Shown piece after piece: positions 1 through 36,984 of a DNA stretch of 36,984 bases. Under the pieces are notes generated by a model. That model searched no databases, was not told where the DNA came from, and saw nothing but the letters and a program-made list of their open reading frames with translations. Each line of letters opens with the position of its first letter. Position 1 is the first letter of the stretch. Source of the stretch: Roseomonas sp. (lineage in GTDB: Bacteria; Pseudomonadota; Alphaproteobacteria; Acetobacterales; Acetobacteraceae); contig JAQGHX010000085.1 in assembly GCA_028288745.1 (NCBI GenBank), positions 1 through 36,984 on the forward strand, written 5' to 3'. Made by a program: the position numbers and the translations under genes.

Positions 1-234
1 CTTCCAGAAAACCTGATGCGATTTTAAAAGAACCACCGAAGCACCGCTCCAGTCCAACCAACCTAGCGGAGACAAACTTTTAAGTCAACCACTATTTTAG
101 CTTTATTTGAAAGGCACTTCGTTTTACTTGCCGCCAACCGGTCACTTGGTGGCGGGGAGCGGTATTTACTCAGCGGAAGGCGCTCCGTCAACACTCCCCC
201 GCAAAGAATCTGCGACATGCCTGAAACCAGTCCG
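1..234. other. Intergenic stretch, no gene seen
   Basis: No convincing coding frame. The first 120 bases are clearly richer in A/T than the rest of the window. An imperfect hairpin (CCGCCA/TGGCGG) lies at about 131-155, but neither strand has a T-run after it, so I do not call a terminator. The stretch is downstream of the minus-strand histidine kinase; what lies to its left is outside the window. Confidence 0.5.
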
Positions 235-1641
235 TCACATGTCGGCGGCCCCTGCCGGCAGCCAGACGCGGAATACCGCCCCCTGCCCTTCCTCGCTCTC
301 GATCACCAGTTGCCCGCGGTGCCGGTTGACGATGTGCTTGACGATCGCGAGCCCCAGCCCGGTGCCGCCCGCCACCCGCGATCGGCCTTTGTCCACGCGG
401 TAGAAGCGTTCCGTCAGGCGCGGGATATGCTCGCGGGCGACGCCGGGCCCGTCATCCGCCACCTCCAGCACCACGCCGGGACGAAGCCCCCCGACGCGCC
501 GCACGGACAGCCGCACCTCGCCGCCCTGGTGGCCGTAGCGCACCGCGTTCTCCAGCAGGTTGCGCAGCACCTGGCCCAGTTGCTCGGCATCCGCGGGCAT
601 GGCCAGTGCCGACTCGTCCATCTCCATATGTAAGTGCACGTCGCGGGTGGCCAGGATGGGGCTCATCGCCTCCGCCTCCAGCCGCGCCAGCTCGGCCAGC
701 TTCACGGTGCCGGTGGGCGCCTGGTGCTCCGACAGCTCGATGCGCGACAGGCCCAGCAGGTCGTCGATCAACCGCCGCATCCGCTCCGACTGCTCGGCCA
801 TGATGCCCAGGAAGCGGCGGCGCGCATCGGCGTCGTCCTCCGCTGGGCCGCGCAGCGTCTCGATGAAGCCGATCAGGCTGGCCAGCGGGGTGCGCAACTC
901 GTGGCTGGCATTGGCGACGAAATCGGCCCGCATCCGCTCCACCGCGCGTTCCCGGGTGCGGTCCACCAGTTGCACCACCAGCCGGCCGCCATCGGCCAGC
1001 GGCGGGTCCAGCGGGATGACCTGCGCCGCCAGCTCACGCGCGATGGGAACGGGCAGCACCAGGTCCACGGTCTGCGCCACGCCCTCGGCCAGGGCACGGT
1101 CCACGGCGCCGGCCAGGGCGGGGTGGCGCAGCAGGGCCCCGATATCGCCCGGCAGCGGCCGCGCATCGGCATCCGGAATACCGAACAGCAGCCGCGCGGC
1201 GCGGTTGGACCGCAGGGGCGCGCGGTCCTCGCCCAGCACCAGCAGCGGGTCGGGCAGGCTTTGCAGAATGGCGGCATCGGCTCGGCGCAGGCGGCCCACC
1301 AGGGCGCTACGCTCGTCCAGGCTGCGGGCCAGCCGGGCGGTCGCGTCCGCGACATCCCGCATCAACGGCAGCATGGGCGGGCCGGGGGGCAGCGGCCCCT
1401 CCCCCTGGCCTTCGGAGGCGCGGCGCAACACGGTGGCCAGCCGCGCCAGGTTGCCCATCCAGACGGCCGAGACCATCACCGCCGCCACGGCGGAGCCCGC
1501 GGCCCCCAACAGCGCCAGCCCCGCCTCCAGCCGCCCCGCGACGCCGAAGGCCAGGAACATCGTCACCGGCGCCCCGCCGACCAGCAAAGCGGCGCCCGCC
1601 ACCCGCCGCAAGGACAGGCCCGGCTTCTCGCCATCCGTCAT
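235..1641 (-). CDS. phoR: PhoR-like sensor histidine kinase
   Basis: Membrane sensor kinase that autophosphorylates on histidine and passes phosphate to a response regulator, probably of the PhoB type. Two hydrophobic segments at about residues 14-34 and 40-62 anchor it with almost no periplasmic loop, as in PhoR. A PAS-like segment follows (about 120-225). The dimerisation/phosphoacceptor box HELRTPLASLIGF has its histidine at residue 247. The C-terminal ATPase carries the N box (NLLENAVRYG), the G1 box (DDGPGV) and the G2 box (GTGLGLAIV). Length (468 aa) fits the family. No PhoB, Pst or PhoU gene is in the window, since the gene runs toward the left edge, so the phosphate role rests on architecture alone; another PhoR-like kinase is possible. 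The ATG is preceded by a G-rich stretch. Confidence 0.85.
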   Translation of the reverse strand: MTDGEKPGLSLRRVAGAALLVGGAPVTMFLAFGVAGRLEAGLALLGAAGSAVAAVMVSAVWMGNLARLATVLRRASEGQGEGPLPPGPPMLPLMRDVADATARLARSLDERSALVGRLRRADAAILQSLPDPLLVLGEDRAPLRSNRAARLLFGIPDADARPLPGDIGALLRHPALAGAVDRALAEGVAQTVDLVLPVPIARELAAQVIPLDPPLADGGRLVVQLVDRTRERAVERMRADFVANASHELRTPLASLIGFIETLRGPAEDDADARRRFLGIMAEQSERMRRLIDDLLGLSRIELSEHQAPTGTVKLAELARLEAEAMSPILATRDVHLHMEMDESALAMPADAEQLGQVLRNLLENAVRYGHQGGEVRLSVRRVGGLRPGVVLEVADDGPGVAREHIPRLTERFYRVDKGRSRVAGGTGLGLAIVKHIVNRHRGQLVIESEEGQGAVFRVWLPAGAADM

Positions 1642-1908
1642 GCCAACCCCGATCCCTCTTCGTCCCTCAGCTTATGGAAGGGGCCAGCCGATCAGCAAAG
1701 CGGTTCCGGCGGCGGCGGTCGCGTGTCGATTCGTGACAGGCGCCTCACAGCGCGCTTGAGAATTCCGGCGGCTGAGGGCGCGTCCGGGATTGTGTGCCTG
1801 CGCGGGGGTGGTGCTGGCCCGATGCAGGGACATCGGGCCAGGCCGCCGGCAAGGCTGGCGCGGAAAAAGACCGCCGCGGCCGACCCGCCAGGTTGCTCAA
1901 ACGGGCTC

Positions 1909-3108
1909 TCAGAAGGCGGCCGTGCCCGGCAGTTCCGCCGGCTGCACCACCTGGCCCTCCAGGCCCGGCACCAGCGCGAAGACCGCCAGCGCCCGCTGCA
2001 CCTGCCCGCCCGGCCCCAGCCGCAGCGCGCCGTCGGCGCCCAGAATCATCTCGCCCACCGGCATCTGCGGCACCATGTCGGGCTGGCCGCGCACCGCGCG
2101 CGCGGCGATGGCCGCCGCGTCATAAGCCACGCCCACGACGCGGGAGGGCTTCGCGCCGAAGGCGGATTCGAAGCGGCTGTCGAACTGCGCACGGGCCGAG
2201 GGGTCGGGCCCCGGATACCAGGCGCCGTTCAGCGCGGCTTCCTGCGCCAGCCCGGCATCCTGCCAGAGCACGGTGCCGGCCAGCTTCAGCGGCGGCGCCA
2301 TGGCGCCACCCGCCACCAGCCCCGCCGCGAACTCGCGCACCCGCGCGCCGCCCTCGCCCAGGATCAGTACATCGGCCGCCGGCGTGCCGTCCTCGGCGGG
2401 CACCAGCTTCGTCGCCACGTCGCGCGCCGCCAGCCCCGGCGCCGCGGTGGCCGGATAGGTCAGGATCAGCGGCGGTGGCAGCCCGAGGTCGGAGGCGGCC
2501 GAGCGCAGCCCCGCCGCCAGCTGCTGCCCGAAGCCACCGGAGGGCGCCGCCAGGGCGAAGCGCTGCGCACCCTGCGCATGGGCCGCTGCAACCAGCCGGC
2601 GCATTTGCTGCGTGGGCGTGATGCCCAGCGGCCAGACCAGCGGCGCCGCCTGGTTCGCGTCATTGGTGAAGGGCAGCATCGGCACGGCGGCCGCGCGCGC
2701 CGGGATGGCCGCCGCCGATGTCTCGGCCGCCGTCAGCGGCCCGACCAATACCCGGGCGCCGGTGGCGATGGCCGCCCGCGCCGCCTCGGCCGCGCCCTGG
2801 GCGGTACCGCCGGTGTCGCGCGGCACGAATTCGAAGCCCGGCGCGCCCTGTTCGAACAGCGCCAGCTGCGCCGCGTTCAGCATCGATTGTCCCAGCGCCG
2901 CGTTGCCCCCGGTCAGCGGCAGCAGCAGCGCGACCTGGGTGCGGGGCGGCGGCGCGGGCGGCAGCAGGGCGCCGGCACCGGGCGCGATGGACCCGAAGCC
3001 GGGACCCGGGGCTTGCTGCGCGCAGGCCGAGAGCGCCACAAGGGCACCCAGGGTTAAGGCCACCCGGCGCGCCGTGCCCGCCGCCCTCGCCGCTGGCGGC
3101 GCGGCCAC
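1909..3108 (-). CDS. LpoA-like lipoprotein, periplasmic binding fold
   Basis: Predicted outer-membrane lipoprotein of the penicillin-binding protein activator (LpoA/YraM C-terminal domain) and type 1 periplasmic binding superfamily. From the chosen GTG start an arginine pair and a hydrophobic stretch lead to a lipobox LSAC, giving the lipidated cysteine at residue 29. The mature part begins VALLLPLTGGNAALGQSM, typical of Leu/Ile/Val-type binding folds, and continues with a GPLTAAETSAA motif and a VVGVAYDAAA segment. The divergent neighbour is rsmI, the usual partner of lpoA-like genes. The frame stays open upstream to 3216, but that would overlap the rsmI start, so the GTG at 3108, 38 bases from rsmI, is preferred. 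A role in peptidoglycan synthase activation is inferred from family and synteny; the fold could also bind a ligand. Confidence 0.8.
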   Translation of the reverse strand: MAAPPAARAAGTARRVALTLGALVALSACAQQAPGPGFGSIAPGAGALLPPAPPPRTQVALLLPLTGGNAALGQSMLNAAQLALFEQGAPGFEFVPRDTGGTAQGAAEAARAAIATGARVLVGPLTAAETSAAAIPARAAAVPMLPFTNDANQAAPLVWPLGITPTQQMRRLVAAAHAQGAQRFALAAPSGGFGQQLAAGLRSAASDLGLPPPLILTYPATAAPGLAARDVATKLVPAEDGTPAADVLILGEGGARVREFAAGLVAGGAMAPPLKLAGTVLWQDAGLAQEAALNGAWYPGPDPSARAQFDSRFESAFGAKPSRVVGVAYDAAAIAARAVRGQPDMVPQMPVGEMILGADGALRLGPGGQVQRALAVFALVPGLEGQVVQPAELPGTAAF

Positions 3109-3146
3109 GGGGGCCGGCCCCGCGGTCCTCAATGGAGTAGCGTGAG

Positions 3147-4118
3147 ATGCAACAGGACGAGCCCCGACAGGACCAACCACCGACCACGGAAACTGCAACG
3201 GAATTCTCCCCTCCACCGGGCGGGGAGCCCGGCTTGAAAGCCCAAGTCGATATCCAGCCGGGCCATGACGCGCCCGGCCTTATCCTGGTCTCGACACCGA
3301 TCGGCAACCTCGGCGACCTGACCCCCCGCGCCCTGGCCACCCTCAGGGCGGCCGATGCGGTGCTGTGCGAGGATACCAGAGTTACCGCGCCCATGCTGAC
3401 CCGTCATGGCGTTTCCGTCCCGCTGGTTCCGCTGCACGACCACAACGAGGACCAGGCCACCCCCCGCCTGCTGGCGCGGATGGCACGCGGTGAACGCCTC
3501 GCGCTGGTTTCGGATGCAGGCACGCCGCTGATGAGCGACCCGGGCTATCGCCTGGTGCGGGCGGCCATCGCCGCCGGCGTCACCATCTCCGCCGTGCCGG
3601 GGCCCAATGCGGCGGTGATGGCGCTGACCCTATCGGGCCTGCCGCCGCATCCCTTCCTGTTCATGGGCTTCCTGGCCCCCCGCGCCGCCGCCCGCGCGGC
3701 CGAGCTGGCCAGGATCCGCGCCGCCGAACGCGCCGGGCTCTCGGCCACCCTGGTCTTCTACGAGGCCCCCCACCGGCTGGCCGAGACCCTGGCGGCCCTG
3801 GCCGAGGCGCTCGGCCCCCGCCCGGCCGCCGTGACGCGCGAACTGACCAAGCGGTTCGAGGAAGTGCGGCGCGGCCCGCTGCCGGAACTCGCCGCGCATT
3901 ACGCCACCCACGCGGCACGCGGCGAGATCGCCCTGGTGGTGGGGCCGCCGGAAGACGAGGCCCCCGCCGGGGAAGTGGAACTCGACACCCGCCTGCGCGC
4001 GGCGCTCGCCACCGGCGATAGTCTGCGCGACGCGGCGGCGCTGGTGGCTGCCGCCACCGGCCTGCCGCGCAAGCAGGTCTATGCGCGGGCATTGGAATTG
4101 CGGGAGGAGGAAGGCTGA
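3147..4118 (+). CDS. rsmI: 16S rRNA (cytidine1402-2'-O)-methyltransferase RsmI
   Basis: SAM-dependent tetrapyrrole-methylase-fold enzyme that 2'-O-methylates C1402 in the decoding centre of 16S rRNA. Family signatures are in order: LILVSTPIGNLGDLTPRAL, VLCEDTR, SDAGTPLMSDPG (SAM loop), GPNAAVMALTLSGLP, and the C-terminal LVVGPPE. It has a non-conserved N-terminal extension of about 45 residues before the core. The ATG has a GGAG at 3134-3137, 9 bases upstream, and no better start lies closer to the core. The usual downstream partner yraN is absent. Divergent from the LpoA-like gene, a common arrangement. Confidence 0.95.
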   Translation: MQQDEPRQDQPPTTETATEFSPPPGGEPGLKAQVDIQPGHDAPGLILVSTPIGNLGDLTPRALATLRAADAVLCEDTRVTAPMLTRHGVSVPLVPLHDHNEDQATPRLLARMARGERLALVSDAGTPLMSDPGYRLVRAAIAAGVTISAVPGPNAAVMALTLSGLPPHPFLFMGFLAPRAAARAAELARIRAAERAGLSATLVFYEAPHRLAETLAALAEALGPRPAAVTRELTKRFEEVRRGPLPELAAHYATHAARGEIALVVGPPEDEAPAGEVELDTRLRAALATGDSLRDAAALVAAATGLPRKQVYARALELREEEG

Positions 4119-4233
4119 GGGGCGCGAAGCGGGCATTCCACCGCGCCCGCTCCGGCCGCGGCCCGCCGGAGGTTTGAAGGCACCGCCCCCGGCAGCGGAT
4201 GCGCAGGCGGTCCTCCGGGCGGCTCGCGCAGCC

Positions 4234-4253
4234 CCTGGCCTGAAAGGGCCAGG
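4234..4253 (+). terminator. Hairpin after rsmI, possible terminator
   Basis: Perfect 7-bp stem CCTGGCC/GGCCAGG with a six-base loop, 115 bases after the rsmI stop and before the glycosyltransferase. No T-run follows, so it is at best a weak or Rho-assisted terminator. Confidence 0.35.
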
Positions 4254-4373
4254 AACGCTTCCCCCGGCGGGCCGCGATGGCGCGAGCGGGGCCATTCCGG
4301 CCGGGCTGTCGCCTTGCCACCGCCCCGCCCCCGCTTTACCCAGGCCACAGCACGCCAAGGAGCAGCCCGGGGC

Positions 4374-5492
4374 ATGGACACGACGCCGCGCGCGATCGGG
4401 ACGCCGATCGTCATCTTTTCCTTCGATCGCCCGCAATACCTGCGCCGCTTCTGCGAATCGCTGAAGGCGCAGCAGGGCGTCATGCTGGACGAGAGCCGCA
4501 TCTTCCTGCTGCAGGACGGTGCCGTCTCCCCCCGCACCGGCGTCCGCTACGCGGAGGACGCGGCGGTGGCCCAGAGCATCGCCGCCTTCCGCGAGATCTT
4601 CCCCCAGGGGCAGGTGCTGGCGAGCCCCGATAACCTGGGCATCGCCTTCAACATCCGCCGGGGCGAGGCGCTGGCCTTCGAGACGCTGGATGCCGAGCTG
4701 GGCTATTTCTTCGAGGACGACCTGGAACTCGGCCCCGCCTACCTGCTGATGATGGAGCGGCTGCGCGACGCGCTGGCCGAGCGCCGGGAGGTCGGTTACT
4801 TCGCTGTCTATGGCGAGCACCGCTCGAAGAGCAACCCGGACGCGCCGCGGCTGGTGGGGCTCGACCACCACTGGGGCTTCGCCCTGCGGCGGGATGCCTG
4901 GCGCCGCATCGGCGAATGGCTGGCGCCGTATTTCGAGATCCTGGGGCGCATGGACTACGCCCACCGCAACCACCTCGCCATCTACCAATTCCTGCAAGGG
5001 CAGGAGATGGCGATCGACCGCTCATCCCAGGACGCGCTGAAGGCGGTGGCCGCCGCGCGGCTCGGCATTGTGCGCGTCATGACCGATGTCTGCTTCGGCC
5101 GCTATATCGGTGAGAAAGGCGCCTCCTTCAACGAGGCCCGCTTCCGGGAACTGGGCTACGACCGCACCGACATGGTCGGGCGCACCGACATCGCCCTGCC
5201 CGCACTGTCGCGGGACCGCGCCCAGGCGATCCTGGCGGGGCAGCAGGAACGCTTCCGCACCTTCCGCCAGCGTGACTTCGACGGCTTCCTCTCCCGCTAC
5301 GCCCTGCGGCACTGGGACCCGGACCGCGCGCCGCGCCGCGACGACGTGGACGGGCTGTTCCGCCTGCTGCTGGACCGCCTGCCGGAAGGCGAGCACATCT
5401 ACCGGCAATATGCCGGGCAGGGCACGTTGCGGGAACTGCGCGCCGTGATCTTCAACAGCCGCGAGTTCCGCAGCCGCAGCGGGCGCCGCTGA
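4374..5492 (+). CDS. Glycosyltransferase (GT-A like) with C-terminal DUF4214-like tail
   Basis: 372-residue cytosolic protein, probably a nucleotide-sugar glycosyltransferase. The N-terminal half has a GT-A look: PIVIFSFDRPQYLRRFCESL (about 11-30), LLQDGA (45-50), SPDNLGIAFNIRRG (84-97) and an acidic EDDLE (114-118) in the place of the metal-binding DxD. It resembles proteins of the GNT-I/GT2 kind. The last 50 residues (VDGLFRLLLDRLPEG, then LRELRAVIFNSREFRS) resemble one DUF4214 repeat, a module otherwise found in large secreted proteins and some glycosyltransferases. Start chosen at the ATG preceded by AAGGAG at 4357-4362, 11 bases away. Monocistronic, convergent with hemW. Acceptor and donor cannot be told. 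Confidence 0.7.
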   Translation: MDTTPRAIGTPIVIFSFDRPQYLRRFCESLKAQQGVMLDESRIFLLQDGAVSPRTGVRYAEDAAVAQSIAAFREIFPQGQVLASPDNLGIAFNIRRGEALAFETLDAELGYFFEDDLELGPAYLLMMERLRDALAERREVGYFAVYGEHRSKSNPDAPRLVGLDHHWGFALRRDAWRRIGEWLAPYFEILGRMDYAHRNHLAIYQFLQGQEMAIDRSSQDALKAVAAARLGIVRVMTDVCFGRYIGEKGASFNEARFRELGYDRTDMVGRTDIALPALSRDRAQAILAGQQERFRTFRQRDFDGFLSRYALRHWDPDRAPRRDDVDGLFRLLLDRLPEGEHIYRQYAGQGTLRELRAVIFNSREFRSRSGRR

Positions 5493-5537
5493 GGCGCCGG
5501 GCAACGGCGGGCCCAGGCCAGCGCCGGACCGGCCGGT

Positions 5538-6710
5538 TCAGCGCAGCAGCACGGGCAGCATCAGGTCCAGCCGGATGCGTCCTTCCCAGGTTGCCACCAG
5601 CCGCCCCCCGGGGGACCATTCCAGGTAGCCCTCGTCCAGGCAGGCGGCCAGCATGGCGGGGTCCAGCGCATCGGCCAGCGCCACGCCGGTGCGGCGTTGC
5701 AGGCGGGCGGGGTCGATACCCTCAGCCAGCCGCAGCCCCATCAGCAGGGCCTCGCGGGCGCGGTCGCGGGCGCTGAGGCTTTCCTCATGCGTCACGGCGT
5801 GGCCATCGGCCTCGACCCTGGCCAGCCAGGCCTCCGGGCCGCGATGGCGGCGGGCGGCCAGCAGATCCCCGCCCAGCAGCAGCCGCTGGTGCGCGCCGGC
5901 ACCGATGCCGATGTAGTCGCCGTACCGCCAGTAGGCCAGGTTGTGCCGGCTCTCCGCGCCCGGCCTGGCGTAGTTCGAGACCTCGTAGGGCGCGAGGCCG
6001 AAGCGCGCGGCTTCCTCGCCGGTGGCGAAGTACAGCTCGGCGGCGTCGTCATCCGCCGGCAGGGCGAAGGCGCCGCGCGCGTGCTCGGTGGCGAAGCGCG
6101 TGCCGGGCTCGATGGTCAACTGGTAGAGCGAGAGGTGATCGGCCGCCAGCGCCAGGGCACGCTTCAGCTCAGCCCGCCATTCCGGCAGCTGCTGCCCTGG
6201 CCGGGCGTAGATCAAGTCGAAGGACAGGCGCGGGAACAGCGCCCGCGCCACCTCCAGCGCCGCGATGGCCTGCCCGGCGCTGTGCCTGCGGCCGAGGAAG
6301 CCCAGCGAGGCATCGTCCAGCGCCTGCACGCCGAGGCTGGCGCGGTTCACTCCCGCCGCGCGGAACTCGGCCAGCTTCGCGGCCTCCACGCTGGTGGGGT
6401 TGGCCTCCAGCGTGATCTCGATATCCGGCATGGGGTCGAACAACCGGCCGGCATCGGCGATGATGTCGGCCACCACCTGGGGCGGCATCAGGCTGGGGGT
6501 GCCGCCGCCGAAGAAAATCGAGGCCAGCGGCCTGCGGGTGCCGGGCGCGTCGGCCTCGATCCGCGCGGCCTCGCGCGCCAGTTCGCGGCGCAGGGCGGCG
6601 CCGAAGCGGGCGGTATCCACGCTCTCGCGCACATGACTGTTGAAGTCGCAATACGGGCACTTGGCGGCGCAGAAGGGCCAATGCACGTAAAGGGCGAGGG
6701 GTTCGGTCAT
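5538..6710 (-). CDS. hemW: HemW, radical SAM heme chaperone
   Basis: Radical SAM protein of the oxygen-independent coproporphyrinogen oxidase family. The cluster motif C-x3-C-x2-C is at residues 14, 18 and 21 (HWPFCAAKCPYCDFNSH); a glycine-rich FFGGGTPSLM, ITLEANPT, NRASLGVQ and FDLIYARPGQ follow in the family's order. The fourth cysteine that HemN proteins use (CxxxCxxCxC) is replaced by Phe (CDF), which is typical of HemW, so it is probably a heme-trafficking protein rather than the HemN oxidase. 390 aa is normal. It usually follows rdgB, which is not here; it lies downstream of the xre regulator on the same strand, after a 152-base gap. Confidence 0.93.
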   Translation of the reverse strand: MTEPLALYVHWPFCAAKCPYCDFNSHVRESVDTARFGAALRRELAREAARIEADAPGTRRPLASIFFGGGTPSLMPPQVVADIIADAGRLFDPMPDIEITLEANPTSVEAAKLAEFRAAGVNRASLGVQALDDASLGFLGRRHSAGQAIAALEVARALFPRLSFDLIYARPGQQLPEWRAELKRALALAADHLSLYQLTIEPGTRFATEHARGAFALPADDDAAELYFATGEEAARFGLAPYEVSNYARPGAESRHNLAYWRYGDYIGIGAGAHQRLLLGGDLLAARRHRGPEAWLARVEADGHAVTHEESLSARDRAREALLMGLRLAEGIDPARLQRRTGVALADALDPAMLAACLDEGYLEWSPGGRLVATWEGRIRLDLMLPVLLR

Positions 6711-6862
6711 GCTGGCCGGGATATGCGCATGCGCGGCCGCGAAGTCGAGCGGCGCGAAGGCTCCGGCCCCGCGCGTGGCCGGGGCTTGCCCTGCGCTACG
6801 GGACGGTCAGGTTATGGGCCAGTCAGGCTACGTGTCTGTCAGGCGCACCGGCCCGGCATGGC

Positions 6863-7321
6863 CTACTCGGCCGGCGCCAGGCTCTTGATCAGCTCGAACA
6901 CCCGTTTGCGCACGGCGGGCTCGCCGATGCGGTAATAGGCGCGCACCAGTTCCAGCGTCTCGCGCCGGTGCAGGGTGTCGTCCTCGAAGCCTTCCTGCTG
7001 CTCCGCGAAGCCGCCCATGCGCGGCCGGGTCATGCCGCCGCCGTTGCCGGGGACGCCTGGCATGTCATCGAAGAAGAAGCCGATCGGCACATCCAGCACG
7101 CGCGAGAGGTCGAACAGCCGGCTGGCGCCGATCCGGTTCACGCCGCGTTCGTATTTCTGCACCTGCTGGAAGGTCAGGCCGAGAGCCTCACCGAGCTTTT
7201 CCTGGCTCAGCCCGAGCAAGGTCCGGCGCAGCCGCACCCGGCTGCCGACATGGGTGTCGATCGGGCTGGGCCGGTGTTCTTTCTCGGTGCGCTCGGCGAC
7301 CTCGGCATTAGCCATTCTCAT
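6863..7321 (-). CDS. XRE/Cro-CI family transcriptional regulator
   Basis: 152-residue DNA-binding protein. A helix-turn-helix of the Cro/CI class occupies about residues 26-80: VGSRVRLRRTLLGLSQEKLG then LTFQQVQKYERGVNRIGASR, followed by LDVPIGFFFDD. This is the conserved alphaproteobacterial regulator that sits next to lnt and usually before metK. The middle is glycine/methionine rich and the C-terminus (TLELVRAYYRIGEP...RVFELIKSLA) forms the short helical tail of this group. Targets are unknown. AAAGGTGA just precedes the ATG at 7321; an in-frame ATG at 7315 is equally possible. A candidate promoter lies 60-90 bases upstream. Confidence 0.88.
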   Translation of the reverse strand: MRMANAEVAERTEKEHRPSPIDTHVGSRVRLRRTLLGLSQEKLGEALGLTFQQVQKYERGVNRIGASRLFDLSRVLDVPIGFFFDDMPGVPGNGGGMTRPRMGGFAEQQEGFEDDTLHRRETLELVRAYYRIGEPAVRKRVFELIKSLAPAE

Positions 7322-7382
7322 TCACCTTTCGGTCGATCGGGGTCGCGCGAGGCAACGGATCAGGCGTCCTGACTTAGGCCAA

Positions 7383-7411
7383 CACTTAGGCAGATGGAAA
7401 CAATGCGTCAA
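7383..7411 (-). promoter_or_regulatory. Candidate sigma-70 promoter for the xre gene
   Basis: On the minus strand TTGACG (7411-7406) and TAAGTG (7388-7383) are separated by exactly 17 bases in a locally A/T-rich gap between lnt and the xre gene. The -35 is a 5/6 match, the -10 only 3/6. It would let the regulator be made independently of lnt. Confidence 0.35.
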
Positions 7412-7445
7412 CTCTTTCGAGAATTTATCAAAAAAGACACACGCA

Positions 7446-8966
7446 TCACCGGCCGCGATTCCGGCTGCCCCAGGCCCCGCCCAGCAGCGCCGCAGCGGCG
7501 AGAAGCCCTGGCACCCCAAGGCCGAACCGGGAGAATGGGGTCGGCGGCAGCGCGGCGGGCAGGGCCGAGACGACGGAACCCATCTGGCCGAGCGCCAACT
7601 CTGCTGCAACCCTTCCGTGTGCATCGAACACCGCGGATACACCGGTTTGCGCCGCCCGCGCCAAAGGTAGTCCTTCCTCCACCGCGCGCAACCGCGCGGC
7701 GGCCAGATGCTGGAAGGGGCCGGCCGAGTAGCCGAACCAGGCATCATTGGTGATGTTCAGCAGCCATTGCGGCCGGGTGGCCGGCACCACGGCGCCGGGG
7801 AAGATGACCTCGTAGCAGATCAAGGGGCTGAAGGCGGGCAGGCCGGGCACCGTCATCGCCACCGCGCCGGGGCCGCCGGAGAAATCCAGCCCCCCCTGCA
7901 CCATCCGGATCGGCACCAGTCCGCGCAACGGCATGTATTCGCCGAAGGGAACCAGGTGCGCCTTGTCGTAGGTGCCGAGCAGCGATGCGTCCGGCCCTAT
8001 GGCGGAGAGGCTGTTGAACACCTGCCGCGCCCGCCCGTCCGGGGCCCATTCGGCCCGCACCGAGCCGGCCAGCAGCACCCCGCCGGGCGGCAGCGTCCCG
8101 GCGGCATAGCGGCGGGCATCCTGGTCGTTGGGCAGCAGGAAGGGGCATGCGGTCTCCGGCCAGATCACCGCCAGCGGAACGCCGGCTGGGGCGGTGGCCA
8201 CGCCCTCCCGCGTCAGGTCCAGATAACGGCGGAAGATCGGCCAGCGCATGTCCTCGCGCCACTTGGCCTCCTGCTGCACATTGCCCTGCACCAGCAGCAG
8301 GTTGACCCCCGGCGGCGCGGGCTCGGGCTGGGCCAGTCGCCAGGCGCCGAGGCCGCCCAGCGCCAGCAGGGCCACCGCGCCCCCCGCCAGCGCCCGCCGC
8401 CCTAGCGCCGGCAGCCCGGCCAGCAGCATCGTCGCCAGCGAGAGTCCGTGCACCCCCACCAGCGCCGCGCCCTGCAACGGCAGCGCGTCGAAGGCCCAGA
8501 CGGTGCCGGTCAGGTTCCAGGGGAAGCCGGTGAAGAGAAAGCCGCGCAGCAGTTCCATCGCCACCCAGGCACCGGCCAGCGCCAGCCAGCGCGGCCAGCC
8601 CGGCGCCGCGAACCAGGCAATGATGGCCGCCAGCGCGATGTAGATGGCCAGCGGCACCGCCAGCGCCGGCACCGCGATGGGCACCAGCCAGCCCCAGCGC
8701 CAGGGGTCCGTCAGCAGGGCATGGCTGATCCAGTAGAGCCCCGCGACATGGTGCCCCATGCCCCAGGCCAGCCCCAGCGCACCCGCGCGTTTCCAGCTTC
8801 CCGCGCTGTCCAGCAAGGCCAGCAGGCCGGGAATGGCCAACAACAGCACCGGCACCACAAAGAGCGGAGGCAGCGCGAGGGCCCCCAGGACCCCCAGGCC
8901 GAAAGCGGCGAAGACCGCATGTCGGCCAGTCAGGCGCCGCAGCGCCGGCAGAATGGAAAACGTCAC
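7446..8966 (-). CDS. lnt: Apolipoprotein N-acyltransferase
   Basis: Inner-membrane enzyme that adds the third acyl chain to lipoproteins. Several transmembrane helices fill residues 1-210; a nitrilase-like periplasmic domain follows from about 221 (VNLLLVQGNVQQEAKW). The catalytic triad is visible: Glu271 in WPETACP, Lys335 in YDKAHLVPFGEYMP and Cys384 in LICYEVIFP. 506 aa is normal. The start is GTG; no clear ribosome-binding site precedes it. It follows corC on the same strand, but about 300 bases holding repeat copy A separate them, so the usual tight corC-lnt coupling is broken here. Confidence 0.95.
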   Translation of the reverse strand: MTFSILPALRRLTGRHAVFAAFGLGVLGALALPPLFVVPVLLLAIPGLLALLDSAGSWKRAGALGLAWGMGHHVAGLYWISHALLTDPWRWGWLVPIAVPALAVPLAIYIALAAIIAWFAAPGWPRWLALAGAWVAMELLRGFLFTGFPWNLTGTVWAFDALPLQGAALVGVHGLSLATMLLAGLPALGRRALAGGAVALLALGGLGAWRLAQPEPAPPGVNLLLVQGNVQQEAKWREDMRWPIFRRYLDLTREGVATAPAGVPLAVIWPETACPFLLPNDQDARRYAAGTLPPGGVLLAGSVRAEWAPDGRARQVFNSLSAIGPDASLLGTYDKAHLVPFGEYMPLRGLVPIRMVQGGLDFSGGPGAVAMTVPGLPAFSPLICYEVIFPGAVVPATRPQWLLNITNDAWFGYSAGPFQHLAAARLRAVEEGLPLARAAQTGVSAVFDAHGRVAAELALGQMGSVVSALPAALPPTPFSRFGLGVPGLLAAAALLGGAWGSRNRGR

Positions 8967-9030
8967 GGGATGAGGGGTTCCGCTGCTGGAAGGGCAACCT
9001 TGATGGGGCGGAAGGTGCCGGGCGGCAAGG

Positions 9031-9267
9031 CCGGGCCAAAGAGGGCTCCGCCCTCTCTGGACACACCCGCTGGGGTGATGAGATCACCCCGGACCCCGCT
9101 GTCAGTTTCTAGATTTAGGTTTGGGTGCGAGGGAGGGCTATGCCCTCTCGACTGACAGTTCAGCCCGCATGGCCATTTATTGAGAATTTTAAACAGCGCC
9201 GCTGCCTGGACCTGAAAGCCAAACCCGAAGCGGGGTCCGGGGTGGACTTTCCACCCCGGCCTCCTGC
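9031..9267. repeat. Dispersed palindromic repeat, copy A
   Basis: One of three related intergenic elements. Hairpins in order: GAGGGC/GCCCTC (9041-9055), GGGGTGAT/ATCACCCC (9072-9090), GAGGGC/GCCCTC (9133-9147) and GGGGTGGA/TCCACCCC (9239-9257). The left end reads ...CCCCGGACCCCGCTGTCAGTTT; the right end carries an inverted version (AAGCGGGGTCCGGGG). It ends right at the corC stop codon and seems to lack the outermost right hairpin present in the other copies. No reading frame inside. Confidence 0.85.
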
Positions 9268-10164
9268 TTATTCCGCCGCCACTTTCGCCGCCATCACCCC
9301 TGGCCGGCGCACCCGCAGCCGGCGGATACGGCGCGGGTCCGCTTCCAGCACACGGAATTCCAGTCCCGAGCTGTGGGAGACCAGTTCTCCCTTGGCCGGC
9401 ACGCGCCCGGCCAAGGTGAAGACCAGTCCGCCCACAGTATCGATATCCTGGTCGCGTTCCTCATCCGTCAGCACGGTGCCCAGGCGCTCCTCGAACAACT
9501 CGATGGGCGTGCGCGCATCCAGGTCGATCAGCCCGTCAGGCCGTTCGACGATCTGGGGCGGGCGGTCCTCGTCATGCTCGTCGCTGATGTCGCCGACGAT
9601 GGTCTCCACCAGGTCCTCGATGGTCACGAGGCCGTCGATGCCGCCATATTCGTCCACCACCAGCGCCAAGTGCATCCGCGCCTGCCGCATCTGCAGCAGC
9701 AGGTCCAGCACCGGGACGGAGGGCACGACGAAGAGCGGCCGCCGCAGCACGGCCGCCATGCTGAACGGCGCCTCGCGGCCCACGCTCGCGAAGACGTCCT
9801 TGATGTGCACCATGCCGACGACCTCGTCCAACTGCTCCCGGTAGACCGGGAAGCGGCTGTGGCCCTCGCGCTGAATCAGGCGGACGGCCTGTTCCAGCGT
9901 CAGGTCCTCAGGCATCGCCACGATATCGGCGCGCGGCACCATGACGTCGGCGGCGGTCTTGCCGCGCAGCTTCAGCACATTGGTCAGCAACGCGCGTTCC
10001 TGCGCGTCCAGTTCCTGCCCCGGCAGGGCGCCGCCGTCGGAGCCGTTGTATTCGCGGCCCTCGACGAGCGCTTCCATCTGGCCGCGCACGCTGTCGGAAC
10101 TCTTCTTGCGCAGCAGGCTCTGCAGCCGCCACAGCAGGCCGTCCCGGGATTCGCTGCCGCTCAT
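9268..10164 (-). CDS. corC: CorC/HlyC-type CBS-domain protein
   Basis: Cytosolic protein of the hemolysin C/CorC family, here without the transmembrane DUF21 domain. Two CBS motifs span about residues 75-195 of 298 (VMVPRADIVAMPEDL, then VVDEYGGIDGLVTIEDLVE), followed by the CorC_HlyC transporter-associated domain ending RIRRLRVRRPG. These proteins are linked to magnesium/cobalt efflux, and CBS domains sense adenine nucleotides. The ATG at 10164 overlaps the ybeY stop as ATGA, which favours it over the in-frame start five codons upstream (10179). It is part of miaB-phoH-ybeY-corC, an order conserved across alphaproteobacteria. Confidence 0.92.
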   Translation of the reverse strand: MSGSESRDGLLWRLQSLLRKKSSDSVRGQMEALVEGREYNGSDGGALPGQELDAQERALLTNVLKLRGKTAADVMVPRADIVAMPEDLTLEQAVRLIQREGHSRFPVYREQLDEVVGMVHIKDVFASVGREAPFSMAAVLRRPLFVVPSVPVLDLLLQMRQARMHLALVVDEYGGIDGLVTIEDLVETIVGDISDEHDEDRPPQIVERPDGLIDLDARTPIELFEERLGTVLTDEERDQDIDTVGGLVFTLAGRVPAKGELVSHSSGLEFRVLEADPRRIRRLRVRRPGVMAAKVAAE

Positions 10165-10682
10165 GTCACGCCCCGCCATGGGTTGGGCAGGTTCAGGCGG
10201 CGCATGATGCGCGCCTCCGCCTGCTCCATGCGCCGGGCCTCGCCAGCCTGGAGGTGGTCGTGGCCCGCCAGGTGCAGCGTGCCATGCGCCACCAGATGCG
10301 CCAGATGCGCGCCCACCCGGCGTTTCGCGGCGCGGGCTTCCCGCCGCACCACGCCAAGCGCCAGCGCGATATCGCCCAGATGGCCCGGCATCTCGCCTGG
10401 GAAGGACAGCACGTTGGTGGGCTTGACCTTGCCGCGGTGGTCGGTGTTCAGCCGCTTCACGGCCGCGTCATCCGCCAGCAGGACCGTGAAGGCCCCCTGC
10501 CCGCCGCCGCCGGCTTCCGCCCAGGCGGCCAGCGCCGCGCGGCGCGCCATGTCCTCCACCCGTGGCACCGCCGCGCGCCATCCGGCCGCTGCGACGATCA
10601 CCTCGATCTGCGGAGGTTCCACTTCCTCTTCGGAAAGCCCGACCGCGACACCGCGGCCGGGCGGACTACTTCCCGGTTCCAT
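10161..10682 (-). CDS. ybeY: Endoribonuclease YbeY
   Basis: Metal-dependent endoribonuclease for 16S rRNA 3' maturation and ribosome quality control. The signature HGTLHLAGHDH supplies the three zinc-binding histidines; TDHRGKVKPTNVLSFPGE precedes it. The start lies inside the end of phoH (17-20 base overlap). Two adjacent ATG codons (10685 and 10682) follow AAGGAG; the second has better spacing (4 bases rather than 1) and is used here. Its stop overlaps the corC start as ATGA. A frame extending to 10814 would overlap phoH by about 150 bases and is not needed. Confidence 0.93.
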   Translation of the reverse strand: MEPGSSPPGRGVAVGLSEEEVEPPQIEVIVAAAGWRAAVPRVEDMARRAALAAWAEAGGGGQGAFTVLLADDAAVKRLNTDHRGKVKPTNVLSFPGEMPGHLGDIALALGVVRREARAAKRRVGAHLAHLVAHGTLHLAGHDHLQAGEARRMEQAEARIMRRLNLPNPWRGVT

Positions 10683-11865
10683 CATTCTCCTTCCTGCCAC
10701 GGCGGACCGTTTCCGCTGTGGCACGCCCAGCACTCTCCGGGGGGAACCCCGCCCGGCCGCCCGCGCCCCGGTCCTGGGCGGCGCGCTCGTCGGCCCTGTT
10801 ATACGCGGCCACAATCCGGCCTACCAGCGGATGCCGCACCACGTCCTGCTCGTTGAAGCGCGTGACGCCGATGCCGGACACGCTGTCCAGCACCGCCAGG
10901 GCCTCGACCAGTCCGGATTTCTGCCCGTTGGGCAGGTCGACCTGGGTGGGGTCGCCGGTGATCACCATCCGCGTCCCCTCCCCCATCCGGGTCAGGAACA
11001 TTTTTATTTGCGCGGGCGTGGTGTTCTGCGCCTCGTCCAGGATGGCGAAGCAATGGGCAAGTGTGCGGCCGCGCATGAAGGCGAGCGGCGCGATCTCGAT
11101 CTCGCCGCTGGTGATGCGGCGGGCCACCTGGTCGGCCGGCATCATGTCGTGCAGCGCGTCGTAGAGCGGGCGGAGGTAGGGGTCCACCTTCTCCTTCATG
11201 TCACCAGGCAGGAAGCCCAGGCGCTCGCCGGCCTCCACCGCCGGGCGGGACAGCACGATGCGGTCCACGCGCCCGGCCATCAGCAGCGCCACGCCCTGCG
11301 CCACCGCCAGATAGGTTTTGCCGGTGCCGGCGGGGCCGATGCCGAAGACCATCTCATGCCGGCCCAGCATCTCCATATACCCGCTCTGCGCCACGCTGCG
11401 CGGGGCGATAGCGCCCTTGCGGGTGCGGATGGCGGGCAGATCCGACAGCGGCAGGCGGGGCTCGGGGCTCTCCGCCGCCATGGCGGTGCGGGCGGCGCCC
11501 TCGGACAGGCGCAGCGCCGCCTCGACCTCGGCGATGCCGGTCGGCTCGCCACGCTCCAGCCGCTTCCACAGGGTCCGCAGCGCCGTCTCCACCACGCCCG
11601 AGGCCTCGGGCGAGCCGGTGATCGTCAGCCGGTTGCCGCGGCTGGCCAGCCGCACCCCCGCCCGTTGCTCGATCTGCGCCAGGTGCCGGTCGTGCTCGCC
11701 ATAGAGCAGCGGCAGCAACGCGTTGTCGTCGAATTGCAGCGTGACGGTGCGGGCGGCGGAAACGGTGTCAGCCATCAACGGGCGATCCATGTTGCCGGCC
11801 GCCATGCTGCGCGGGTTGGCGCGCAGGGCGACCGGGGCGGCGGAAACGGAGCGGGGTACGGTCAA
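10666..11865 (-). CDS. phoH: PhoH-like ATPase
   Basis: Cytosolic P-loop ATPase of the PhoH/YbeZ family, the usual partner of YbeY in RNA and ribosome metabolism. An N-terminal KH-like segment (about 40-105) precedes the ATPase: Walker A GPAGTGKT at 177-184, Walker B ILDEAQN, and a GDPTQVDLP motif. The start is TTG in a TTGA overlap with the miaB stop, with AAGGAG 11 bases upstream inside miaB; in-frame ATGs at 11805, 11790 and 11775 are alternatives. The C-terminal tail after AYNRADERA is long and disordered, overlapping the ybeY start. Confidence 0.92.
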
Positions 11866-13238
11866 GCGCAGGCAAGCTCCTTCTGGTCCAGGAGGATGGC
11901 GGAGAGGGAATTCGGGAACCGCGCCGCCACCCGCACCCGCGCCGTCGTGCCGATCAGCGATAAAGGCCCGAGTGCGTGCACGGGTTGCAGCCAGGGCGTG
12001 CGGCCCATCACCTGGCCGGGATGGCGGCCAGGATTGGTGAACAGCACATCGCAGTCACGGTTCACGCAGGATTCGTTGAAATCGTCCTGCTGGCGGCGCA
12101 GCAGCGCCTGCAATTCCTGTAGCCGCGCGTCCTTCACGGCCTCGGCCACCTGCAGGGGCTGGCCCGCCGCGGGGGTGCCGGGGCGCTGCGAATACTTGAA
12201 GGAATAGGCCAGGGCGAAGCCGACGCGCCCGACCAGCGCCATCGTCGCCGCGTGGTCCTCGGCCTTCTCGCCCGGATGGCCCACGATGAAGTCGGAGGAC
12301 AGGGCTATGTCCGGCCGCGCCTCACGCAGCGCATCAGTCACCCGGATGAAGTCGTCCACCTTGTGGCCCCGGTTCATCGCCTGGAGCACGCGGTCGGAAC
12401 CGCTCTGCACCGGCAGGTGCAGGAAGGGCATCAGCTGCGGGATCTCGCCATGAGCACGGATCAGGGCGTCGTCCATGTCGCGAGGGTGGCTGGTGGTGTA
12501 GCGGATGCGCGGCAGGTCCGGCAGTTCCGCCAGGGCATAGAGCAGGCGCGAGAGGTTCCAGGTGGAGCCGTCCGGCGCCTCGCCATGCCAGGCATTCACG
12601 TTCTGGCCGAGCAGCGCGATCTCGCGCGCGCCACCCGCGACCAGGCCGCGCGCCTCGGCCATGATGGCGGCGACGGGGCGGCTGAACTCGGCGCCGCGGG
12701 TGTAGGGCACCACGCAGAACGAGCAGAACTTGTCGCAGCCCTCCTGGATGGTCAGGAAGGCAATTGGCCCCTGCCCCGCCCGCGGGGCGGGCAGCAGGTC
12801 GAATTTCTGTTCCACCGGGAAGTCGGTGTCGATCTGGGCGCCGGCGGCGCGGGCGGCGCGGGCCACCATTTCCGGCAGGCGGTGGTAGGTCTGCGGGCCG
12901 AGCACGATATCCACCCAGGGCGCGCGGGCGACGATCTCGCGGCCTTCCGCCTGGGCGACGCAGCCGGCCACGGCCACCACCATCTTGTGACCCGCCTCGG
13001 CCCTGGCCTCCTTCATCACCCGCAGCCGGCCGAGGTCGGAGAACACCTTCTCGGATGCCTTCTCGCGGATGTGGCAGGTATTGAGGATGACCATGTCGGC
13101 CTCCTCCGGCGTTTCGACCGGGCCATAGCCCAGCGGCGCCAGGACATCGGCCATGCGGCCGCTGTCATAGACGTTCATCTGGCAGCCGAAAGTGCGGATG
13201 AAGAGCCGCTTGCGGGGCGGGGTGGTCGGAATGGTCAT
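11862..13238 (-). CDS. miaB: MiaB, tRNA-2-methylthio-N6-dimethylallyladenosine synthase
   Basis: Radical SAM methylthiotransferase that adds the 2-methylthio group to i6A37 in tRNA. The N-terminal UPF0004 domain has cluster cysteines at 19, 55 and 93 ([25 protein letters not shown]). The radical SAM motif CDKFCSFC gives cysteines 168, 172 and 175. The C-terminal TRAM domain is at about 390-455. 458 aa is normal. First gene of the tight miaB-phoH-ybeY-corC run; the 328-base gap upstream must hold its promoter unless it is read through from olsA. Confidence 0.96.
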
Positions 13239-13452
13239 GATCTGAGGAACCCTGGCGCAACGAAGCCCGGCACCGTGCCTGCGCCGGGGCCGCCCTGGCG
13301 CGGGGCGGCGGCGGGGGCCGATGTGCGGCGCACGGTGGCCGGGGTCAAGCGGAACTCGTCCCGGGAGACCGCCGCCGGATGTTCGAATCCGGTTGGTCCA
13401 TTGTATCAGAGTTGTGGATCGGCGGGGGCCGGGTCAAGGCAAACCGGCGGAG

Positions 13453-13514
13453 AACATGCCGATCGCTGGAGCGGGTTCCGTTCGCAGGGCTCACTGCACC
13501 TGCTCCAGCATGTT
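13453..13514. repeat. Imperfect inverted repeat
   Basis: AACATGC (13453-13459) and GCTGGAGC (13465-13472) are mirrored by GCTCCAGC (13502-13509) and GCATGTT (13508-13514). The left arm carries a short interruption. It is adjacent to a GCGTGATCGCTT-type hairpin; together they recall the short dispersed elements common in alphaproteobacterial intergenic DNA. Confidence 0.5.
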
Positions 13515-13538
13515 GTTTCTTCGTGTGATTCACGCTTT

Positions 13539-13565
13539 GCGGTGATGCGCTTGAAGCGATCACGC
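13539..13565 (-). terminator. Hairpin abutting the olsA stop
   Basis: On the minus strand GCGTGATCGCTT pairs with AAGCGCATCACCGC (one bulged base), beginning 1 base after the olsA TAG. No T-run follows. It may end olsA transcription or protect the 3' end. Confidence 0.35.
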
Positions 13566-13566
13566 T

Positions 13567-14496
13567 CTAACTCTTCATGGCCGCCGGCAGCGGGGCTGGC
13601 TGAGGCTTGGCGGGCCGGTTCTGCCGCAGGGTGGCGGCGCCCTCCGCCACCACGCCTTCCACCGCCGCCGACAGGGCCTTGCGGTTCGGGAAGGCGCGCG
13701 GGTCCAGGGGCTCGTGCAGCAGCACCGTCACCCGCCCGCCGAGCCGGCGCAGCAGCCGCCAGGAATGGCTGCCGATATCCATGTCGCCATACCAGGCGAA
13801 GACCGGCCGGTCCCGCCGCACCGCCGGCAGCCCCGCCAGGCGGTCATACACCACCGAGACGGGCTGCACCGCCGCGGCCATGTCCGCCACCGCCAGGAAG
13901 GAGGAACGGAAGGGCAGCACGCGCGCGCCGTCGTCGCTGGTGCCCTCGGGGAACAGGATCAGGCTGTCTCCGGCGGCCAGGCGGGCGCGCAGGCCGGCGG
14001 CTTCCTCCCCCGTGCGGGTACGGCTGCGGCTGACATAGACGGTGTGGCCCAGCTTCGCGATGAGGCTGACCCCCGGCCAGTTACGGACCTCGGCCTTGGA
14101 GACGAAGGGCGTCTGCAGCACCCCGCCCAGCACCAGGATATCGAGCCAGGAGGAGTGGTTGGAGAGGAACAGCACCGGCTTCGCCGCGTGGTCGGCGCGC
14201 TGGCCCACTACCCGCACCTCCAGCCCGATGATGCGGCAGAGCACCCGGTGGTACAGCCCGCCGAAACGCGCGTCGGCATGGCCGGGCAGCAGCACCAGCA
14301 ACACCTGCACCGGCAGGCAGAGCAGGGTCCAGGCCAGTGTCGTCAGCAGCCGCCGCACCGCGCGGATCCGCCCGCCGGTCGCGACCGGCGAATCATCGGG
14401 CGGGCCCACCAGCAGCGGCCGGCGGCCGGAAGGGGCGTCCGGCGCAGCGGCATCCGTCGGGGGCAATTCTGTCGTGGGGCGGGCTTGGGCCGTCAT
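13567..14496 (-). CDS. olsA: OlsA/PlsC-type lysolipid acyltransferase
   Basis: Membrane 1-acyl-glycerol-3-phosphate acyltransferase family protein. The HX4D catalytic motif is NHSSWLD (His114, Asp119), and the acyl-acceptor motif FPEGTSDDG is at 182-190. A hydrophobic segment near 50-71 anchors it. Since the gene upstream on the same strand is an OlsB-like N-acyltransferase, it is most likely OlsA, which O-acylates lyso-ornithine lipid with acyl-ACP; an ordinary PlsC making phosphatidic acid is the alternative, and OlsA can have both activities. 262 bases separate it from olsB, with nothing recognised in that gap. Confidence 0.82.
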   Translation of the reverse strand: MTAQARPTTELPPTDAAAPDAPSGRRPLLVGPPDDSPVATGGRIRAVRRLLTTLAWTLLCLPVQVLLVLLPGHADARFGGLYHRVLCRIIGLEVRVVGQRADHAAKPVLFLSNHSSWLDILVLGGVLQTPFVSKAEVRNWPGVSLIAKLGHTVYVSRSRTRTGEEAAGLRARLAAGDSLILFPEGTSDDGARVLPFRSSFLAVADMAAAVQPVSVVYDRLAGLPAVRRDRPVFAWYGDMDIGSHSWRLLRRLGGRVTVLLHEPLDPRAFPNRKALSAAVEGVVAEGAATLRQNRPAKPQPAPLPAAMKS

Positions 14497-14758
14497 GCCA
14501 GAGCGATACCGGAGCGAAGCCGGCCCGACAATGATGCCGCCACGCCTCCCCGCCGCGAAACCGGCCCCGACACGCGCGCAGGGCCGGCGCCAGCGGATGC
14601 CAGCGGGCGCGGCGCTGCGGGGGGCTCATGCCGGGCGCGGCGCATGGCTCGCCCGGCATCGTCCCAGGCGGGGCGGTGGGCGGTGGGCGGTAAAGCTGAA
14701 AGCGGGGGTTTGGGAGGGGCGCGGGAAATTCCGCCGGGCCCGCGTCGCGAAGGCCGGC

Positions 14759-15559
14759 TCAGGCCGCCTTCTGCCGCTCGAAATGGCGGAAATACTTGTC
14801 GGTCACACGCTCGGTCATCACCACCACGCAGACATCGGTGGTGTTGAACTGGTTGTCGATCACCGCGCCGTCGCCCACGAAGCCGCCCAGCCGCAGGTAG
14901 CCCTTCACCAGCGGCGGCAGGTCGGCCAGCGCGGCCCGGCGGTCGAGCGAGGCGGGGTCCATGCGGTCCATCCGCACGAAGCGGCCGGGCACCGCGTGGG
15001 GGCGCAGCCCCTCGGGTGCCAGGTGGTCGCTGTGCAGGTAGGTCAGCGGCACGGCCAGGGCATCGGGATCGGTGCCGGGCAGGCTGGCGCAGCCGAACAT
15101 CACCTCGATATTGTGCTTCGCCACATAGGCGGCGATGCCGCCCCAGAGCAGTTGCATGGTCGGCCGGCCGCGATAAGCGGCATCGACGCAGGACCGCCCC
15201 AGTTCCAGCACCGGCCCCGGGCGGGAGAGCAGCGGCGCCAGGTCGTATTCACTGGCCGAGTAGAAGCCGCCCACCTTGGCGGCGGCCTGGCGGCGGATCA
15301 GCCGATAGGTGCCGACGACGGCGGCCACGCCCTCGCCCAGGTTGTGGTCCAGCACCAGCAGGTGGTCGGCCACGGGGTCGAAGGCATCGCTGTCGCGGCC
15401 GGCGGCGGCGGTGGCCGCGTCGGCATGGGCGCCCATTTCATCGTAGAAGATGCGGTAGCGCAGGGCCTGCGCCGCATCCACTTCCTCGGCTGAAGAAGCG
15501 ATGCGGACCCCAAGATTGCCGGCCCGGAGCTCGCCGAAGCCGGCCTCGGGGTCGATCAT
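14759..15559 (-). CDS. olsB: OlsB-like ornithine N-acyltransferase
   Basis: GNAT-fold acyltransferase that would transfer a 3-hydroxyacyl chain from ACP to ornithine, the first step to ornithine lipids, phosphorus-free membrane lipids. Family features: ALRYRIFYDEMGA near residue 33-45, DHLLVLD, VGTYRLI, an acidic ELGRSCVDAAYRGRP, and the late PPLVKGYLRLGGFVGDGAVID. 266 aa is normal. Its ATG overlaps the stop of the Fur-family gene as ATGA, so the two are translationally coupled. The olsA-like gene follows downstream. Confidence 0.87.
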   Translation of the reverse strand: MIDPEAGFGELRAGNLGVRIASSAEEVDAAQALRYRIFYDEMGAHADAATAAAGRDSDAFDPVADHLLVLDHNLGEGVAAVVGTYRLIRRQAAAKVGGFYSASEYDLAPLLSRPGPVLELGRSCVDAAYRGRPTMQLLWGGIAAYVAKHNIEVMFGCASLPGTDPDALAVPLTYLHSDHLAPEGLRPHAVPGRFVRMDRMDPASLDRRAALADLPPLVKGYLRLGGFVGDGAVIDNQFNTTDVCVVVMTERVTDKYFRHFERQKAA

Positions 15560-16119
15560 GCCGCTTCTCCGCCTCCGGATTCGCCACCTCCCGCATCGCC
15601 CCGGGGCGCGGGGCGGCGGCCACGGCCGCGGGCGGGCTGGGCGGCATCGCCCGGCTGGCGGCGGCCGAACAGCTCCAGCCGGTGGCCGACCAGCTGGAAG
15701 CCCAGCCGGGCCGCGATAGCGCCGGCCAGCGCCTCGTGCTGCTCGTCCGAGAACTCGATCACGCGGCCGGTGTCGATATCGATCAGGTGGTAATGGTGGC
15801 CATGGTCGGTGGCCTCGTAGCGCGCGCGCCCCCCGCCGAAATCATGGCGCTCCAGGATGCCCTTCTCCTCCAGCAGCCGCACCGTGCGGTAGACGGTGGC
15901 GATGGAGACGCGGGCATCGAGCGCGAGCGCGCGGCGGTAGAGTTCCTCGACATCCGGGTGGTCGACGGCCTCGGACAGCACGCGCGCGATCAGCCGGCGC
16001 TGGCCGGTCATCTTCAGCCCTCGCTCGATGCAGAGGCGCTCGATCCGCATGGGGTCGGGCATGGGCTGGCCGGCCGGAGCGGCGGCGGCAGGATGGGAGG
16101 GGGCGGAGCGAGTATCCAT
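15556..16119 (-). CDS. fur: Fur-family metal-responsive repressor
   Basis: Ferric uptake regulator family DNA-binding protein. The winged-helix part reads GLKMTGQRRLIARVL, then HPDVEELYRRA and SIATVYRTVRLLEEKGILER; the metal/dimer region includes DHGHHYHLIDIDTGRVIEF. The pattern matches alphaproteobacterial Fur/Mur (iron or manganese) better than Zur. The C-terminus has an unusual low-complexity tail rich in Arg, Gly and Glu. The start is uncertain: in-frame ATGs at 16203, 16119, 16062 and 16050 all lack a clear ribosome-binding site, and only residues from about 16050 on are conserved. Coupled to olsB by an ATGA overlap. Confidence 0.85.
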   Translation of the reverse strand: MDTRSAPSHPAAAAPAGQPMPDPMRIERLCIERGLKMTGQRRLIARVLSEAVDHPDVEELYRRALALDARVSIATVYRTVRLLEEKGILERHDFGGGRARYEATDHGHHYHLIDIDTGRVIEFSDEQHEALAGAIAARLGFQLVGHRLELFGRRQPGDAAQPARGRGRRPAPRGDAGGGESGGGEAA

Positions 16120-16266
16120 GCGCGTGGTCGGAAGCTCTCCTGCGGCGGGGCCTTGCTTGGCCGCGTACGCCAACGGGTCTTTGCCACCCGCCCTTGCCAT
16201 CATAATTCAGCCAAGGCAAGGCGCACCGCCCGCGTGCCCGCCGGGGCGGGACCGGGGCCGCCCGCC

Positions 16267-16707
16267 TCAGGCCGCGACGCGACGCTGACGCCCGCCACGC
16301 GGCTTGGTGCCGAGGCCGATCTTTTTGGCCAGCGTGGAACGATGCCTGGCATAGTTCGGCGCCACCATCGGATAGTCGGAGGCCAGTCCCCAACGCTCGC
16401 GGTACTGTTCAGGCGTCATGTCATACGCCGTCTTGAGGTGACGCTTCAGCATTTTCAGCTTTTTGCCGTCTTCAAGACAGATCAGGTAGTCGTCGGTGAC
16501 GGATTTCTTCACGGGCACGGCGGGCTGCGGCCGCTCCGCGACCGGCGCAGGCGCAGGCACGGCGGCGCCGAGACCCGAAAGCGTGCGGTGCACCTGCTCG
16601 ATCAGTGAGGGCACTTCCGTAAGCGCGACCGAATTGTTCGAGACGTGCGCGGCGACAATTTGCGCTGTTAGTTCCAGTAGTTCATGCCCGCCTTGTTCTT
16701 CGGCCAT
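16267..16707 (-). CDS. MucR/Ros-family zinc-finger regulator
   Basis: Alphaproteobacterial transcriptional regulator with a prokaryotic zinc finger. The conserved core is SVTDDYLICLEDGKKLKMLK, then RHLKTAYDMTPEQYRERWGL and DYPMVAPNYARHRSTLAKKIGLG, with Cys and Asp in the first knuckle and histidines in the helix as in MucR. N-terminal helices (LTAQIVAAHVSNN) serve oligomerisation. The ATG at 16707 has AAGG 7 bases upstream and is favoured over the GTG one codon earlier. The A/T-rich upstream gap (16708-16864) is the kind of DNA MucR proteins bind, so autoregulation is plausible but unproven. Confidence 0.9.
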   Translation of the reverse strand: MAEEQGGHELLELTAQIVAAHVSNNSVALTEVPSLIEQVHRTLSGLGAAVPAPAPVAERPQPAVPVKKSVTDDYLICLEDGKKLKMLKRHLKTAYDMTPEQYRERWGLASDYPMVAPNYARHRSTLAKKIGLGTKPRGGRQRRVAA

Positions 16708-16864
16708 CACAGCGCCTTTTCATCATCTCTACATTTCGCCATGACCAGCGACTTGCCCGCCACGTTCGCGGCAACATATCTTTTCTTGCCAACGTCCCGC
16801 AACAGCGTTTCTGCAATCACTCGAATAAAAAGCGGCCCTTTACAAAATGCATCAAGAACAGAGC

Positions 16865-17107
16865 ATGGATGAAACAGCGGACCGTCACCTCGACATCTCC
16901 GCCGAGACTTGCCCGATGACCTTCGTGCGGACGCGCTTGGCGCTGGACCGCATGGCGGCCGGGCAAGTGCTTGAAGTGTTGATGAAAGGTGAGGAACCGC
17001 GCCGCAATGTACCCCGCACCGCCCGCGAACAGGGCCATGCCGTGCTGTCGGCCCAGGAGGAACCGGGCGGGCTGACGCGGATCAGGCTGCGGAAAGGGGG
17101 TGCCTGA
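16865..17107 (+). CDS. TusA-family sulfurtransferase-like protein
   Basis: About 80-residue protein of the TusA/SirA fold. LDISAETCPMTFVRTRLALD holds the conserved Cys-Pro; GQVLEVLMKGEEPRRNVPRTAREQGH is characteristic of the alphaproteobacterial branch. TusA proteins carry persulfide sulfur to tRNA thiolation, molybdenum cofactor or other pathways. An in-frame ATG at 16847 is the alternative start; neither has a good ribosome-binding site, and the later one matches the short N-terminus of relatives. Its last 26 bases overlap the convergent rimI end. Confidence 0.8.
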   Translation: MDETADRHLDISAETCPMTFVRTRLALDRMAAGQVLEVLMKGEEPRRNVPRTAREQGHAVLSAQEEPGGLTRIRLRKGGA

Positions 17108-17531
17108 GCACGAGCGCGTCGGTGCCGTCCGCATAGTAACGGCGCCGTATTCCAACCTGTACGAAACCAGCGGCGCCGTAGAGCGCGCGGGCCGCGATAT
17201 TCGCGTATGACACTTCCAGGAAGATTGCCTGAGCCCCCCGGGAAGCCGCCCCGGCGAGCGCCGCCGCGAGCAGCCGGGACGCCACGCCACGCCGGCGCGC
17301 GGCCGGCGCCACCGCCAGGGTCAGCACCTCCGCCTCCCCGGCCACGGCCCGGGCGAGGATGAAGCCCTGCCCCGCCAGTTGGAACCCGAAGCCACCCGCC
17401 ATGCTCAGCATCAGCCCGATGGCATCCGGCCCCCAGGCCTCGGCGGGCGGAAAGGCGGCGGCATGCAGCGCCGCCAGGGCCACGCTCTCCGCTTCCAGGA
17501 TGGGCGCGGGCACGGCATCGGGCCCGGCCAT
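17082..17531 (-). CDS. rimI: RimI-like ribosomal protein S18 N-acetyltransferase
   Basis: 149-residue GNAT N-acetyltransferase. The acetyl-CoA loop is in VAPAARRRGVASRLL, followed by FLEVSYANIAARALYGAAGF and a tyrosine-containing end (RRRYYADGTDALVLRHPL), the standard RimI order. Starts 5 bases after the tsaB stop, the usual tsaB-rimI pair. The 3' end overlaps the convergent TusA-like gene by 26 bases. Substrate (S18 N-terminus or another protein) is inferred from family and position. Confidence 0.9.
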   Translation of the reverse strand: MAGPDAVPAPILEAESVALAALHAAAFPPAEAWGPDAIGLMLSMAGGFGFQLAGQGFILARAVAGEAEVLTLAVAPAARRRGVASRLLAAALAGAASRGAQAIFLEVSYANIAARALYGAAGFVQVGIRRRYYADGTDALVLRHPLSAA

Positions 17532-17536
17532 GGCCT

Positions 17537-18205
17537 TCAGCCCTGGCCGGGCAGGCGCACGGCTGGGGGCTCGACATACAGCGGCAGCGCCGCGAGCGGC
17601 GCCAGCCGCCCCATCAGGCGCAGCGCCGCCACCGCCGCCGCATCCGCCGCATCCGGCAGGCGATGCCCAGTATCGGCCGCCACGGTGCCACGCGCGGCCA
17701 GGGCGGCCAGCACCACCTCCACCGCGTCGCCGGCGAGCGCCAGCGGCGTGTCGCAGGGCGGCAGGTCTTCCGGTGCCAGGGATTCCGGGGGGCCTTCGGA
17801 TGCCTCGGCACCGGGGCGGAAGCGTTCCAGCAGCACCCGGCCGCGCCGCGTGTCGATGACGGTCCAGACGGTATGGGTGCGGCGCAGGTCCGCCGGCAGG
17901 CCGGCCGCCAGGGCCTCGCCGCTGGTCACGCCGATGGCGGGGCGGCCGATGGCCAGCGCGATGCCCTGCGCCAGCGCCAGCGCGGCGCGCAGCCCGGTGA
18001 AGCCGCCCGGCCCCACCACCGCCGCGACCGCATCCAGGTCCGGTGCGCGCAGCCCTGCCTTGGCCAGGACATCCCGCGCCAGCCCGGGCAGGATGGTGGG
18101 CTGGCCGCGCGCGCCATCCGTCGCCGCGCGCGCCAGCACGCGCCCATCCGCCCATACCGCCGCCGAGGCCCGTGCCAGGGCGCCATCCACCGCCAGGATC
18201 CGCAT
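17537..18205 (-). CDS. tsaB: TsaB, tRNA threonylcarbamoyladenosine biosynthesis
   Basis: Non-catalytic partner of TsaD in making t6A37 in tRNA. N-terminal ASKHA fold: MRILAVDGALARASAAV, AVVGPGGFTGLRAALALAQG and GVTSGEALAAG are typical. 222 aa fits the family. The frame is open further upstream to 18307, but the family N-terminus begins exactly at the ATG at 18205. Followed by rimI. Confidence 0.93.
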   Translation of the reverse strand: MRILAVDGALARASAAVWADGRVLARAATDGARGQPTILPGLARDVLAKAGLRAPDLDAVAAVVGPGGFTGLRAALALAQGIALAIGRPAIGVTSGEALAAGLPADLRRTHTVWTVIDTRRGRVLLERFRPGAEASEGPPESLAPEDLPPCDTPLALAGDAVEVVLAALAARGTVAADTGHRLPDAADAAAVAALRLMGRLAPLAALPLYVEPPAVRLPGQG

Positions 18206-18321
18206 GGCGCGCCATAGGCCGGGCCGCCCCGCGAGTCCACCACGGCCCCGCTCCGGCCACGGGCCTGGACCGGACTTCCTTTCGGGTGCTGGATGGCGGG
18301 ACCACAAGGGAACACCACACC

Positions 18322-19152
18322 ATGCTCCGCCGCCTGCTGCTCTCGGCCGCCACCGCCGCCCTGCTCTTCGCCGCGCCCGGCCTGGCGGCGGCGCAGCAGC
18401 GCGGCATCACCGTCGCCTCCACGACCTCCACCGAGCAATCCGGCCTGTTCGGCCATATTCTGCCGGCCGTCACCAAGGCCACCGGCATCGCCGTGCGGGT
18501 GGTGGCGCTGGGTACCGGGCAGGCGCTGGATGTCGGCCGGCGGGGCGATGCCGATGTGGTCTTCGTCCATGACCGCGGGGCCGAGATGAAGTTCCTGGCC
18601 GAGGGGTTCGCCACCCGCCGGTACCCTGTGATGTACAATGACTTCATCCTGGCCGGCCCGGCGGCCGACCCCGCCGGGGCCAGGGGCCATGATATCGTGG
18701 CCGCCCTGCGGGCCGTCGCCGCCAAGGCCGCGCCCTTCATCTCGCGCGGCGACCGTTCCGGCACCCATTCGGCGGAGTTGCGGCTCTGGCAGTTGGCGGG
18801 CATCGACCCGAATACGGGACAGGGCGATTGGTACCGCGAGATCGGCCAGGGCATGGGCCCGGCGCTGAACACCGCCGCGGCGTCCGCCGCCTATCTGCTC
18901 AGCGACCGGGGCACCTGGATCAGCTTCCGCAACCGCCGCGACCTGGCGGTGCTGACCGAGGGCGATCACCGGCTATTCAACCAGTATGGCGTGATGCTGG
19001 TGAATCCGGCCCGCCACAGCCATGTGAAGGTGGCCGAAGGGCAGGCCTTCATCGACTGGCTGGTTTCGGCCGATGGGCAGGCCAGCATCGCCGCCTACCA
19101 GATCGATGGCGAGCAGTTGTTCTTCCCGAACGCCAACGACCCGAACGGCTGA
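18322..19152 (+). CDS. tupA: TupA-like tungstate/molybdate-binding protein
   Basis: 276-residue periplasmic solute-binding protein with a Sec signal peptide ending AAA-QQ near residue 25. The mature part begins ITVASTTSTEQSGLFGHILP and continues ALGTGQALDVGRRGDADVV, ISRGDRSGTHSAELRLW and LLSDRGTW, all hallmarks of TupA/WtpA-type oxyanion binding proteins specific for tungstate. No tupB/tupC permease or ATPase follows; the next genes are convergent. The neighbours mobA and fdhD mature molybdopterin formate dehydrogenases, which may use tungsten, so the context supports the call. Convergent to the small gene at 19220. Confidence 0.88.
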   Translation: MLRRLLLSAATAALLFAAPGLAAAQQRGITVASTTSTEQSGLFGHILPAVTKATGIAVRVVALGTGQALDVGRRGDADVVFVHDRGAEMKFLAEGFATRRYPVMYNDFILAGPAADPAGARGHDIVAALRAVAAKAAPFISRGDRSGTHSAELRLWQLAGIDPNTGQGDWYREIGQGMGPALNTAAASAAYLLSDRGTWISFRNRRDLAVLTEGDHRLFNQYGVMLVNPARHSHVKVAEGQAFIDWLVSADGQASIAAYQIDGEQLFFPNANDPNG

Positions 19153-19219
19153 CCGCAGGGCGCGGGCCGGCAGGCGCCCCGCCCTGGGTCCGGGGAAACC
19201 CCCGGCCGGTCGCCGCGCC

Positions 19220-19345
19220 TCAGAGCCGCACGGCGCCGGAGGAGAACGCGGCCTCGGAGGGCTTCTGCACTTCAAGGTCCAGCACCAGGGCGGCGGCGAT
19301 GGCGATCAGCACGGCGGCCAGCAGGCCACTGATAAAAGCTTTCAT
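19220..19345 (-). CDS. Small single-pass membrane protein, 41 residues
   Basis: Short frame beginning MKAFISGLLAAVLIAIAA, a clear transmembrane helix at about residues 4-21, followed by a polar tail ending SSGAVRL. An AGAGG lies about 11 bases before the ATG. It lies 27 bases downstream of mobA on the same strand, so it probably shares the fdhD-mobA transcript. From memory, similar tiny proteins with this kind of C-terminal ...VRL are seen near formate dehydrogenase genes in alphaproteobacteria; that needs a search. Function unknown. Confidence 0.65.
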   Translation of the reverse strand: MKAFISGLLAAVLIAIAAALVLDLEVQKPSEAAFSSGAVRL

Positions 19346-19372
19346 GGCGGGATACCTCTTCTCCAGCCCAGG

Positions 19373-20002
19373 CTATGAGGGCACCGCGCCGTTTCGCAAG
19401 AGGCGTTCGGCCTCGGCCAGTTCCTCCGGCGTATTGGCATTGAAGAAAGGGTCGCGGGGCGTGGCCGGCCACTCAGCGGCGGCGCAGCCGAAGCGGGCGG
19501 TCCAGCGGTCGATCTTGCGCTCGCCGGCTTCCAGCGCCGCGCGCAACTCGCTCCGCAGCGCCACCGGCCAGAGGCCGACCGGCGGGTGCGACCAGCCGCC
19601 GGACCGCGCACAGGCCATCGGCACGCCTTCTCCCAGCCGCGCCGCGTGCAGCCGCACCACCAGGTCCACCGGGATGAAGGGCGAGTCGCCTGGGACCGAC
19701 ACCACCCAGGGCAGGTCCGGCCGCTGCTCCGCGGCCCAGTCCAGCGCCGCCAGTACGCCCGCCAGGGGGCCGGGATAACCGGGCAGCCCATCCGCCACCA
19801 CCGGCAGGCCGAAACCGGCGAACCGCGCGGCCGCGCCATTGGCGTTCAGCAGCAGGGCCGCCACCTGCGGGCGCAGCCGGTGCAGCACATGCGCCAGCAG
19901 CGGCTGCCCGCCCAGGTCACGCAACGGCTTGTCCCCGCCGCCCATCCGCCGCGCCAGCCCGCCGGCCAGGATGACGCCCAGCGTCGCGCCCGGCTCACGC
20001 AT
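19373..20002 (-). CDS. mobA: Molybdenum cofactor guanylyltransferase MobA
   Basis: Converts molybdopterin cofactor to the guanine dinucleotide form used by formate dehydrogenases and other DMSO-reductase family enzymes. N-terminal nucleotide loop [16 protein letters not shown], then [23 protein letters not shown] and [16 protein letters not shown], all standard MobA motifs. 209 aa. Overlaps the fdhD end by 8 bases, consistent with one operon for formate dehydrogenase maturation. Confidence 0.94.
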
Positions 20003-20879
20003 CGCGGCTGTTCTTGCGCCAGTGCCTGGCGCTTTCTTCCTCGACGTAGTTCAGGTCGGCATCGAAGACGATGCGCTCCTCCCCCGCCAGCGCGGTGAAG
20101 CGGCGGCCCTTGCAGCGGCCGATCAGCGTCAGTCCCACCTCCCGCGCCAGTTCCACCCCCCAGGCGGTGAAGCCCGAGCGCGAGACCAGGACAGGGATGC
20201 CCATCCGCACTGTCTTGATCACCATCTCCGAGGTCAGGCGGCCGGTGGTGTAGAAAATTTTGTCGGCACCGGTCTCGCCCTCGCGGAACATCCAGCCGGC
20301 GATCTTGTCCACCGCGTTGTGGCGGCCGACATCCTCCATATAGACCACGGGCTCGTCCCGTAGGCACAGCGCGCAGCCATGGATGGCGCCGGCCTCCAGA
20401 TACAGCGTCGGCAGCGTGTTGATGCGGTGCAGCAGGCGGTACAGCCAGGAGGTCCGTATCTCGGCCTCCACCGGCAGCCGCACCTGAGCGAAATTCTCCA
20501 TCAGGTCGCCAAAGGCGGTGCCCTGGGCACAGCCCGAGGTCAGCGTCTTCTTCTTCAGCTTCTGCTCGAAATCCGTTTTCCGTGCCGTGCGCACCACCAC
20601 CACGCCGAGATCCTCGTCGTGATCCACACCAGTGATCTCGTCATCCATGCGCAGCATGTTCTGGTTCAGCAGATAGCCCAGCGCCAGATCCTCCGGCCGG
20701 TCGGCGATCGTCATCATCGTGACGATCTCCTGCCCGTTCAGGTACAGCGTCAAAGGACGCTCCACCGTCACGCTGGCCTCGATGGCGGCCCCGGTCTGGT
20801 CGACACCTGTGACGCGCCGCGTCAGCCGGGGATCGGAAGGGTCGGGACGGACGCGGAGGAAGGGGAATTCATCGGGCAT
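19995..20879 (-). CDS. fdhD: FdhD, formate dehydrogenase accessory sulfurtransferase
   Basis: Passes sulfur from a cysteine desulfurase to the molybdenum/tungsten cofactor of formate dehydrogenase. Motifs include [34 protein letters not shown] and [19 protein letters not shown], and late [14 protein letters not shown]. At the usual Cys-x2-Cys site this protein has [11 protein letters not shown], with only Cys117; the second cysteine is Gly-side replaced. I believe such single-cysteine forms occur in related proteobacteria. 294 aa. No formate dehydrogenase subunit gene is in the window. Confidence 0.93.
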
Positions 20880-20930
20880 GGGTGAGGCGAGAGATGCGCC
20901 TCTCCGCCCGGCGGCTCAAGGGGGGGTGCA

Positions 20931-21198
20931 GGGCGGGCCAAAGAGGACGCTGCCCTCTCTGGACACTCCCGCCGGGGTGGAAAGTCCACCCCGGACCCCG
21001 CTGTGAGTTTCGGCAGGGGCCAAAAGGCCAAGCGCTGCGCCGCTTCAGATTTTCATAGAGGCCGCGTGGGCTGAAACAGCAGTCGGCGGAGGGCATAGCC
21101 CTCCGTCGTGTCCGAACACCTTGGCTTAACTGGCAGCGGGGTCTGGGGTGATCTCATCACCCCAGCGGGGTCCAGGGGCGGCGCCCCTGACCTGCCCC
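20931..21198. repeat. Dispersed palindromic repeat, copy B
   Basis: Left end nearly matches copy A (GGGCCAAAGAGG, TCTGGACACTCCCGCC). Hairpins: imperfect at 20943-20957; GGGGTGGA/TCCACCCC (20974-20992); GGAGGGC/GCCCTCC (21088-21104); GGGGTGAT/ATCACCCC (within 21143-21165); CAGGGGC/GCCCCTG (21173-21189). The central part reads as the reverse complement of the centres of copies A and C. It fills the gap between fdhD and ahcY, ending 4 bases before the ahcY stop. Confidence 0.85.
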
Positions 21199-21202
21199 CA
21201 GC

Positions 21203-22504
21203 TCAGTAGCGGTATTCTTCGTGCTTGAACGGCCCGCTCGGCGGCACGCCGATGTATTCGGCCTGTGCGGGCGAAAGCTGGGTCAGCACCGCGCCGACCT
21301 TGGCGAGGTGCAGCGCCGCGACCTTTTCGTCCAGCTTCTTCGGCAGGGTATAGACCTTGCGCTCATAGGCCTTGGTGTTGGTCCAGAGTTCGATCTGTGC
21401 CAGCACCTGGTTGCTGAAGCTGGCGGACATCACGAAGCTCGGATGGCCAGTGGCGTTACCCAGGTTCACCAAGCGTCCTTCGGACAGCACGATCAGGCGC
21501 TTGCTGTCGGGGAAGACCACTTCGTCGACCTGCGGCTTGATGTTGTCCCAGACGTAGTTGCGCAGGGCGCCGATCTGGATCTCGCTGTCGAAGTGGCCGA
21601 TGTTGCAGACGATGGCGCGGTTCTTCATCGCGCGCATGTGGTCCAGCGTGATCACGTCGATATTGCCGGTGGCGGTCACGAAGATATCGCCGCGCGGCGC
21701 GGCGTTCTCCATGGTCACGACCTCGTAGCCTTCCATCGCGGCCTGCAGGGCGCAGATCGGGTCGGCCTCGGTCACCAGCACGCGGCAGCCGGCGTTGCGC
21801 AGCGAGGCGGCGGAGCCCTTGCCCACGTCGCCAAAGCCGGCGACGACGGCGATCTTGCCGGCCATCATCACGTCGGTGCCGCGGCGGATGGCGTCCACCA
21901 GCGACTCACGGCAGCCATACAGGTTGTCGAACTTGGACTTGGTGACGCTGTCGTTCACGTTGATGGCCGGCACCTTCAGCGTGCCCTTCTTCACCATGTC
22001 CCACAGGCGGTGGACACCGGTGGTGGTCTCTTCCGACAGGCCGCGGACATCGTCCAGCAGTTCGGGGAACTTGTCGTGGACCACGGTGGTGAGATCACCG
22101 CCGTCATCCAGGATCATGTTGATCTTCCAGCCATCGGGGCCGCGCACGGTCTGGTCGATGCACCACCAGAACTCTTCTTCCGACAGGCCCTTCCAGGCGA
22201 AGACGGGGATGCCGGCGGCGGCGATGGCGGCGGCCGCGTGGTCCTGGGTCGAGAAGATGTTGCAGGAGGACCAGCGCACCTCGGCGCCGAGAGCCGTCAG
22301 CGTCTCGATCAGCACGGCGGTCTGGATGGTCATGTGCAGGGAGCCGGCGATGCGGGCACCCTTCAGCGGCTGGCTGGGGCCGTATTCGGCGCGCAACGCC
22401 ATCAGGCCGGGCATCTCGTCCTCGGCCATCGAGATCTCCTTGCGGCCCCAGGCGGCCAGGGAGATGTCCTTAACCTTGTAGTCGGAAAATGCGGCGTCGG
22501 TCAT
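21203..22504 (-). CDS. ahcY: Adenosylhomocysteinase
   Basis: Reversibly hydrolyses S-adenosylhomocysteine to adenosine and homocysteine, relieving inhibition of methyltransferases. Motifs: [30 protein letters not shown], the NAD-binding [24 protein letters not shown] and the C-terminal PFKHEEYRY. 433 aa, the usual proteobacterial length with the alphaproteobacterial insertion. The ATG at 22504 matches the family N-terminus ([20 protein letters not shown]). Lies downstream of ptsI, the same neighbourhood as in rhizobia. A palindrome 75-90 bases upstream is a candidate SahR operator. Confidence 0.97.
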
Positions 22505-22576
22505 GGCGGTGGCCCCGTTCGGATTCGGGGCCCGGCCTAACACGCCCGGCCGGCGAAGGCCAGCAATGCCCGATAT

Positions 22577-22597
22577 GTATCAGGATATCTTTATGTG
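22577..22597. promoter_or_regulatory. Candidate SahR-type operator upstream of ahcY
   Basis: ATCAGGATATCTTTAT (22579-22594) is an imperfect palindrome centred on GATATC in an A/T-rich island between ptsI and ahcY. Its shape matches the GATATC-centred sites I recall for the ArsR-family SAH-responsive repressor SahR in proteobacteria. No sahR gene is in the window. No SAH riboswitch fold was recognised here. Confidence 0.45.
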
Positions 22598-22723
22598 TTT
22601 TCAACCGCGGCGTCTCAGGCCAAGCGGTTCAGCAGGGCTGCCGGGCAGCGCCGCGCCCGGCCGCGCGGCCCGCCACGGCAGGCTATGCATCCGGGCGGCG
22701 GCATCGGCGGCGGCCGGGGCCGC

Positions 22724-24571
22724 TCACCCGGCCTCGAAGCCCATCACCAGTTCCTGGATGCGCTGCGGGTCGCTCTGCTCCATGACCCGGCGCGCGAAGC
22801 GGGCGCAGTCGTCGATCTTCAGGCTGCGCACCATCTGCTTCACGCGCGGAATGGCGCTGGCGTTCATCGACAGCGCGCGGATGCCGAGCCCCAGCAGCAG
22901 CGGCACCAGCCGGGGGTTGCCCGCCATCTCGCCACAGACGGAGACCGGCATGCGCAGCCGCAGCGCAGCCTCGGTCGCGAACTGCACCAGCCGCAGCACG
23001 GCGGGGTGCAGCGGGTCGTACAGGTGCGCGACCTCCGCCTCCGCCCGGTCCACCGCCAGGGTGTACATGGCCAGGTCATTGGTGCCGATGGCGAAGAAAT
23101 CGGCTTCCAGCGCGATGGCATCGGCGGCGAGGGCCGCCCCCGGCGTCTCGATCATGGCGCCCAGCAGGGGGGGCTTGTCAGGCAAGGCGACGCCCTTGCG
23201 GCGCAGGCGGCGCTGCACGCGCTCATAGATTTCGCGCGCCTGCTTCACCTCGGCCGGCACCGTGACCATGGGCAGCAGGATGCGGATCTGCCCCTGGGCG
23301 GTATCGGCCCCCGCCACGCGCAGGATGGCGGCGAACTGCGCCTCCAGCAGCTCAGGCCGCTTCAGCAGCATGCGGATGCCACGCAGCCCCAGCGCCGGGT
23401 TCGGGCCGGCATGGAAGGGCCCGATGCCTTCCGCCAGCGCCTCCATGTCCTTCTCGCCGCCCCAGTCCAGCACGCGGATGGTGACGGTATCGCCCGCCAG
23501 CGCCTCGACCACCTGGGTATAGGCGGCGATCTGGGCCTCCTCGTCCGGCAGGTCCTCGCGGTTCATGAACAGGAATTCGGTACGCAGCAGCCCGATGCCC
23601 TGGGCGCCGGCCTGGGCGATCAGCGGCAGCTCGGCCGGGATCTCCAGGTTGGCCTGAAGCTCCACCTCCTCGCCATCCAGGGTCACGGCGGGCAGGCGGC
23701 GCAGCTTGGCCAACCGCGCCTTCTCCTTGGCATAGGCGGCCAGGGCGTCGCGCCCCGTCTCCAGGGCCGCTTGGCCGGGGCGCAGCACGATGGTGCCGAG
23801 GCCGCCATCCAGCACTGCCTGGTCGCCCCGCGCGGCGGCCTCGGTCAGGCCAGGGCAGGCCAGCACGCTGGGGATGCCCAGCGCACGCAGCATGATGGCG
23901 GTATGGCCATCGGCTCCGCCCTCCTCGGTCGCGACGCCGGCGATCCGGGTCGGGTCCAGCAGCGCGGCATCGGCGGGGGTCAGCTCCTCGGCTACCAGGA
24001 TGGCGCCGGCCGGCACGCCCTTCAGGCTGCGGAACGGGGTCGCGGTCAGGTTGCGGGTCAGGCGGCGGGCGATCTCGCGCACCTCGCCGGCGCGGCGGCG
24101 CAGGCCGGCCTTGTCATCATCCTTGGCGGCCAGGATGATCGTGGCGATGGCCTCGGCCTCATCTTGCACGGCGGTCTCGGCGGCGAGCAGCTCATCGCCG
24201 ATGCGGCGGCGGGCACCGCGGATCAGGCGGCTGTCGCCCAGCATCATCGCATAGGCATCGAGCAGGGGTTCCAGTTCCTCCTGCGCTTCCTCGGGCAGCA
24301 CACCGAGCCGCGCCTTCAGCTTGGAGACCTGCTTGCGGCTGGCGGCGACGGCGGCGGCCAGGCGCTGGCGCTCGCTTTCCACCTTCCCGGCATCCACGGT
24401 CCGGCGGGGCGCCTCGGCCTGCACCTCGCTGGTGTCGAACACCGCGCCGATGGCGACACCGGGCGCGATGGCGATGCCCTTGATAACCGTCTCGCGCGTG
24501 CGCCGCGCGGCGGATTTCCTGGCCCCCTCGGCGGCCTTGCTCTCGCTTGTCCGGCTACCGTCAGTCTTCAT
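22724..24571 (-). CDS. ptsI: PTS enzyme I (phosphoenolpyruvate-protein phosphotransferase)
   Basis: Takes phosphate from phosphoenolpyruvate and passes it to HPr. An HPr-binding/phosphohistidine domain carries the active histidine at residue 223 (EEGGADGHTAIMLRALGIPS); the PEP-binding barrel has LLRTEFLFM, ALGLRGIRMLL, GAMIETPGAAL, FAIGTNDLAMY and the cysteine motif VSVCGEMAG. No N-terminal GAF domain, so ptsI rather than ptsP type. The first about 28 residues are a charged extension. Its start overlaps ptsH by 11 bases. As no sugar-specific permease is present, it belongs to a regulatory PTS. Confidence 0.95.
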   Translation of the reverse strand: MKTDGSRTSESKAAEGARKSAARRTRETVIKGIAIAPGVAIGAVFDTSEVQAEAPRRTVDAGKVESERQRLAAAVAASRKQVSKLKARLGVLPEEAQEELEPLLDAYAMMLGDSRLIRGARRRIGDELLAAETAVQDEAEAIATIILAAKDDDKAGLRRRAGEVREIARRLTRNLTATPFRSLKGVPAGAILVAEELTPADAALLDPTRIAGVATEEGGADGHTAIMLRALGIPSVLACPGLTEAAARGDQAVLDGGLGTIVLRPGQAALETGRDALAAYAKEKARLAKLRRLPAVTLDGEEVELQANLEIPAELPLIAQAGAQGIGLLRTEFLFMNREDLPDEEAQIAAYTQVVEALAGDTVTIRVLDWGGEKDMEALAEGIGPFHAGPNPALGLRGIRMLLKRPELLEAQFAAILRVAGADTAQGQIRILLPMVTVPAEVKQAREIYERVQRRLRRKGVALPDKPPLLGAMIETPGAALAADAIALEADFFAIGTNDLAMYTLAVDRAEAEVAHLYDPLHPAVLRLVQFATEAALRLRMPVSVCGEMAGNPRLVPLLLGLGIRALSMNASAIPRVKQMVRSLKIDDCARFARRVMEQSDPQRIQELVMGFEAG

Positions 24572-24920
24572 GGAACCCGGCCTCGATCAGGCCGGCCACA
24601 GCATCGAGGGCTTCCTTGGCGTCCCAGCCTTCCGCGTCCACCACAACCTCGCTGCCCTTGCCGGCGCCCAGCATCATCAAGCCCATGATGGAGCAGGCAG
24701 GCACCGTCTGGCCATGGCGGGAGACGTTGACGCAGGCAGAAAAACGCTCGGCCAGCGTCACCAGCTTCGCCGCCGCCCGCGCGTGCAGGCCACGGCTGTT
24801 CCGGATGGTCACCGTCTGGCGCAGCACCATGGGGTTGTCGCTGTCCGCCCGCGCGTTGATGGCACGGAAGGAATCGGACGGTGCCAGGACGGCGGAGGGG
24901 TGACGCAGGGGGAAAGGCAT
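24561..24920 (-). CDS. ptsH: HPr phosphocarrier protein with N-terminal extension
   Basis: Small phosphocarrier between enzyme I and EIIA. The phosphohistidine is in NSRGLHARAAAKL (His46 here); the regulatory serine phosphorylated by HprK is in ACSIMGLMMLGAGKGSE (Ser77). Usual HPr is about 89 aa and would start at the ATG at 24830, but no ribosome-binding site precedes it. The ATG at 24920 overlaps the EIIA stop as TGATG and has GGAG 7 bases upstream, so a 119-residue form with 30 extra residues is preferred. Overlaps ptsI by 11 bases. Confidence 0.92.
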   Translation of the reverse strand: MPFPLRHPSAVLAPSDSFRAINARADSDNPMVLRQTVTIRNSRGLHARAAAKLVTLAERFSACVNVSRHGQTVPACSIMGLMMLGAGKGSEVVVDAEGWDAKEALDAVAGLIEAGFHED

Positions 24921-25381
24921 CAGGTCGCTCCGGCCTTGCGAGCGGCCGCGCAGAGCCCCATCGGCTCGGGCGGCGCGCAACGGGTGGGCGTGGCGCAGGA
25001 GATATAGCGCCGCCCCGCAGACATGGCGTGTTCCACCGCCTGCGCCAATGGCTGCACCCCGCGAACACGCGCGAGCTTGACCATCAGCGGCAGGTTCACC
25101 CCCGCGATCACCTCGACCGAGGCCGCGCGGCAGGGTTCCTCGGCCACGGCGGTGGCGAGGTTGGAAGGGGTGCCGCCGAACATGTCGGTCAGGATGACGA
25201 CGCCGTCGCCCTGGTCCACGGCCGCCACGCAGTCGCGGATATCCTGTCGGCGGCCTTCCATGTCGTCCTCCGGCCCGATGCAGACGGTGGCGACGGCGCG
25301 CTGCGGTCCGACCACATGCTCCATCGCCAGCCGCAGTTCATCGGCCAAGTGGCCATGGCTCACCAGAACCATTCCGATCAT
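24920..25381 (-). CDS. PTS EIIA of the mannose/fructose (PtsM) family
   Basis: 153-residue EIIA-Man-like protein. MIGMVLVSHGHLADELRLAM has the phosphorylated histidine at residue 9; GVVILTDMFGGTPSNLA and EVIAGVNLPLMVKL are family motifs. In alphaproteobacteria this stand-alone EIIA is the output of the regulatory PTS rather than part of a sugar transporter. The C-terminus (GRRYISCATPTRCAPPEP) extends past the usual end. The frame is open upstream, but the family begins at the ATG at 25381. TGATG overlap with ptsH, 28 bases after rapZ. Confidence 0.92.
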   Translation of the reverse strand: MIGMVLVSHGHLADELRLAMEHVVGPQRAVATVCIGPEDDMEGRRQDIRDCVAAVDQGDGVVILTDMFGGTPSNLATAVAEEPCRAASVEVIAGVNLPLMVKLARVRGVQPLAQAVEHAMSAGRRYISCATPTRCAPPEPMGLCAAARKAGAT

Positions 25382-25409
25382 GTCGCCGGTACCACAAAGC
25401 TGAAAGGCA

Positions 25410-26582
25410 TTAATACGTGCAAGAAGGGGCCTCCCGACCCGCAGAGGGAATATGGGATGTGGGGCTTGTCTCGGCCCGCTGTGCCGGGGCCCCTGTAACG
25501 GACCGCTCGGCTCTCGGGGCGCTGCCGGCCCCCTCCGGTCTCGGGCCATTCGCGGCCCCTTGGCATATCGGGCCGCTCCCGGCCTCCTGGAGTACCGGGT
25601 CGCTCTTGGCCTTTTCGAATATCAGGCCGCTCCCGGCCCCTTCGGATATCGGGACGTTCGTGGCCTTTTGGAAGACGGGCCCGGTTGCGGCCCGGACAGG
25701 CTCTCCACGCGCCAGCTCCCGGTGCGAGAGGTCGACCCGCCAGCCCTGCCCGGCCAGATGGGCCGCCAGCATTTCGGCCAGCAGCACGGAGCGGTGTTTG
25801 CCGCCCGTGCAGCCCATGGCCACGGTGAGGTATTTCTTGCCCTCCGCCGCGTAGCGGGGCAACAGCGGGTCCAGCAGCGCCGTCATGCGTTGCCAGAATG
25901 GACCGAACGCCGAATCCTCTTGAACGAAGGCCGCCACCGGCCCATCGCGCCCGGTCAGTGGCCGCAGCACCGGGTCGTAATGCGGGTTGCGCAGGAAGCG
26001 CAGGTCGAAGACCAGCTCGGCCTCGCGCGGCAGCCCTTTCGGGAAGGCGAAGGACACCACGGCCACCGCCATGCCCTGCCCTTCCCCGCCGCTGTCGCGG
26101 AAACGCTGCTCGATCTGCCGGCGCAGGTCCGGCAAGGGCAGGTCCGAGGTATCGAGCACGGCATCCGCCGCGTCGCGCAGCGGTGCCAGCAGCGCCGCCT
26201 CCCGCGCGATGCCGTCGGCGACCGAGGCCCCCAGCGAGCCACCCGGCGCCAGCGGGTGGCGCCTGCGCGTCTCGGAGAAGCGGCGCAGCAGCACCGTCTC
26301 ATCCGCCGTGGCGAACAGCAATTGCGGCGCGATGCCGGGGTCCTGCCGCAGCCGGTCCAGCAGCGCCAGCAGGCCGGCGGCCTCGAAGCCGCGCGTGCGG
26401 ACATCCACCCCGGCCGCGATGGGCACGCTGGCGCCCTCCAGCACCACTTCCTCCAGGACCGAGAGCGGCGGGTTGTCCACCGTCTCGAAGCCCAGATCCT
26501 CCAGCATCCGCAGGATGGACGACTTGCCGGCCCCGGACAGGCCGGTGACCAGCACCACCGGCCGTGGAAGCGGTGCGGTCAT
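25410..26582 (-). CDS. rapZ: RapZ-family nucleotide-binding protein with repeat tail
   Basis: RNase adapter protein RapZ/YvcJ family. Walker A GLSGAGKS at 14-21, DNPPL at 36-40, the family pattern VFDLRFLRNPHYDP at 191-204, TGRDGPV, and the C-terminal MGCTGGKHRSVLLAE at 256-270. In Escherichia coli RapZ steers RNase E to the GlmZ small RNA; in alphaproteobacteria the target is unknown. Its ATG overlaps the hprK stop (ATGA), a conserved pairing. The family normally ends near residue 290; here 100 more residues follow, including seven 9-residue repeats (301-363). Confidence 0.93.
   Translation of the reverse strand: MTAPLPRPVVLVTGLSGAGKSSILRMLEDLGFETVDNPPLSVLEEVVLEGASVPIAAGVDVRTRGFEAAGLLALLDRLRQDPGIAPQLLFATADETVLLRRFSETRRRHPLAPGGSLGASVADGIAREAALLAPLRDAADAVLDTSDLPLPDLRRQIEQRFRDSGGEGQGMAVAVVSFAFPKGLPREAELVFDLRFLRNPHYDPVLRPLTGRDGPVAAFVQEDSAFGPFWQRMTALLDPLLPRYAAEGKKYLTVAMGCTGGKHRSVLLAEMLAAHLAGQGWRVDLSHRELARGEPVRAATGPVFQKATNVPISEGAGSGLIFEKAKSDPVLQEAGSGPICQGAANGPRPEGAGSAPRAERSVTGAPAQRAETSPTSHIPSAGREAPSCTY
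25494..25682 (-). repeat. 27-bp tandem repeats encoding a nonapeptide array in RapZ
   Basis: Seven units of 27 bases (189 bases) without frame loss. Protein units in order: GPVFQKATN, VPISEGAGS, GLIFEKAKS, DPVLQEAGS, GPICQGAAN, GPRPEGAGS, APRAERSVT. A loose consensus is GP-I/V-x-x-x-A-x-S. On the plus strand each unit begins with a GGGCCG-like motif and has a GGCC about 10 bases in. Confidence 0.85.
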
Positions 26583-27028
26583 GCCGCCACGAAGGCACCG
26601 GCGCGCAGGCCGAAGCGCATCTGGGCCACGCCGAGCGCCAGCTCGATCTTGGCGGCGGCCGAACAGTCGAAGGGATGCAGCGCCAGCAGCGGCAGGCCGT
26701 GCCCCAGCACGGTGAAGACGCGGGGCTCCGGCAGGCGGGGCACTTCGTCCCGCGCCACCATCAGCACCGCCAGCCGCAGCGGCGCGGGGCCGTGCGGCAG
26801 ACCCTGGAAAATGCCGACGCCACGGACCTCCAGCAGCCCCGCCAGCTCCGGCGGCGACTCGGCCGCCACGGCGCCGTCCCCGGCCGAAAGCTTCACCTGG
26901 TCATCGGCCACCAATTGCCAGCCGCGCTGCATCAGCCGCAGCAACAGGTCAGACTTGCCAGACCCGGGAACCCCCAGGAACAGAACGCCCGCCCCACCGG
27001 ACGAAGCGCAGCTTCCGTGCTGCAACAT
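26579..27028 (-). CDS. hprK: HPr kinase/phosphorylase, short alphaproteobacterial form
   Basis: 149-residue version of HprK holding only the C-terminal catalytic domain. Walker A GVPGSGKSD at 19-27, VADDQV at 40-45, and the signature EVRGVGIF follow. It phosphorylates and dephosphorylates HPr on the regulatory serine, setting PTS phosphate flow. The ATG at 27028 gives the family N-terminus. First gene of hprK-rapZ-EIIA-ptsH-ptsI; the usual chvG/chvI two-component genes upstream are missing, replaced by a divergent dehydratase. Confidence 0.93.
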   Translation of the reverse strand: MLQHGSCASSGGAGVLFLGVPGSGKSDLLLRLMQRGWQLVADDQVKLSAGDGAVAAESPPELAGLLEVRGVGIFQGLPHGPAPLRLAVLMVARDEVPRLPEPRVFTVLGHGLPLLALHPFDCSAAAKIELALGVAQMRFGLRAGAFVAA

Positions 27029-27049
27029 GGGCGCGCTCGGCTTTCCCGT

Positions 27050-27131
27050 GAAATATGCAGAAATATGGCATCTTCTGGGCCGGGGGGACAAGACCCCCAA
27101 GGTTGCGGCCCCCGTGCGCCGATGCAACCTT
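27050..27131. promoter_or_regulatory. Divergent control region of hprK and the dehydratase
   Basis: Two direct GAAATATG repeats start at 27050 and 27060, one helical turn apart. GGGGG/CCCCC forms a hairpin at about 27083-27098. AAGGTTGC (27099-27106) and GCAACCTT (27124-27131) make a perfect inverted repeat just before the dehydratase start. These look like operator and RNA-structure candidates; no regulator is assigned. Confidence 0.4.
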
Positions 27132-27139
27132 ACCGCGAC

Positions 27140-28075
27140 ATGACCCATATGATCGACGCCCCCGCCATCCGCGACGCCGCGCGGCGGATCGCCCCCCATA
27201 TCCGCCGCACACCGCTGCTGCACCTGCCGGCGGCGGCCCTTGGGACCCCATGCGATCTCACGCTGAAGCTGGAACTGCTGCAGGCCAGCGGGTCCTTCAA
27301 GACGCGCGGCGCCTTCAACCGCATGCTGGCCGGGCCGCTGCCGGCCGCCGGTGTCGTCGCGGCCTCCGGCGGCAACCACGGCGCCGCGGTGGCCTATGCC
27401 GCCCGGGCCTTGGGCGCGCGGGCCGAGATCTATGTCCCCGAGATCACCGGCCCCGCCAAGCTCGCCCGCATCCGGGCCTATGGCGCGCACCTGGTGCAGG
27501 GCGGCGCCACCTATGACGACGCCCGCCGCGCCAGCGAGGCCCGCGCGGCCGAGACCGGGGCCATGATGGTCCATGCCTACGACCAGCCCGAAGTCCTGAT
27601 CGGCCAGGGCACCCTGGCGCTGGAACTGGAGGAGGACGCGCCGGAGCTGACGCATGTCCTGGTCGCCACCGGCGGCGGCGGGCTGATCGGCGGCATGGCC
27701 GCCTGGTACGCCGGCCGCGCCGACGTGGTGAGCGTCGAGCCCGCCGCCTGCCCCACCCTGCACGACGCGCTCCGCGCCGGCGCGCCCACCCCGGCCGCGG
27801 TCGGCGGCGTGGCGGCGGACAGCCTGGGCGCCCGGCAGGTGGGCATCGCCATGTTCCCCATCGCGCAGGCCTTCATCCACCATGCGGTGCTGGTGCCGGA
27901 CGAGGCCATCCTGGAAGCCCGCCGCCGGCTGTGGGACGCCTGCCGGCTGGTGGTGGAACCCGGCGGGGCCACCGCGCTCGCCGCCCTGCTCTGCGGCGCC
28001 TTCACACCCCCGGAAGGGGCACGGGTGGGCATCGTGCTGTGCGGGGCGAATACCGATCCGGGCAGCGTTGGCTGA
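27140..28075 (+). CDS. PLP-dependent serine/threonine dehydratase
   Basis: Fold-type II PLP enzyme, 311 aa. The Schiff-base lysine is Lys54 in ASGSFKTRGAFNRM; SGGNHGAAVAYAA binds substrate, and the glycine loop GGGGLIGG (178-185) holds PLP phosphate. There is no C-terminal ACT domain, so it is the catabolic or racemase-like short form, not biosynthetic IlvA; serine racemase or threo-hydroxyaspartate dehydratase are alternatives. The ATG at 27140 is chosen; in-frame ATGs at 27122 and 27149 are possible, none with a clear ribosome-binding site. Confidence 0.87.
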   Translation: MTHMIDAPAIRDAARRIAPHIRRTPLLHLPAAALGTPCDLTLKLELLQASGSFKTRGAFNRMLAGPLPAAGVVAASGGNHGAAVAYAARALGARAEIYVPEITGPAKLARIRAYGAHLVQGGATYDDARRASEARAAETGAMMVHAYDQPEVLIGQGTLALELEEDAPELTHVLVATGGGGLIGGMAAWYAGRADVVSVEPAACPTLHDALRAGAPTPAAVGGVAADSLGARQVGIAMFPIAQAFIHHAVLVPDEAILEARRRLWDACRLVVEPGGATALAALLCGAFTPPEGARVGIVLCGANTDPGSVG

Positions 28076-28086
28076 TTTGCCGGGGC

Positions 28087-28352
28087 GAGGCCAAAAGGGG
28101 CTCCGCCCCTTCTGGACTTCCCCGCCGGAGTGACAGTGTCACCCCGGACCCACCATCAGTTTAAGAATTGAAGCGTTGGAGTGCGCCGGGGAGCTATGCT
28201 CCCCGGCAGCTGAGGATACGGCCCGCGTGGCATTTCAATAATCCGGCTGCGCCGCGCCTGGGCCTGAAAGCCCATCCTAAAGACTGACATCGGGGTCCGG
28301 GATGGACTTTCCACCCCGGGCAAGGTTCCAGGGGCAGCGCCCCTGGCCTGCC
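28087..28352. repeat. Dispersed palindromic repeat, copy C
   Basis: Between the convergent dehydratase and EF-hand genes. Hairpins: AAGGGGC/GCCCCTT (28095-28111); GGAGTGAC/GTCACCCC with one mismatch (28127-28145); a perfect 9-bp stem CCGGGGAGC/GCTCCCCGG (28186-28206); GGGATGGA/TCCACCCC (about 28299-28317); CCAGGGGC/GCCCCTGG (28328-28346). The centre (GCCCGCGTGGCATTTCAATAA, split here as GCCCGCGTGG and CATTTCAATAA, then GGGCCTGAAAGCC) is homologous to copy A in the same orientation. Confidence 0.85.
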
Positions 28353-28357
28353 TCACG

Positions 28358-29227
28358 TCACTGCCGGTCGAACAGCAGTCCTTCCAGCACGCCGCGCACC
28401 AGGGCCACGCCTTCCTGCAGGCCTTCCAGCCGCAGCGGCCGCCCGTTGGCCGTGCCGGTCGCCCGGCCGAAGGCGACGCGGTCCTGGCCCAGTTCGGCGA
28501 CGGAGAGCTTGCCGTCGCCGTCGTAATCCAGGCTTTCCATCACCAGCCGGCCCAGCGCCACGCCGGCCAGCATGCCGCCGCCGCCCGCAACCAAGGCGGT
28601 CTCAGGCGTCGCGTCCTCGGCGGCGGCCAGCAGCCAGGTGGCGCCGCGCGCCAGCCGGGCGATCTCAGCCACCGAGAGCCTGCCGTCGCCGGATACGTCG
28701 CCTTCGCGCATCACGGCGGCGAGGCAGATCTCGGGAGAGGGGCTGCCGGTGCCGCAGGCCGCTTCCAGCCCTTCCAGCGCCGAGAGGAAGGTCACGCCCT
28801 CGCCATGCAGGGCGGCGATGCCCGGCGGCGCGGCGGGGCAGCGGTGCCAGGCCTGGACCGGGGTGGCGCCCGGCAGGCGGTCGTCGCGCAGCTTGGCGTC
28901 GGGTTCGGCGGTCTCCAGCGCGGTGGCGGTGCCGCGCAGCAGGATGCGCGGTGCCTCCGCCCCGCGCCCGATGCCCATGGTCCAGCCGTCCACGGCGCGC
29001 GCTTCGGCGAAGCGGATCAGCCGGGCGGGGCCGTCATCGGGCAGGCGGGCGGCGGTGCGGGCGGTCAGTTGCAGCAGGGCCTCGGGCGCGGCGCATTCGC
29101 CCTGGTACCAGGGGCCGCGCAGCGGCTCGGGCACCGGCAGGGCGGGTTGCTGCGCGCGGGCGGGGGCGGCGAACCCCAGCAGCAGCGCGGCCATGAAGAC
29201 CATGGACAGGGCGGGACGTCGCGTCAT
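28358..29227 (-). CDS. Secreted protein with two EF-hand loops
   Basis: 289-residue exported protein of unknown function. Signal peptide MTRRPALSMVFMAALLLGFA with cleavage after ARA near residue 25. Two canonical calcium loops: DVSGDGRLSVAE at 177-188 and DYDGDGKLSVAE at 234-245, both with Asp at 1, 3 (Ser or Asp pattern), 5 and Glu at 12. Four cysteines in the mature part could form disulfides. The ATG at 29227 overlaps the stop of the upstream gene (ATGA), which fixes the start and shows coupling with the five-repeat protein. No enzyme signature seen. Confidence 0.75.
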   Translation of the reverse strand: MTRRPALSMVFMAALLLGFAAPARAQQPALPVPEPLRGPWYQGECAAPEALLQLTARTAARLPDDGPARLIRFAEARAVDGWTMGIGRGAEAPRILLRGTATALETAEPDAKLRDDRLPGATPVQAWHRCPAAPPGIAALHGEGVTFLSALEGLEAACGTGSPSPEICLAAVMREGDVSGDGRLSVAEIARLARGATWLLAAAEDATPETALVAGGGGMLAGVALGRLVMESLDYDGDGKLSVAELGQDRVAFGRATGTANGRPLRLEGLQEGVALVRGVLEGLLFDRQ

Positions 29228-31032
29228 GGCAGCGTCACCTCGGTGCCGGAACACAGGTTGAAGCCGGGCAGGACGATCTCCTGCCCGTCGCGGAACACCG
29301 CGCTGAGGGTGGCGGTGCAGCCGACGCCCTCGGGCGGCTGGAAGTCCAGCGTCTCGCCCCTGCCCAGCACGGTGGCGCCCAGGCGGTCGGTGCCGCGCGG
29401 GGCGCCCTGGTCCTGGACATAGAGCTCGACGATCGGCGAGCGGCCGGCATTGCGCAGGCGCACGCTGCCCTCGCGCGGCGGGCCGGGCTCGATGGCGCCG
29501 GGGTTCTGGTCCAGCTTTTCGGCCAGGGTCCAGCCCGGGCGCAGCACGATCAGGCTGGTGGCGCAGATATCGACGCCGCGTCGCTCCTCCGCCCCGCCAT
29601 TGGCGAAGACGATGCGCAGGTCCACCTCGCAGCCGCCATGCAGCGTCACCTCGTGCCGCCCGCCGCGGTCCAGCGCCGTGCCCGAGAGCTTGTCCTCGCC
29701 CCAGTCGGTCTCGTCGATGGCGGAGGCATAGGCTTCCTCCACCGCCGCGCCGTGGCGGTTGATCAGGGTGAAGGCGCGTTCCGGCTGGCGGGGGATGCCG
29801 CTGCCGTCGAACAGGGCGCGGGCATCGGCGCCGCAGATATCCACGCCGCGCTTCTCCTCCGCCGTCTCGTCGTCATAGACGGCGCGCAGGTCGGCTTGGC
29901 AGGCGCGGCTGCGCAGGCGCAGCCGGAAGGTGTCGCCGGCCTCGACCGGCACGGCACCAAGGCGGTCGATGCCCCAGCGGTCGGCGGGACGGTCCTGCCC
30001 CGGGGGCACGCCGGGGGCTGCGGGCTGGGTCACGGCATAGAGGCTGCGCATGGCGCGGCCGCTGCCATTGGCCACTTCCAGATCCCGCCGCGGCACGCTG
30101 GGGTCACCGAAGGAGAGGCGGGCCCGGCGGCAGAGATTGACCCGCAGGCGTTCCTCCACCGTGTCATCCTCGAAGATGGCGGTGACGTCGTAGACGCAGT
30201 CCCGCGTGCGGCCGAGGCGCAGAGTGAAGGAGGAATCCGGCGCCACGACATCGGAGCCCAGCCGGTCCGGTCCGCGCTCGGCCCCATCCTGACCGGCGCC
30301 GTTCCGGCCATCGCCACGCCGGGCGGCGGGGCTGGGGGCGGCGTAGAGCTCGCGCATCGTCAGGTCGGTGGCGTTCTCGATTGTCGCCTCGCGCAGCGGC
30401 GCGGTGGGGTCGCCGAAGGTGACGCGGGCGACGCGGCAGAGGTCCACCCCACGCTTCTCCTGCGCGCTGCCGTCCGAGAGCACGACGCGGACATCGAACA
30501 GGCAGAGCGTCTGCCGCCCGAGCGGAACCCGCAGGCTGGCGCCGGAGGGCAGCGTGTCCATCCCCAGCCGGTCGGGCGCCGTGTCCAGGCTGCCGGTGGG
30601 CACGACATACAGCTCGCGCAATGCGAGGCCGAGTTCATTGGCCACCACCACGGCGCGCTCCTGCGCCTGGCGCGGCGCCTGGGCCGGGGTCGCCACCCCG
30701 CGCGCGGCGGCGGCCGGGCGCAGGGACGCGGAGGGCGACGCCTCGGCCAGCATAGGCCGGGGCGGAATGGATGGGGGCCGAACAGACTGGGGCGGGTTGA
30801 ACTGGGGCGGAATGGACCGGGGCGAAGCCGTCGCGGGCCAGGCCGGCGCGGCAGCGCCTGCTCCGGTATGCGCCAAGGTGAACCGGGTCAAAGCAGGTTG
30901 GACCAAAGCGGGCTGGGTCAGCACGGGCTGGGCAAGCCCCCCCTGGGCGGGGCCCGCCTGGGCAAGCGTGAGCGCCACCGTCCCCGGCGCCAACAGCGCC
31001 AGTACACACCCCACCGCAAGCCAGATCCGCAT
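29224..31032 (-). CDS. Secreted protein with five two-cysteine repeat domains
   Basis: 602-residue exported protein of unknown function. Signal peptide at 1-24, a Pro/Ala/Gln-rich linker to about 125, then five domains of 80-100 residues at about 127-207, 216-310, 318-408, 420-498 and 524-602. Each has an ELY/SLY/EAY motif, a DRLG-like turn, a first cysteine, a hydrophobic D-x-R-x-V-F strand, and ERRGVDIC-like second cysteine. The cysteine pairs are 177/199, 279/301, 378/400, 468/490 and 572/594, always 22 apart, suggesting one disulfide per domain. The ATG lies divergent from tctC. Followed by the EF-hand gene with an ATGA overlap. I recall single-domain relatives annotated as hypothetical in Bradyrhizobium-like genomes. 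Confidence 0.75.
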   Translation of the reverse strand: MRIWLAVGCVLALLAPGTVALTLAQAGPAQGGLAQPVLTQPALVQPALTRFTLAHTGAGAAAPAWPATASPRSIPPQFNPPQSVRPPSIPPRPMLAEASPSASLRPAAAARGVATPAQAPRQAQERAVVVANELGLALRELYVVPTGSLDTAPDRLGMDTLPSGASLRVPLGRQTLCLFDVRVVLSDGSAQEKRGVDLCRVARVTFGDPTAPLREATIENATDLTMRELYAAPSPAARRGDGRNGAGQDGAERGPDRLGSDVVAPDSSFTLRLGRTRDCVYDVTAIFEDDTVEERLRVNLCRRARLSFGDPSVPRRDLEVANGSGRAMRSLYAVTQPAAPGVPPGQDRPADRWGIDRLGAVPVEAGDTFRLRLRSRACQADLRAVYDDETAEEKRGVDICGADARALFDGSGIPRQPERAFTLINRHGAAVEEAYASAIDETDWGEDKLSGTALDRGGRHEVTLHGGCEVDLRIVFANGGAEERRGVDICATSLIVLRPGWTLAEKLDQNPGAIEPGPPREGSVRLRNAGRSPIVELYVQDQGAPRGTDRLGATVLGRGETLDFQPPEGVGCTATLSAVFRDGQEIVLPGFNLCSGTEVTLP

Positions 31033-31177
31033 TCAAACCCCCGCCACCGCGCCGCACCATGGGGGGGACGCACGCTTCCGTGCAAGGGCATCCGGCGGCG
31101 CGATTGTCCATTTGCCCAAGGCGTGTTCTTCCCGCAACCTGTCGGCACCAAAGCTCAAGAAGCCGGAGGAAAATACC

Positions 31178-32161
31178 ATGCTGGTCCGTCGCTCTTTCCT
31201 GTCCACCACAGCGCTGGCCGCCGCAGGCGCCGCACTGGGCCTGCCGCTGCTCTCCGGCGCGGCCAAGGCCGAACCACGCTTCGCCTCCATGAACATCTTT
31301 ATTCCCGCCGGCCCCGGCGGCGGCTGGGACGGCCTCGGCCGCGCGATCGAGCAGGTCGCCCGCACCAGCGGCATGGTCGGCAGCTTCCAGTTCGAGAATG
31401 TCGGCGGCGCCGGCGGCACCGTGGGCCTGCCCCGCTTCGTCGCCCAGCGCCGTGGCCGCGCCGATTCCATCATGGTCGGCGGCGCCATCATGGTGGGCGC
31501 GGTGCTGGCCAACCGCTCGCCGGTCGGGCTGAAGGACGTCATCCCCATCGCCCGCATGACCACCGAGCCCAGCGTTATCGTGGTGCCCGCCAGCAGCGAG
31601 TTGAAGGACGTCAAGGGACTGCTGGAGGCGCTGAAGGCCAATCCGGGCGGCACCTCGGTCGCCGGCGGCAGCGCGGGCGGCATCGACCACATCATCCTGG
31701 GCCTGCTGCTGAAGTCGCAGGGCAAGTCGGCCAAGGATGCCAGCTACGTTGCCTTCGCCGGCGGCGGCCCGGCCCAGGCCGCCATTCTCGGCGCCCAGGT
31801 CAAGGCCGGCATCTCCGGCGTCTCTGAATTCGCCGAGCAGGTGAAGGCGGGCCGCATGCGCGCGCTGGCCACCACCGGAGACACCCGCAGCCTGGAAGGC
31901 GTGCCGACGCTGAAGGAAAGCGGCGTGGACATCGTCATGGGCAACTGGCGCGGCATCTTCGCGCCCCCCGGCCTGAAGCCGGAGGCGCGCGAGGCCCTGG
32001 TGAAGTTCTTCACCGACCTCGACGCCACGCCCGCGTGGCAGGAGCTGTGCCAGCGCCAGGGCTGGGACCGCGCCTTCCTGGCCGGCGGCGACTTCGACGC
32101 TTTCCTGAAGCAGGACGAGGCCGAGACGGCCGAAGTGCTCAAGGAAGTCGGGCTGGTCTGA
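31178..32161 (+). CDS. tctC: TctC/Bug-type tripartite tricarboxylate transporter binding protein
   Basis: 327-residue periplasmic binding protein. MLVRRSFLSTTALAAAGAAL is an export signal with a twin-arginine-like start and cleavage after AKA near residue 31. Mature features: MNIFIPAGPGGGWDGLGRAI, VGGAGGTVGL and GGSAGGIDHIILG, the Bug-family ligand loops. GGAGGA 7 bases before the ATG is a strong ribosome-binding site. Ligand is probably a di- or tricarboxylate but cannot be fixed. Heads tctCBA. Confidence 0.93.
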   Translation: MLVRRSFLSTTALAAAGAALGLPLLSGAAKAEPRFASMNIFIPAGPGGGWDGLGRAIEQVARTSGMVGSFQFENVGGAGGTVGLPRFVAQRRGRADSIMVGGAIMVGAVLANRSPVGLKDVIPIARMTTEPSVIVVPASSELKDVKGLLEALKANPGGTSVAGGSAGGIDHIILGLLLKSQGKSAKDASYVAFAGGGPAQAAILGAQVKAGISGVSEFAEQVKAGRMRALATTGDTRSLEGVPTLKESGVDIVMGNWRGIFAPPGLKPEAREALVKFFTDLDATPAWQELCQRQGWDRAFLAGGDFDAFLKQDEAETAEVLKEVGLV

Positions 32162-32169
32162 TGCCCGGC

Positions 32170-32196
32170 GGGCCGGGGCAGGCTTTTCCCCGGCCC
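32170..32196 (+). terminator. Strong hairpin between tctC and tctB
   Basis: Perfect 9-bp stem GGGCCGGGG/CCCCGGCCC with a nine-base loop CAGGCTTTT, followed by TTTC, 8 bases after the tctC stop. It probably stops or slows most transcripts, giving more binding protein than membrane subunits. Confidence 0.6.
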
Positions 32197-32327
32197 TTTC
32201 GCCATACGCCCGGCTCCCGCGCCCTGGCGGGGGCCGTGGGGACCGCATGGAAGACAGGGCGCCGGGACCTTGTTCCCGGGCTCCCGGCAGCCAACAGGGC
32301 GCGCCACTCGGGGCGCCGGCCCGCGAC

Positions 32328-32359
32328 AGAGGGACATGGCGTGAGAGGGACATGGCGTG
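32328..32359 (+). repeat. 16-bp tandem duplication over the tctB start
   Basis: AGAGGGACATGGCGTG occurs twice in a row (32328-32343 and 32344-32359). Each copy carries a GAGGGA ribosome-binding-like motif and ends in GTG; the second GTG is the tctB start. The copies are in different frames. Confidence 0.9.
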
Positions 32360-32860
32360 ACTGAATCAAGAGCGGGCTTCCTGAAACCCGGGGCCGGCCC
32401 CGACCGGGCGGTCGCGACCGCCGTGCTGCTGCTGGGGCTGCTCTGCCTGTGGCAGGCCACCATCATCCCGGCCACGCCGCTCTATGCGCAGGTGGGCCCG
32501 AAATTCGTGCCTTACCTGGTGGGGGCGATGGTGTCGGCCATCGGCATCGGGCTGGTGCTGGCCGCGCTGCGCGGCGGCTGGTCGGCCCAGATGGAGGAAG
32601 TGCGCGACGCGCCCCCCACCAACTGGCGGGCGCTGGGGCTGGTCGGCGCCGGGCTGGTGGCCAACCTGGCGCTGATCGACTGGCTGGGCTTCGTCTTCGC
32701 GGCCACCGTGCAATTTGTGCTGGTGGCGGCGGGGTTCGGCAGCAGGCGGCCGGGGCGCGACCTGCTGATCGGGCTGGTCGTGACGCTGGGCGCCTTCCTG
32801 GCCTTCGACAAGCTGCTGGGCGTCAATATCGGCGGCGGCATCCTGGAAGGGATTCTATAA
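32357..32860 (+). CDS. tctB: TctB, small membrane subunit of the tripartite transporter
   Basis: 167-residue protein with about four transmembrane helices (near 17-35, 50-70, 95-115 and 118-150), the size and layout of TctB. AVLLLGLLCLWQATIIP and the late LGAFLAFDKLLGVNIGGG fit the family. Starts at a GTG inside the duplicated 16-bp unit, with GAGGGA 7 bases before it. Ends 3 bases before tctA. Confidence 0.88.
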   Translation: MTESRAGFLKPGAGPDRAVATAVLLLGLLCLWQATIIPATPLYAQVGPKFVPYLVGAMVSAIGIGLVLAALRGGWSAQMEEVRDAPPTNWRALGLVGAGLVANLALIDWLGFVFAATVQFVLVAAGFGSRRPGRDLLIGLVVTLGAFLAFDKLLGVNIGGGILEGIL

Positions 32861-32863
32861 GTT

Positions 32864-34363
32864 ATGGATGTCTGGTCCGGCCTCGCGCTCGGCTTCGGCA
32901 ATGCACTGTCCTTCACCAATCTCGGCTGGGCGCTGCTCGGCTGCTTCCTCGGCACCGCCATTGGCGTGCTGCCGGGCATCGGGCCGGCGCTGACCATCGC
33001 GCTGCTGCTGCCCATCACCTTCAAGGTCAGCGCGACAGGCGCCTTCATCCTGTTTTGCGGCGTCTTCTACGGCGCCATGTACGGTGGCTCGACCACCTCC
33101 ATCCTGCTCAACACGCCGGGCGAGTCGGGGTCGATCATCACCGCGCTCGAAGGCTCCAAGATGGCCAAGAACGGCCGGGCCGGGCCCGCGCTGTTCACCG
33201 CCGCCATCGGCAGCTTCGTGGCGGGCACCATCGGCACGTTGGGCATTTCCTTTCTCGGCCCCATCGTGGTGGACCTGGCGCTGAATCTGGGGCCGGCGGA
33301 GTACTTCTCGCTGATGGTGCTCTGCTTCGTCACCGTCTCGGCCGTCCTCGGCGGCTCGGCGCTGCGCGGGCTGGCCTCGCTCGGGCTGGGGCTGATGCTC
33401 GGGCTGATCGGCATCGACCTGCAGACCGGCCAGCCGAGGCTCACCTTCGGCGTCAATGAATTGCTGGACGGCACCGATGTCGTGCTGGTGGCCGTTGCCC
33501 TGTTCGCGGTGGGCGAGGCACTCTACCTCGCCTGGCGCGCCAGCGACGAGAAGCAGCAGGTGCTGGCCATCGGCCGCCTGACCATGACGAAGGAAGACTG
33601 GAAGCGCAGCATCGGCCCCTGGTTCCGCGGCGCCGCGCTGGGCTTTCCCTTCGGCGTCATGCCGGCCGGCGGCACCGAGATGCCGACCATGCTGAGCTAC
33701 TATTTCGAACGCAAGCTGGTGCGCCCCGAACACCGCAAGGAATTCGGCACCACCGGCGCGATCGAGGGCGTGGCGGGGCCGGAGGCCGCCAACAATGCCG
33801 CCGCCGCCGGCATCCTGGTGCCGATGCTGACGCTGGGCCTGCCGACATCGGCGACGGCCGCCATCATGCTCTCCGCCTTCCAGTCCTACGGCATCCAGCC
33901 GGGGCCGATGCTGTTCACCACCCAGGCCGAGCTGGTCTGGACGCTGATTGCCTCGCTCTATGTCGCCAACATCATGCTGGTGGTGCTGAACCTGCCGCTG
34001 GTCGGGCTGTGGGCGCGTATCCTGAAGATCCCGCAGCCGCAGCTCTACGCGGGCATCCTGGTCTTCGCCACCATCGGCACCTACGGCATCAGCAACAGCG
34101 TGGTGGACCTCGCGATCCTCTATACGCTGGGCATCATCGCGATGTTCATGCGGCGCTTCGACTTTCCCACCGCGCCGGTGGTCATCGGCATGATCCTGGG
34201 CCCGATGGCGGAACAGGCGATGCGGCAGGCGCTGACCATCAGCCAGGGCGACTGGTCCGCCTTCGTGACGCGACCGGTCTCGGTCTGCATCCTGCTGCTG
34301 GCGCTGGTGGCGCTGGTGGGGCCGCGGGTCTGGGGCCTCGTCGCCCGCCGCCGCGCGGCCTGA
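32864..34363 (+). CDS. tctA: TctA, large membrane subunit of the tripartite transporter
   Basis: 499-residue permease with about eleven transmembrane helices. Family motifs: [57 protein letters not shown], and the second PGGTEMPT-like [15 protein letters not shown] and [16 protein letters not shown]. It moves a carboxylate with ion symport using TctC as binding protein. AAGGGA about 12 bases upstream of the ATG. Convergent with dhaKL. Confidence 0.95.
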
Positions 34364-34484
34364 CCGGAAAGGGCGCCCGCCCCACCCGCCCGTTTCATGG
34401 CGCCGCCGACGCCAGCCAGTTGCGCCGCCCATGTCGTCCTGGACTTCATCCGCTCTGTCGTGCGGAAGAACTGAAACCACGGGC

Positions 34485-34514
34485 GGGCCGGGGTGGCGCA
34501 GCCCGCCCCGGCCC
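34485..34514. terminator. Hairpin between convergent tctA and dhaKL
   Basis: Same 9-bp stem as between tctC and tctB, GGGCCGGGG/CCCCGGCCC, with a 12-base loop. It sits 10 bases beyond the dhaKL stop and about 120 beyond tctA, so it could end either transcript; no T-run on either side. Confidence 0.5.
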
Positions 34515-34523
34515 CGCACCCGG

Positions 34524-36212
34524 TCAACCCAGCCGCGCGGCCACGGCCTTCATCCAGACCAGCACGGCGCTGGCCCCGGCGTCGGGCACGCCCAGCACGC
34601 GCTCGCCCAGATAGGCTGCGCGGCCCAGGCGCGGGCGCATCGCGGCCGTGGCGGCGGTGCCGGCCTCGGCGGCCCGCAGGGCGGCCATCCAGGCGGCGGC
34701 GGGGCTCTCGCCGGCCTGGACAGCGCTGGCGAAGGCATCGGCCGCCGGTTGCAGCGCATCCAGCATGGTACGGTCACCGGGTTTCGCGCCGCCCAGTTCC
34801 CCGACCGAGGCGACGGCGGCGGCAAAGGCCTCCGCCCAGTCGGCGGGGTCCGGGGCCTCGCCCAGCCGCCGCGCCGCGCGCAGCAGCGCCGTGGCGTAGA
34901 AGGGGCCGGAACTGCCGCCGATGGCCCGGCGCATCGCATCGCCCATGGCGGCCAGCGCCACGGCCGGGTTGGCCCAGGCGTGGTCCGGCAGGGCACGGAC
35001 GGCCGCCGCGCCGCGCACCATGCTGATGCCGAGGTCGCCATCGCCTGCGCGGCTGTCCAGTTCGGTCAGCGCCGCCTCCTGCGCCACGAAGGCATCGGCG
35101 ATGGCCAGGGCGGTGGCGCGCAGCAGCGGCGCCAGCGGCCCCGGGGCCACCGGGGTGGGGCCCGCGGCCTTCCGCCCCGGCACCGCGACGACGCGGCGGG
35201 CGGCGATGCGCCCTTCCCCTGGCCAGGCGGGCGCGCCGGTTGCCGCGTCCAGCCGCGCCAGGCGGGCATCATCCACCCGCAGCAGCGTCAGCGAGCAGCC
35301 GGGCATTTCCAGCGCGGTCATGAACTGGCCGGTCCAGGCGCGCTCCACCACGATGCCCTTGCCGCGCAGCACCGCCAGCGCATGCCGCGCCACGATGGCG
35401 AGTTCCATCGGCGGCGTGCCGCCCAGGCCGTTGACCAGCAGCGCCACACGGTCCCCCTGGAGCAGCCCTGCATCGGCCAGCAGCGTGTTCAGGATGGTGC
35501 CGACGATGGCATTGGCCGGCTGCGCGGCCACGCGCCGCACGCCCTGCTCGCCATGGATGCCGAGGCCGAGCTCGATCTCGTCCTCCCCCAGCGTGAAGCC
35601 GGGCCGGCCGGCGGCGGGCACGGTGCAGGCGCCCAGCGCCACGCCCATGCTGGAGAGGGCGGCGGCGGTGGCTTCCGCCTCGGCCGCCACGGCATCCAGG
35701 TCCAGGCCCGCGGCGGCGGCGGCACCGGCCACCTTGTGCACCAGCACGGTGCCGGCGATGCCACGGCGGCGGGCGGGTTCCACGGTATCGCGCAGGGCGG
35801 CATCATCGGCCACCACCACGACCCGGGTGGGCAGGCCCTCGGCGGTGGCCAGTTCGGCGGCCAGGCCGAAATTCAGCCGGTCGCCCGTGTAGTTCTTGAC
35901 CACCAGAAGGGTGCCGCGCGGCCCGCCCACGGCGCGGATGGCCGCCAGCACAGCATCCACGCCGGGCGAGGTGAAGACATCGCCCGCCACCGCCGCGGCC
36001 AGCATGCCCGCGCCGACATAACCCGCATGGGCCGGCTCATGCCCGCTGCCGCCACCGGAGACGACGGCCACCGGCCGCGCGCTCGCAGGCGGCATGTCGG
36101 CGCGCAGGATGACATCCTCGCCCTCCAGCAGCGCCTGCCCCGGGCAGAGGTCGACGAAACCTTCCAGCATCTCGCGGACGACGTGGCGGGGGTCGTTGAC
36201 CAGCTTTTTCAT
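34524..36212 (-). CDS. Fused dihydroxyacetone kinase (DhaK-DhaL)
   Basis: 562-residue ATP-dependent dihydroxyacetone or related kinase. The N-terminal DhaK domain has SGGGSGHEPAHAGYVG (52-67), VVKNYTGDRLNF (104-115) and the substrate-binding His220 in GLGIHGEQG. The C-terminal DhaL domain (about 355-562) holds the nucleotide/Mg loop GDGDLG at 390-395. Fusion means ATP, not a PTS EIIA-DhaM, is the phosphate source, although a regulatory PTS exists in the window. Substrate could also be a tetrulose such as L-erythrulose. No glycerol or dha regulatory gene is next to it; upstream is a decayed dehydrogenase. Confidence 0.92.
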   Translation of the reverse strand: MKKLVNDPRHVVREMLEGFVDLCPGQALLEGEDVILRADMPPASARPVAVVSGGGSGHEPAHAGYVGAGMLAAAVAGDVFTSPGVDAVLAAIRAVGGPRGTLLVVKNYTGDRLNFGLAAELATAEGLPTRVVVVADDAALRDTVEPARRRGIAGTVLVHKVAGAAAAAGLDLDAVAAEAEATAAALSSMGVALGACTVPAAGRPGFTLGEDEIELGLGIHGEQGVRRVAAQPANAIVGTILNTLLADAGLLQGDRVALLVNGLGGTPPMELAIVARHALAVLRGKGIVVERAWTGQFMTALEMPGCSLTLLRVDDARLARLDAATGAPAWPGEGRIAARRVVAVPGRKAAGPTPVAPGPLAPLLRATALAIADAFVAQEAALTELDSRAGDGDLGISMVRGAAAVRALPDHAWANPAVALAAMGDAMRRAIGGSSGPFYATALLRAARRLGEAPDPADWAEAFAAAVASVGELGGAKPGDRTMLDALQPAADAFASAVQAGESPAAAWMAALRAAEAGTAATAAMRPRLGRAAYLGERVLGVPDAGASAVLVWMKAVAARLG

Positions 36213-36481
36213 GAACGGTTTCCGCTATGCTGGCAGGCCTCTCGGTCGGCCTGCCTCCCTGCGGCAAGGGTCATGCCCCGCCGGGGCCGCGTCAAGGCGC
36301 CCGCCCGCCCAGACGAAGCCTGGAACTGGTCACCCGTTCCAGGCCGCTCCGGCACCGCCGGCCGTGAAGCGCGCCTGCCTGACGGCCTTTGGCAAAGCCG
36401 GGTGCGCGGCGGGCCGGCCCCGGCAGGGCCGGCGCCGCATCGGCACAGGCCGGGGGCCGCTCCCCCCGGCGCTCGCCTCCG

Positions 36482-36628
36482 TCAGCGCGGCCGTTCAGCC
36501 ATCACGTCGCGCATCTTGCGCACGGCATCCGCCGGCATCGCCGGGGCCGCGTTGCCCCAACTGTTGCGGATATAGGTGGCCAGGTCCGCGGCCAGCGCCG
36601 CCGCCAGCAGGGTGGGCGCGCGTCTCAT
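36482..36628 (-). pseudogene. Remnant of a cytochrome c dehydrogenase subunit, C-terminal end
   Basis: The last about 35 residues, ADLATYIRNSWGNAAPAMPA then DAVRKMRDVMAE, match the C-terminal tail of the multi-heme cytochrome c subunit of gluconate/alcohol dehydrogenases of acetic acid bacteria. No heme-binding CxxCH is present, and the frame runs straight into the flavoprotein remnant, so the rest of the gene is lost. Identification rests on this short tail. Confidence 0.6.
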
Positions 36629-36984
36629 GCCTGCACCAGCGGCTGGCCGGGATTCTTCAGGTACTGGTTTGATGGCATCCAGCGCCCAGTAGGTCAGCCC
36701 AGCGGCCCGTGGTCGAACACGTCGCCATTGAAGTCGTCGGCCACCATGCCGAGCGAGCCGGCGCGGGTGAAATGGTTGAAGTAGGTGCTTTGTTGAAGTA
36801 GGTGCTTTGTCGAAATAGCCGACGCTGCCGGCATTGGTCTGGTAGGCGTAGTTGCGGCCCAGCGTGCCCTCTCCCGTGACGGGGGCATATTGTTTGCCGA
36901 TGCCCGAGAGCATCAGCAGCCGCACATTGAACAGGCCATTGGCGCAGAGCAGCACCAGGTCGGCCGGCTGTTCCCATTCCCGCC
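36629..36984 (-). pseudogene. Broken GMC-family dehydrogenase flavoprotein fragment
   Basis: Cut by the window edge. One frame reads PADLVLLCANGLFNVRLLML, then SGIGKQYAPVTGEGTLGRNYAYQT and GYFDK; a second frame continues TYFNHFTRAGSLGMVADDF then NGDVFDHGPLG and stops. Both are parts of the gluconate/sorbitol-type GMC oxidoreductase family. The break coincides with a 17-bp tandem duplication, and a second frame change and loss of the rest of the FAD domain follow. Clearly non-functional. Confidence 0.75.
36775..36808. repeat. 17-bp tandem duplication in the GMC remnant
   Basis: GTTGAAGTAGGTGCTTT is present twice in direct succession. A 17-base unit is not a multiple of 3, so copy number changes the frame. 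Judging from the flanking family sequence, neither one nor two copies restores a continuous frame. Confidence 0.9.

Follow-up and report, generated by a model that had tools for sequence, protein, structure and literature searches.

The window analysed here, 36,984 nucleotides of a Roseomonas sp. contig, encodes a protein of five tandem domains belonging to a real and well-conserved family that has no model in the libraries searched, and in which the spacing of two conserved cysteines has a structural reason. The protein begins with a signal peptide (assigned by eye) and a Pro/Ala-rich stretch reaching to approximately residue 124, after which the five domains of about 85 residues follow in tandem (Table 1). 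It contains 11 cysteines. Cys9 is unpaired and lies inside the N-terminal hydrophobic stretch read as the signal peptide, and the other ten form one pair per domain, each exactly 22 positions apart. When ten cysteines were placed at random after residue 20, five such pairs were obtained in 0 of 20,000 trials. The open reading frame, the cysteine positions and the randomization together confirm the arrangement proposed in a first-pass annotation of this DNA. The GC content at the three codon positions (0.76/0.56/0.89), taken with the occurrence of five-domain genes at 19 distinct loci, indicates that the gene is real. The source genome, which falls near Pseudoroseomonas/Roseomonas, is an assembly of 2.9 Mb in 237 contigs, 71.6% complete. 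A scan of named contigs, which used patterns from the five-domain protein and reaches close relatives only, identified relatives with 62-77% identity on six contigs (four from Pseudoroseomonas, one from Roseomonas and one from an Acetobacteraceae bacterium).

Table 1. Positions of the features in the window
Feature	Position	Strand	Description
Five-domain protein gene	29224..31032	minus	ATG start, 602 aa; orthologues at 19 distinct loci including its own
Domain 1	30406..30660	minus	Residues 125-209; Cys177/Cys199
Domain 2	30100..30396	minus	Residues 213-311; Cys279/Cys301
Domain 3	29803..30090	minus	Residues 315-410; Cys378/Cys400
Domain 4	29527..29787	minus	Residues 416-502; Cys468/Cys490; AlphaFold2 pLDDT 88.8, six strands
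Domain 5	29227..29478	minus	Residues 519-602; Cys572/Cys594
Partner gene	28358..29227	minus	289 aa, signal peptide (by eye), two EF-hand loops
EF-hand loop 1 of partner	28664..28699	minus	DVSGDGRLSVAE; by pattern only
EF-hand loop 2 of partner	28493..28528	minus	DYDGDGKLSVAE; pattern and Pfam match
TctC-like gene	31178..32161	plus	Divergent, 145 bases upstream of the five-domain gene
TctA	32864-34363		Pfam

A profile built from the five units gave five matches at each of the 19 distinct five-domain loci, a count to which the six named contigs add nothing, as they duplicate loci already counted. Among 101 distinct domains from the first 30 loci, the Asn following strand A and both cysteines are invariant, a Tyr is retained in 89%, the GxDRLG loop is strongly conserved (Gly 97, Asp 95, Arg 92 and Leu 97%), and the positions after the first cysteine favor Asp (82%), Leu (69%) and Arg (70%). 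The loop that precedes the DRLG turn accounts for most of the variation in domain length. By profile match, the Asn after strand A, the G-x-D-x-L loop and the paired cysteines, the domains form a single C-x21-C family. The sequence marks described earlier are present in the window protein in a looser form: DRLG occurs in domains 1, 2, 3 and 5 but is DKLS in domain 4, and the endings of domains 1-5 read GVDLC, RVNLC, GVDIC, GVDIC and GFNLC. The cysteine spacing, first described as invariant, is nearly so in the five-domain proteins (22 in 100 of the 101 domains and 21 in the remaining one) but is only preferred in the wider family, where 178 distinct domains from 129 loci have a spacing of 22 in 161 cases, 23 in 14, 21 in 1 and 24 in 1; the remaining domain contains three cysteines (15+8). 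None of these 178 domains, counted after dropping matches that span fewer than about 70 of the 85 profile positions, has fewer than two cysteines. A control copy of domain 4 stripped of its cysteines still scored 72.0 bits, versus 87.6 for the native sequence, and 258 of 260 domain matches scored above 40 bits; most cysteine-less domains at the searched loci would therefore have been detected.

The structure of domain 4 was predicted with AlphaFold2 from an alignment of 35 rows comprising domains from the window and the named contigs. The model (pTM 0.77; pLDDT in Table 1) is all-β, with strands at residues 3-10, 16-23, 44-50, 54-61, 66-73 and 79-82. In its numbering, Cys53 immediately precedes strand 54-61, and Cys75 follows strand 66-73 at a distance of two residues. 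The cysteines thus flank one hairpin with strands of 8 residues each and a turn of 4, which accounts for the fixed spacing of 22. A longer model covering residues 119-602, built from seven rows, was of lower confidence (pLDDT 74.8, pTM 0.50) and has low-confidence stretches that include the linker between domains 4 and 5. It repeats the strand pattern of domain 4 in all five domains, and the hairpin-flanking geometry recurs at 59/81, 161/183, 260/282, 350/372 and 454/476. The predictions thus bear out the proposal of a small β module repeated as beads, and tandem all-β domains of this kind correspond to an Ig-like bead-string architecture, a term used here for predicted architecture and not for homology. 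The description of the modules as disulfide-locked stands as far as the placement of the cysteines is concerned, because both are present in 178/178 domains and occupy the same hairpin ends in all five modeled domains; the bond itself is very likely, judging from this co-conservation and from the position at the hairpin. Foldseek comparison of the longer model gave TMq of about 0.1-0.2 and was uninformative on how the beads are arranged.

Searches against known families agreed with the earlier statement that the domain could not be named. The whole five-domain protein had no match in Pfam or NCBIfam, and two sets of 21 and 25 domains gave isolated, single-member matches at chance level (best E 0.013), so no curated Pfam-A or NCBIfam model matches the domain; the direct hit to a well-characterized domain that might have displaced the proposal was looked for in these two libraries and was absent. 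Sequence searches of the PDB returned chance matches only (best E 0.22 and 1.2). Foldseek with the domain 4 model gave no match at E <0.001. The best was 2mca (E 0.031), an uncharacterized protein of Eubacterium rectale (YP_002937094.1), which resembles domain 4 over 85 aligned columns (TMq 0.64, 3.2 Å rmsd) but shares 12% identity. Nothing related by title was found in the open PMC literature on the domain, the 2mca protein, the EF-hand pairing or the peptidase fusion.

The domain is widespread in Pseudomonadota, in single-domain, two-domain and three-domain proteins and in fusions to trypsin-like peptidases. The whole five-domain protein was matched in 29 of 58 genomes (the source genome and 57 relatives). 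Domain profiles had matches in 32 of the 289 class genomes sampled and in 48 of the 398 sampled across the phylum (26 from the class, including the source genome, and 22 from other classes); both counts are lower bounds, since only part of the first-look candidates was scored per genome. Distinct open frames at the 129 loci carry one domain match in 48 cases, two in 18, three in 3 and five in 19, in counts that include partial matches and that are not natural frequencies because the loci were picked by match. Many single-domain frames are short (about 110-200 residues) and lack a peptidase, and one locus (L034) places a single domain behind an N-terminal part with cysteines of its own. The source genome itself encodes the five-domain protein, two two-domain proteins (L002 and L003) and one single-domain peptidase fusion (L051). 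Plasmid searches by tblastn found nothing with the whole five-domain protein and two records with a single-domain member. One is WP_317406412.1 of Sulfitobacter dubius (35.8% identity over 66% of the query, E 4e-11), which differs in being a 108-residue product with no product name and with no EF-hand product among its annotated neighbors. No confirmation was obtained that single-domain members are sometimes labeled argininosuccinate lyase or Tat signal proteins; the sole named annotation under a domain match was 'hypothetical protein'. Clustering of the neighbors of 40 wider-family loci, in which groups of at least three loci were examined, revealed no telling recurrent neighbor: the groups were the domain itself (37/40), frames antisense to the domain gene (14), ABC ATPases recognized by eye (6) and three-locus groups drawn from relatives L113, L117 and L119 or including L108.

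A tree of 82 domains, inferred from few columns and with bootstrap support still unsettled, separates most bead positions. Copies of domain 5 form a clade (99/94), as do copies of domain 4 (100/99), which are joined there by one domain from L024 and one from L061, both shorter proteins. Separation is less clean at positions 1, 2 and 3: domain 3 copies cluster in eight of nine cases (90/88, open), and domains 1 and 2 fall into a common open group within which domain 2 forms a clade (98/82). Orthologous beads share 54-72% identity, versus 31-49% between beads of one protein. The tree and the identities fit growth by internal duplication followed by a separate role for each bead, without homogenization. 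As bead positions mostly keep their identity across species, the beads are probably separate contact surfaces and not filler.

Immediately downstream, a second gene overlaps the five-domain gene by 4 bases, its ATG running into the stop codon of the latter (ATGA). Its product, referred to as the partner, belongs to the EF-hand proteins: one loop matches EF-hand_5 at 28.9 bits, against a cut-off of 25.9, and three other EF-hand models score below the Pfam cut-off. The unassigned N-terminal part of the partner has conserved motifs around W[YF]xGxC, KLRDDRLPG and W[HR]RC in most copies compared. The partner adjoins the five-domain gene at 18 of the 19 distinct loci; at the nineteenth (L010, genome G014), the contig breaks off about 115 bases beyond the five-domain gene, with the partner located on a different contig. 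Of the 58 genomes, 21 have the partner and 19 have the five-domain gene (E <1e-100), all 19 within those 21, and 37 have neither, a co-occurrence counted within one bacterial family, where shared descent can produce the same pattern. The two partner-only genomes are G004, where the partner begins at the contig start, and G010, where the record is incomplete beside it. A profile of partner copies gave no match at other domain loci, many of which have short flanks. The shorter relatives L024 and L061 have no EF-hand neighbor and no EF-hand partner in their genomes, which indicates that the domain does not need that partner. On the other side, the divergent gene encodes what we take to be the TctC binding protein of a tripartite tricarboxylate transporter. 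A TctC look-alike (by eye) adjoins the five-domain gene in L026, L027, L029 and L030 and the partner gene in G010; among ten loci searched, a TctC-like match was found only in L010 and L020, and L023 is without one. Genes for PTS enzyme I, RapZ and HPr kinase (Pfam) are present on the minus strand at 22724-27883 of the window, a neighborhood that is usual in Alphaproteobacteria.

The same domain is joined to trypsin-like peptidases. In the fusion of the source genome (L051:2577-3668), the domain occupies residues 43-126 and a Trypsin_2 (PF13365) domain residues 159-293 (E 7e-26), with membership indicated by the profile match and by the His and Ser motifs. Matches to L051 at E 1e-20 or better occur in 26 of 58 genomes and span both domain and peptidase in 21 of 58, namely every one of the 17 genus genomes searched plus four more. 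Fifteen fetched fusion loci retain the cysteine pair together with the His and GNSGGP motifs, as does L032 (L032:232-2448), from another family of the class, where two domain copies precede the peptidase. In genome G020 (L158:853-2766), the domain lies behind the peptidase in one frame, at 71.3 bits and with a spacing of 22. No domain match was obtained for the related peptidases of G022, G032, G033 and G049, the last of which (L162:1-2436) has 13 Sel1 repeat stretches and PG_binding_1 in front, in the module's place. Sel1 repeats are known protein-binding repeats, and the substitution is in keeping with a module whose role is binding or placing. Unlike the Trypsin_2 fusions, the five-domain protein matched no catalytic domain, and its gene and the peptidase fusion are on different contigs of the source genome (C107 and C217).

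These observations suggest a tentative model. The five-domain protein would be exported to the periplasm or cell surface as a string of five Ig-like β-sandwich beads, in each of which a disulfide would tie the open ends of one β-hairpin. The string and the two-EF-hand protein would be made from one operon and may act together, possibly as a complex, so that the beads could provide the cell envelope with a binding scaffold that depends on calcium. In the peptidase fusions, the module would be an accessory domain, placed on either side of the trypsin-like enzyme, that binds partners or substrates. The account of the function that we favor, an envelope bead-string scaffold working with a calcium-binding EF-hand partner, has in our estimate somewhat less than an even chance. 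A broader version is doubtful: the module may be what recognizes targets in an undescribed envelope system found in Pseudomonadota, one form of it steering trypsin-like peptidases toward a ligand or a damaged protein, with the five-bead form and its two-EF-hand sensor providing a calcium-gated surface or periplasmic scaffold in Pseudoroseomonas relatives.

Other readings of the fold and of the cysteines were considered. Tandem secreted β-sandwich modules are a usual form of carbohydrate binders, and the beads might be carbohydrate-binding modules (CBMs) forming a secreted array with avidity for a cell-surface or environmental glycan. Weak Foldseek matches of domain 4 point in this direction, including the GH15 glucoamylase 2vn4 (E 0.035, rank 2), CBM25 (2c3x, 2c3w and 2c3v), the β-amylase starch-binding domain 1cqy and CBM20 (8x8k). 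However, these matches have E values of 0.035 or worse and TMq of about 0.37-0.47 and rank below uncharacterized 2mca, no CBM family (CBM25 and CBM20 included) was matched by sequence profile, and the enzyme fusions encountered, in a search not systematic for others, are with peptidases only; a glycan-binding array is consequently unlikely. It is very improbable that the domain belongs to the von Hippel-Lindau (VHL) β-domain family (PF01847), even though VHL chains recur in the Foldseek results for domain 4 (1vcb, TMq 0.54, E 0.10; 7cjb, TMq 0.53, E 0.12) and an hhalign comparison of alignment A2 with four bacterial VHL domains gave a pairwise P of 0.016. These fold matches are weak and point neither way (TMq about 0.48-0.54, E 0.10 or worse). 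The VHL pieces carry one cysteine where the domain has two. Pfam VHL matched none of 25 domain members at E up to 10. The hhalign probabilities were 2.8% for A2, the best obtained, and 0.3% for A3 (P 0.21), over 35-37 columns and with only four VHL rows, and membership by sequence was rejected on this comparison. Bacterial proteins with VHL β domains themselves occur in 3 of 190 genomes of the class (L085-L088). The retention of two cysteines in every domain counted would also be expected of a redox switch or a catalytic thiol pair, but the pair is not a CxxC motif and flanks a hairpin in a confidently predicted sandwich, making such a role highly unlikely compared with a structural disulfide.

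The fusions raise the question of whether the domain is instead a regulator or substrate-recognition piece for trypsin-like peptidases, with the stand-alone and five-copy forms acting on the sister peptidase as bait, inhibitor or adaptor. Its placement before the peptidase throughout the searched genus genomes and in four others, its duplication in L032 and its position behind the enzyme in G020 are consistent with this. The separation of the five-domain and peptidase genes onto two contigs here, the many short carriers without a peptidase and the four related peptidases without the domain argue against it, and a dedicated peptidase role is distinctly unlikely.

The Ig-like bead architecture is itself ordinary and of a known kind; the novelty lies in the family, with its EF-hand partner and its peptidase fusions. 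With a family model, the single-domain, multidomain and peptidase-fused proteins could all be annotated together, while the EF-hand gene that accompanies the five-domain gene and the fusion to peptidases provide two direct experimental handles on what the domain binds.
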